From Vitellaria paradoxa (taxonomy: Eukaryota; Streptophyta; Magnoliopsida; Ericales; Sapotaceae): a DNA stretch of 64,000 nucleotides. Shown here piece after piece: positions 1 through 64,000 of this stretch (position 1 is its first letter; the number at the start of each line of letters is the position of its first letter). The position numbers and the translations under genes were made by a program. Under the pieces are notes generated by a model. It searched no databases. It worked only from the letters and a program-made list of their open reading frames with translations, and had not been told where the DNA came from. The stretch covers positions 9,399,223-9,463,222 of the forward strand of contig CM034241.1 in the NCBI GenBank assembly GCA_019916065.1. Direction: 5' to 3'.

Positions 1-999
1 AGAAATACGGGGAATATTTAGGATGGTGGTATTGGTTGGGCAAATTCATGGCCAATTTTATATGATCAATGTTGCTTGGCATTTCTATGTTGCAAAATGA
101 ATATGATGTGGTGCTGGTTGGTATGAGTGTAGTTAAATGGATGTCCTTCCGTGCTCGTGGCATTTATTGTGATATACATGATTACATGGCTTTCGGAATA
201 ACGAATGATGCATTGGTAGTCAATTGAAATGGGGAGTTTATCAATGTTATTCAGCCACAAGCTCAATTTTTCCTTGCTCATATTTTCCTTCACTTCCATG
301 GATCTTGCAGAATATTAAACTTGAAATGTCTAATTTTGTCAAGAATTTTTTCAATCATTGTTTTCCTTGATTGGACCATATTTGTTGACCTTCTCTACTA
401 TTTTGGTCAATGATTGTGCAGATTTTCTGAATTATGCTTTATAACCGGGTAAATTTTATGATTTGTAATGATATCTTGAATAGTGTTGTTCAAAATTCAT
501 GCCTTGGTGTCACATTTTTGGGGGTAATTGCCCTTTTACCCCTTGTACTTAAGGTAAAAATCACTTGCACATCCTGAATTTTAAAAATTTACCTTTACAT
601 CTCTTGTACTTTGAATTAAAATGAAAACGTTCAAAAATTCATCAAACAAAACGGTTTTGACTCTAAGTAAGTTTAAAAATTGCCTTTATACTTCTTGTAG
701 TTTATATTACCTACACTTATACCCTTTGATTCTATTTAGTTTTTAATGGGTATTTTTGTCTTTTCACTTAAAAATTTAACGCTGTTTAGAACTTCACTTT
801 AGCCCAAAGTACAAGGGATACAAAGGTAGTTTTTAAAATTCAGGGAGTAAGTGTTTTTCACCTTAAGTACAAGGGGTAAAAAGGCAATTATCCCTGCATT
901 TTTTTGTTCTATGATTAACTGGATGATGACACATGCGATATACTGCTGAATCAATTATACTGAATATTCGTTGCCTTGTCTATATTTATTTTTCTGTAG
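1..999 (+). other. Upstream intron of the NRDE2-like gene
   Basis: No exon can be recognised here. The acceptor that opens the first visible exon is a pyrimidine-rich TTATTTTTCTGTAG ending at 999, so at least the right part is intron. A TIR element occupies 520-894. The rest is AT-rich sequence with no long frame resembling a known protein. Confidence 0.55.
520..894. mobile_element. Foldback MITE with about 90-bp TIRs, Mutator-like
   Basis: The two ends are inverted copies of each other: GGGGGTAATTGCCC plus CTTTTACCCCTTGTACTT on the left, and AAGTACAAGGGGTAAAAAGG running to ATTATCCC on the right. The similarity continues inward for roughly 90 bp per side. The 9-bp flanks CACATTTTT (511-519) and TGCATTTTT (895-903) match at 7 of 9 positions, the duplication length of the Mutator superfamily. 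It lies in an intron of the NRDE2-like gene and has no coding capacity. Confidence 0.7.
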
Positions 1000-3900
1000 G
1001 ACTAGCACAAACAGTTCAAGTTGGGCTGAGCAAAGTCTAAGCTTAGTGGCCCTGCCAGATACTATATTAGATGATTTGAGAAGGGTCCATGATGGCATAA
1101 CAAAAAAAGAAAGGAGTCCCAATAATTTCAGTGTCGAGTTCCTTTTGGACAGCTCACATGATGTACCTATGAGGACTGACATGATGAGATTTGTTCGCAA
1201 TGCTACCTTACTTTGTTTAACTGCATTTCCACATAACTACGTTTTGGAAGAAGCTGCTCTTATTGCTGAAGAGCAATTGAATGCAAAAGCAGATTCTCGT
1301 AGCTGTTCAGTCACTCCTTGTCGAACTTTAGCAAAGACCCTCATAAAAAGAAATCGTCAGGTAGCACTCTCTCACTCTCCCCCCCCCCCCCCCCTCTTTC
1401 TTTTCTTATGGGGAACATGTGCTTTGTCCTTTTCATTGGTATTACTCTTAAGAAAAAGTATAATCTAAGGACTCTATTAAGTCACCAATAGTCTCAAAAG
1501 TTAAAATTGTTAGAAAATAGGCCCAACAATGTATATTACTATTTCAATACTCCCTCTCATGTGCAACCCCTGCTTACACGTGGATCATAGTCAGACAAAC
1601 TGAATTAAACTTGGTGCACCGAATTTTAAAGCTTTCTTTTTATTATGTCTACCAATAAGATAAGTGCCACCGATTTTCTCTTTTCCAAAATAAGTGGTTA
1701 AGTGCTTGACATCATAGACAAAGTGCACAACATTAAATGGGAAATAAACATCAATAATAGCACAACATTAAATGGGAAATAGATATCGATAATGAGGCTT
1801 GATCCTAGGCACTTGTAGAATCAGAGCTCAATGCCATAATAAGTTATTAATGGTTTCAAAAACTTAAGCTTTTAAGGAATGGACCTAACATTGGATATCA
1901 AACTATTTCAACAAACTCAATGTTGCTTACTGACATGATTTTTGATTTTGAGAATCTTGGTTTCATTTGTGACGTGCCTTGGTGGATTGGTATAAGAGAT
2001 AGTTTAACTTTTGTCTAATCAATTAATGGGTCTTTGCTTCCTAGTTCGTAGCAGCTACGGTACTTGGCCTAGTGCATATTTCTAACTAGTAGGAACTTGG
2101 CTTTTACTGGCACCTCTAGCCTTTTCAAAACAAAAGGCTTGTGATGCCTTAATCTTAGTCAACTAGTCATATTTAGTTAGTTTTGTCAGTGAGTGCACTA
2201 AAACATTCTCCGTCTATTGCAAAGTTTTTGTACTCTTTTCAAGTAAACTTGAAACCTTATTTTATATTTTATATGAACCAGAAGAAAATATTTATCAAGG
2301 AAAGAAGGGTGGCGTGATGGTTTTTAGCAAGAATTTTATTAACATGAAAAAAAAAAAAAAAAGAATAGAGACTTGACACTTGCAAGAGGTTTTATTGTTA
2401 ATGTGAAAATAAATAAAAATATAAGAATAACCTTAGGTCTGTGTTCTCCTGCTAGTGTGATTAAAGTGAAACTCCATTATTGGTGCCTCAGCATTAGCTA
2501 CAGTGGAAGATTCCTTATTTTAAACTCCATTATTGGTGTATCAGCGTTACCTACCAGTGGAGGATTCCTTATTTTGTCTGTTTCTGTACTTTGTTTCGTA
2601 GGATGTACTGCTATGTGGAGTTTATGCACGAAGAGAGGCTGCATATGGGAATATTGATCATGCAAGAAAGGTTTTCGACATGGCGTTGGCATCCATTGAA
2701 GTGCTTCCATCAGTAAGATCTCTATGTTTGTTTTAGCACAATCCAAAGATGATGCAATTGTTGCTTGTGATACAAAGTGATAGAACTAAATGGCAGCACC
2801 AATTACATTGTACAAAAGGCTTTGAAAGAATGTTTCTAAGGCACATGCTTTGATTTGCCATGTGTTAGATGATGTGGGGAACTGTTTAGGATCTTTAGTA
2901 AGTTAGTTTGGGTCTGTATTTTGTTTTATATTGGGAATTTGTAATTTTGGCTGTTGTTTTGGGCTTATTGTGTTGTTAGGATTTTAAATCAAGCTATAGG
3001 AGTAAGAGCCCATTCGTCAAAGCACATTAGGGTTAGGCTTATAAGCCTATATAAATAAGGATGTAACTTTCTATGGAAGGGAATGAATGATGGGAAAGAA
3101 AAGATTATTTTTCCAGTAGTTTTGCTTGGTTTGTGTGTTGTAGGCACATCCTTGGTGTGATACTGAGGACCCTAGGTGTTATACCTAGGCTAGTTTCTTT
3201 CAAAACCCAAGTTCCCAATTCTCAAATTTTCTAAAATAGAATTTCACTGTTCACTCGGCTATTGTTTATTCACAATTGACCTATGTTAATATGTGATTTT
3301 GAACTTGTGATGGTTAAACCTATTCATAGGGATATTATGTAACTTAAATTATGAGATCATATTGGTATTAACTAGTGTATAGGCCAAATTATGCTGTGGA
3401 GAGAATGGATAAACACCTCTTTTTATTGTTGAATATTTTCTTATTTTGTTATTATATGCATATAGGATTGGTTACATTGGATCAGGTAGGATCTCTTTTG
3501 TTCCGCTTGGATTCTTATTCATTCATTTCTTAAAATTGATTCCACTTATTAAATTTACCATTAGCTAAAGACAAGTGAAAGTTATTGCACATTGTCCATG
3601 CCCCGGTAATAATGTAATATCTATCAAAATTTGAAAATACATTGGCAACTGATAATCCAAGTAAGCAACCACAGGTTATATGCAACATCAAGCCCTATTT
3701 AGTATTGGGTAAAGTATAAAAACTATCCCTACACCTTACTTTTGGTCTCATTTTGGTCCCATTGGTTTCAATTGTAATAGTCAATTTCTGCACTTCTGGT
3801 CAAGTAGCAATATAGTCTTTTCTTCTGTTGCCCATTAATTGTAACCGTTAGAGTAAGGGTAAAATCATTATTTCCCCATAGGATTAGGGTTTGAGGGAAA

Positions 3901-6900
3901 GGGCGTGGCGGCTGAGGAACTATGAGGCTGCCGGTCGGTTGCCATGGCGGCGCCAAAACCGGAAGATGGACTGGTTGCCTGAGCAAGGGTTACCGGAGTT
4001 GCCGAAACCATAAAAAAAGTAGGAGGGACATGGTCGGAGCTTTAAAGGCCGATTGGAGGATTTTTGGGGCCAAATCCACTCGGGAATTGGTCGGAATAAT
4101 GTTGGCAGCTTGGAGATCATTTGCCAATGCCGATTGAACAAAAATAGATAGCATCTCTTCGACCTTAGCATAAATCATTGAAGAAGTTCGATTTAAATTA
4201 GCAAAATGGGAAGGAATTTCATTTTAATTTGAATGGGCATGAACCAATTCAAGAAGAACCCTAGTTGCTTTATTAGCGGCGTGAATGGAGTTAGGGTTCG
4301 CTTAAGTTGCAACTGGAGAAGAAGGAGAAGTGGTGGTCAAACCAATATTCACATAGGAGGGTGCCGGAGTCACCATGGGATGATTGGAAATGGCCAAAAT
4401 ATGGCCAGAAGTTGCATTCACATCATGCAAAATATCGGGCGGCAGATTTGGGGGTTCTTCAACAGCCATGTTGACTGCTAATTCGTTAAAAAATCAAGCC
4501 CAACTACCGAAGATTGAAGGAGAAAGGCCAGCGAGCATGGGGTCCAGTGGCGTCGTCGGAAAAGTTGCTGAAAAATGAAGAATAGTGAAAAAAGTTGGGA
4601 AAAAAAAAATTTAGAGAGATGACAGTTTTACCCTCCCCCTAATGGTTGCAATTAACGTGCAGTAGACGAAAGGATTACGTTGCTACTTAACCGAAAGTGC
4701 AGGGATTTAACTATCATAATTGAAATCTGTGGGACCAAAGTGACACCAAAGGTAAAGTGTAAGGGTGATTTGTGTACTTTACCTTTTGGTATTATTTAAA
4801 GTAGTTTGTTTTATATTGGGAAAGTGAAAGAAGCTTTTAGTAATTGCTCTATGTTTGTGGTCTCTTGGTTGCTTCTAGACATAAGTTTGTGTCCGACTAT
4901 GCAAATTTGTTGTCTTAAGGCTTGGTTTGGGTACCAAACCAAGTTTTGGTTGTTTGTAACTTATTTTCATTTTATGTGGATTTTTTTCACCAAAATTTGA
5001 TTTTTTTTTATAAGCTGTTGTTTTTAAGTGTGCTAATCGCATTCATAAATAGACATGAATTTTCTATTTTTTTTTTTTTTACTTTGACCCAAACGGGCGT
5101 GAATTTTTTTATTTTGATTTATTAATTTTTTTACGAATGTAATAAACATCCCTAAAAACTATAGCTTATAAAAAAAAAATTAAAATTAAGATTTGGTGAA
5201 AAGAATCATACAAGTTGAGAATAAGCTAAAAAAAAAAAAAAAAAAAAAAAAGAAAAGAAAAAAACAAAAACTTGGTTTTGGTACCAGACCAAGCTTTAGT
5301 CGTGTTATTTATTTTTCTGCTGTGTCCTTAGTTCCTCACTTAGACATGATCTGTTGGTAACTTCTGGTGCCTATCCACGAGGAAATTCCCATGATGTTAG
5401 GAATTGTAGTTTCTAACCCTTAACATCTTCATCTATTTTCTCTTCCGCTTGAACTTCATGCATATTTGCCTCATTTTTTCTTGGTTTCACTTGCTATCTA
5501 TTTTTCACACTGGGACTTGGTCCATCGGAAAGTATGACAATATATATTGAATTTACTTCGATTATTCTTGTCATAATCTCATTCATATCGGTAACTGTTT
5601 TTCTACTTATAAGTCATGCTAACTTGTAACCCACAGTTCTTCTGCCATACGGGATGATATTTAATATATTGAATTGGATTCAGCAGGACCATCAATCAAA
5701 TATATCTCTTTTATATTTCTGGTATGCTGAAGTGGAAATTGGTAATAGTTCTGGGAGTGGCTCAGAGTCTTCATTGCGTGCAATACATATTCTCTGTTGT
5801 TTTGGGAATGGGATACAATACACTCCATTTAAATGTCAACCATCCAGTCTGGAACAGCTGAGAGCACGCCAAGGGTTTAAGGAACGTATAAGAATGCTAA
5901 GATCAACATGGGCACGTGGTGTTAAAGATGATTATTCTATTGCTCTCATATGCTCAGCTGCTTTATTTGAAGAGTTGACGACTGAATGCATTGCTGCTAT
6001 TGAAGTTCTAAATCAGGCTTTTTCCATGGTGCTTCCTGGTAATATAGTCTTCCTGTCCATGTCCCCCTTCCTTTTTACTTTTTATTTTTTTATTTTTTGT
6101 TGTTTCAATGTTTCATGTGAAGTTCTTGATTGTAAATAATGCAATATATTCAACTGCAGAAAGAAGAAGCCAAAGCTATCAACTTGAATTTTTGTACAAC
6201 TATTATGTGAGGATGCTTTGCAAACATCATGCTGAGTTGAGACTGTCCAAAGTGTGGGAGTCTATAGTACAAGGCTTGCAAATATATCCTTACAATCCAG
6301 AGCTTTATGGTGCTTTAGTCAAAATCAGCCACCTTCATACTGCAAATAAATTGCGATGGATATTTGATAACTACTGTCAAAAGTAAGACCCGTCCTACGC
6401 ATGAACTCTCTTTCCTCTTTCAGTTATTTGCTTATTCTATGTAGAAGTAGCTTGCCTGGAATGGTGTAGTCCTATGATAAGCTCCTCAATTCCAGTCCAC
6501 AACACGGTTAACACTGGAAAGTCGGTTTGTAAAAAGTCTCAATTACTGAAAAGTCATTAGTTGTAAATAGTCTTAATTACTAATTAGAAGTTACTCATCT
6601 GTGTTGGTGTAGTAGTTAATACTGGAAAGTCCTTCAGTTTGTAAAAAGTCTCAATTGCTATCCAATCTCTTCAAATAAAAATAAAATAAATGCTCCACCA
6701 TCATTGATAAAGTTGTGTTTCACCTCTAAGAATTGGGTGCCACTGTACTGATCCTTTTGCATTTTGCATTTAGTTGAAATCTTCTATATTGTCCTTACCT
6801 CTCAACTCTTGGTTTATGGCAATTATTGAGTTTTCTGCTATGCTGATACTCTCAGGAAGCCATCCGTGATCATCTGGCTGTTTGCATTATCATTTGAGAT

Positions 6901-8374
6901 AAGTAGAGGAGGTTCACAGCATAGAATACATGGACTGTTTGAAAGGGCATTGGGAAACGAAATGTTGCGTAACTCTGCAATACTATGGCGCTACTACATT
7001 GCATATGAGGCTAATGTTGCATGCAACCCATCTGCAGCTAGACGAATTTTTTTCCGAGCTATCCATGCTTGCCCGTGGTAAGATTACACTCGCTTGATGA
7101 GAAGTGCTTTCGTTTAGTGTATCCGTTAGTATGATTTGTCAAAATAATCTGCCAGTGTAGTAATTAAGCAAGATTGATCTATTCACGCTAGGAATTGAAA
7201 GCTGATGTCACGTGCTTTTGGATGTGATACCAATAAATAAATATTTATGTAATAATAAAGTTAGCTGTTGGAGAAAAGGCTAATCAATGATTCCCATGCA
7301 AAAAAAGACGCCTCGATTTCTGGCGGATGCAATGGGTTTTCTTTATTCCTATGATTTACAGAAGAAATGATCTCTAGATGATTAATTCTTTTGACAGTTA
7401 CCTTGATTAGTTGGGAGTCACTTATGGTACTATTTATTGTCAATAATGGATCTCCTAATCACGTGATGCGGAGACATAGCCATAATAATTAAACATGGAA
7501 CTCTAGAATTACAATTCCAACCAGTTCAAAAGATTTTGAGGCAAATAGGAAATATTTTATTGTATTTATTGATATATCGTTCTCATTTACGCATTGCTTT
7601 CCCATTTTCTCATGGCTTATCAACCTCAATAAACTAGTTTGAGCATTGCAACCCCATTTGAATCAACATTCTTTTGACTAGTGTGATTCACTTGTGTTTT
7701 CTCAAATGTAATAAACTAGTCTGAGCCTCGTGCTTGACAGGAGCTGACTTAACTTTTGGTAGTTCTCGGTTTCTAATAATTCTTTTGAATTTGAGACCAA
7801 GAGCCTTACTCAACTTTTTGTATCTGATTACGAGGTTACAGACATAATCTGAAATTGTGCATAACAGCTTTCCAAAAATGTTGCCTGAGCCTCTTCCCAC
7901 TCAAAAAGCCATATTACCTCCTTTCCTATTTGTTATTAATTTCAGCCGTAGGATGTAAGAATATTATTGTTAACCTCTTGATGCTATATGTAGCCAATTC
8001 ACCAGACTGCTCATATATACCACTTTGGCCGTCTTATGTTCAAAAGTGTGGAAATGGACCTTGGGTCTTGGTGTGTAAAACAAGAGAGAATTTCTCAACA
8101 AGATTACTGTTAGTTCCCAGATGGGTAGCAGTTGTCTTTTATATTAGATTTGCATCTTTTGTATGTTTTCTATTTTATTTCCAAGTCTGAACCTTATTTT
8201 CATATTCAATTTGCTCCCAGGTCAAAAAAACTATGGCTTGATGGTTTCGTCAAATTACACGCTGTACTAACTGCAAAAGAGTTATCAGATCTTCAAGAAG
8301 TAATGCGGGATAAGGAGCTAAATCTGAGGACAGATATATATGAGATCCTACTTCAAGATGAGATCCAATTGTAG
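1000..8374 (+). CDS. NRDE2: NRDE2-like protein, C-terminal part (six exons; 5' end outside window)
   Basis: Exons read 1000-1360, 2602-2712, 5687-6038 (or from 5684), 6160-6382, 6856-7077 and 8221-8374. All introns are GT-AG and all junctions keep phase (for example G|AA at 6038/6160, AA|G at 6382/6856, TG|G at 7077/8221), giving about 474 codons to a TAG at 8372-8374. The peptide is helical and HAT/TPR-like, with segments such as LLYFWYAEVE, LRARQGFKERIR, NKLRWIFDNYCQKK, AARRIFFRAIHACPW and LSDLQEVMRDKEL that I recognise as the conserved C-terminal half of plant NRDE2 homologues. In worms and humans NRDE2 acts in nuclear RNA silencing and in control of the MTR4/exosome machinery. The plant role is inferred by homology. 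Introns are 1241, 2974, 121, 473 and 1143 bp, and the second contains a 1.08-kb Mutator-like insertion. The reading frame is unbroken across the visible exons, so the gene looks functional. The start codon is not in the window. Confidence 0.87.
1725..1794. repeat. 35-bp tandem duplication in NRDE2 intron
   Basis: Two adjacent copies begin GCACAACATTAAATGGGAAA at 1725 and 1760 and differ at a few positions. They lie within a longer stretch (about 1490-1930) of dispersed-repeat-like sequence with no coding frame. Confidence 0.7.
2469..2575. repeat. About 53-bp tandem duplication just upstream of an NRDE2 exon
   Basis: Two adjacent imperfect copies start AACTCCATTATTGGTG and end GATTCCTTATTTT. 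The second copy ends about 26 bp before the exon starting at 2602 and so contributes to the pyrimidine-rich region of that acceptor. Confidence 0.7.
3698..4793. mobile_element. Mutator-like element with long TIRs (copy 1, intact empty form)
   Basis: The element occupies 3707-4784 (1078 bp). Its left end GGGTAAAGTATAAAAACTAT is inverted at the right end (GTGTACTTTACC), and the TIRs extend about 170 bp, including the motif around GATTAGGGTTTGAG on the left. The flanks TTTAGTATT (3698-3706) and TTTGGTATT (4785-4793) are a 9-bp duplication with one mismatch, the Mutator signature. The interior has short frames but no transposase, so it is non-autonomous. It lies in the second visible NRDE2 intron. 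A second copy at 26729-30792 shares the whole length and reveals the insertions in that copy. Confidence 0.82.
4918..5296. mobile_element. Foldback MITE with about 31-bp TIRs
   Basis: The left end AGGCTTGGTTTGGGTACC is inverted at the right end as GGTACCAGACCAAGCTTT. The interior is AT-rich with a long A run near 5230-5250. A related copy with the same internal motifs (TTTTATAAG, TGCTAAT-type stretch) lies at about 21676-22075. It is intronic in the NRDE2-like gene. Confidence 0.65.
6507..6657. repeat. Direct repeat pair in NRDE2 intron
   Basis: GTTAACACTGGAAAGTC plus TTTGTAAAAAGTCTCAATT at 6507-6545 recurs with small changes at 6615-6657. The pair looks like a diverged tandem duplication of about 108 bp. 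Confidence 0.55.
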
Positions 8375-8611
8375 GTCAGGAAGACTATTTTCACATGCTC
8401 TTTATTTGTTCTATATTTTCACTCACTAGTAGGTTGTGCATTCCTTTCCTTGATATATATGCTTAAATAGAGGTGCAAATAACTTCGCTTAGAGCGCACA
8501 ATACGACGGTGTATTACTATTTTCGTGGAAATTAAGGCAGCATAATTCAAGTTAAGGTGTCTAAACTTGTTACTTGAGAGTTTCATCATTTTGAAGATTT
8601 TAGAAACTGGG

Positions 8612-8684
8612 ATGCATGCATGCATGCATGCATGTTACGGCTCTTTACTTCTGCAGTGGGAGGGAGGGAGGGAGGGAGGGAGAG
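8612..8684 (+). repeat. (GCAT)n followed by (GGGA)n microsatellite; G-quadruplex-type run
   Basis: ATGC repeats occupy 8612-8634. After a 20-bp spacer there are six GGG runs, each separated by a single A, at 8658-8680. G3N1 repeats of this kind fit the canonical intramolecular G-quadruplex pattern. It lies about 285 bp downstream of the NRDE2 stop codon, possibly in the 3' UTR or terminator region. Confidence 0.75.
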
Positions 8685-8732
8685 TTGGGGTTTACATTTA
8701 CGCCAACGCTTATTGTTGTTGGTGAATTGCTA

Positions 8733-8819
8733 AGATATACCGTGTCTCTTCTGGGGTCGGGGAGAAGCCTGCAGCCACTACCCATTAGTGCGCACTGGGT
8801 GAGATATACCGTGTCTCTT
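8733..8819 (+). repeat. 18-bp exact direct repeat flanking a dispersed-repeat fragment
   Basis: AGATATACCGTGTCTCTT occurs at 8733-8750 and again at 8802-8819. The sequence between them is GC-richer than its surroundings. It resembles debris of a dispersed element, and no superfamily can be assigned. Confidence 0.5.
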
Positions 8820-8883
8820 GTTGGATCATTTGATTAGTCAAGGGAAAATAAGAAGGATAAGAGATTCAAAACTCTTTTTGTTT

Positions 8884-9098
8884 GGGTTGTGATAGAAAAT
8901 GAAATGGATATGGCATGGGATTTGGGAAATGAAAAAATAATTAAATTAAGAACATAATATATTAATTAATCTCTTTTATTCTATTTTATTTTTGAATTTA
9001 TTTAAACAGGGAAATATGCTTGGGAATTTATATTTTCTTCATTTTTTTTCCCTTTCCTTTTCTTTTCCCTCACTAAATTCTTATTCCAAACACAACCT
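8884..9098. mobile_element. Short foldback MITE
   Basis: GGGTTGTGATAGAAAATG on the left and CCAAACACAACC on the right form inverted ends, with an AT-rich centre typical of the TTTGG-type MITEs seen throughout this window. Target duplication not resolved. Confidence 0.45.
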
Positions 9099-9714
9099 AA
9101 GTGATTGGATTAGGATAAAAAAATTATTTAGGTCCTTTTTTTTTTTTAAATACATATATGTGGGGACTTGGCTAGAGGTGGTTGGGACAAGAGTTAAGGC
9201 TCCTTTGACCAAGATACACAGAGAGACATTTCGTTAGTTAGTGGATGACCCATCATTAGTGATGATAAGCATTATTTTCAGATCATTGGAGCATTATTTC
9301 ATATCTGTAAAATAGAACAAAACGGAATTCCTTTTTTGGGAAGTATATGTATATATATATATATATATTATTGAAAGAAAGTGGTGTTTTAAATCTTTGG
9401 ATTTATTTTAGGAGTGTTTTAATTTCACTTAAAATAAAAAATTATTTCAATTACTTTAATTTTTAAATTTTAATGCTAACTAAATAAATAAATAAATATT
9501 CAAAATATTTATTAATTTCAGGAGTGTTTTAATTGTTGAATTTTATTTGTAATAAAAAATTATTTTTAATTACTTTAACTTTTTATTGTTAATTATCTAT
9601 GTATATTTAAACTATATAATCTTTTTATTTATTTATTTATTATTTTTATTTATTTTTTATTTTTTTTTTTGTGTTGGTAACTCAAAGTTGAGAGTTGAAA
9701 GAGTTTCAACTTTA
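9099..9714. other. AT-rich spacer, nothing recognised
   Basis: Low-complexity A/T sequence with a short (AT)n near 9348-9368 and repeated TAAATAAA units near 9480-9500. No coding frame or RNA gene seen. Confidence 0.5.
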
Positions 9715-9962
9715 TATCGAATGCGGGGACAGGGAAGAAAGTTATTTGGCGTGGCAGGGCAAGGGAAAGTAAGGGCCCGCCCCTCACCGGCCTGTTTCCA
9801 TTGCTACGGTCGATTCCTTTCGTCACCTGCATTCCCCCCGATGCATGCATACGTACGGCATTTGAATGGAAGGAGTGCATCAGGTGAGCGAAACCTGCAA
9901 TTAATGGGGTTGATATGGCCCGCTTCCCTCGGCCCGCCCCTCAAATTGAGCAAAACCTGATC
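9715..9962. other. GC-richer island of unknown nature
   Basis: A stretch clearly richer in G+C than the AT-rich DNA on both sides, with short motifs such as GGGCCCGCCCCTC and CGGCCCGCCCCTC about 140 bp apart and a CACGTG box just beyond (9970-9975). Neither strand gives a protein I recognise. It could be a captured gene fragment, part of a repeat, or an old promoter. Confidence 0.35.
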
Positions 9963-11567
9963 TAAACCCACGTGTCTCCGCTTCTGGTTATTCTTTTTTT
10001 TTTAATATCTTTAATCGTCATAATTCTCGGTACTTCTAATTTTAAGGAACACTTAATTAACTAACCAATCTAATCATTACTGGAAGCAGTATTTTTACTG
10101 TTGGTCAAAGGTGGTCAAAGTGGACATCGGAAATTAGGTTGCTGAAAGCGTTTAACGTCTATCACTGAGCAATAGCAACCGCCAAGTAATTATTTACGTA
10201 AAAAGTAATTCATTGAAATTAAATTTAGAGTATACAAAACAATTCAAAAATCCACACTAAGATTGCATTTGACATTACTACATAGTGCCATACGAGAGCC
10301 TTGTTCAACACCATCCCATCCGAACGAGGGTACGGACACAACGTCAAATCCTAGAATCCAGTGCAGTTCTCCAAACTACTTTGTTTTGGTTCTTGTCTAA
10401 ACAAGCCACGATTTTGGTGTTCTAAATCTGCCATTATAAACACATATAGACATTCATAAATCAAGTATACATGCTTAGGAAGATAAATGTCAACTTAATT
10501 ACACAATTTATGAATTAAATCAATCAAATTTAAAGTATAATCAAGTTCATATTTCAAACTTAAAAAAATATTTTAACTTCCAATTAATCCTATAAATAAT
10601 TATTCTAGTTTAAATTGAAAACATGAAACACATTCTAGGAGGTTTGTTATCGTACTTCAATGAAGAAATTAGTGACCAAGTCCAAAAAGGAGAAGAAATT
10701 GAGATCTGAAAATCACCTGAACTAGAAAGTTTCAAGTTCCCCCCCAAACACTACCAATTCTTTAGCCAATACTTGAGAGTATACAAACCTTACAATTCTT
10801 TGGATGCCTTAACAATATTTTGATCAATAAAAGAAGCATTATATGGGAGATGTATTGAAGTGAAGAGGGAGTATCGCTGGATCGAGAAAGATAAGCTTCA
10901 CTTTCATATCTTCAAAGCCTTCAATATAGGATCGAAAATGTAAAGTGGAAGTCATGATCCACAAATGTTGCTGCGTTCCTCTATTTAAACAAATGATTCA
11001 GTGAAAAATTGAAGAATGGATGTAAGAAGACAAGCCTTGCAAAAAACTTGATTATCTTCCACTACTCATGAATCAACTCGATAAGTTAGGGTGACTTAAA
11101 TAATGGGTTGATCTATGGGTTAATGAGTTTGAATTGAACCAAATGGGTAAATGGATTAGGGATTATTTGGATGAAAAGTTTAAAAATTTCTAATTGAACT
11201 CCCACATAGAGTTGAATTAAATCTAAAAATACTTCTAGAAAATTTTATCATTCCCAAATCTTCAGATCCTCAATTTTTGGATTTTCACCATAAAAAAAAT
11301 GATCACCATAAGTAGGTAAATTATTTAAGGAGAATTAAATTTCAAGTTATTACATGTACTATCCTGGTTAGTTTTTCTACTTGGATTGATTCATTTTATG
11401 TACTAGTATATTCTTAGGTCATAATGAAATTATTTTAAACGATATTCTCTCAACTTTTCTTCCATAAGTGTTATCTCAACTTTCTTTAAGGTTCTGTTGG
11501 AGTGAGAAGTTGGTGAGGAAAAAGAAACAAGAAAAGAAAAGAGGAAAGAAACATAAAATCTTATAGC
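9963..11567. other. Intergenic stretch, nothing recognised
   Basis: AT-rich sequence with all frames interrupted. Some parts (10260-10420, 10660-10990) are less simple in composition and may be old transposon debris, but I could not match them to any family. Confidence 0.45.
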
Positions 11568-11570
11568 CAG

Positions 11571-12117
11571 TTTGACAAAATTTTCAATTTTTAAAAATTT
11601 CTTATTCAGTTTTTTATTCTTAGTTTTCATTTTTGTTATAGGAAAAAAAAAAAAAAAACAAAAACAAAAACTTGAAATTGCATTTAGTAATAATAATTAC
11701 TAGTTAATAATTATATTGTTAGGAGGGTGGCCGGTGGTGGAGACTGTGGTTAATCGATAAAGGCCGGAGGTGAACAGAGATTGTGACTAGCGATCGACGT
11801 TGTGAGCAGTCAGTGATAGTGGAAGGTTGGTGATAGTCAATGATGGTGGTCGATAATAGCCGAAGCTGGGTGGCGATAGAGGTGATGGTGCTAGTTGTGA
11901 TTGTGGTTGTAGAGGAAAAATAAAAGTTGAAAATAAAAACTTAAGAATTTTTTTTTTGTTTCCATAATTTTTAATATTTTATTGAAAATAATTTTTATTT
12001 TTCTAGAAATTAAAAATTGTAAACAAATTTATCAAACTAATTTTCGTATTTAGTTGTCAAAAAAAAAAAATGAAAATATAAACTAAAAACTGAAAATTGA
12101 AAAATTTGTCAAACAAG
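11571..12117. mobile_element. Foldback element with GTG/GAT-rich centre
   Basis: The left end GCCAGTTTGACAAAATTTTC and the right end GAAAAATTTGTCAAACAAGG form imperfect inverted repeats surrounded by A/T-rich arms. The centre (about 11718-11920) is a distinct GC-richer tract built of GGTGG, GATGGTG and GTTGTG-type repeats. No coding capacity. Confidence 0.5.
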
Positions 12118-12737
12118 GTATTAAATATATATTTGTATGAATGGATTAAAAAAATATACTAAAAGTTAATTGATGATATTTGCACTCTTCCGTTAATTTC
12201 TTCTACTCCACAATAACTCTAATTTACTAAATGAAAAAGAGTAATATGAAGTGGGAAAAACTAACAAAGAAGTATAAATATACTCAATTTAAAAGTTATT
12301 CATAAGTACATTAGTTTTTTTAATTTTAATTTCCTAAATTCATGTCTTTTTCCTTTCTTAAAGTTATGTCTTTTTCCTTTCATTTTCTATTGCAATTCAA
12401 ATAAAAAGAATAAATATTAAATTTTATATATATATTTTTTTCTTTCCCAACAAATACTTAATCCAAGCACAAAACCATAATTCGTTCCCAACTAATTACC
12501 ATAAGTGAATAAAATGACCAAATTATGAACATTAATTTACCGCTCTTACAGCATGAAACTACTCCTTCCCACTCCCACAACACCACACGGGAGAAGGGAA
12601 AAGAAAACAAATATACATATATATATATATATATATCATAAACAAAACTAAAATAAAAGAGATCAGAGACATAGCACGTATACAATTAAACACAAGAATA
12701 TTAATTAACCGGTGTGATCATTTTGATGATCCGCAGC
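12118..12737. other. 3' flank of the pectinesterase gene
   Basis: AT-rich. Contains an (AT)n tract near 12614-12636 that is probably within or next to the 3' UTR of the minus-strand gene. No other feature supported. Confidence 0.5.
12614..12636. repeat. (AT)n microsatellite
   Basis: Alternating AT run just downstream of the pectinesterase stop codon. Confidence 0.8.
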
Positions 12738-15700
12738 TCAAACCCTTAATCCGGCGGTGTACTTGACACCCGTTGACGGCAACCAATCGTTCCCCAGAAT
12801 AAACCGAGCCACCGTGAATTTGCCGGCCTCGGCCGAGTCATTAATGGCCCGGAAACCCGGCCACTTAACCCGGCGATCGAGCCCAGCCCCGGGCCCATAA
12901 TTCAAGTACTCGCCGTAGAAGAGCGTGTCGAGTGCGAAATTCCCATTCCACTCCAGCCACCCTTCAGGTCTAATGGCGTTGCTCATGAAAGATTGCATGA
13001 ACACCGTCCTCGAATAGAGCTTCCACGGCCTTCCGAGGTACGTCGGCGTGGAGTTCACCGAAGATCGCGCCTCCGGCTCCGCAGATACGTTCGAGAATTG
13101 GATTATGAATCCCGTGGGCTCGGTCGGATCTTTCCGGCCTTGGGCGGTTATGGTGTTCTTCTGGTTCGGCAGGCCTTTTCTGGCTAGGATTTGGCAGTTT
13201 TGGAAGACGACGACGCCGTCGCCGAAGATGAAGTCCACCGTGCCGGTGATTTGGCATTCTCGGTAGAATTGGCGCATCGAATGTGCGTACAGCGTGTCCT
13301 GGTAGCCCCTTATGGCGCATCGGAATAGAACTGATAAATCGGAGTCCGATCGGAATGCCACGGCTTGGTGCTTCGCTGGGCCGGCCGTGTTCTGGAATGT
13401 GATGTCTCGGGCTATGAATCCTTGCCCTTTCGCGGCTGCACAAATTGATTTAACGAAAAATATTATTAGATTGGGAAAAAAAATTATCAGAAAGTGAATT
13501 AAAATAATATGAAATTGCTATTAAAACTATTTAATTTTTAATCTAATTTATTAAAATAATAAAAGTAAAAGTAATATGTGACAAATTTGATTGAAAAAAG
13601 TTAAAGAAAATTAGTAAAAATTAAATATTTTTTTCTTTTTTTTTTGAGAATTTCAACACCACCTACATTTTGATTTTTTTTTCCGAGCGCATTTGAAGTT
13701 CTATAAAATTATATAAATATTTACAATTTTTTATAAAATTTAGGTGACATTTGATTTATTTCTCTATTTTCTGTTTTCTGTTTTCATTTGATGTTTTAAA
13801 AATTTCAAAGTAAAAAAAAATAGAAAATACTTTATTTTCATTATTTTGAAATTTTTTTTATTTTGGATTAAAAACGCTCAAAATGATTTTTTGTCATTTT
13901 TCATTTTATGTGTAAACTCATTTTCTGTTTTTTAAAACAAATTTTGAAAACACAAGTGGCCAAATGTATTTTGAGTTTTTTCCTTGTTTTCAGAAGTATA
14001 AAATGAAAAATAAGTTTAAAATAAAAAATAAAAAACAAAAACACAAAATAAAAAATAGAAAAACAAACCAAATGAGCCTTTATTTTTTTTTTTTTGTTTT
14101 CTATGAAAAGTACGATATTATAATTTTTACAAATTTATAATAATTTTTATAAACCCAAACACGCCCCTAAGCTTCAAATTAATCTATTAGCTCAAAGGGT
14201 CTCCACTCCACCACAGCCCTACTAATTAACGAAGAAACTGCTCCTCCCTCTTAAGATTTATAAGGGGCACAAAACTTTTAAGCAATTCACGTGAGATGAG
14301 TTAAAAAATGGTTAAAATACATTTAGGGTTCATTTGGTGTTTTTATTTTGAATCTGCTTTTTATTTTGCATTTTTTAAGAACAATAAAAACAGCTTAAAA
14401 TATAATTAATGATTTGTATTTTCAAAATTTGCTTTAAAAAGGAGAAAACGAATTTATGCATAAAATATAAAATGATTAAAAGCCATTCTGAGCCTTTTGT
14501 CCCAACATACGGAGAGTTTTAAAATACAAAAAATAAAAAATACCAAAATAAATATATTTTTAATATTCTTAAAATATGAATTTTAAATAGAAAATAAAAA
14601 ATTAAAAACAAACAAAACCAGAAGTAGAGTTACAAACCAAATATCATGATTATGTAAATTCACGAAATTGGACCGACGTGTCACATTAAAATTAAGGTTG
14701 TGTTTGGTTTGTTAAAATATTTTAAAAATATTTAAAAATTTGTAAAAATTATCTACTTTTTATTTCACTACAAGAATTACGAATTTATAATTTATTTTAT
14801 TTTATCTTATTTTTTTTATCACTCCAAACAAATATACCGTCAATCATGTATAAGATTGAAATTGACAAATAAAAGTAGAAAGCCAGATAAATGCAACTTA
14901 GGCTTGCACAAATAAATAGACACATACAAATAAAATAAAAATCTTAACGTACGCACCAAATGTTGCAGAGCGATAGGTGGTCCAACCATCGATAAAATTC
15001 CGATTACCAGAAATAACAGTAACGTCCATACCGTCGCCGACCATCATGATGTTCCATTTCTTCTTGCTGATCTCGACGTACTCATTGTACACGCCCTTCT
15101 TAATGTATATGACAAAGCGGCGCGTGCTGTGATCTGGGGCGGCTGACACCGCATCCATCACCTTGGTAAAGTTGCCACTCCCATCCACCGCCACCACCGC
15201 ATCGGCCGGCGACACCCGATTTCTATTTGCTTGCAAGAGTTTTCGATCCTTGGGCGTGACCCAGTACGGGAAGTGGTCGCCGGCGCCGCTGCTCCCTAAA
15301 TTCCTCCCCCGTTGGTCGCCGCCGCGGACCTTTGTGAGAATGTTATGGACCAACGAGGTGAGTTGATTGAGACTCCCCGCCACTAAGTTCTTGACGACGC
15401 CGTTGGTGCCGTCAAATCCTTCCATGCAGGTCTCTTGATTACCCAGAGCCGCACTCAGCCATGTCCTCAGATCAGCACTTAGATTCCCTGTGCTGTTATA
15501 CTTACCTGAAAATTTTGTACAGTGAAGCTGATCAATCAATCTGTCTTCCCCTGCTAGAGTTATCATAGATCCACTTGAAAATAGACAGGGAATTTAGCCA
15601 TCTACTGGAGGAAGAATAAAAAAAAAGAGGAATAATTAAGATTTTTGTTGCGTTTGAAGGTATAATTTTTAACCCAAAAAAAAAAAAAAATCAATTTTTT

Positions 15701-16480
15701 ACTTTTTAAGCATTCAATAAATCACTAATTTTTGCCCTTTTTTTTTTACTTAACTACAATGGTTTCTCAATTAAAAAGTTATTAAAAATTATCAAAAATT
15801 ACTAAAATTGTCAAAAATTTTATCAAATATTTAAAAATTATAAAAAGCGGCTACATGCTACTAAGGGCGTGTTAGTTGATAAAAAATTGGTCAAAAAGTA
15901 TAATAAAATTAAAAAGATGTGACACAAAAAGTGATATGTAGAGAAATTTAATTAAAAAGAAGTGTAAAAATTAATTAAAATTAATAAATTTTAATAGAAA
16001 GTACGTCAAATGGAGTCTAAATATCCCTATTATTTCACTAAATATACTAAAATTTATAACTAACGGCTTTTAGTAAAAAATTTCAAAAATTATTAAAAAT
16101 TATAACTCCGATCGCCCTGTTCGTGGTTGGAGCAGAGGAAGAAAACGGGGGAGGAGTTAGTAGTTGTTTACAAATGTACCTTCGGGCTTCTGAGAAGCAG
16201 TGAGAGTCTGGCTCAATTCATCGGCAGAGAGATCAAGCAGATCAAGACAGTCGGAAATGGCGTTGGAGAGGCGAAAATCGCCGAACGGCTTCCCGAGTTT
16301 GGAAACGAGGGAGGTGACCTTCCGTACAACATCGATGACGTAATTGACTGAACTCGCGAACTCCGATGTGGGAACCATCAAGCATTCCAACTGGGTGAAA
16401 TCGTCGGAAAGAGAGCTCCCCAAGCAGAGCAGAGACAGCGCCAAGGTTAAGATAATAGACAGACGAAGCGAGGGAGCCAT
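12738..16480 (-). CDS. Pectinesterase with PMEI-like PRO region (type-I PME), complete
   Basis: Three exons on the minus strand: 16480-16180, 15505-14957 and 13435-12738 (1548 nt, 515 aa, TGA at 12740-12738). Both introns are GT-AG and phase-consistent (G|GT at residue 101, G|CC at 284). The ATG at 16480 opens a hydrophobic signal peptide (about residues 1-25). An inhibitor-like PRO domain follows to about 185, then the dibasic processing site RKLL at 188-191, then the catalytic right-handed beta-helix. Catalytic and binding residues are all present: Q307, Q329 and D330 in GYQDTLY, D351 in DFIFGD, and R419/W421 in LGRPWK. Type-I PMEs demethylesterify homogalacturonan in the cell wall, releasing methanol, after PRO removal in the secretory pathway. 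The length is normal for the family. The intron between exons 1 and 2 is 674 bp and that between exons 2 and 3 is 1521 bp, both with MITEs. The subfamily member cannot be named from the sequence alone. Confidence 0.94.
13742..14079. mobile_element. Foldback MITE in pectinesterase intron
   Basis: The left end AGGTGACATTTGATTTATTT is inverted at the right end (AACAAACCAAATGAGCCT). Arms are A/T-rich and run much of the length. It lies in the 1521-bp intron. Confidence 0.6.
14325..14642. mobile_element. Degenerate MITE-like sequence in pectinesterase intron
   Basis: Starts AGGGTTCATTTGGTG and ends near ACAAACCAAAT. It resembles the TTTGG-ended foldback elements nearby, but the ends are imperfect and no target duplication is clear. 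Confidence 0.35.
14693..14837. mobile_element. Short MITE in pectinesterase intron
   Basis: Left end AAGGTTGTGTTTGGTTTG, right end CACTCCAAACAAATATA. The internal motifs TTTGTAAAAATTAT and AATTACGAATTTATAA are shared with copies at about 21045-21215 and 32585-32735. Confidence 0.5.
15865..16017. mobile_element. PIF/Harbinger-type (Tourist-like) MITE with TAA target duplication
   Basis: GGGCGTGTTAGTTG at the left and CAAATGGAGTC at the right, flanked by TAA at 15862-15864 and 16018-16020. The internal sequence (GATAAAAAATTGGTCAAAAAG and a GTGACAC stretch) is the reverse orientation of copies at 16682, 17267 and 20744. It is in the intron between exons 1 and 2 of the pectinesterase gene. Confidence 0.6.
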
Positions 16481-16582
16481 TCAGTTGACGGCAATCGATT
16501 AATGCGTGGTGGATTTGCTAGCAACGTTGGTGAGAGATGGAGAGAGAGAGTGTGTGTGCATGCGAGGGAAGAGGAGAGCTTG

Positions 16583-16590
16583 CTTATATA
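16583..16590 (-). promoter_or_regulatory. TATA box of the pectinesterase gene
   Basis: TATATAAG on the minus strand, 103-110 nt before the ATG at 16480. A CT-rich (Y-patch-like) tract read on the minus strand lies between it and the ATG (about 16530-16560). Position and sequence fit a plant core promoter. Confidence 0.6.
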
Positions 16591-16681
16591 CATAGAGAGA
16601 GGTAAGAGGAGCTTATATTAATTATTTAGTATTTAATTTATATCAAGAATAAAGTATGACAGAGGAGAGAGAACCCACTGA

Positions 16682-16835
16682 GGGCCTGTTTGGCAGATTA
16701 AAAAATATTAAAAAATACCAAACTTTAATTACTTTTATACTTTCCTTCAATAAAATTTTAATACATATTATCTTTATATCACATTTTTATATTTTTATTG
16801 TATTTTTTTTCAATTTTTTTCAACCAAACAATCCC
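16682..16835. mobile_element. PIF/Harbinger-type MITE, copy in pectinesterase upstream region
   Basis: TIRs GGGCCTGTTTGG and CCAAACAATCCC. Flanks TGA/TAA are a near-TAA duplication. About 90 bp upstream of the TATA box, so it may be part of the promoter region. Confidence 0.6.
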
Positions 16836-18878
16836 TAAGAAATAATAGGAAACGGAAGGGAATAGCCTTTATTTTAATGGAAACAAATCTCCTAATTCCA
16901 CTTTCAAACTCAAGGGTTAGGGAGAGAATAACCTTCGTACATGCATTTGTGCATACAAGGATGGAAAAAATATTCATTCCCAACAGATATATGCATATTA
17001 TCTGTCCTGGTTAAAAAAGTATGTAAAAACTCCTAGTTGGACGCTGATGAAAGCTGAAAAGTAATCCTCAAATAAAAATGGAGATTAGAATAGTAGTTTT
17101 TACCCTTCTTTATGTCTGTTTACGTACCTATTTATATATTTCTTATATTTATATAATAGCATATAATAAAAATATAATATTGTTTAATTTATAATATGTA
17201 TTATTTTTATTTTTAATAAATAATTTACTTTTTAGGACAAGTAATTTATAATATTAGTTTAATTTTGGGCCTATTTGGTGGTATCAAAAGTTACCAAAAA
17301 TCATCAACTTTAACTACTTTTTATACTTTTCTCTAATTACATATCCCCACATATCACTTTTATATCACATCTTTCCACTTTTATTATACTTTTTAACTAA
17401 TTTTTTATCAACTAAATATCCTTTTATAAATAATTTTTACTTTTAAACATAAGGTGAAAACAGAGATCATCAATGCGTGAGTGTAAAAAGTGAAAGGATT
17501 TTATCCTTTAACCAAGATGGGACAAGAATGGAGATGAGAATTATTAAAGAGAAATGGAGAGAAGGACACGAACAGGGATTCTTTTCTCCATTTCTAACAA
17601 ATTGATATTAAACTCTGTTTGGAGCGTTCAAAATACGGATAAATTTTTAAAAATTATTAAATTTTTCTAATATATTTTACTTTTCTTGTATTTTGTAAAA
17701 TTTATATATATTTATATATCTCAATAAATTTTTACAAATCCCAATAAATTTTCTATAAATCTCAATAATTTTTTTACAAATTTCAAAAACTTTTAAATAA
17801 CTTTCAAAAAATTCTAACATAAAACTATTTGAACGGATCCTAAAAAACCGTTCGAATGAATTCTCTCTTCAAAAATTTGATGCAAAAATAAAAAATAACA
17901 CTATTCATTTCTGAAATATATGATTTGGTGGTTGCATATTAAATGTCAAAAAATTATTCAAATTATTTTTCATTATTTTTCAAAACTCTAAACGCATTTG
18001 TGTACATATCGATCTGTGAAGGATAAGTGAGTTTGTGAGACATAAAATTAAAGAGTGAAATAAAGGATTCAAAGGGAGACGTGGTTGTGGACAGAATATT
18101 GTTATTTATGATTGTTAATTATTTATTGTCTTTTTTATTTTTTTGTTTTTAATTTAGTATTGAATCCTAACCTGTGATCTCAATTTTAAAAGTCAGGATT
18201 AACTTTGATTAAGTATTTATATTAGATTTAATTTAAAAAAATACAAAATGCATTTTATTTCTAATTTTTATACCTTTTTTTCTCACAATGAAAAGTTTAT
18301 TTTGAAATATGAAAAATTAAGGATGAAATACATTCACTATTACCTTTTATTTTACTTTGTTCTTGTTTGATGTATGATGTTCAGCTCTTATTGTCCTTGT
18401 TTTATGATGAGTTAAATGATTTTTTTCCAAGAAAAAACAAAAATAGGGTGGCTATCAATGTTTAAAAGTGGAGAGAAGATGATTTCACTTTTCTTTTTTT
18501 TTTTAAATATATATGTATATTACAACCTATTTGGGAGATATGAAATTGAGATAAAAGAAAGGACGAAAAATGGAACTGAATTAAAAAAAAATCAAACTCT
18601 TAATATTTTCATTTGTCCAAAGCAAAAGAAAAGGAAGAAGAAAAATAAATTATTAATGAAACATTCACAATACTAAATTCCCTTATGAAGTGAAGAACGA
18701 TGAAATAAAAGAAAATGGATGAATTTGGATAACAAATATTTAAATTAAATCTATAAAAATTTGTTAATTACGTTATCAAATGACAAATTAGGGGATTGAA
18801 AAGCTAAAAGTGAATAATGCGAGTCAGTTGACTAGCTATACGTGGGGGAATATTTAATTTATTTAGAATAAATTACGT
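16836..18878. other. Intergenic, gene-poor
   Basis: AT-rich throughout. Contains one clear MITE (17267-17421) and a probable degenerate one near 17618-17845 (ends CTCTGTTTGGAGCG / ATTTGAACGGATC). No coding frame or RNA gene recognised. Confidence 0.5.
17267..17421. mobile_element. PIF/Harbinger-type MITE copy
   Basis: Starts GGGCCTATTTGG and ends CAACTAAATATCC. The interior (CACTTTTATATCACATC, TTTTTAACTAATTTTT) matches the copies at 16682 and 20744. Confidence 0.55.
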
Positions 18879-19217
18879 CTATGAGAGAGTTTTTGCGACC
18901 GTAGAAAGCGATCGTCCAATCGTGACCCTCTTTTCTACCCTCACATCTAAAAGTATTGTGAATTTGTTATTTTACGAGAGTTTCTGGGGTGTGTCTCCCT
19001 CGACTCAAATATTTATCTTTTAAGAATTAAAGTAGGCCGCATCCACTCAAACTCTTATTTTAATTCTTAAAGGATAGGGATTCAACCAAGGGGAGGGGTT
19101 CCCTAAGAGTGACAAATTCACAATACATTCAGGTGTGAGGGTAAAAATGAGGGTCGCAGTTGGATAATCGTTCTCGTGGTCGGACAATCATTCCTGCGGT
19201 CGGAAAAACTCTCATAG
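18879..19217. mobile_element. Near-palindromic foldback MITE with about 150-bp arms
   Basis: CTATGAGAGAGTTTTTGCGACC at the left corresponds to the inverse of GGTCGGAAAAACTCTCATAG at the right. Matching inner segments include GACCCTC, the TATTGTGAATTTGT motif and TTTAAGAATTAAA. It would form a long hairpin if transcribed. Confidence 0.65.
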
Positions 19218-19734
19218 CATCTATCTCTCCTTAACATTTAAGTAATGATATTTAGCATTCACAACGTTTAAAAGTTAAATTTACATCCCTTAGTTTGAAA
19301 TATTGTTAACATTGATTCCCTTCTGATAAAATAAATCATTAAAACTTAATATAAAATATCAAATTAATCAAAATTTTAAATATTTTTCTTATATTATCTC
19401 TTTCTCTCTCACATTTCGTTAATATGCTTTAGAAAAATTATCAAAAATTTTATGTTTTTATTTATTTTTAGAGATTTGTGCAAGGCAAACTGATGAAAAT
19501 GTAAGAAAGAGAAGGGAATAAAATAAGAAAAATATCTAAAATTTTAATTATTTTAACATTTTTATTAAGTTTTAATGGTTAATTTTATCGAAATAAAGTT
19601 AAAGTTAACAACATTTCAAATAATGAAAATAAGTGTAATTTTTAAATATTATGGGTTCTAAGTGTAATAACATAAATATTATTAAGAGTACGTAGATATA
19701 TAATTTACCCAATTATTTATTTTAAAGAGAGAGG
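19218..19734. other. AT-rich intergenic stretch, nothing recognised
   Basis: Low-complexity A/T sequence without coding potential or visible terminal repeats. Confidence 0.5.
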
Positions 19735-19978
19735 AAGGTCTGTGAGCTGTGTGACTGTGGTTGCAAATACCGGGGCGAGGAAGCTGTCGGCGGTCACTGT
19801 GAGCGAGTCCAAACGAGGGGTTAACTTCCTATTGCGTGCCAGCCAGTCTAAAGAAAATCTTATTCCCATCTCTTCCTTGCTTTCTGAGTACGAGAATTTT
19901 GTCGTTCGTTGTTGTCCCTTTGTCACGGCTCTCCCTAATTCCAAGTTCCATGTCCTCTGTTTCTGACTTCTATTCAGC
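19735..19978. other. GC-richer island, possible gene fragment
   Basis: A sharply bounded block of balanced composition inside AT-rich DNA. Both strands are open for 74-87 codons, the plus frame reading for example LLSEYENFVVRCCPFV. I do not recognise either protein. It could be a pseudo-exon captured by a transposon or an isolated remnant of a gene. Confidence 0.3.
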
Positions 19979-20743
19979 ATAAAACTGTTACTTCACATGG
20001 AAATTATTGTAAATGTTTGTGGTGTTAATTTTGACTATAATTTTTCTTTTTTCTTTTTAAATTTGTTTTAACTTTTTTTACATTAAAAATATTTAACTTT
20101 TATCAACTTTTACTATTTTTTTTTAATTTTTCACACTTTTTGAGCAACACATTAAATTACCAACAATTCAAATTTTGTTCACTTTTTATTATTTTTTTAA
20201 CCAAAATTTGACACCCTAAACAGGCACTATACATTTTTTGAAAAAATTTTGTTAGAAAATGAAAATAAAATAATCTGATAATGGTATTTATCTGATAAAA
20301 GAATTTTTTTGCTGAGTTATCTTTTTTAAAATAATAGGCACACATACATATTATATATTTTGATTCAATATTCTACTAATATTTTACACATTTTAATGTG
20401 CATTATTTCATTTAGTGGTGAATTTAGAGCGCGACGGATGAGAGCCGTGCCTCTCAAGTTTCAGAAAATATTTTGAAGTTTAGAGTAATTTTAAGAAAGA
20501 AAAAAAAAATTAAAATACTCTTTAAAACTTTTCACTTTTTTGGAAACTTCTCTAACTTTCTCTGTCTGTAATTTTTTAATTTCGCCACTCAAAAATCAAA
20601 TCTTAAATATATCTTGAATTTTCATTAGCCAACTACAAACTCTTTAAGATAAAAATAAGCCATTGTCATCTTATTCACGGTCAAAAAAATTTCAATAATC
20701 TCTTCTTTGTTGCAATAAAGATTTTTATTTAAAATTCGACTAA
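19979..20743. other. AT-rich intergenic stretch with MITE debris
   Basis: Contains fragments resembling the PIF/Harbinger MITE family (around 20100-20225, ending ACCCTAAACAGGC) and a GGTGAATTTAG-type repeat near 20415. No gene seen. Confidence 0.4.
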
Positions 20744-20902
20744 GGTCTTGTTTGGCCTTACCAAAGTTTACCAGAACTCACCAATTTCTAACTATTTTTT
20801 GTACTTTTTTTTCAATTAAATTTTAACACACGTCACCTTTATGTCACATCTTTCTATTTTTATTGTACTTTTTGAGCAAAATTTGACCAACCAAACAGGT
20901 CC
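20744..20902. mobile_element. PIF/Harbinger-type MITE with perfect TAA target duplication
   Basis: GGTCTTGTTTGG and CCAAACAGGTCC are 12-bp TIRs, flanked by TAA at 20741-20743 and 20903-20905. A 3-bp TAA/TTA duplication is the PIF/Harbinger (Tourist) signature. This copy defines the family ends for 15865, 16682 and 17267. Confidence 0.72.
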
Positions 20903-21044
20903 TAATTCTTCTACCAGCTTGTAAATTTCAGAATATTTCTTCTATTGTTTATCTTTTGTACCAAAACTATGGGGGGCCGAACGGCCATTTGAATTATGGA
21001 AACACATGCCTTGTGTGCCCAAAAGTGCCACTACGAACATCAGC

Positions 21045-21215
21045 ATGAGTGTGTTTGAAGTTATATAAAAATGTATAAAATAAAATAAAATTGTAAAAGT
21101 AAATGTTTCGTAATTCGTGCAGTGAGTGAAAAATTTAAAATTTGTTGTCTCGTAATTCATGTTTGTAAAGATTTGTAAAATTTTATTTTATTTTGTTATG
21201 CTCCAAACGGAGCCA
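21045..21215. mobile_element. Short MITE (same family as 14693 and 32585)
   Basis: Left GTGTGTTTGAAGTTATATAA, right TTATGCTCCAAACGGAGCC. The internal TTTCGTAATTCGTGCAGTGAG stretch recurs in the other copies. Confidence 0.5.
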
Positions 21216-21675
21216 ATATTCTATAAATTAACGAGACGATGGCTTTAGATTTCTTTTTTTACTTTTTCTTTTTCTCCTTTTTTTTCTAATCGTTTTTTTT
21301 TTTAATGAAAAAGGAACTCTGAAATTGTTGGTACAATAAGGATATTTAATTGCAAATTAAACCCAAAAAAACATAATTATTCTCTCATAAAAATTTACTA
21401 AAAAATACAATCAAAATTACATAACAGGGTAGTATTGTTCTAAATTATCTGATTACTTTTTCTACTAAATTCTTATTACCGTATGACATTACTCATAAAC
21501 AAAATAATTTGAAAAGAAAAATACCATTAAACCAGAAAAATACATCATAAAGTAGAATCACAACGATAATATGAATTGTTTGCAGATACGAATTAATACA
21601 ATAGAAAACAGGACATATATAAAATAAGACAATATGGTGGAAAATAAAATTTATAATGGGATCGATAAGGGTAAA

Positions 21676-22075
21676 AGGTTGTGTTTGGTTTCATTTTAGA
21701 ATTCAGTTTTTTTTTTTTTTTTCCTTAGTTTTTCCTCATCTTATTTGGTTTTGTTTTACCAAAATCTATTTTTTTTTTATAAGATGTAGTTTTTAGATGT
21801 GTTAATTGTATTTATAAAAAAATAAAAAATTCACGTCTGTTTGGATAAAAATAAAAAAAATAACTTTGTCATTACTTTTTTTTATTCAAATAAATAGTTT
21901 TCATTCAAATAAATGTAAACATTTTATTTTATTTTTTTTTTACAAATGCTATTAATATGCCTAAAAGGTATATCTTCTAAAAAAAATTAAATTTTGGATA
22001 AAAAAGGGATATAAGATTCAAAAAAGAGCTAAGAAAAAAAAAGTTAAAAACTAAAAGTGAAATCAAAGAAAGCCT
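21676..22075. mobile_element. Foldback MITE related to the 4918 copy
   Basis: Left AGGTTGTGTTTGGTTTCATT, right AGTGAAATCAAAGAAAGCC. It shares the TTTTTTATAAG-type arm and the TAAATAGTTTTC/ACGTCTG centre with the NRDE2-intron copy. Confidence 0.5.
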
Positions 22076-22190
22076 AGTTATATTTTAAATATTTTTTTGG
22101 GGGGTTTTATGAGTATTGTTTTCAAAAAAAAAAAAAGTTAAATTAACAACTATTTCATATTATTCTTATTATTTTTGGGACAAATTTTGG

Positions 22191-22431
22191 CAAGTGATGT
22201 CACGTTTTTTTTTTTTTTTTTTTTTATGACCCGGAACTTGAGTCGGACAGAACCTCTTGGACTTATCCCGACTTGTCAAATTGAGGGGAGCGGTCCAACT
22301 TAAGGCATCCCACCGTTTAAGTCGCGGTAGTGCACCTGAGACGATTTGAACCCCTACACTCCAATATGTAAACTCTGAAAGAGACTCGTCTCGATCACCA
22401 GACTAAACCGCGGGATCACAAGTGGTATCAC
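22191..22431 (-). mobile_element. tRNA-derived SINE (minus orientation)
   Basis: The body is 22204-22418. Read on the minus strand it begins with a tRNA-like segment containing an A-box-like region (TTTAGTCTGGTGATC) and a B-box-like GGTTCAAATCG, and ends in a poly(A) tail (the T run at 22205-22225 on the plus strand). Flanking direct repeats CAAGTGATGTCAC (22191-22203) and CAAGTGGTATCAC (22419-22431) match at 11 of 13 positions, as expected for target-primed retroposition. Such elements are transcribed by Pol III and mobilised by LINE enzymes. Confidence 0.7.
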
Positions 22432-22758
22432 TTGTCATTAAAGAATTGTGTGGGTGACACAGCAAACGCGGAGGAGACATCAACATCAACATCAAGAGCC
22501 CCTTTTCCAAAGTATGTTAAAGACCTAAAATAGAATTGGGTTGCCTTGGAAAAGAGGATTCCAAACGCGTTTTTGAGTCTCTTTAATTGGAACCATATCT
22601 AGGTTAAGTTATTCTATTGCCCGTTTTCTTAAAACAAGAGAAGTGATGAAAGGTTTATAAACAAAGAAAAAGCTACCCATCATTCCATGTGGCTCCGACC
22701 ACCGCCACAATCTAACATGTTGTCGACAAATTCATAAAGACCAACTACAATTATTAAA

Positions 22759-23107
22759 GGCTCGTTTGGAGTAAAAAAATAAGATAAATTGAGATAAAAT
22801 ATGATTTGTGGTTAATTTTAGTGCTGTTTTTTTTTTTAAATCACAAACCGTGGGAACGGTTTTCTAAATCTGTTCCTACGGATTCAAAAAAAATAGCGAC
22901 AATGGTACTCATTTGAAAACTTTCGACACGAAAAATATAATTGTATAAAAAATTTACACATTCGGTTAACTTATTTTTAGATTTTTTTATTTTTTTAGTA
23001 AAATATTAAAATTTTTTAAAATTAGTGATGGCAAGAAAATTAGAGATAAATGAATTGTTAGAGATTTATAGAATTTTTTAGAAATTTTTCTTATGCCAAA
23101 CGAGCCC
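22759..23107. mobile_element. MITE with GGCTCGTTTGGA ends (copy 1)
   Basis: TIRs GGCTCGTTTGGA and CCAAACGAGCCC. The interior contains the paired motif ACCGTGGGAACGG / TTCCTACGGATTC, which forms a short hairpin. A second, internally expanded copy is in the BIG5 intron at 57709-58185. Confidence 0.65.
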
Positions 23108-24802
23108 TAAATGATTTGGTAATAATATTTGAAAAGGGATGATTTGGTACTAATATTTGACGGAGGATAGATTTCATAAAATTTTTATTTAAAAAAAACA
23201 TAAATATATTTAAATAGTTAAATTTTAACTCAACTGATCACATCTTATTATCACAGAATTGACATTAAAATTGATATCAACCCCCTGAATTTATAATATT
23301 TGAGAGTTTCTGTTTACATTCTCTTAATTTTTTTTTTCTTCATTTTTTTTGTGTTTCTTTTTAGTTTAAATCTCATTCAAATAATTAAAATGTCATTTCA
23401 CTCATTTATTTTACATATTAATTTCACTAAATTATTAAAAAATTTAAAAATATAACATGTCAATATAATTTGAACTTTTACAATAAAAATAATTTTTTTA
23501 AGGAAAATCTAGATTTAGTAACTTACCGAAGATTTTTATTTTTTATCATAATAAAGTAACCCATGTGTCATATTTTTAAATTTGAATAACTTAAATTTAT
23601 AATAGGACAAATAAATTGAAATATATATATATATATATATATAGAAAAGATAACTTACCAAAACATTTTTAATTTTTATCATTTTGTTGGCAAGTATTTT
23701 CACTTTTACTATAAAAAGAAAACCCATATTCCATAAATGTAAATTTATCATAGCTATAAAATATAAGAATTGTACGTGCGTTCACCTCGGATGAAGACAC
23801 GGAAGTAATGATAAACAACTGCAACCTAAATTTTTTAAAAAGTTTTATTTATAAAATATGAATTACATTCTTATGATTCCCTCTAAAAAATTTCTTCCTC
23901 CTAGCCCGCCTCAAGTCCTTAACTTTCAGCCACACTAAGAATTAAGAATATTTTATTATTATTAAATTTTACAATAAGGAAATAACAATAGAGACCAACC
24001 TGAGCTTTATATGAGGATTATGGCATATGAATTATTATAATAATATAATAAGGACAATGACATAAATGAAAATTTTAGATTAATTATTATTAACATGATT
24101 TATTTATTAAGTTAAAATATATTGATAAATAATAAATAATTGTTAAAATAATTTTTACGATTTTTTTAAGCAGTCAAGTAAATGCTACTTGAATTTACCC
24201 CCCAAAACAAAAGAAAAAAAGAAAAAAGAAATTGACTTGTGCCATTTTAGTAACTTTGATAAAATTAAATATGTTAATAAGTTATCAAATCTGAATTTCT
24301 TAAAGATTATTTTCTATTATAAATTATATTAATAAGCTGCATTCCTAGTTTTTTTGATAATTAGATAAATTAATATGTAAAATTAATTACGCAAATGGTA
24401 CTTTGGTCACTTGAATGAGTTTCAAACAAAAAAGGAGCAAAAGAAAATGGTGGAGTTTATGCAAGAAACATTGAGAGGAATGCAAATACAAGCCCCCATA
24501 ATATTTTTTTTTTTTTATAACTAAAAGATAATTAGATGCTTTTTTTATTTCAAATTAACTAGATCATAATTTTTTCACATCATTTTATTATTTTCTTTTC
24601 TTTTCAATAACACATCATTTTATTATTTTATTTTCTTTTCAATAATCGTTTTGTTATATAATATTATTTTATCACGACACTCTTTTTCTCTTGATGGTAT
24701 CTATTCTATTTTTATGGTGTATTTGGACGTTAAATATATGAATGAACAAAAGAACAAAAACTAAATATATAAACAAATAAAGTAACCAAAATGTTAAAGT
24801 TA
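23108..24802. other. AT-rich intergenic stretch
   Basis: No gene seen. Includes an (AT)n run at about 23618-23642 and a 35-bp tandem pair at 24576-24645. Confidence 0.5.
24576..24645. repeat. 35-bp tandem duplication
   Basis: CACATCATTTTATTATTTT begins copies at 24576 and 24611. They differ by one or two bases. Confidence 0.7.
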
Positions 24803-26564
24803 TTCTTTTTAGGGTAAAGTACAAAAATCATTCATACACTTTACCCTTAGTTTCACTTTGATCCCAATAGTTTTAATTGCGACAGTCAAATCCTTATACT
24901 TTCAGTTAAGTAATAATCGGATCTTTTCATCTGTTTCTCATTACGAACTATCGTCAAGGCCCGTCTGTTTCCTATTACAAACCGTCATTAAGGCGAGGGT
25001 AAAACTGTCAATTCGTAAGATGGTCCATGTGACAGAGTGATGACGTGGTACCCTCAAATAACGCGAAGACTGTCAACCATGTGTCAGTACCTGTTTGTTC
25101 CATGATCATTGAATGTGAACAGAAAAGATCTTGAAGTTCAAGATGAACTTTGGCGAGTATAGATCTTTCTCTCTATACCTTAGGTCTGTATGACGGATTT
25201 TCTATGGGTATATTATGTCTATCTAGGGTAGAGAGTGGATTTAACCATATATTTAGAGGGTAAACCCTAATCTCACTGGGCTCTTCTATAAAAGGCCTAC
25301 AGTGGGCTTAACAACTGGTTCATACTAACTGTCTAACCTCATTATCCTTATTAGGTGCACATAAACCTAATAATATAAATTATAACAAAATGAGGCTTAT
25401 CATGTACATCCTCATTTTTAACTTGGTTCTAACCTATTTTTGGCAAAAATAAAATTAATTAATATATGCTCAATATATGAAAAATTTCAATATTCTCTCA
25501 CTTGAACAAACATTAACTATATTTTTTTTATTTTTAGAAACTCGTTACGAACCATCGTTAAGGCCCATCTATTTCCTGGTACAAATTACTGTTAAGGCGA
25601 AAGTAAAACTGTCATTTTATAAGATGATCCGCGTGACGGAGTGATGACGTGACGCCCTCGGATGACATGGAGACTGTTCGCCATGTGTTAGACATTCGCT
25701 CGGCCATGTGCGCTAGTGTTGGAAGCAAGGATAAAACTATCATTTTGTAAGATGTTCCATGTGATATAGTGATGATGTAGAGACTGTTCGCGATGAGTCA
25801 AATGCTCACTCGTCCACATATGCTAGTATTAGTTTCTACGGTAGAGCAGCTTTACTTTAAAAAAGAAAATAAAGTGTCACAAATTGTGCTACCTCAGAGA
25901 ATCAAACCAAGAACCTTAAGGATAGAAAGCTAAGAATAAAACTAACTCACTAAAGGTTTAGCTTGTGTAAGGTTCTTAGATAATATTTATATATATTCAA
26001 AAGATAAAGTAAATTCTCCCTCATTTTCTATATAAATAATTATATATCTAAATATTATATATTTATATATACTATATAAATATTTATTTATAACTAAATA
26101 TATATATAAATATATTCTATATATATATTATAAATATATATAAATATCATAATGAGCGAAAATCTAATTCAGCTTTTTAATAAAAATAAATTTTATCTAA
26201 GAATCTTACACAAACCAAGTCTACTTGTCTTTAAGGTTTTTGGTTCGATTCTTGTGGGTAGCATAATTTGCAGTGTTTTATTTTCTTTTTCAAAGTGAAG
26301 TTATTATATGGCAGCAAAGACAAGTGAGCATCTAACACATAGTGGATAATCTCCATATCATCCCTCTGTCACGTGGACCATCTTATGAAATGATGGTTTT
26401 ACTCTTGTCTTACCAATGGTTTCTAAGGGGCAACAAACGGAGGGACCTGATTGTTATTTGACCGAAACTGTAGGGATTTGACTATCGCAATTGAAACTAT
26501 TAGGATCAAAGTGAGACCGAGGATAAATTATAAGGGTGATTTTTGTACTTTACCCTTCTTTTTA
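24803..26564. mobile_element. Mutator-like long-TIR element with perfect 9-bp target duplication
   Basis: The element is 24812-26555. The left end GGGTAAAGTACAAAAATCA and the right end TGATTTTTGTACTTTACCC are inverted. The arms stay alignable for over 200 bp, and an inner inverted pair (around 25850-25990 and 26180-26300) continues the palindrome. The flanks TTCTTTTTA (24803-24811 and 26556-26564) are identical, the Mutator hallmark. The left arm is expanded by about three diverged repeats of the AAAACTGTCA...GATGGTCC unit and by an LTR-like insertion at 25092-25512. An AT-rich loop lies at the centre. No transposase frame, so non-autonomous. Confidence 0.8.
25092..25512. mobile_element. Solo-LTR-like insertion inside the Mutator-like element
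   Basis: It starts TGTTTGTTC and ends GAACAAACA, a perfect 9-bp inverted pair with the TG...CA ends of LTR retrotransposons. A TATA-like TCTATAAAAGGCC lies near 25286. The flanking pentamers GTACC and TTAAC agree at only 3 of 5 positions, so the target duplication is not proven. It interrupts a repeat unit whose other copies are contiguous. Confidence 0.5.
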
Positions 26565-27336
26565 TTAAGTTAATAAATGAGAAAACTAATTGATATTTAT
26601 TCAAAATTCTTAATTTTTATTTAAGTAATCATCAAAAATAAATATTTAGAATTAATTTCATTTCCTCACATTTTTTTAAATTTTAATCTAAAGACAATGT
26701 TAAAGAGATTTGTTTATATAACAAATTAGGGTAAGGTAGAAAAACTACTCCTACACTTTATTCTCAGTCTCATTTTGGTTCCCCTAGTTTCAATTGTGAG
26801 AGTCAAACCCCGCACTTTTAGTAATTCAGCAATGTAGTCTTTCTATCTGCTGCCCGTTATTTGCAACTATGATGAGGGTAAGATTGTCATTTTCTCATAG
26901 GATTAGGGTTTGAGAGAAAAACGGTGGTGACTGAGAAACTATAAGGCAACCAATAGCACCAGCGTCGGCATCGAAGCTGGACTAATTAACTAAGTAAGGG
27001 ATGTCGGAGTCGCTGAAATCGCCAGAAAAATGAAAGGGACAAGGCCAAAGCTTTGGAGGCAGATTGAAGGATTTTTTAGGGCCAAATTCACTTGAGAATT
27101 TGTCGGACTAATGTCAACAACTTGGAGATTATTTTCTAATGCTGATTATACAAAAATAAATAGTATCTCTTCAACCTTAGCATGAATCTTTGAAGAAATT
27201 CAATTGACATTAGCAAAATGGGAAGGAATTTCATCTTGATTCGAATGGGCATAACCAACCCAAGAGGAACCCTACTTTCATTACTAGCGGCGTGACTTGA
27301 GTTAGGGTTTGCTTGAGTTACAATAGGAGAAAGAGA

Positions 27337-30324
27337 AGAACTGCTTACTGTTACTCAATTACTTTACTCATAATTTTGATTCTAATTTGAGTATTTAAAG
27401 TGAAGAAAATTGAGACAAACTTCTCCAAGTACAAGGTGCGGTTGAAGCACAATAAACTGGTAAATATCAGGTCAATTTTCATAGGGATCTAAGTGGCAAA
27501 GTAGTGATTGATTCTAATGGGTTAAAATGGCGAAAACATGAATTTAAAACAGATATGAAAATCTAGTTTAATAATGTTTGTGATTTTGAAATCAAAGTAT
27601 TAATTCAAATCTAATATTAAAAAGTGGGCCAAGACAATTCCAATGCCTTTGTAAATCAATCTCAAAATGCCAAGAGTTTATAAATCACCAATTCTGTTTG
27701 TACTAATTTTTAAAAAATTAAATTCAATTGAGACAAACTATGAATCGAACACTTGGTGTATGTAATATATCTTAAGAACAATAGAAGTTTTAAGTCTAGC
27801 AACCCACATACAAAATTGTTATGAGAGTTCTAATTAAGCAATATCTATAAGCTTATTGATAAACTATGCAAACCAATGTTAGTCGGGTTTTGAATAAATG
27901 ATTTCTAAAGTAATTGGATACAAATTAAATTGGTGATTGAAGAACTCGGAGTGAAACCATGAAACTCGATATCTTGAAAATCACTGTAAAGGATATTGTC
28001 CTTGCCTTAGCCCAAAGAAAACTTAGCTGTTTATACTTAGTGTTGTCCCAAATAGCAACACTAGAAGGGGGTGAATAGGGTTGCTTAAAAATTTTGCAAA
28101 TAAAAATTTTAACCCTAAAACAAATATGTCAAGATGAATATGAAATGCACCAAAAGAAAATTATTCAATATTTGTGAATGAAGAGTGAGTGCTAGTGTTT
28201 GCAATAAATATAAAGAGAAGGGAAGAGAAGCAAACACAATCGATTTATAGTGGTTCGGCTTCAATGTTGCCTACGTCCACTCCCCCAAGGCCTTTCTTGA
28301 GATTTCTCCACTATTCTTTGAAGAGCTTATTACACACTAGCTTCCCAAGGTGCTAGAAACCTTTCCCAAGTGATTTTATCCCCAAATCACTCACACAAGT
28401 CTCTCTCAAAGAAAGTCTCTTGTTTTGGTCCTAACACTTGAACCAAAACCAACAAGGGCTCACCCAACTCTCACAAATTAAAAGGGCTTTAAATTTCCCT
28501 TTCTTACAACAACAATGATGAGTTTAAAACTCAATCAAATCAAAAAGAAACTCTCACAAGTTGAATATGAAAGATGAAGCACAAATGTGAGAAGAAATCA
28601 CTCTATGTTTGCAAAGATATGGAATTTCTTGTATCTCTTTGTAAGCACTTCTTTCTTGCCTTCTTCCTCTTCTTGAATCTGAGTTTGAGGCTCTATTTAT
28701 AGATGAAAATCTCCAAATGGCCGTTACTAAGTGAAAAGACACTTTTGCCCTTGAAAGAAATTGAATTTCCTTGCTTCCAATGCTGTCTTTTAGATTCAGA
28801 TTTTCTGAGATATATTTGTGACCGTTTTTCACGCTCATAACGTTCAAATCTGACATTTCCTCAGAGTAAAGACTTTGTAGATATATAAGTCAGCTATCAC
28901 ATGTCAAATTTGGAGCTTCATCCAACGGTTAGATAGTCAGATATGGCTTCTGAACCGAGACCAGCTTCTGATAGCTTTTTCTGACATTCTGAATCTGTGT
29001 TTCCCGTTTAAGCTTCCGTTTCACCAGGATACTTTTAGAATTAGAAGAAACTCAAACTACAAAAGTTGTAGCTTTTTGAGTCTTCTTTTCACACACCAAA
29101 AATCAGAATTTTTAAAGCTGTAGAGTATGAGTTATGTCTCAAAAACTAAGACTAGCTTCAGAATCCAGAATTAAAAACTTTCTGTAATGACTAATATTCC
29201 AACTCATGTTTTGATATCTTAACGTCAGATCCACAACAATTTCCCTTCGGAAAAGTTGTAGATATAGAAGTCTAGTTTACTATATTAAAATTTCATAATA
29301 ATTGAACCGTTGGATCTTACGATATCATCTATATACTGACATATGTCTGATTTCTCTGTTTACCCGAGTTAACCTCTAGTTCAAATCTTCATCTTACTTT
29401 GATTTCTATTACTCCCAACTTTGAAATTCATTTATTCCATCATCCAAATTATGTGAAAATATCTAAAAAATAAAATCAATCTCTTCCAACTCTATTATCT
29501 TGAATCTATCAAATGAATTGTAACATTTCTTACAATGTCTATTTGAAAATTTATTGTGAAAATTTAATTTAATGTTTGTTATCATCAAAATCAATTATAA
29601 AACTAACTTTATAAACCTTGGGCCAACACTTAGAAAACTAAGAATAGAGATGTAAATCCAATTTGAAAGCATTAAATTCTGAAATAGAAATTGAATAAGA
29701 ATTGAAACCTGATTTTTAATTAAAATTTGATTACACTACTTGTAATTGAAAACTGAAATTCAGAATCAGAAACGAAATTTAAAAACGAAAATTCTCTACA
29801 AATCTTACTCTCTCTATAAGTGATAGGAAACTGTAAAATGAAAAATTGACAGAGCAGAAGGTGAAGATCCTGTGACGTAAGCTGGATCCTTATGTAGGTG
29901 CTGTGTAATTCTTCTCGAAGCTTCCAGACTCACACAGCAAGTTTCCCATTGATTTTCAGATTTTCTTTCGTAATATCAAGGGCTGGGTCACATGGGTTCA
30001 CATAGAAGATGTTAAAACATTTGAATATCACCATATTGTATTCGAATATGTTGTATTTCTCAAAAATTTATCGCAGTATTTGAATCTGCCATAAGAGTAT
30101 TCGAATATGGTCAACATATACTACATCCTCCTTTATTTCATTCCTTCACTGACTTTTTCATTTGTAACTTTTATTCCTCTCATTATGATTGATTTTGGCT
30201 TACTTTCCATGATCAAGCATCGGGAATGAATTCTACATAAAATAAGAATTTTATATCATTAATGTGCATTTAGGAAACATATTTAAATAGACAAATAAGT
30301 AACAATTGAAGTCTAATCAAGAAC
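27337..30324. mobile_element. LTR-type insertion (TG...CA) inside Mutator-like copy 2
   Basis: The body 27342-30319 begins TGCTTACTG and ends GTCTAATCA. AGAAC at 27337-27341 and 30320-30324 is a perfect 5-bp target duplication, and alignment to the intact Mutator-like copy places the break exactly here. Without its own nested insertion it is about 1.39 kb. I see no second LTR copy, PBS or coding region, so it is probably a solo LTR or a non-coding LTR derivative. Confidence 0.68.
28036..29633. mobile_element. Inner LTR-type insertion nested in 27342-30319
   Basis: The body 28041-29628 (1588 bp) begins TGTTGTCCCAA and ends TTGGGCCAACA, inverted ends with TG...CA. CTTAG flanks it on both sides (28036-28040, 29629-29633). 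It includes the AACACTAGAAGGGGGTGAAT and TTATAGTGGTTCGGCT motifs, which I recall from dispersed plant repeats. No protein-coding region is recognised, which suggests a solo LTR or non-autonomous derivative. Confidence 0.68.
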
Positions 30325-32210
30325 GGCCAAACTAGTATTCACATAGGAGGGTGCCAGACTCACTTGGAATGATCGGAAACAACCAAACCATGGCAAAAAG
30401 TTGCATTCATATCATCCAAAATGTTGGATGGCAGATCTAGTGGCTCTTCAGCAGTCATGGTGGCTGCTAAGTTGTCGAAAAATCAAGCTCAACTATCTCA
30501 GATTAAAAAAGAGAGACCATCCAGCCTAGGGTCCGGTGGCATTACTGGAAAAGGTCGGATGACACCGAAAAAGTCGTCGAAAAATGAAGAACAATGAAAA
30601 AAATTAGAGAGAAAGATTTTTAAAGAAATAACGGTTTTACTTTCACCCTAATAGTTATAATTAACAAACAGTAGAAAGAAAGACTACGTTACTATTTGAT
30701 CGAAATTGTGGGGATTTGATTATTATAATTGAAACTAGTGAGATCAAAGTGAGACCGAGGATCAAGTGTAAGGATCGTTTTGTACTTTACCCAATAAATT
30801 AATATGATTTTATTATTGTTGTTTATTTACTAACATCTTGTTCACTTTTTTTTTTATCATTAACATATATCTATACTATCTATTACATAGCAATAAAGTG
30901 CCCCTAAAAATTTCAAATACTAATTCTAAAATTCTCAAAATTTTAAGAGAATGAGAAGATGGCATTGCATATTGAGTTAAACATATGTCACGTTCTTATC
31001 AATATCAATGTTTTCTATTTTTAAATGAATTAGGGGTTTCTAGTTGAAATACAATTTAAGAGTTCAAGTTGTATTTTTAACATTTAGATTCTTTTAAAAG
31101 TTCATTAAATTAATTAATATTAAAAATAATAATTTAGTCTTAAACTAAATCATAATTCATTTTTAAAATAAATAATAATTTATAAAATTAAAATTAATTA
31201 CTACTAAATTAAATAAATTATTATTAAAATAAATAAAAATTTAATATGAAATAATTTATTTTATTATATTAATTATTATTTACTATTAAAATGATTTATT
31301 TAATTGAAATATTTTGTTAAATTTAAAATTAATTACTATTAAAATAACAATTTATTATTAAAAGGCAATAGTAAGTGAATTTCTAATAATTTATTACTAA
31401 AATAACGCGCGTGATACAATTTCAGAACAAGTCATGATTTTGAAAACTTTGAAAACATGTTTCTTTTTTATTTTTGCCAAAAGAAAAAAAAAAGAAATAT
31501 TAAAATATTTATCCAAAATGTATTTTTCAATTTTTTAAATTATTAAAAACTACAATAGAAAATTGAAAACTAGCAGATATAATAGAAAAAAAATTAGCAT
31601 TTTATAATGATTGTTACGCCGATCATTTTTTTTTTTTTTTGTGTGTGACTTTTAAATCTAAAATGTTTATTTTTCATTGAACTACTAAAACTCAGTTGTC
31701 AAAACTTCTTTAAGTGCTTATACATAGTAAGTATGATACTACACTATAACGGGTGATCCAGTACAGTGATTATGAATAGGTGACATGACATTCATGTAAT
31801 AATTAAATATTTAGAAAGCCAAAAATAACAAGTAAAATAAATGATATACTTACAATCATGAGTATTAGGAGATTTCAAGTATCACATTATATACAAAAAA
31901 TAAAAATTCTATAACAATTCCAAGCCGACACCGCAGTAGATGGGCTCTCAAATTTAGCCCTTCAAGGTCTCATGGTCGAACCATAGTGGTATAGATTTAG
32001 AGTAGACTTTTCTATCTTAGTATTCACGATAAATGATGATTTAGTGTCTATTAATTTTTATTAATTTTTTAATATTTTTACTAAACATATTTTTAATTTT
32101 TAATAACTTTTACCAACTTTTTTTTTAATTTTACCAACTTTCTTTAATTTTTATAAATTTTATGAAACATTTAATCAAAAATTAACATGACACGTGTAAC
32201 ATTCTACTAC

Positions 32211-32216
<6 letters not shown>

Positions 32217-32244
<28 letters not shown>
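32217..32244. repeat. (AT)n microsatellite
   Basis: About 14 uninterrupted AT units. Confidence 0.85.
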
Positions 32245-32249
<5 letters not shown>

Positions 32250-32584
32250 ACAGTGACAAACAGCCTCTATGTTAAATTATTTTAATTATATCATATAAGT
32301 AACATGTATAATTTGCATTTATTAAGATTCTGTTAAACAACATGGGAACCGCCAAATTAGAACAAGCCAGTGTGGTTCAGTGCATTAACTACCTTGACTG
32401 AGACTGAGAGACTGCATGGATACTTTATTTGACCGTTATATATGTGTATATATATATATATATATTTGTCTCCATGTTGATGAAAACCATGGCACATCCG
32501 TTAATTATGGGGCTAACCCCGTTCTGCCTGCCCAACTTTTGGAGTTTTGTATGGAACGATCGTGATACGTAGATAAAATGATAT

Positions 32585-32735
32585 TACGTGTGTTGGAAGT
32601 TATATAAATGTGTAAAAATTAGTGTCTTGTGCTTTGTGGAGTGCTTTGTGGAGTGAGTAAAAAAATTAAATTTTATAATCTTATAATTCGCGTTTATAGA
32701 GATTTATAGAATTTTTAATTCCAAACAGTGCCATT
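32585..32735. mobile_element. Short MITE copy
   Basis: GTGTTGGAAGTTATATAA at the left and AATTCCAAACAGTGCC at the right, with the shared interior (GTGAGTAAAAAAATTAAATTT, ATAATTCGCGTTTATAGAG). An internal 13-bp tandem duplication GTGCTTTGTGGAGT is present. A reverse-oriented fragment follows at 33224-33335. Confidence 0.5.
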
Positions 32736-34003
32736 GTCACTTATCGGCAGGGTTGTAAAACAGTTAATCATCTAATTAATTATTAGTATTACTAAACTCA
32801 GTTTATTTTTTTGTATCCATTATTATCTCAAATTCATTTATTTTATTAGTTAGAATTTCAAATTTGTTCCATCCTAAATTCATTCTGTTCCTTCTTGTCT
32901 CATCTATCAAATATTCATTCCAAAAAAAAAAAAAAATGCTAAATATCCTTTTAAAAATTAATTTTTTTAAAAAAAGTTAATGGGTTTTGTACTATCCAGA
33001 ACATATATATTTATGAATGTATATGAAGTGCACTCACTTCTTACTTACCAATCAAGAAATGAGTTTATTTGAATTGGTATTAGACGAGTTTGATTCAACC
33101 ATATTGCGGAATCAGATATGCAACAAATGTAGCAAAATTAAAAAATCAATTCATAATTAAACTAATTGATGAAAATGATAGAAGCTGTGAGTGATAGATT
33201 AGATAGCTTAATTCAAAAGGTTTATAAATTTATAAATTTTTATATAGTTCAAAATTTTTACTCATTGCACGAATTACGAAATAATAATTTTTACGAATTT
33301 GTACTAACTTTTATAACTCTACACACCCTCTAATCATGTCACACTCCAAATTTCTTGCTATACTTTGTGTGTTTTAGCGTATAATGTGATACATGGTTGG
33401 CAACATTGAGTGGCAAATTAACAAGTAAAATCTTGAGTTTGCTTCTTGGTCACTAATTCAAATCATCTCAAAAATTAATTGAGGTGTACGCAAATTGGTT
33501 CCGATATAAAATTTAATTTTGTTTTTAACTTTGAACTTTCAAAATTTTTTTAACTTTTGTATTTTGCAAAATTTTATTATTTTATTAGTATTTTAAACCC
33601 TAAAAAATTAAGAACGACAAATAGATTCATTTGTCTATTTTCATTTCTTATCCAACTCAACATAATTTTTATCCCTTTTATTTTGTTATTACTTCTATAA
33701 AATGCAAAATAGGTTAAACTAGTCATGTCTATAAATATTAACATGATATTTATAATTTATATTTTATAATTATTTCAATGTGACTAGCATAACTGAAATA
33801 AATGGGTTACAGGATGCTAAAATGCCTTTTGCACTTGAAGAGTTGAAGTACTTAAATTAATAGTCTTGATTTAATCAAAATTCAAACTTATTTTAATTAA
33901 ATCAAAGCTGTTGATTTAAGCACACTAACCCCTAAAATGCAAAAAAGCACCTCAGTATTCTGTAAACCGGAAATAGATGGGTGCAAATTCTTTCAGTATT
34001 ACC

Positions 34004-34062
34004 AACTCTTAGAAAATCCACTTACCAAAAAAAAAAAAAAAAAAAAAACTCTTAGAAAATCC
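34004..34062 (+). mobile_element. Poly(A)-only retroposition event with 16-bp target duplication
   Basis: AACTCTTAGAAAATCC occurs at 34004-34019 and again, identically, at 34047-34062. Between them are only ACTTACC and about 20 A residues. A long exact duplication plus a poly(A) tail is the mark of LINE-mediated insertion. The inserted body is 27 nt, so this is an extremely 5'-truncated product. ACTTAC before the A run matches the 3' end of the LINE fragment at 39475-40163. Confidence 0.72.
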
Positions 34063-36720
34063 TAAATAAAAGGCGTAAGAAACGAACCATTAATCAACCA
34101 CTCCTGGTGGGATAGGAGCCTCTTACCATAACAACAGTCTATTGAGGTCTAGAATTTCCATAATTTTTATGAGCTTTATGATCAAATTCAGTCATATTTA
34201 AGGGCGGATTTAGCATGGGACTCGGGGTAGCTGTCCCTACTGATTGAAAAATTTGTATGTATTTTATATAATTTTTTTTTATATTTTTAATGCATATTAT
34301 ATAAAACGCTACCATTGAATTTAAAATTTGTCTTTTTAAATACGTTTAACGATTTTTTGTATTGTCAAATTAATTAAAATGTCACTTTTTTTACTCAGTT
34401 ACAATTAGCTCAATTCAAAAGTTACCAAAAGTTGTTAAAAATTTTACTAAACACTCAAAAATGGCAAAAAGTTACTAAAAATTGTTAAAAAAATTGCTGT
34501 TTACTATACCAATGTACTAAAAATTATAACTAGTAATTTTTGATAAACAATACCAAAAGTAGCTAAAATTTAAACTCTTAAACGGTAAATAAAGTTTGTT
34601 ATTTAAATTTTATAAAGTTTATTTTTGTTTAATTTTACTCTGCTCAACAAATTTTCTGAATATGCCTCTGGTCATTTTGCTTCTGGAGCTTCTTGGTGAT
34701 CCAATAAGAGAGTCTATTTTGAGTTTGCCGAATTGACACATCAAGTTTGATTTGCTAACCGGGATGATAGTTTAACTTAAAAGAAGCACGTTTTGCCCTA
34801 CCTTTAATTAGTAGTGGATTGAGGCCAAACCAAGCTGAAGTTTGACATATTTGAGATTAAATTGAGTTATTTATATTAGACTTAAGTTTGGTTCGATAAA
34901 AAAAAAAAATAGGATCAAATATCGACTTTTAAATAACTCAATTAAATTAAAATAACGTTATTTTAATCTAAAATTTAATAAATGAGAGCTTTTTAATCAA
35001 ACTTTTCTAAATTCGAATCGATCTTTATTTAAAACGCCATAAAACTGAACTTGATTTGAGCTCGTTTTGGTTACAAATCAAAAAATTTTTTTGGACCCAA
35101 ATTTGAATAGCTCGGCCTTTGACTTATCCTGCCTTTAATAAGACACGTTCAGGGTGGGCTCGAGATTAACCATTAAAAAAAAAAAATCTGAACCCACTCC
35201 TATTAAATAATAAAAATATCCTTAACATATGATAATAATACAAAAATAGCACGGGGCATGGAAAGCTTGAGAATAAGTTGTTTTCTATGGGAATGGATTC
35301 GGATTTGGGAAGCATAAAGTAAGTCACGAGTTAAGGGAGCGGGTCCGGGGTAGGTTTTTTTTTTTTTTTTTTCCAATCTGCTGGGTCAGGTGGGCTAGGC
35401 TTGAAAGGAAGATCGAAATGACCTCCATCAAATCCAAAGGTGACTAGTGCCTACTAATTTTAGTAGAGTGCTGATATCCCTGAATAAAAACAAAAAGGGG
35501 ACATCCCTCCAACTAGCTTCTATGATCTTGAAACCCAAAATCCAATCAACTTGTTTGGGAGACATTTTTTACAACATTCTATGCATTTACATTTTTATCC
35601 GGGCTTCAACCCGGAACCATGAGTAGGGTATAATTTACATGCGGAAGTTAATTTTTGATGATATATATATATATATTATATAATTTGCATACAGATATGT
35701 ATACATATATATTATATGTATATGCGCAAATGTGCATGGTAAATAGAAATGGCGAAGCCACGGCCCTAATCAAAGAATGCTAGGTTTAGATGATTTGCAA
35801 CGGTTATAGAATCCATGTATATAAATGATCAAGATCTGTCAATACCTCCCCCATAATTTAAACGTCAGCCTCATGTCCTTGATTGAGAGTTTTCGAAGTT
35901 AAAATAAAATGGTAAAAATTAAAATTACATTCTGAACTCTTGAATTCTTTTGAAAGTTCATTCAATTAATGAAAAAATTTTAATCTTATCTGTTGGATAA
36001 CGATCTTACATGTTTTTTAACGGTTCAAACTCAATTTCAGATAACTAAAGTTAAAATAAAACTTCAAGATCCCCTCACTTCTGCATTCGTTGGGGTGAAA
36101 AGGATCATTATTGCCGTGCATACCAAATGGGCCCTTTTATGGAAATGTAGTAGTACATAGTAATATTATCACCCAATTTACCAATCGAATCGTTAATTTT
36201 TACCATGAAATGTCACCAAATTTACATTTTCTTTTGTTCCTACCAATATTTGATTTTTGATTCCCTAACCCAAAACTCGCTTTGATTAGAATAGGGACTC
36301 TCCCTATTGATTAACAATTATAAATAAATGCACAAAGTTGACAACATATTTTTCAATAATCAAATAATAAATGGTTCACCTCATAATTAACCCTGCCCTG
36401 CAAAACTCACTTTCATCCGAGCTATCTATTTTCTTCTGTAATTAAAAATAAAAAAAATACAGAAACTACAAGAAAAATGAGCGGTTTCCGTACATCCATC
36501 TCATCCTCAAATCTCCCATATATGCTGCCAAATTATGATAAAAAAAAAAAAAAAAAAAAAAAAAACTCACATGGATGCTAAAACAAACCGGAGCACCAAA
36601 TGGATATACTGGTGAATCTGCCCATATATATATATATATATAGATATGGAAAGAAAGAAAATAGAGCAACTATCACTCTTTTCATCAGCAAAGCTTCACA
36701 AAATTGAAGGAAAAGATCTC
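34063..36720. other. Spacer downstream of the BIG5-like gene, nothing coding recognised
   Basis: AT-rich, with a GGGCGGATTTAGC-type dispersed repeat near 34200, a poly(T) run near 35360, an (AT)n near 35660, a poly(A) run at 36540-36564 and an (AT)n at about 36626-36642. The right end should contain the 3' UTR of the minus-strand gene ending at 36721. Confidence 0.45.
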
Positions 36721-36783
36721 CTATGGCAACAGAGGCTTCAACTGCATACCGAAAAGATCTCCAAGGGCTCCACGAACATCCAT
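36721..36783 (-). CDS. BIG5: BIG5-like gene, terminal exon
   Basis: 63 nt, 20 codons plus [14 protein letters not shown] then QLKPLLP at the C-terminus. Acceptor TTATTTTCAG. This is the conserved C-terminal tail of the BIG5 type. Confidence 0.86.
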   Translation of the reverse strand: MDVRGALGDLFGMQLKPLLP

Positions 36784-39700
36784 CTGAAAATAACAATAAT
36801 AATAATAATAAATAAATAAATAAATAAGAGAATCAGATTTACGGGTAACAACTGACTGGCGGTCTGCATACTAGTAGCAAGTTAAGAGCATGCATTCATG
36901 ACTCTTTGAGATCTTTTTTCTCAATAGAACAGTGATATCAAGTGGATGCATCTATATGTGCAATACTTGGTTAAACCAGACTACAGAGTTCATTCAATCT
37001 GCAACTTCTAATTTAGGCTCCATTTGGGAAGTCTCAGCTTTCACTTAGCTTTTTGGCTTTTTTGGAAATGATCAAATTTATTTCCTTACATTTTAAACTT
37101 TTTTTTTTTTTTTTTCTCAAATCATAAAGGACAAAAATGTCAAATTAACCAAAAAAAAAAAAAACTAGCTACTAAAATGTTAGATTTTTTTTCTTCCCAA
37201 ACTAAGCCTTATTATTTTGTGGACCGCTTGCTTGAGTGTTACAACGGCAGCCGATAATGATATTATTCGTTCCTTCAGCAGATCTCAAACATCATACCCT
37301 GATTTGTAAGAAGAATTTAACTTAAAATCATCTAATCGTCAGCTATATTCTAATACGCTATGGCATTAGCTATTGGAATTTGACAGCAAACAACCACCAG
37401 AAAGGACATTTTTCATTTGAGCAAAACAAGGCAATTTATTAAATATGAATTATCAAATTTTCAGCTGTTTACACCATAGCATCAGCTATAAGCTTTTTCC
37501 AGCCAAAAAACTACCTGATCTAATATTCAAAGCGGTCAAGAGACCAACGCGATATGGTTGGTGGTTGTGTTCTATAACCGATGACAGTGGATCAGTCATA
37601 CCACAAACATCTTCAAACAGTTTCTGTTCTATGTACAAAGGGAAATTTTCAACATCCAAACAATCTCGCCTTTTTCCTTCGGATGACCACCAGAAACATT
37701 AATGCTATGTTTGGAACATGAATTTATGAAGGGAAAGGGAAAGTGAAGGAATATTGTGGTAATGCAAAATGAAGTGAAAAAATCAAATTTATTTTATTTT
37801 ATTTTTTACCAAGTTAGAAAAATGAGATTAACATGAATATATATTTATCAACAAAATTTAACTTTTATTTGGTTAAGTAAACAAAAATTTCATAAATTAT
37901 AAATTTTATTTTCCCTTCATTGTTTTCTTTCACTCCACAATTCCATATTCCAAACATAACAAGAAGGAAAGAGCAGATGCATGCAACGGTGTCTAGAACA
38001 AATCAAAACCAAAGGAAATCAATAAGAACAGCAAAGAATTAGCTAATCCTTAAACCGAGCACCATGATTATCACTGGGCCTGGGGGGTGTTGAGGGAAAA
38101 AAAATCAAGACATATGCTGTTGCAGTAATAAACCACCTTGAATTTATAATAAATAGTAATGTACACAATTCTAGATTTTCAGCTTATTCAATCTGACAAG
38201 ACTCACCTTTAGTTAGGTGATAATATAGCCAACAATCTGCTGTTATCATAAGATCATATGCTTCTCACTAACAAGCTCAGATTTGTGGAAGGTCTATTTA
38301 ACATCGTATGGTGGAAATTAAAAATTTTGGATACCTATGTCTGAATAAGTAGGTCACAGAACTCTACCATAAATATGGTATTGAAACAAATCAGATAAAG
38401 GAGGTTAACTGTTGTAGGGGCAGAGATTTTGGTCCCTACAACTATACATATTTTTCAATATCAACTGAAAGATGGAAAAAGGAAAAGGAAAGGAATCAAC
38501 CAAAAGATGGAAGAGGGGAAAGGAAAGGATAGTCTGGGCAGTATAATAATCGATGTTCAACTAAAAATAAAAGGTTGTAGGATAATCGCATATTCAAATG
38601 AAAAATAAGTGGGAGATTACCTGTTCACAACATACAAGTTTAGTAATGAAGGGATAGAACTGTCTCAAGTGTTTTCGGAATATCTTGCTGTTCATATAGC
38701 ACATGCCTTTAAGAACCTGAAAGACCAGAAAAACAGGTAGCTCTCTTACTGCTCAAGTTCATTAGAACGAACAATCAGTACAAGAAAAACTTCTCTCCTT
38801 TCAACTCGCAATGATACAAACGACAGTTAGGGAAGCAGATAATCACATCAAATAAGAACACCAGAATAAAAAAGAGGCAACGAATAAAATAAATCCCACA
38901 AAATTAAGGCACATATTTGTCAAACAGCAATCTGTAAAAATTGAGTCAAATGGAGAGATACATGTAACTGACAGCATAAGTGAAGACTGAAGAGGCAAAG
39001 AATCAAGACAGAGAACATTAAATGAAGAAAATTATGTGTAGAGACTATAGCGGCAAAGAATCAAGATAAAAACATTAAAGGAAGAAAATTATGGGCCTGT
39101 TTTTCAGTGCAATGTTTTTCTTCATTGATTTCTAGAGTTGAGCCCAAAGAAGGATTTGACTTGGAGGAAAATAAATCAACTAAGCTCATCCTTAGTGCAA
39201 AAGTATACTAGTTTAGCTACAACAAAAATTCTACAGAACACCTAGAAGGCCTGCTAAGTTCCACTGGACAAAAGTTTGGTCAGCTAAGAACCATGCAACT
39301 GAACACCAAAAAATTGTAAATGTAGCTCTTAGCAAACTTTGTTTAACCGGAATCCCCACGAATGCATTGATTTAGCTGCAGTCAATTTACATGATCCCAA
39401 CTCACTGACTCATGGCACCATGGTAATCTGTTCATAGGAGAGAATGGATTGTCTTCTGTTATAAGCATTATTATTTTTTTTTTAGTAAGTAAAAATTGTA
39501 TTAAATGGCATCAAAGGATGCCTCTCAAGTACCAAAAAATGACCTGATTATGAAAGTTAGGGTGTATCTCTATGTCCAATGAAATAAAAAAAACTATGTA
39601 GATGCGGGTCTTCACCCCCGCCGAGCCAACTATACAAAATAAACAAAAAAATGTTTTTCATTCTACATAAAGAATTCCCTATATCTTGAAATTCCTTCTA

Positions 39701-42700
39701 TTTCTCTCCCCCCATGCCACCCAAGAAAGAAAGAGTGGTACTAATCTCCACACTTCCTTCTCTTGCCTACTCCCCACCACGAACTGAAAGCCAGTTTCAC
39801 ACTCGAGGGGAAGACCAACTGTACCCAAAACAATTGAGAATCAACTCCCAAATCTCCCTCATTCAACCGCAATAAATAAACAAGTGATTGATAGACTTTG
39901 CCTTCCCTTCCCTTTACACAAGCAGCATTTATTAACCAAAACCATCATAAGTATCCTCCCTAAAGTATGAACTGAACCAAAAAGGCCACTTTGGAGGCAT
40001 TTCATCTCTCCGAATATTGAGCAAGGGAATTCTTCCTCCCGGCTTCCCTCCAGTCTTTTGTAAAAGGACTTCACCTCAAACTTTCCCGAGCTTAATCCCA
40101 CCCATTTTATCCCATTCTCCCCTTCCACCCTTTTGGCCTTGTGAAGGCACAAGATCAACCTCCTAAGTATTATAATTAGGGTATATTGTTTTCATGTAGA
40201 TGATTAGGGTTTTCTACGGTTCATTTTCTATTTTGTACAGATCTCTTAATTATTACAAAAGTAAATTATACCTAGCATCCTTACAAATCTCACTTCAGGG
40301 CTTGTACCTCAAATCATCCCACTTTGCCCCTTCTGTAATTTATCATTAAAGAAATTGATAGAGAATGCAAACGTGTCAATCGAAAACAATGAACACACAG
40401 TGTTTCCCTTCAATAAATTTGACAAAAGGGGGCAAAGTAGACAATTTAAAGTATAAGGAATAGAATGAGACAATTTAAAATATATGGGCTACCATGAGAT
40501 TTGAAGGTACATATGTACAAAATGTAGTTTACCCTTATGACAAATAGAAGCCTAGGCTCCCAATTTTGGGTGCCATTTTCCCAAATCTTTACATCTTAAC
40601 ATATTAAGAGAGCCAGGAATCAAAACCCTTGCCACCATCTCAGTGTTATAGTAGTTGTAGCCCTACCTTAGATCTATACGGACCTTTTCTTATTTTATCT
40701 TAGAGCTACAATAATTCCTAGCCCTATCGTACTTGTGTTTTTCCTTTTGAAGTTGGAATTGCAACCAACCACCATACCAAGACAATTGTCAGAGCCGGGC
40801 AAATCTCACTGACCAGGTCTAACAACCACTAGAGGGTTCAAACGAGTCATTGTGCCACAAGTGCTCCACAGTTGATCCATTATCTTTTCCCCTTTCCTGA
40901 CATCATAGTAGTAAATCCTACTCACCAAATGTCCTGCTAGAGCTAGGCGAGTATCACTGCAGAAGACTGGAAGTATTAGAGGCGTCACATGCTCACACAC
41001 ACCAGCTATGGTCAACATGAGTGATATGTACTTGCAGTCCCCTCTAGCGCATCGGCCAGTTGTGTCATAACCTAAGAAGCACGGATACTTCAAAATGAGT
41101 GCTGTATCCGTATTCGATTCATATCGGATACACATACTCTTCGGATACTTCAAGATACATATTGAATACACCACATGACGTATCCTATTATTTTATAATT
41201 TTTTCAAATATATGATTAAGACAAATCTAGATTTGAATAGTTGAAACTCCTGAAATTATAAAATCTTATTACTTATATTTTGTTATATTTTGTATATTGA
41301 ATTATATATTAAATTAATTTTATTGTGAATGTTATACTCATATATATAACTAATAAAAATATACAAAATTTGTAATTTTTTGATCGTATCCCTGCCGTGT
41401 CAGTATCCTCATTTTTTAAAAATTGCCGTATTCATATCCGTACCCGTATCGCATCCGTATCCCGTATCCGTATCCATACTTCTTAGGTCATAACCGCTAA
41501 AAAAGCAAGGTCACCTCCCCCCGACAACCCCATTTTGACAAGTCCCACCAATGACAGGCTACCAACAACCTTTGTTTGACTTCCAAAAACTTCTGCTCAA
41601 ATTCATTAGGCTTCAAGGACCCCAATTTTTCTATATAGAGCCACTACTTGGTGTTCACCCATTAGACCCAAGTCTTGGGCTCCTTTTTTTGGAGACAATT
41701 GTCACAGGAACTTGATTTTATTTTGAGCCTAATATTTATTCTATCCCAATGATTGTCAACTATTGTTCTTATGTGAACAATGTTCACAAGAGCTTTATTT
41801 TGTTTGAGGCCTAGTATTTATTCTCGTCGTTAATTGTTGGCAATTGTTCTTTCTCGAACAATGGTCCCATAACCTAGTTCTACTGATGAAACATCTAGAA
41901 TCAGATTTTGGTGATCTTATTGCCAGAATCTTCTAGTAGGTTGTGGATTTTGTTTGCATTAAATAAGGAGTCCAAAAATCAGTCCAATGTATTAAATAAG
42001 AAGACTAAAAGGCAGTCCAAAACATTAAATATTTTGAATGTTCTAGAGCTGTAGGTTGCCTATTACAAATAGGGAATACTTGTAAGCGTTTGGGGGCAAT
42101 GAAAAGTTTAATTTGAGTTATCCTTGATTTATTTCCAGCAACCAGCTTACTTTCATTTGGTACAGAACTGATTTTCAGATCTGTCCAAGGAGGTGGACTC
42201 TTCCTCCATTGTCATTTCTTAACCCTTATTACCTCAAACTTTTCCTCGATTCCTTCACAACACTATTAACCACTAAAAATCCAGATTTTCCTAGGTTAAT
42301 TATCTCTAAAAACAGTCCTATTTGCACTAGTTTAATTCAGATTTTCTGGGTTGCATTAGTCCATTAAATCTGAATTTTCTGGGAGCTGCATCAGTTTGGT
42401 ATCAGAGTTGCAGACTGTTTGTCCACTTATAATTCCAATGGTGACTCAAAGTGGAAGGGATTTCCGAGGAAGATTTACCGATCGCCAAAGAGATGAATTG
42501 CTGGAGTATTTCTCTCAAGAGTTGTAGATGTTTTCGAGTAGAGTTGATGATTTAGAAGCATGAAGAGAAGCAACATCACTCAATCAAGCTGCAAGAAAAA
42601 ATGAAGGCGATGCTGATCATCAAGAAGTTCTAAATGAAGATCAAGATGCTGAAAATAATGTTGCAGCACCTATAAGAGTTGCACCTAGACCTACCCCATT

Positions 42701-45700
42701 TAATAGAAATCATCAACACAACTGAGCTCCTATTTTGGATGCTTACAGGCAGCGTATTAGACCAAATGATGATTACAATGACATTACTAACAAGGTGAAG
42801 GTGGATGTTCCAAGCTGCTCCAAAAAGCATGATCCTCACTTCTTCAATGATTGGATTGTGGCAATGGAAGATTATTTTGAATGGTATGGAATGTTCGAAG
42901 ATCGTAAAGTCCGGTTTGCAAAAATGAAGTTAAAGGGGCAAGCACATATGTGGTGACGTAGTATTGAAGATCGCATGAATAGACTTGGTCTACCTCCTAT
43001 TCTTCATTGGGAGGAAATGAAATGAAGCTACAAGAAAAGTATCTTCCTCTTGATTATGAAAATTCAATCTATGAAGAGCCATTGCAATTAAAGGAAGGTG
43101 CAATGACAGTTGAAGAATACACAGAGAAATTCAATAATCTAACAGTTCGATGTCAACTTAATAAGGATGATCGTCACGCTACAAAATAGGGCTGCATGCT
43201 GAAATCAAACGAGAAATGACAACCGTGCATTTTTTCAATATCGATGAAGCTTACCAAATGACTTTAAAAGTGGAATAGCAACTCCAACTATCACAGGTCA
43301 AGCGTTTGGGATCTCAAGCAGGAACTTTTGTTGCCAAGAGACCAAATCCTACAGTCCATTTAGCAACCAACAATGTGATTACTCAGAAAAATACATCCGA
43401 AGCTACACACTTCAAAGGAAGATATGTTGCAGGAAATTCCAACAAACAAGGTAAAGAAACCGAGTGTTTTAAGTGTGGTGGAAAGGAACATTTTGCATCA
43501 ATGTATCCTACAAAGAATCTAAATCTTTGTAAAGAGGAGGACACAATGGGGAATCAACAAGAAGATGCAGAACCACAGATTGAAGCACAAGAAGATGACG
43601 TAGATGATGTTGAAGGATTAAGACAGGTGACGATGGTGATGCGGCGTCTCTTGACAACATCAAAGGAAGCAACCACAAATGATTGGCTTCGTACAAATAT
43701 CTTTCACACAAATGTGAGCTATGGAGATCAGATTGTAAAGCTCATCATTGATGGAGGAAGCTGTGTAAACGTTGCTTCACAAGCGCTTGTTTTTTTTTTT
43801 TTTTTTTGGGGTAATTATCACAAGCGCTTGTTGATAAACTCAAGCTCAAATCCCGGGAGCATCCAACACCATACAAGGTTGCTTGGATTAATGACACATT
43901 CATTCCAATCAACAAGCAATGCCTTGTGATCTTTTTGATTGGAGATCGTTACAAAAACACCATTTGGTGTGATGTTATTCCAATGAAAGTTGCTCACATT
44001 TTGTTAGGACAACCTTAGCAATATGATAGAAAAGCTTTGCATGACGGAAAGACTAACACCTACGCATTTTTGTACGAGGGAAGGAAGATAAGGTTATTAC
44101 CAATGAGAGATAAGAAGGTCCAAGCCAGCCAAAGGAAAAACTATTCACACTTTGCCAGTGAAGCAATTTGTAGGAGAATCTGAAAGAGTGGGTGTTGTTA
44201 ATGCTTTGGTTGTTCATGAGAAGCAAGAAGACAACCAACAAAATAAACTAGCACCTGAAATGAATGAACTATTATCAGAATTTTAAGATTTATTTGGTGA
44301 AGAGTTGCCAAAGGGGCTGTCATCAATGCGGGATATCCAACATACCATCGATCTTGTACCTGCAGCATCACTCCCAAACTTACTAGCCTATCGGATGAGT
44401 CCAACAGAGCATGAAGAATTAAGGAGGCAAGTAGGAGATCTTCTGTCTAAAGGCTTTATTAAGGAAAGTCTCAGTCCATGCGCTGTTCCAGCACTGTTGA
44501 CACCTAAGAAAGATGGAAGCTAGAGGATGTACATTGATAGCCGAGCAATCAATAAAATAACAATCAAGTACTGGTTTCCCATACCAAGGCTTGATGATAT
44601 GCTTGACTTGATGATTGAAGCGACGACATTTTCCAAGATCGATCTTCGAAGAGGATATCATCAAATTAGGATTCGTCCCAGAGATGAATGGAAAACTACA
44701 TTCAATACAAATGATGGCCTCTATGAATGGTTGGTGATGCCATTTGGGCTTACCAATGCTCCAAGCACTTTCATGAGGGTAATGACTTATATTCTACAAC
44801 CATTATATTGGAAGGTTTGTTGCTCTATATTTTGATGATATTCTAATTTACAGCAGTAGCAAGGAAGCGCATCTAGACCATTTGAGACAGGTCTTGACAA
44901 CTCTACAATTGAAAAAGCTCTATCCCAATTTGAAGAAATGTCAGTTTTTAACTGATCAAGTAAATTTCTTGGGGTTTGTTATCTCCTCTAAAGGTATTGC
45001 AATTGATCCAGAAAAGATCAAGGCCATTCTTGAGTGGCCGACTCCCAATTCCATAAGCGCAGTCAGAAGCTTCCATAGTTTGGCTACATTTTATCGGCGA
45101 TTCATTCGCAACTTCAGTTTTATTATGGCACCAATTATTGAACGTCTCAAGAAAGGAGATTTCTGTTGGACGAAGGGAGCTAATAAAGCTTTTCAAGAAA
45201 TAAAGGCAAGGATGATGACAACGCCCGTGCTTAAGCTTTCCGATTTTGATAAGATATTTGAATTAGCTTGTGATGCTTCACATATAAGCAATGGTGCAAT
45301 CTTTAGTCAAGAAAAACACCTTATTGCCTATTACAGTGAGAAGTTAAATGAGGCAAAGAAGAAATATTCTACCTATGACCTTGAGTTCTATGCTGTGGTA
45401 CAAGCTATCAAGCATTGGAAGCACAATTTGTCCTATAAAGAATTCATTATTTACTCATATCATGAGGCATTGAAGTATCTAAATTCCCAGAAACATCTTA
45501 ATGCTAGGCATGCAAAGTGGAGCGCATATCTACAGCAATTTTCTTATGTCATAAAACACTGTTCGGGGTTTGAGAATAAGGCGGCAGATACTCTCAGTAG
45601 AAAGGCTGCTTTGTTGGTTGTTATGTCCATTAATGTGGCTAGTTTTGAAGAAATAAGAAAGGAGTACCCAAGTAATCCATATTTTGGGGCAATCTACAGA

Positions 45701-48700
45701 GATTGCAAGCAAACCTTGTTATGAAGCATCCTTATTTCAACTTGAAAGGTGGTTACCTCTTCTATGGTAATCAATGTGTTTGCCCAACACCTCCATTCGT
45801 GATTTTGTTACATGGGAGCTACATTCAGGACGTCTTGTTGGACATTTTGGAAGGGACAAGATAGCTACCCTAGTGGAGGATCAATTTTATTGTCCGCGAT
45901 TAAGGCGTGATGTGAAAAAGATTATTCGACAATGTCGCATTTGCCAAGTTTCTAAGGGTTACAAGCAAAACATGGGGTTTTACACACCCCTTTCAACGCC
46001 TCAATTATCTTGGGAAGACTTATCTATGGATTTTGTTTTGGGTCTTCCAAAGACACCGCGAGGATTTGATTCAATCTCTATGGTGGTAGATCGGTTTTCC
46101 AAAATGGCTCATTTTCTTTCTTGTCGGAAGACATTAGATGCATCAAAAGTTGCTCAAATATTCTTCCGTGAAGTGGTGAGACTACATGGTCTACCAAAGA
46201 CAATAGTCTCTGATCGGGATGTTAAATTTGCAAGTTATTTTTGGAGAACTCTATGGAAACTTATGGGCAGCCAACTAAAGTTTTTTAGTGCCTATCACCC
46301 ACAAATCGATGGACAAACTAAGGTGATTAATAGAAGTTTGGGCAATCTTTTACGCTGTCTTGTGGAAGAAAATGTACAATCATGGGATCTTATTTTTCCA
46401 ACAGCAAAATTTGCTTATAACTCCTCAGTCAATCGATCTACGGGTCGCTCTCCATTTGAGATTGCTATAGGTTTAAAGCCACGATAGCCCATTGACTTAG
46501 TGTCATTACTTGTTGATGCTAGATCTAGTCAAGAAGCTGAGGAATTTGCCAAACATATTAAAAATGTTTATGAGGAAGTTCCTAAGAAGATTGCATTGCG
46601 TAATGAGCAATATAAAAGTGTTGTATATGAACACAGGAGGTTTGTAGAATTTCAAGTTGGGGATAATGTCATAATTCGCCTACGACTTGAACGTTTTCCA
46701 AAATGGTCATTTCAGAAGCTTCATTCAAGGAAGGCTGGTCCATTTAAGATACTTAAGCATCTTGGAACAAATGCTTATCTAATTAAGCTTCCAGAGGAGT
46801 TTAACTTCAGCCTTATATTTAACGTGGAAGATCTTAGTCCATACAATGGGGATGATAGAGGTGCAAGTAAAGATAAGATCACTCATCGTCTTCCAAAATG
46901 CCAAACGAATCAGGTATAATTGAAGATATTCTAGATGAGCAAGTTATCACAACAAGGCGCAAGAATTACAAGAAAGTCCTAGTAAGGTGGAAAGGCAAGC
47001 CAATATCAAAAAGCACTTGGATTACTGCTTTCAGATTTTCAGCGCATCGATCCAAAACTCCTTGGAAGATATCAAGCTGTAAACTCGTCAAAGACAAGTT
47101 TCCTCCAACCAGGGGAGAATTGATGAAACATTTAGAATCATATTTTGGTGATCTTATTGCTAGAATCTTCTAATAGGTTGTGGATTTTGTTTGCGTTAAA
47201 TAAGGAGTCCAAAAGTCAGTCCAATGTATTAAATAAGAAGACTAAAAGGCAGTCCAAAACATTAAATATTTAGAATGTTCTTGAGCTGTAGGTTGCCCAT
47301 TATAAATAGGGAATACTTGTAAGCATTTGGGGGCAATGAAAAGTTTAATCTGAGTTATCCTTGGTTTATTTCCAACAACCAGCTTACTTTTATTTGGTAT
47401 TTCAGATCTGTCCAAGGAGGTGGACTCATCGTCATTTCTTCACCCTTATCACCTCAAACTTTTCCCCAATTCCTTCACAACACTATTAACCACTAAAAAT
47501 CTATATTTTCCTAGGTTAATTATCTCTAATAACAGTCCTATTTGCACTAATTTAATTCAGATTTTCTGGGTTACATCAGTCCATTAAATATGAATTTTCT
47601 TGGAGCTGCATCATCTACTTTGGAGAGTTTGTTGTTCTGGCCCAATTCATCTTTTGGGTTAAGTGTTTTTAGAGCCACTATATTTTGTTTGTTACTCTAC
47701 CTAATGCAATCCAAATTTAGAAGTTTATCTTCAATCACAATCACTTTGTCCAGCTTCCACAAGTTCCTCAATTAACCATTTGAAAGTTGAATGAGAATAA
47801 TTATACTCCATGGGTCAAGGCAATTTTTGGCAAAGAGAATCACCTAACAAAAACTGGTCCAACAAAGGTGAAGGCAAAAACATAGGCCCAGGAAGCTGCT
47901 CGGGTTTCCAGTGCCTTGGGGAATTCTATGAAACTATGCATTTCCATGTCTCAACACATCCAAGGAAATATAAGATTATTGCAGACTCCTCTTCTCTATT
48001 GACCTTACTTGCACATACAATTTATTCTATGAATTTTTCATATAGAACAAAATAGCGACCTGTTTTGTTGAATACTTTACTTCCTTACAATAACAACATA
48101 AGGAATTAAATGTCCAATAACCTATCACAACAAATGTTTGTGCCATGTAATTGTAAAGGGAACTATTAGCACTCAAATTTCTCACAGGTCTTGAAACAAG
48201 AAATAAGAATCCTTCAGACAATGTACAAATTTTCAAAACACTCGTTGAAAATAGAATCCCACTCACAAAACTTGCTGAAAATTGTACAACTGTCCTCCAC
48301 AATACAACTAATGTTGTTACTACCAAGTCGTCTCCACCTACCTCTCTTTCTTTCAACAACTGTAACATTTCCATTACTAATAAGGAAAATTCTACAGTTG
48401 AGAAAGTTGAGAAAAAGGGAGAGATTGAAATTGAATTCTCTCGTCTCCCTTGAATATTATTTATAATGAAGGTTTACATCAAATTAGGAAATAGAAAACT
48501 AGGAAATTAGGAAACCAAATCAATCACTCCTATATGCTAAACAAACATATCTATATTCTAAGGAAATTAAGCATATATTCTAATATATATGTTCTATATT
48601 CTAACACGATCCCTCAAGCTGGAGCATATAAGTCAAAAATGCCCAGCTTGGATGTGAAACTCTGAAATGCAGAACGAGATAATGGCTTGGTGAGAAAATC

Positions 48701-51700
48701 GGCCAGCTGAGAAGAAGAGCGAACAAATGGAGTACTCAACTCCTTGCGGAGCAGCAAATCACGTATAAAATGACAATCAACCACAATATGTTTTGTACGC
48801 TCGTGAAACACAGGATTATTGGCAATAAAGATAGCAGCTTGATTATCACAATACATTTCCATAGGAGCAGGAACTTCAATACCAAAATCCCGAAGAAGTG
48901 ACCGAACCCAAAGCATTTCAGACGCAGTGTGAGCCATAGCACGATACTCAGCTTCAGCACTAGAACGAGCCACAACCTGTTGTTTCTTACTACGCCATTT
49001 AACTAAATTACCACCAACAAAGATACAATAACCCGAGGTGGAACGCCGATCATTCCGATTACCAGCCCAATCAGCATCACTATAACCAGTAACACATAAG
49101 GAGGAAGAGGAACGATACAAAAGTCCACGTGCAGGAGAATGCTTCAAATACCGTAGAATCCGACACACAGCCTCAAAATGTGGAAGACGAGGACTATGCA
49201 TAAATTGGCTGACTACCCCCACAGCATAAGTGATATCAGGACGAGTAACAGTGAGATAAATGAGCTTGCCCACAAGTCGACGGTAACGACCCACATCAGA
49301 AAATGGCTCGCCCGAAGTAGCATCTAACTTAGTAGATGGGTCCATAGGAGTATCAACAGGACGGGCACCGAGAAGACCAGTTTCAGAGAGTAAATCCAGC
49401 ACATACTTGCGTTGACAGAGGGAGATGCCTTGTGAAGAGTGGGCAATTTCAATTCCAAGAAAGTAACGAAGTCGACCTAGATCTTTGGTATGAAATTGAG
49501 TAGCAAGATACTGTTTCAAATCCACAATACCCGTGATATCATCACCAGAAATAATAATGTCATCAACATAGACAATTAATATAATAGTTCCAGAAGATTG
49601 TCGTCGTACAAAGACTGAATGATCAGCAGTAGAACGAGTATACCCAATATCAAGGAGAACAGAGCTGAAACGATCAAACCAAGCCCTAGGAGATTGTTTT
49701 AGACCATATAAAGCACGCTGTAAACGACACACAAGATGCTCACTACCAGGGATACTATAACCAGGAGGTTGATCCATATAAACTTCTTCCTGTAGTTCGC
49801 CATGGAGGAATGCATTCTTAATATCAAGCTGATGTAGAGGCCAAGAATGACTTGCAGCAACAGCAAGAAGAATCAAAATTGAATTCAGACGAGCAACAGG
49901 AGAGAAAGTCTCAGAATAGTCAATACCATACATCTGAGTGTAACCTTTGGCAACCAACCGAGTTTTAAGGCGCTCAACTGAACCATCTGGAAGATACTTA
50001 ACAGTATAAACCCAGCGACAACCAACAGTTCGTTTGCCAATAGGTAGAGAGGTGAGTTCCCATGTCTGATTTTGATGAAGAGTATGCATTTCTTCATCCA
50101 TTGCGTGTTTCCATCCCGAAATAGACAAGGCCTGTTGATAAGTAGAAGGAACAAAAACAGAAGACAAGGCACAAATAAAAGAAGACAAGGAAGAGGAAAG
50201 CCGATGGTAAGAGACAAAATTAGCAATAAGATGTTGAGTGCAAGTACACTTACCTTTTCGTAAGGCAATGGACAAGTCAGGAGAAGGAGAATGATCTTCA
50301 TCAGAATCAGGTACCTCAGACGAAGGGGTGTGATCTGGCGGTAAGGGAAGAATGACCTTTCGATCAGGATCACGTCGATAAACCTGTTGCAGAAGAGCAG
50401 GAGCAGGAGCAGAAGGTTCAGCCTGAACTAATGGTTCTGAAGCTGTGAAGGGATCAGTGGTAGGAGTGAGTGAGGTAGACTTGGGTATGGGAACATAGGT
50501 GGAAGATAAAGGGGCAGGAAGAGTAGGGGAGTGCGCTCCCTCACGAAAAACAATGAGATCAGGAGATAAGAGGTCACCACTAGAAGAAAAGAAAGGAGTA
50601 GATTCAAAAAATGTGACATCGGCACTCACAAAGTAACGTCGGGAAGGAAGGTGATAACAACGATAACCTTTCTGAGTGCGGGAATACCCTAAGAAGACAC
50701 ACTTACGAGAACGAGGTGAAAGTTTGTCTTGATTAGGATCAAGTATATGAACAAATGCAACACAACCAAAAGTACAAGGAGAAAGAGGAAAAGGTGACCG
50801 ATTGGGATAAAGAAGAGAAAATGGAGACTTATTTGACAATATTGGTGTAGAGACCCTATTAATTAGATAACAAGCAGTAAGAATAGCATCTGCCCAAAAA
50901 GATTTAGGGACATGCATATGAAACATTAGGGTACGAGCAATATCTAACAAATGACGATTTTTGCGTTCAGTAATACCATTTTGTTGAGAGGTGCGAGGAC
51001 AACTAATTTGGTGGATAATGCCCCTATCAGTACAAAAGTTATGAACAACCGTCTGAATATATTCCAATGCATTATCAGAACGAAAGACTTTAATTCTTCT
51101 GTTGAATTGAGTAACAATTTCATTGTAAAAACGAGAAATAACAGAAGGTAAATCAGACCGTTATTTAATTAAAAAAAGCCATGTCATTCGAGAAAAATCA
51201 TCACCAAATATCACGAAATATGAAAAACCATTAACACTAGAAATGCGGGAAGGGCCCCAAACATCTGTATGAACAATATCAAAAGGTTCAGACGCACGAC
51301 TAATACTACGGCTAGGAAAAGAACTACGGCGATACTTGCCAAGTTGAAAAGCCTCACATTCAAGACTAGACACTGAACTAAAATTAGGAAAAAGTAGCTT
51401 CAACCGAGCTAAACATGGAAGACCAAGACGAACATGCCACTGGAGAGGGGAGACAGAGGTGTGGAGAACTGTGGTAGTTAGCTTCTCTGGTGGACAATCA
51501 CGATTAAGATAATAAAGGCCATCCTTCTCATGCCCCGAACCAATCATCTTCTTCGTCGTGAGGTCCTGAAAAACACAAGAAGTAGGGAAGAAGGTTATGG
51601 AACAATTTAATAATTTGGTTAACTGATTGACAGAGAGTAAATTAAAGGGAAAGTGTGGTACATAAAGACTAGAAGAGAGATTAAGGGATGATGAGGGATG

Positions 51701-54700
51701 AAGAGTCCCTCTACCAGACACAGGACGAGAAGAACCATCAGCTAACACAATACTATGATTAACATTACGGAGGTTAGAGAATAAGGAGGAATTACCAGAC
51801 ATATGCGAGCTAGCTCCCGAATCGATGATCCAAGAGGGAGAAGAGGAGACTACAAGAGCTGGTTTACCTGAGTTAGCCAAAGTAGCAGTGGAAGATGAAG
51901 GATTAGAAGCACGCAAGTATTGAATGAGCTCTTGAAGTTGTGAAGCGCTTAAGGTTATTGTCTCCTGAGAATCAGACGTGGTAGCTCCATTATCAGACGC
52001 TGGAAGTGACAAAGTAGCACGGTTAGAGACATGGTGGGCTTGTTCAGGCTTACCATATTTCTTCCAACAGTAAGGCTCAGTATGATTGGTACCACCGCAA
52101 AAATTACACTTGCGGTCACCTCGACCATTTGATGAACGTCCTCCACCACGAGAATCACTACGAGTAGTACGTCCACCACGAGTGCCACGAGAATTACCTT
52201 GGGAAGAACTTCCTCGATTATGTTGACTAATAAGTGCTGAAGAATCAGTAGAAGTCACTGAATGATCATTCGCAATGGATGGATGGCAATCCAATGATGA
52301 CCTTTGTATACGGGCATAAGCACTGGCAGCAGTAGGAAGAGTTTCACTAGCTAGAATTTGATCTTTAAAGCCTCGAAGTGCAGGATTAAGGCCAGATAAA
52401 AAGTTTGCAATCATGAATTCTTCCCAATACTTCCTTTGCTGTGTTAAGTCTTCACTAAACGGTCTGTATTGTAATAACTGCTCCCATAAACTCTTCAAGT
52501 GACTATAGTAATCAGACAATGATCTCTCGCCTTGTTTTGCAGAGAACATCTGCTCATACAACTCATAAACTCGAGAGATATTACTTTTCTGGGAATATGA
52601 TTCTACAAGACAATCCCAGATCTTCTTAGACGAGTCACAAAACTCAACAGTGGTAGCAACTGAATCCTCCAGACTATGCCATAATAGCCCCATAACAATT
52701 GCATCGTCGCTCATCCAAACACGATACCGAGGATCAGTGGACGAAGGTGGCTCATCAGTAATATATTATAACTTGTCCTTTCCTCGAAGAAAGGTCTTCA
52801 CAGCATGTGCCCAACTCAAATAATTCTCACCATTTAATTTTTTGGTGTAATAGAACGAGGAACATCATCTGCCTTTAAGAATACAGATTGAGGCATGATT
52901 GAAGTAGTATCTTCAGATTTTGACATGTTAATAAATCTCTAGCACAGTCGTCAAATAAAGAACCAACAAAGAGACCTCCGCAACCGTAGAACAAGAGTGG
53001 TAACCAACAAATAGACCTCCGCAACCGTAGAACAAGAGTGGTTAACCAAACCAACAAATCAACACCCCAATGGCAGCAAAGAAATCAGAACAAACCAGAA
53101 TGGAAGATCTGATCTCGAACAAGAAGAAATCAGAAAAAAACAGACAGTTGCGGAAGACAGAGACGAGAACGACCATGCTTACATCCAAATCAACTACCCA
53201 TCAAGCCAAAAGGCAGCAAAAAAGGTCGCCTGCCCTAGGCGAGCTCCGGCAAGGGTCGCCGGAAACTTCCCGGAGGGAGACGCGCCTGCACGCGCCGAGA
53301 GAAGCCTCGCGCATGGAATCTGGACGCCTCGGAAGTCCCGCGCGTGAGGGCGCGTGGCCTACCGGCCGGTGACGACTCCGGTGGGGTTGTGATCGTCGGC
53401 CACCGGCGATCCTTTTGGAGTGGTCGGACTTCAATTCCGACCGCCGGAGAGTTGTTCGCCGGCGATGAACAGTGCTGCTACAGTACCGTTAGGGTCTTTT
53501 TTTTTTTTTTTTTCTCTTTCTAACAGGGCTGCTACAGTTAGGGTTTTTTTTTTTTTTTTGTGGAACCAGAGTTTGCTCTGATACCAAGTCGAGAAAAAGG
53601 GAGAGATTGAAATTGAATTCTCTCGTCTCCCTTGAATATTATTTATAATGAAGGTTTACATCAAATTAGGAAATAGGAAACTAGGAAATTAGGAAACCAA
53701 ATCAATCACTCCTATATCCTAAACAAACATATCTATATTCTAAGGAAATTAAGCATATATTCTAATATATATGTTCTATATTCTAACACTGACAACCCGT
53801 CAAATGTCTCATTCTATTGCCTCCCTTGTCCAAAATGGTAATTTTATTACTTGGATTCTTTATTTCTCTCCTCCAATCATGTATCAGGTAATTCTATTAT
53901 TCTCTCCAACGTTCAATATGAGAAGGATCTTATTGCGGTCACCTTTGCCAATGGTCCTCTAAAGGCATGACTGAGATTAACAAGGCTCATCCTACTTCTA
54001 TTTCTTTATCTTTTGTCTTCTATATTCCCTCCCTTACTTTCGATCTCATATCTATTAGCCGTCTTTACCAAACAACATAATTATATTGTAATTTTCTTTC
54101 TTTAGTCTGTCATGATCTATGATTTTAAGTCTAAGGGAAGTATCAGAGGAGGGCGAGAAGATGACAGATATACTTTCTTGATCTCAACCATTCATCTACC
54201 CCGTGTGCTATTGTTGCTTCACCATTCGAGATTCATTGTTGTATTGATCATTCATCTTTAGATAATTTGAAGTTGTTAGTTCCTAGTTGGAGCCATTAAA
54301 TTGCTTACAATGTGAGTCTTGTTAATTGAGGAAGCATCATCGTGCTTTATATGTTGCATTATATCCATTTTTTAGCTAGTCCATTTTGATATTTGTGGTC
54401 CAAACCAGATAATTTCAAAGTTGTATTTTCAGTATTTTGTTTGGTTTGTTGATGATGATTATTCTTGAAATACATGATTTATTTAATGAAAACTAAATGA
54501 GTTGCTTTTTATTTTTCATGCTTTTTGTACAGAAATTCAAACTCAATTTAATACCCCCATTCATATTCTCTACAATGACAATACCCATGGATATTTCTAT
54601 AGACTTTTTCTTTTTGTTTTGTGGCCGAATCTAGCATTATACGCCAATACTCTTATGGTCATACTCCAAAGTAGAATGGATTGGTTGACGTAAGAATCGT

Positions 54701-57700
54701 CACCATATTGAGACTTCTTGTTGCTCTCTTTTAGTGCATGTTCCCACCTCATTACGTGTTACCTTATAAATTACATGCCTATACTCCCCTGAACCAATCA
54801 CTCCATTCTCCTTTTCCTTGTGATCCAACCTTTCATAATCCACCACATCTTAGTATATGTGTTAACTTCGTTCATCAATTCATACCAGACATTGATAAGT
54901 TGGACCTTCATGCAATCAAATACATGTGCTTTGGATACTCCTGTTCTTGTAAGGGTTACTGTTATTATAGTCCTACTTTAAATCACTTTTTCACGTGTTG
55001 ACATTACATTTCTTGAATCCACACCTCCTTTTTTCAGTCAACCTTACTCTTTTGAGGATCCTTAAGTTGCCTTTTCCTTATCTATTTTACCTTTTGATCC
55101 CATCTCTCCTAATTTGGTCTCCCCTCCATCCAGATTTCTGGTCTACCACTAGCTTAAAGGCATCCCTTCAGCTTTAGCCATTAGCTCCTTCCACCTCCCG
55201 CTCACCATTAATCTCTCTACAATCCTCATATTCTCTTTTGTCTGGTCTTAATATTCCAATTGCTCTTAGGAAAGGCAATCATACATGTACATCCCAACCT
55301 TAACCCTAAATTGAAGCCCTACCTCAATGTGGATGTGCTCTACTGCAAAAGGGGAAATGTTTGCACCCTGAGCTAATGGTACTTAGGACGTTGCAGTTAA
55401 AGTTCTTCTTGATGGTAGTGTTGTTTGTCGCAAGGCCTGTCTTGTGGCAAAAAGATATATACAGGTGTATGGCCTAGACTTGAAATGTTTTCTCTATTTT
55501 TTGTTTCGCCTTATTCTTTTTCTAGTCGTCATTTTCCATTAACCACTAGATCAACTTGATATCAATCCAAGGCAATCTTGAGGATGAGGTGTACATGGAA
55601 ATATGATATTGTGAGAAAGTAAAAGCAAACATTAGTGGTCCGATTAAGTGCACAATACATCTTACAAGAACTTGGAGTGTCACACACATCTCGCATGGGA
55701 TTTACGCGTGATAAGCAAGCAATAATGTGCAATTACAGCAAATCTAGTATTCCATGAGAGAACAAAGTACGTTGAAGTGGATTGTCATTTTGTTTGTGGA
55801 GAACTCCTCTAGAATGTAACAAAGACGCTCATGTGAAGTCAGAAGATCAAACTCTCAACCTTTTTTTTTTTAATAAAGCTTTAGGGGGTACATGGGTTAC
55901 ATAAACATTTGCTCCATTTGAGAAGTGTCTAAAGTAAATAAGTATCATAATTAAGGTATTTATGTCTTTATGAAGATAATTAGGGTTTTCTACTTTTCCT
56001 TTCTAATTTGTATAGATCCCCTATTTATTATAAATATAGGCCCCCAATCCAAGTTTTGGTTGTCTAATTTTCCTAAATCTCCACACTTCAACATCTTCAA
56101 GACAAAAGTTATCAGACAGGAACTTAACCAGGGGCAGTGAGGAATTGATTTCTTGGCTTTGATTGAACAACATATTACAGGAAAGTAAGAAGACAAATAT
56201 TAAGAAATATCCATACCTTAACAATGATTGGGGAACGTAATTCTAGAACTCGATGAATATCCATATTAGCAGTATCCCCCATACTGGACTGGAAATCAGA
56301 CGCCTCCTTGAGCACCTGTCTACAAAAGGACACTAGTTTCTCTTCTGCTATCGTCTCCAATTTCTCCCCGAGACCAGAAGATTCAACAGGATTAGAATCA
56401 CTTCTAACTGATGTATTATCCACATCCTGACAAACATTGTTATCAATTTGGTCTCCTCTGTAAGAATCAACCTCTGATGTTGTCTTCTGTAAGATATCCA
56501 AATAAATGCAAGTTCCGGCTAGTTCCTGGCGAAGAAGATTCAAAGGTGGCCTGTTCAACCATAAAGTAAGTTATGAAACAAGGTTATTGCAGTTTACGGA
56601 CAACAAATTTAGTGGCAAGAGATAAACATAAGAAAATTAACTCGGAAATAAAAGCGAAGCCTACCTTTCAGCAGGTATGTGGTTCATCCGCAACCTGAGG
56701 TTTGTATATGAATTATAAGATGCAGCAAACTCTAACACGGAGAACAAAGTGTCCATTATGGTGATCTTTTGTGATGTCTTCAACTTGTTCCAGTATTTCT
56801 TCTGCATATTAAATAGATCCCAATATAAAATGTCTTTTCGTTTCACAACAAAAGGAAACAGCTCTCGTATACCTTTTGCCCCATCAATTGATACATGCCT
56901 CTCAATATCTCTACCCAGGTATATCTTCCCTTATATTTCTTTTCTTGCAAAGGGGAAGTAAGCTTTGAAGAATAACGTACTTGGATGTCATTTCTAACTT
57001 ATCCCCAAGTTGTAACCAAACTTTCGCTGTCCTCCACATTAGCACCTTTTAGCTTCTATGTGATAATATATATAATCTTCACATATTTCTACAGGGCCCT
57101 CGATGTTCGGGTGGTTTAAAAAGTTTTTCTTTTTAACAGAATAGTTCAATGCACACATCCACCCGATCTTGTTGATGGCCATCCCAAGCTTAATGATTGA
57201 ACTTGTGAATTTTGCTATTTAAAACAAAGAAAATGGGGCCACACTGTGAATCCTCCAGTCTTTTATTGTGACAAACATAGATGTAGGGCCATAAACTATA
57301 TAAGCCTAGTTTTCCATCACTTGAAAGTAAATGGTGTAAATGGAAAATCTTCAATGTCTATAAAGAAAGAGATTACATTTGATAGAAATTATGAAAAAAA
57401 AAAAGGTAGATTTAGAGAATGGGCAAGAAGTGGTGACTTGTCTTTGTTACAGGTACACAGAAAACTCTTAAACGCGTTTTAGGATGCATTGTTCAGATAA
57501 TAAAATTATTGGTTAAAAATCCTGGGTATTAATAAATCCTATCAACGATTACATATTAATTCTGTCACCTTGAAAATTTTGTCCCTTGGCACACACCATT
57601 AGTTAATGGGGATGTCCATCATTTTTCTGGAAACGCAAAGAAAAGAACCTGATTTGGGGGACTACAAAGATTACATTATACTAGAATTATATTCACAGAA

Positions 57701-58668
57701 CCAATAAAGGGTGCATTTGGAGTAGCAAAAAAAAAAAAAGATAAATTGAGATAAAACGCGGTTTGGAGTTAATTTTGGCGCCATTTTTGAGATGAATAGT
57801 AGCAAACCGTGGGAACAGTTGTTTTCCAAAATCATTCCCACAGATTCAAAAAATCAACACATTATATACGCACAGCGCCAAAACCGTGGGAATGGTTTTC
57901 CAAATCCGTTCCCACGGATTCAAAAAAATCAGTATAAAATAGCAACAATGGTACTCATTTAAAAGCTTTCGACTCGAAGAATATGATTGTCAAAAAAAAT
58001 TTACGCATTCGATTAACTTCCTTCTGGATTGTTTGTTTTTTTTTTTTTTTTAGTGAAATATTGAAATTTTTTAAAATTAGTAAAGGTGAGAATGTGTAAA
58101 TGTGTAATAGATAATTTGAGTGATTTATAGAGGTTGTTGCAGATTTATTTTGTTTTATTTTATTTGTTAGAGCTCCAACCGCACACAAAAGGAATTACTA
58201 ACTAGAAAGATGAAATTATACCAGAATTAGGTCAATACCTGAATACAATCAATAGCATCTAGAAGTAGTAATTGAGTTATGCATTTACTCCTAATTGTTG
58301 TCAGCAACAGACTTTCCTCCTCATCTTTGTCATCAGGCTCCGCAGCATCAGAAGACTGAAGTGGCATTAGATCAGGACAATTAAGAAGGAGAGCACCAAG
58401 CAACTTAATTTGACTCGAAATGAGGATCATACTGACTAAGCTTTGCATTGAAAGGCATAAGCCAGGATGCTACTAAGATGTAAAATCATGTAAGAAAATA
58501 TTTACTAGCAAAGAGTCCAACACATGGCATCTTGATTTTAGGAGAAAATAAACTTTTCTAGACAAAGTAAGAAAAAAGGGAAATAAATAAATAAAGGAAA
58601 GGGAGCCTCTTTTGAGATCTGCTCAGTGAAGGCAGAAAGGAAGCCCCCCTCCCCCCTTCCCACACACA

Positions 58669-58706
<38 letters not shown>

Positions 58707-61700
58707 TCAACTGAGATTGTGGAGCCAAAATATACCAGAGACGAGCAAACTTCTCCAATTAAAAAATAAAAAAATAAAAAAAATTCATAAATCAAGGAAT
58801 GAAAAGACTACATTTATACTTTAATCGTGAACTTTAATGTGCTAAGGAAAGTAAACCCTGCAAAATACATCTCCAAACAATTGGATTCATGATTGAAAAA
58901 TTGGACTGCATACCACGCTGAAGCTTAATTAAATTTAGTGATGGAGACAGAACCATTTGTTTAGAAAACCATGGATGGCATTTATTTACAAGAGCTCTGT
59001 ACCTTACAGTAGTCAGACCCTCACAGAGCCAAACCATCCTAACACTAATTCTTGAAAACATCAAACATTGCTTCAGGTAGCGATATGATTTTTTAACTCA
59101 TTTTTAAACCAATCAAAATGTAAAACTCTATGGGTTTTTCTAACCAACATGTCATGCTAATATGGTTAGAAATACTAGCAAAAACAAAATAAAGGAGTGC
59201 AATTCCTAATCTGACAGATTTTGCGCTCCTCCACCCAGGTGTTCTCTTGTTAACCTTCTCCATCACTGAATCCTAAAGACTATGATATGAAGTTGCTACC
59301 TTAGTTGTCAAAAATGTGTTAGGTAACAATTCAAGATTCAAATGTTTAACCAGGTATCTTGGCTTGGAACAAAGATACAAGGCTAACAAGACTGCTTACC
59401 TTCAACTCTCTTCTGGTATGCCTATGCTTAAATTAAATGTAAATTCAACAACCTAGGATATGAAGAAGATAGAGCGAAGAGTAACATCATATGTTACTTA
59501 CCCCCACAAAAAAAAAAAAAAAAAAAAAAAAACCATGTCTGGCTTGGGAATTCGCTGTTTCTGACAAATGAATGAAACATTTAGGGAAAAATAAGAAACT
59601 GCTAGAAAATTTTAAGCAAAACACAAATTTGTCCAAGTTTCTTCTCCAACCAAATTGTTGTTTGTTACTGATAAAAATGAAACTGCCAGAAAAAAAATAT
59701 AACTGATAATGGGAACAACATGCTTTCTAATCAGCTCAAAAGATGATTGTGTAGTTCATAGCTTCCAAATAGGAATGTTCAAAATTGCTCCAAGGAAGGA
59801 TGATTCTATAAGTGGGATGGAAAACCCTAGACCCAGAGGAAAGTAAAGCTCCAAAGTAATGGCTAATACTTGCTGAATGAAGTAAAGGCTTTTACTGCAG
59901 TCTTATTGAAAGATGAGGAGGTGCTGTGGGCTTCCAATGTTCACAAGGAAGCTAAACTTGGAAGTAGAGGGGGCTGTTTCTGTTTGTTGTCATGTGCTGG
60001 GTCAAGGAAAATAGAGGTTTGAGGACTTCCTAAAAATGGTAGCAGATATTTTGATGATAAGTAATGTCCAAGATGGGGGACACAGGTTTATTTATATCCC
60101 TGAAAATGAAGAACACAAACACACTGTTCTTACATAAATAAAATAACAGTAAGTAAAAAAAGACAAACATGGCACAAATATCATTATGCTTAAATATTAG
60201 TGATAGGAAAACCAAGTAAAGAAATATTAGCAGAAGAGTTGCAACGAACTGTATGCCACGAGGTTAACAACCAGATAAAAGTGGAAATTCAGCTGCACAA
60301 TACCTTGGAGGGAGAAGATGGTATTAAAATATCTGAAGCACGATTCTTAGATTTAGACGTAAAACTTCTGACAAACAGATTGTCCATCATGTTTCCCATG
60401 ATTCTTTGACCAAATGATTGATTGTGCTGAATATTTCCAGCTTCAGGATCTTTCTGAGATCTCCCAGAAGGCGAGGGGGCACCTACAGAAAAAAACAGAT
60501 TCATAGTGATAAGCAACATGCACCAGTGCAGCATCCTCTGGGATTAAAATTATTCTAAAAAAACTAACCTTCAGAACCCTCCAAATCAGTTGGTTGCACC
60601 ATTTCTTGATTGTGATCCATCAATATTGATGCATTAGGATATGTATCCCTATTACCACCAACATTACGGTGATTTTCAACATATTTCCGGGAAGGACTAT
60701 CACCTGTACTGACCTCTAAATCTCTGTTTAACAGTGTATGCCTATTGGTGTTTTCAAAACCCAAAGCATTGAGCAGCTCAAGGGGCTGTGTTGTGTATGA
60801 GGCATCCCTGACCCAAAATGAAAGGTATTATTAAAATTGCAATTACAATAAATAACTTGACAGAAAATGCACACCTTATGCTTTCCAACAAGGTATCCCA
60901 GTCACTGTCGCTGAATTGGTGTCCACCAACTTCTATGAGATGCACCAATGCACCCAAAGATATTGAAGCAACCGACTGATCTGTTTTTTTGGCACAATCT
61001 AACAGCAGACTAAGAAGTGGAGGCAACATAAAACAGACTTCCTACATGAGAAAAAGGCGGATAATATCTGTCACAAATTATTTAAACTATTCATTTTAAA
61101 TATTATTCAAATGCTAATACTCAGATATGCACAAGCTTTTCTACAGGAATTGTTTCATGAAAAATGTTAAATTGAAAGATATTATGTCAATGCAGTCAAG
61201 TTTTTGGATACCAACCATTAATTTGGTTGCAGCATAAGACAAAAGATGCAAGGCCATTAATTCAATGGAAGCACAACAGTTAAGGTGAAGACAACAGAAA
61301 AGAGGATTTTGTGGGTTAGGGGACCAATTCCCACAGGCTGGTAGAAATGGTGAGGTCAACCCCAACGCCCAACCAAAAAGGAAAAAAGGTTTAAAATAAA
61401 TAAAAATTAAGTTGGTTATTTCCAACTTGTCATTCAATTTCTGGTTTTAAAATAGAGTTTGGGTCCTAGAAAAAAAATAAATAAAATAAAAAGCACTTTT
61501 TCTATCAGGAAAAAGGTTTTTACTCTGTGAAGCTATTTAGAAAAGCAGTTGAGATGCAACAAATTGGTTAAATCTATTAATTGGAGAGGAACATGAGAAC
61601 TTTCAAGGAATTGAGTTTCCTACGTACAGGATGATTGTTTAAATAAATATATATCTTTGTATAGGTGGTTGTATAGGGATTGATCCAGATTTGACTATTT

Positions 61701-62885
61701 TTTTGAATTTTGTTGATTTTTTTGGAAGTGTAAGTTGGGCTTCTTGTGAGGTATTTTTGTTTTTGGAGTGGCATTCCCTTGATGTACTTTTTAATATATT
61801 GATTACTTCTCAAAACATATATTCTAGCTTTGACTTGCTAAAATAATGATAATATTGAAGAGATAACATTTCACTGATGGAGCAACACCAATAGCATTTG
61901 CAAACATTAACTGGATGTTTGATACTTGAAAATAAAATTAAAACACCAATGCAAATGTATTTAGAAGTTACAACTATGAGGAGTTCTACATGGTATGAAT
62001 ATTAACAAGTGAAAAAACAAAATACTCAATTGATGAACTTGAATTAAGGACTACATGATAGTATATATTTGATCCAAACATTTCAAAACCCACACAAAAG
62101 CCCTGTTTCTGTGCCCAGACTCTGAGAGAGTTTCCACATGATCCAATGCATCTTATCCATGTCAAAGCATGAAATCACGTGTGTTTTTGAGGATACAATT
62201 GCTATAACTGAAGACAAACCATCCGGAAAGCCAGAATGCTGTAGCAAGATTCAGGCTGTGAACCCCCCCCCCCAAAAAAAAAAAATAATAATAATAATAA
62301 TAATACAGGGAATAAAGGTTTAAACCACACCTGATAGGACTCAGAATACCTCTTGCTAATCCAATTAAAATACAGCGAAGAAATTCTTCTTCTTCTTCAA
62401 TTTTTTTTTTTTTTTAACTCTATATGCAACACGAAATGTACTATTCTTAAAACAGTGGAATTCGAAGATAGCCGAATACAATGCTAATCAGAAAATATAA
62501 TTCATAAGCACAATTGAGCATTGCATACCTTGTAAAAAGTATTGAAAAGGTTACACAACAGCTGAAGAGAATGAACACTTGTTTCACGATGCCATTCATC
62601 TCCGGAATAGGTCAAACCCTCTTTTCCAGCATGCCTCACATGGTCAAAAATAGGAAACAAGACACGATGGAAAATGCTCTCCCAGAATGGCGATGAGAAC
62701 TTGTTACCTCTTTCATTCAGCAAGTCAAACAACACCTCTAGTGCACAGCTTCTGACCTCTGGTCTTGGATCAGAAGTCAGGTCAGATAAACCAGCCAGCA
62801 TTGGGAACCAATAATGTTCAGTCACATCATAAGTTGTATCCACATTGACATCAATGGGCTTCAAAGCACCACCAGGTATAAGGCC
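36721..62885 (-). CDS. BIG5: ARF guanine-nucleotide exchange factor of the BIG5 type, C-terminal part (nine exons; 5' end outside window)
   Basis: Minus-strand exons: 62885-62529, 61041-60875, 60807-60569, 60482-60304, 58355-58239, 56801-56665, 56550-56217, 38716-38621 and 36783-36721 (1689 nt, 562 aa, TAG at 36723-36721). Every intron is GT-AG and every junction keeps phase. Conserved stretches include [81 protein letters not shown] and [11 protein letters not shown], which I recognise as the HDS-type C-terminal region of plant BIG5 (MIN7/BEN1). The Sec7 catalytic domain would lie upstream, outside the window. BIG proteins activate ARF GTPases at the trans-Golgi/early endosome. BIG5 is linked to immunity and PIN recycling in Arabidopsis. 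The frame is intact. The oddity is the 17.5-kb penultimate-exon intron filled by nested retrotransposons. Confidence 0.9.
37014..37210. mobile_element. MITE in last BIG5 intron
   Basis: TAGGCTCCATTTGGGAAG at the left and TCTTCCCAAACTAAGCCTTA at the right are inverted ends. The interior has T and A runs. Confidence 0.5.
37705..37962. mobile_element. Foldback MITE in last BIG5 intron
   Basis: GCTATGTTTGGAACATGAATT at the left is the inverse of AATTCCATATTCCAAACATAAC at the right. Inner arms (GAAGGGAAA / TTTCCCTTC) also pair. Confidence 0.6.
38621..38716 (-). CDS. BIG5: BIG5-like gene, penultimate exon
   Basis: 96 nt, 32 codons, reading [17 protein letters not shown] and onward to LVCCEQ, bounded by TTTCAG on the acceptor side and GTAATC at the donor. 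It follows directly in phase from the exon ending ...SPIIVK at 56217, 17.5 kb upstream in the gene. Confidence 0.88.
39475..40163 (-). mobile_element. 5'-truncated LINE (L1-type) fragment inside the old copia 5' LTR
   Basis: The minus strand at 40158-39859 encodes a peptide with [16 protein letters not shown] and [12 protein letters not shown], which resembles the zinc-binding domain (zf-RVT) at the C-terminus of plant LINE reverse transcriptases. The 3' end is an A tail (plus-strand T run at 39474-39483) preceded by ACTTACT. Flanks TAAGCATTATTAT (39462-39474) and TAAGTATTATAAT (40164-40176) match at 11 of 13 positions. The LTR sequence resumes directly after the right flank. Confidence 0.65.
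40249..40545. mobile_element. Mutator-like MITE inside the old copia 5' LTR
   Basis: Inverted ends GTAAATTATACC and TAGTTTACCC, inner pair ACTTTGCCCC / GGGGCAAAGT. The flanks TTATTACAAA (40249-40258) and TTATGACAAA (40535-40544) match at 9 of 10 positions. The 3' LTR of the host element at about 56010-56045 runs uninterrupted through this point, confirming the insertion. Confidence 0.65.
40602..41063. other. Old copia internal region, 5' part, nothing clearly coding
   Basis: Begins with a degenerate tRNA-Met primer-binding-like sequence. A minus-strand frame is open at 40806-41063 (with [16 protein letters not shown]), but I cannot assign it. It may be chance or further repeat debris. Confidence 0.35.
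41064..41495. mobile_element. MITE with CTAAGAAG ends and 8- to 9-bp target duplication
   Basis: The element is 41072-41486. TIRs CTAAGAAGCACGGATAC and GTATCCATACTTCTTAG. GTCATAAC(C) is repeated exactly at 41064-41072 and 41487-41495. The arms contain repeated TATCCGTATCC motifs and the centre is AT-rich. The duplication length fits hAT or Mutator. The one-base ambiguity at the junction prevents a choice. Confidence 0.75.
41702..41873. repeat. Diverged tandem duplication of about 85 bp
   Basis: Two consecutive units share the order ACAATTGTCAC / TTTTATTTTG / GAGCCTAATATTTATTCT / TTGTTCTT...GAACAATG with roughly 75-80 percent similarity by eye. They end 6 bp before the Ty3 target site. Confidence 0.5.
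41884..42393 (+). repeat. 5' LTR of the Ty3/gypsy element
   Basis: 510 bp, TG...CA. Includes an 11-bp segment (around 42165-42175) and a short CTCCATT stretch near 42209-42216 that are missing from the 3' LTR. Confidence 0.9.
42439..47173 (+). pseudogene. Ty3/gypsy gag-pol remnant, multiple stops and frameshifts
   Basis: Visible parts: gag from an ATG at 42439 with early stops; zinc knuckle CFKCGGKEH at 43465, its last Cys replaced by Tyr (43504-43506); protease [12 protein letters not shown] at about 43746-43781, interrupted by a 41-bp insertion; reverse transcriptase 44305-44860 with [12 protein letters not shown] and a YFDD box in a shifted frame near 44830; RNase H 44882-45600; integrase 45774-46487 with the HHCC region and two catalytic Asp, but Lys where the catalytic Glu is expected (in DGQTKVINR); a chromodomain at 46898-47060 (VRWKGKP). 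Several stops are TGG or CAG codons changed to TGA or TAG, consistent with decay of methylated DNA. The element cannot move autonomously. Confidence 0.88.
43777..43832 (-). mobile_element. Poly(A)-only insertion in the Ty3 protease frame with 15-bp target duplication
   Basis: TCACAAGCGCTTGTT occurs at 43777-43791 and again exactly at 43818-43832. Between them are a T run and GGGGTAATTA (26 nt), that is TAATTACCCC plus a poly(A) tail on the minus strand. The protease frame continues smoothly if this 41-bp gain is ignored. It is not a multiple of three, so it frameshifts the pol frame. Confidence 0.78.
47121..47613 (+). repeat. 3' LTR of the Ty3/gypsy element
   Basis: 493 bp, directly after the polypurine tract, ending GAGCTGCATCA before the TCTAC duplication. 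Confidence 0.9.
47619..48407 (+). other. Old copia internal segment between the two younger insertions
   Basis: No intact frame. The composition and a short [14 protein letters not shown] run in a broken frame near 47790 are compatible with copia gag, but this is weak. It continues on the far side of the young copia at 53789. Confidence 0.4.
48408..48606 (-). repeat. 3' LTR of the young copia
   Basis: 199 bp, terminating in the canonical CA on the minus strand. The gag-pol stop codon is 7 bp from it. Confidence 0.9.
48614..52926 (-). pseudogene. Copia gag-pol polyprotein with one frameshift and two stops
   Basis: The frame starts at the ATG at 52926 ([13 protein letters not shown]) and ends with TGA at 48614. 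Parts in order: gag; zinc knuckle [15 protein letters not shown] near 52065-52107; protease [13 protein letters not shown] near 51796-51833; GAG-pre-integrase; integrase core with D, D and E in [15 protein letters not shown] and [10 protein letters not shown]; reverse transcriptase with [11 protein letters not shown] near 49540-49570; RNase H with DADWAGN and the SSAEAEYRA motif. Breaks: an apparent single-base loss in an A run near 52840, a TAA near 52766 and a TAA at 51163-51161. Two zinc-binding positions of the integrase N-terminus also look replaced (a WHVRLGL context and CEAF). The remaining 817- and 517-codon stretches are clean, so decay has only begun. Confidence 0.9.
52927..53589 (-). 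other. Untranslated leader of the young copia, with GC-rich core
   Basis: Between the 5' LTR/primer site and the gag ATG. It includes a tandem duplication of about 43 bp (CCTCCGCAACCGTAGAACAA at about 52976 and 53019), a GC-rich block at about 53213-53470 that contrasts with the AT-rich element, and two T runs (53498-53513 and 53545-53560), each next to a GCTGCTACAGT-like motif. No protein recognised. Confidence 0.6.
53590..53788 (-). repeat. 5' LTR of the young copia
   Basis: 199 bp. Its inner terminus reads CG instead of CA on the minus strand, one of the few differences from the other LTR. Confidence 0.88.
53789..55925 (+). pseudogene. Remnant of old Ty1/copia pol
   Basis: Broken plus-strand frames keep recognisable order: a protease-like region (VTFANGPL and [12 protein letters not shown]) at 53790-54070, an integrase-like region near 54370-54600, a reverse-transcriptase start ([23 protein letters not shown], split by changes) near 55390-55470, and the RNase H tail ([13 protein letters not shown] and the HFV-type end) at 55640-55860. 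Many stops and indels. It belongs to the element ending at 56093. Confidence 0.7.
55926..56093 (+). repeat. 3' LTR of the old copia
   Basis: 168 bp, TG...CA, with a TATA-like TTTATTATAAATA. Its uninterrupted sequence serves as reference for the two insertions in the 5' LTR. Confidence 0.65.
57709..58185. mobile_element. MITE (copy 2 of the GGCTCGTTTGGA family) in BIG5 intron
   Basis: Starts GGGTGCATTTGGAGTA and ends near CTCCAACCGCACAC. It shares the GATAAATTGAGATAAAA, GCAACAATGGTACTCATTT and CTTTCGAC motifs with 22759-23107, but its hairpin motif ACCGTGGGAA...TTCCCAC(A/G)GATTC is present twice. Confidence 0.62.
58356..60303 (-). other. BIG5 intron, 1948 bp
   Basis: Holds the (AC)n tract, a poly(A) run at 59509-59532 preceded by ACTTACCCCC, and unremarkable AT-rich sequence. 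No extra exon recognised between the exons ending at 60304 and starting at 58355. Confidence 0.6.
58672..58702. repeat. (AC)n microsatellite in BIG5 intron
   Basis: About 15 uninterrupted AC units, preceded by a C-rich tract (CCCCCCTCCCCCC) at 58644-58657. Confidence 0.88.
61042..62528 (-). other. BIG5 intron, 1487 bp
   Basis: AT-rich, with a C10A13(TAA)n compound simple repeat near 62267-62305. No additional coding segment; the exons on both sides join in phase. Confidence 0.6.
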
Positions 62886-64000
62886 CTGAAAATAACAAAT
62901 TTCTTTTAATAGGAAACATAATAAGGAAAATGTTTTGGAAAAACATAAATTCCAGTTGTAAAGAGATTTTTTCACAATGCAAACAAGAGAGAAAGGATAT
63001 CCTGTAGCTGACCTTTAAATTGAACTTATATTTAAATCAATCCCCAGGAAATTACCTATTAAATTATTTCAATAACCATTTTCCTGAAAGAACCTTATAG
63101 AAAATGTCAATAGTTGTACTAGCACAACCTGCACACTGATTGTCTTATACATTCACCAAAATCGTGAAAAAATCTCAAAAATTGAGTAGACTATAACTAG
63201 GCCCCCCCCCCCCAAAAAAAAGGAAAAAATAACTTGATTATCCTCATATTATAATACCTTTAAGCTATGTTTGAGTATGACTGAATGGACTTGAATGAAA
63301 ATTCCCACAATGCATTCTCATTCCTTTGTTTTGTATATTTTAAGTGAAGTGAGAAAGCCATTCCAAGAAAATGTGGGCATGGCAATCCCACTGTTGAGAG
63401 GGGGGGTCGCAGGAAGCAAATACAAAAACAAATGAAGGCTGCCGCCCACCTTCACCACCAACTTCCCCCACCCTCTGGGGCTGCCCCCACCCATCACCAC
63501 CTTCCACTGCCATCCTCCACCATTTTTTTTTTTGGCTTAATTTTAATTTAATCTAACTAATATTAAAATAAAAATGGCCATTTTAGGATTATTTAATTTG
63601 GCAACCAAACAAGGGCATAGGAATTGCAATTCCATTGCATTCCCATATTCATTTCATTCCAACTTTCATTTCCATTTCATACCGCAAACCAAGTGTAACC
63701 TTAATCAGGGCCGGCCCTTGGCCCACGGTTGCCCAAGGTTACTGGGTCAGGGCCCTTGCCCTTGGCTACTGGTGGTTAGGCCCTTGCCCTTGGCCCAGGG
63801 TTGCCCAAGCCCAAGGGTTTGCTGGGCTCACCCCTAGGCCGGGCCTGACCTTAATATTCAAAAGCCATGTCATGGCTGAAGGACATAATAACAATGTGAA
63901 CGCATTAAAAAGAAAAGGTTTGTGACAGTTAGACTGAAGTTAATAAAATTTCTCTTCAGAAACATTTTTGTTAGAAAAATGGGGAATATAGCCTTTAAAG
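62886..64000 (-). other. BIG5 upstream intron, no exon recognised
   Basis: The acceptor TTATTTTCAG at 62886-62895 shows that the gene continues upstream, but no further exon of the family is visible in the last 1.1 kb. It contains a poly(C)/poly(A) run near 63202-63219, MITE-like sequence at about 63250-63700 (the CATTCCATT-type arms) and a hAT MITE. Confidence 0.55.
63698..63855. mobile_element. hAT-type MITE with perfect 8-bp target duplication
   Basis: The body is 63706-63847 (142 bp), TIRs CAGGGCCGGCCC and GGGCCGGGCCTG. ACCTTAAT is repeated exactly at 63698-63705 and 63848-63855. The interior is GC-rich with repeated GCCCTTG / CTTGGC units, unlike every other MITE here. Confidence 0.78.

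What the first reader, a model, noticed from the sequence alone, without database searches (positions are those of the whole stretch)
38717..56216. A 17.5-kb intron built by repeated nesting in one old copia inside a BIG5-type gene
Exon junctions at 56217 and 38716 join in phase, so the intron is real. It is explained by one old copia insertion (39457-56093, TSD TCTTC at both ends). That element then took in a LINE fragment, a Mutator-like MITE, a CTAAGAAG-end MITE, a Ty3 element and a young copia. Removing the old element and one target copy leaves about 0.86 kb. The order of events can be read from which element interrupts which, giving a small stratigraphy within one functional gene.
Basis: partly seen in the sequence, partly recalled or inferred. 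Interest (0 to 1): 0.8.

Follow-up and report, generated by a model that had tools for sequence, protein, structure and literature searches.

The report
Gene intron swollen by nested transposons
A plant trafficking gene carries a 17.5-kb intron that is about 95% one old retrotransposon plus the younger elements that later landed inside it; it is a clean example of something already well known in plant genomes.

Summary
The exon junction 56217/38716 passes three sequence tests: an in-phase join, one Pfam BIG2_C match continuing across it, and a distant paralog reading through the same point in one frame. An old copia (39457-56093, TSD TCTTC) fills 95% of the intron. Its split 5' LTR and its 3' LTR are 83.9% identical over 149 columns, far above shuffles. 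Five elements interrupt it: a LINE 3' end, a Mutator-like MITE, a CTAAGAAG (hAT-like) MITE, a Ty3 and a young copia. LTR divergence falls from old (K2P 0.184) to Ty3 (0.059) to young (3/203). Corrections: nesting fixes only that the old copia came first, since the five lie side by side; the young copia lacks an exact TSD; about 1.64 kb assigned to the old copia's leader and gag has no independent support. I add a third level: a 26-bp poly(T) insert in the Ty3, absent from the seven relatives that cover the site. Nested LTR elements in an intron of an active plant gene are published. The predicted 0.86-kb ancestral intron could not be tested.

The parts
56217..56570 (-). BIG5-type ARF-GEF exon before the large intron (ends ...LRSPIIVK); its start is approximate, set by the open frame
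   Evidence: in-frame join; Pfam BIG2_C positions 63-131
38621..38716 (-). next exon (VLKGMCYMN...CCEQ)
36721..36783 (-). last coding exon with stop codon
   Evidence: Pfam BIG2_C to position 176 of 177
38717..56216 (-). 17,500-bp intron
   Evidence: GT donor and AG acceptor; a paralog reads through the junction
39452..39456 (.). TSD copy TCTTC of the old copia
56094..56098 (.). TSD copy TCTTC of the old copia
39457..40601 (+). 5' LTR of the old copia, split by a LINE and a MITE
55926..56093 (+). 3' LTR of the old copia
   Evidence: 83.9% over 149 columns to the 5' LTR; four other matches found in the genome (a lower bound), one of them the 5' LTR piece at window 40164-40259
39475..40163 (-). 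5'-truncated LINE 3' end; target duplications at 39462-39474 and 40164-40176
   Evidence: 11/13 TSD; 47 other match rows, 23 of them starting within 4 bases of the same end; relative L070 has Pfam zf-RVT 1.3e-13
40259..40534 (.). Mutator-like MITE; 9-bp TSDs at 40250-40258 and 40535-40543
   Evidence: 37 other matches, 66-87% identical, on many contigs
41072..41486 (.). CTAAGAAG-end MITE with exact 8-bp TSD GTCATAAC at 41064-41071 and 41487-41494 (hAT-like TSD length)
   Evidence: 28 of 40 other listed matches span it to within 4 bases of each end (40 of 1767 candidates were scored)
41884..47615 (+). Ty3 element, broken frames; TSD TCTAC at 41879-41883 and 47616-47620
   Evidence: LTR pair 28 differences in 494 columns, K2P 0.059; the 3' LTR's best other match in the genome is the 5' LTR, 91% there, next 88%; Pfam RT, RNase H and integrase on separate open pieces
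43792..43817 (-). 26-bp poly(T)-containing insert in the Ty3 between 15-bp repeats 43777-43791 and 43818-43832; third nesting level
   Evidence: absent in the 7 relatives, of 20 loci searched, that cover the site
48396..53788 (-). young copia, in the sense of the host gene; LTRs 48396-48606 and 53587-53788
   Evidence: 3 substitutions in 203 columns plus a length difference of about one 9-bp unit; Pfam copia gag, RT and integrase parts on two separate open frames; LTR ends from sister copies
53789..55925 (+). old copia 3' internal region, degenerate
   Evidence: weak colinear tblastn matches to the young copia's open frames, best E per stretch 3.4e-5 to 1.2e-9; same internal-plus-LTR order at three other loci, the LTR part weak (E 0.002) at one of them
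47616..48395 (+). probable old copia gag region, by position; not independently shown
   Evidence: tblastn only E 0.11; no other copy found
40602..41063 (+). segment after the 5' LTR, assigned to the old copia by position only
   Evidence: no match in three relatives; primer-site likeness reached by 115 of 1000 shuffles
41487..41883 (+). segment between the CTAAGAAG MITE and the Ty3, assigned to the old copia by position only
   Evidence: no match in three relatives; holds degenerate direct repeats spaced 81-82 bp

Best explanation
An ordinary intron of roughly 0.86 kb near the 3' end of a BIG5-type ARF-GEF gene received an antisense copia element long ago. That element became a harmless landing site and later took in a LINE 3' end, two MITEs, a Ty3 and, by LTR divergence most recently among the LTR elements, a copia in the sense of the gene; a tiny retroposed tail entered the Ty3. 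The whole is presumably transcribed with the gene and removed as one 17.5-kb intron. Shown by sequence: the junction, the elements and the LTR divergence order. Inferred: that splicing works in the plant, that the elements are kept in silent chromatin, and that factors like Arabidopsis IBM2/EDM2 hold off cryptic polyadenylation there.
For: Junction. Old copia: TSD and LTR pair, genome search with its 3' LTR, same internal-plus-LTR order at three other loci. Inserts. Divergence: old 24/149 against Ty3 28/494, Fisher 1.3e-4; Ty3 against young 0.044 or 0.006 for young counts 4/204 or 2/198; the refined young count is 3/203, for which no test was run.
Against: No RNA and no related genome were available. 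The young copia has no exact target duplication, whereas 6 of 7 sister pairs do. About 1.64 kb called old copia is placed by position only. Primer-site likeness after the 5' LTR is not above chance. Much of the old copia's RT and RNase H is not matched.
Confidence: 0.92

Rival explanations
1. The elements are real, but the gene is broken or usually ends inside the intron at a cryptic polyadenylation site, losing the last 52 residues.
For: The intron is long, and the young copia and the LINE lie in the gene's sense; loss of silent chromatin on intronic TEs causes premature polyadenylation in Arabidopsis (PMC10241880, passages). No second BIG5-type locus was found.
Against: The three end exons keep a clean frame, splice sites and a domain match while the old copia's LTRs have drifted to 84% identity, which suggests that the coding end has been kept since that insertion (inference).
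Confidence: 0.07
2. The 17.5 kb is not quite one old element with the listed guests: a further, unrelated insertion lies between the old 5' LTR and its integrase region.
For: Segments 40602-41063, 41487-41883 and 47616-48395 find no support in relatives.
Against: Matching TSD TCTTC, paired LTRs in one orientation, and a colinear integrase, RT and RNase H end before the 3' LTR. An extra insertion would only lengthen the list of guests.
Confidence: 0.12
3. The young copia arrived not by a simple insertion but by recombination between two copies, or with loss of flanking DNA.
For: TCTAC against CTGAC at its ends, and unequal LTR lengths. One of seven sister pairs (L011/L012) also lacks an exact TSD.
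Against: A one-base deletion in the left copy (CTAC from CTGAC) would explain it. Sister pair L020/L021 shows the same 9-bp difference in LTR length with an intact TSD.
Confidence: 0.2

Closest known systems
[quoted passage not shown] passages seen)
   Same: [quoted passage not shown] longest intron in that gene set 18,487 bp.
   Different: Here the host element is older (that copia was dated at 615 thousand years), it carries five direct guests, and no RNA evidence is at hand.
Intronic heterochromatic TEs in Arabidopsis handled by IBM2/ASI1 and EDM2 (PMC4417168, PMC10241880; passages seen)
   Same: TE blocks in introns that must be transcribed through and spliced out.
   Different: Chromatin state and dependence on such factors are unknown here.

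Membership tests
Copia LTR retrotransposon (old element) | paired LTRs and 5-bp TSD | tested here: met
Copia LTR retrotransposon (old element) | integrase before reverse transcriptase, then RNase H end | tested here: met
   colinear tblastn pieces against the young copia's frames, E 3.4e-5 to 1.2e-9; much of RT and RNase H not matched
Copia LTR retrotransposon (old element) | primer-binding site after the 5' LTR | tested here: inconclusive
   likeness to relative L038 reached by 115 of 1000 shuffles
Copia LTR retrotransposon (young element) | copia gag, integrase and RVT_2 domains with paired LTRs | tested here: met
   the rve match alone is below Pfam's cut-off
Copia LTR retrotransposon (young element) | exact 5-bp target-site duplication | tested here: not met
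   TCTAC and CTGAC; 6 of 7 sister pairs have one. Filed as copia on its domains; the TSD bears on how it arrived or decayed.
Ty3 LTR retrotransposon | RT and RNase H before integrase, paired LTRs, TSD | tested here: met
LINE | shared 3' end with variable 5' truncation, A-tail, TSD, RT-associated domain in relatives | tested here: met
   the window copy itself has no Pfam hit
hAT-like MITE | short, TIRs, 8-bp TSD, many copies with the same ends | tested here: met
hAT-like MITE | mobilised by a hAT transposase | not tested
   no autonomous partner was sought
Mutator-like MITE | 9-bp TSD and dispersed copies with TIRs | tested here: inconclusive
   8/9 TSD and 37 other matches; the repeat tool reported no terminal inverted repeat at these ends
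BIG-type ARF-GEF | C-terminal BIG2_C domain | tested here: met
BIG5 branch of the BIG ARF-GEFs | closer to BIG5 than to BIG1-4 | not tested
   rests on recalled sequence; two distant relatives in the same genome are only 32% identical

The most novel reading that the evidence does not exclude
The sense-oriented young copia in the intron makes BIG5 output depend on silencing of that element, so that stress or loss of silencing switches the gene to a shorter form lacking the end of the BIG2_C domain.
Probability: 0.04. Interest if true: 0.5.

Novelty: new member of a known kind. Interest (0 to 1): 0.15.

Why it matters
It is a compact record of insertions of graded divergence inside one conserved gene, useful as a worked example and as a set of presence/absence markers in related species. 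It does not change what is known about TE nesting or long plant introns.

Tried and rejected
Searching the genome for a BIG5 paralog with a short intron: only the window's gene and two distant relatives matched. Searching the joined flanks of the young copia to see an empty site: only the window's own two flanks matched. Testing whether three relatives of the old LTR carry the leader and gag segments: no match. Pfam on the window's LINE pieces: no hit; a relative gave zf-RVT. A primer-site likeness after the 5' LTR was dropped as not above shuffles. The joined gene end against solved structures gave one weak hit of its own kind, a SEC7 protein at E 0.0077 whose best stretch (residues 77-156) spans the junction; too weak to lean on. 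A paper on LTR elements with TG...CT ends was sought and not in the listing. Further searches for precedents gave no closer case in their listings than the maize paper. The segment 40602-41063 was sent to the genome search twice and not answered. Orthologous introns were not examined.

Full report
The window lies in contig C9 of a 667-Mb genome held as 71 contigs. The gene runs on the minus strand. Its last three coding exons join in frame to a stop codon, with standard GT and AG sites at the large intron. The joined protein end matches Pfam BIG2_C across both junctions, and each side alone continues the same profile, 63-131 and 133-176 of 177; the first side alone is below the curated cut-off. 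A distant paralog, L005, reads through the same point in one frame (32/113 identical). The intron is therefore well supported at sequence level, without RNA. That the gene is BIG5 rather than BIG1-4 is from recall.

The old copia starts TG at 39457, ends CA at 56093 and is flanked by TCTTC on both sides. With the two inserts set aside, its 5' LTR aligns to the 3' LTR over 149 columns at 83.9% (15 transitions, 9 transversions, K2P 0.184), with several gaps; the local score is 74 against at most 21 in 1000 base shuffles and 19 in 742 other windows of this sequence. In the genome the 3' LTR has four matches besides itself, a lower bound, one being the 5' LTR piece. At three other loci the old 3' internal region is followed by this LTR in the same order, weakly at one of them. 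Weak but colinear protein matches place the pre-integrase region, integrase, part of RT and the RNase H end before the 3' LTR; much of RT and RNase H is not matched.

Guests. LINE 39475-40163: an 11/13 target duplication next to a poly(T) run, 47 other match rows of which 23 start within 4 bases of its 3' end (40 of 133 candidates scored), and a relative with zf-RVT. Mutator-like MITE 40259-40534: an 8/9 target duplication and 37 other matches, but no terminal inverted repeat reported. CTAAGAAG MITE 41072-41486: an exact 8-bp duplication, and 28 of 40 other listed matches span it to within 4 bases of each end (40 of 1767 candidates scored). Ty3 41884-47615: an exact TCTAC duplication, LTR pair 28/494 different, and the 3' LTR's best other match in the genome is the 5' LTR (the 5' LTR was not searched in turn). 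Young copia 48396-53788: 3 substitutions in 203 aligned columns.

The young copia's ends need care. Seven sister pairs, all those with both LTRs among the 40 scored of 349 candidates that I recognised by distance, were compared: six have an exact 5-bp duplication abutting AGTTGAG...CTAACA and one does not. The window copy has TCTAC on the left and CTGAC on the right. A single lost base in the left copy would reconcile them, but no empty site was found to test this. Its right LTR is shorter by about one 9-bp unit (8 gap columns as cut); sister pair L020/L021 shows the same difference with an intact duplication. In the element's own sense the LTR ends are TG...CT rather than TG...CA.

Inside the Ty3, a 26-bp insert with a poly(T) run lies between 15-bp direct repeats. 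Of 20 loci of the family, eight cover the site: the window's own copy, and seven relatives in which the two sides meet with one copy of the 15-bp repeat, as read from the match coordinates. It looks like a very short retroposed tail (inference).

Order. Old against Ty3 LTR divergence differs at Fisher P 1.3e-4, and Ty3 against young at 0.044 or 0.006 depending on how the young LTR ends are cut (not rerun for 3/203). Nesting shows only that the old copia preceded its five guests and that the poly(T) insert followed the Ty3. The order among the guests rests on divergence. Ages for the old copia from three assumed rates range from 7 to 37 million years and should not be leaned on.

Literature. 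A maize study reports a copia and a gypsy element nested in an intron of a gene with a full-length cDNA, and a longest intron of 18,487 bp (PMC2773423, passages). Arabidopsis work describes how intronic TEs are tolerated and how cryptic polyadenylation is held off (PMC4417168 and PMC10241880, passages). This locus is a good example of a known kind.

Noticed in passing
43777-43832: 26-bp poly(T)-containing insert in the Ty3 with 15-bp target duplication, probably a very short retroposed tail.
   Followed up: yes
48396-53788: The young copia family has LTR ends TG...CT in its own sense, with one or two copies of a 9-bp unit at the LTR end; 349 candidate places in the genome, 40 scored.
   Followed up: partly
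52961-53042: 41-bp tandem duplication toward the 5' end of the young copia.
   Followed up: no
L064:4799-6214: Short relative of the old copia: two LTR-like matches about 1.3 kb apart with a 3' internal remnant before the second.
   Followed up: no
38984-39093: Direct repeats spaced 57-58 bp in the presumed ancestral part of the intron.
   Followed up: no
12741-13517: Minus-strand open frame that reads like a pectinesterase exon (recalled, not searched).
   Followed up: no
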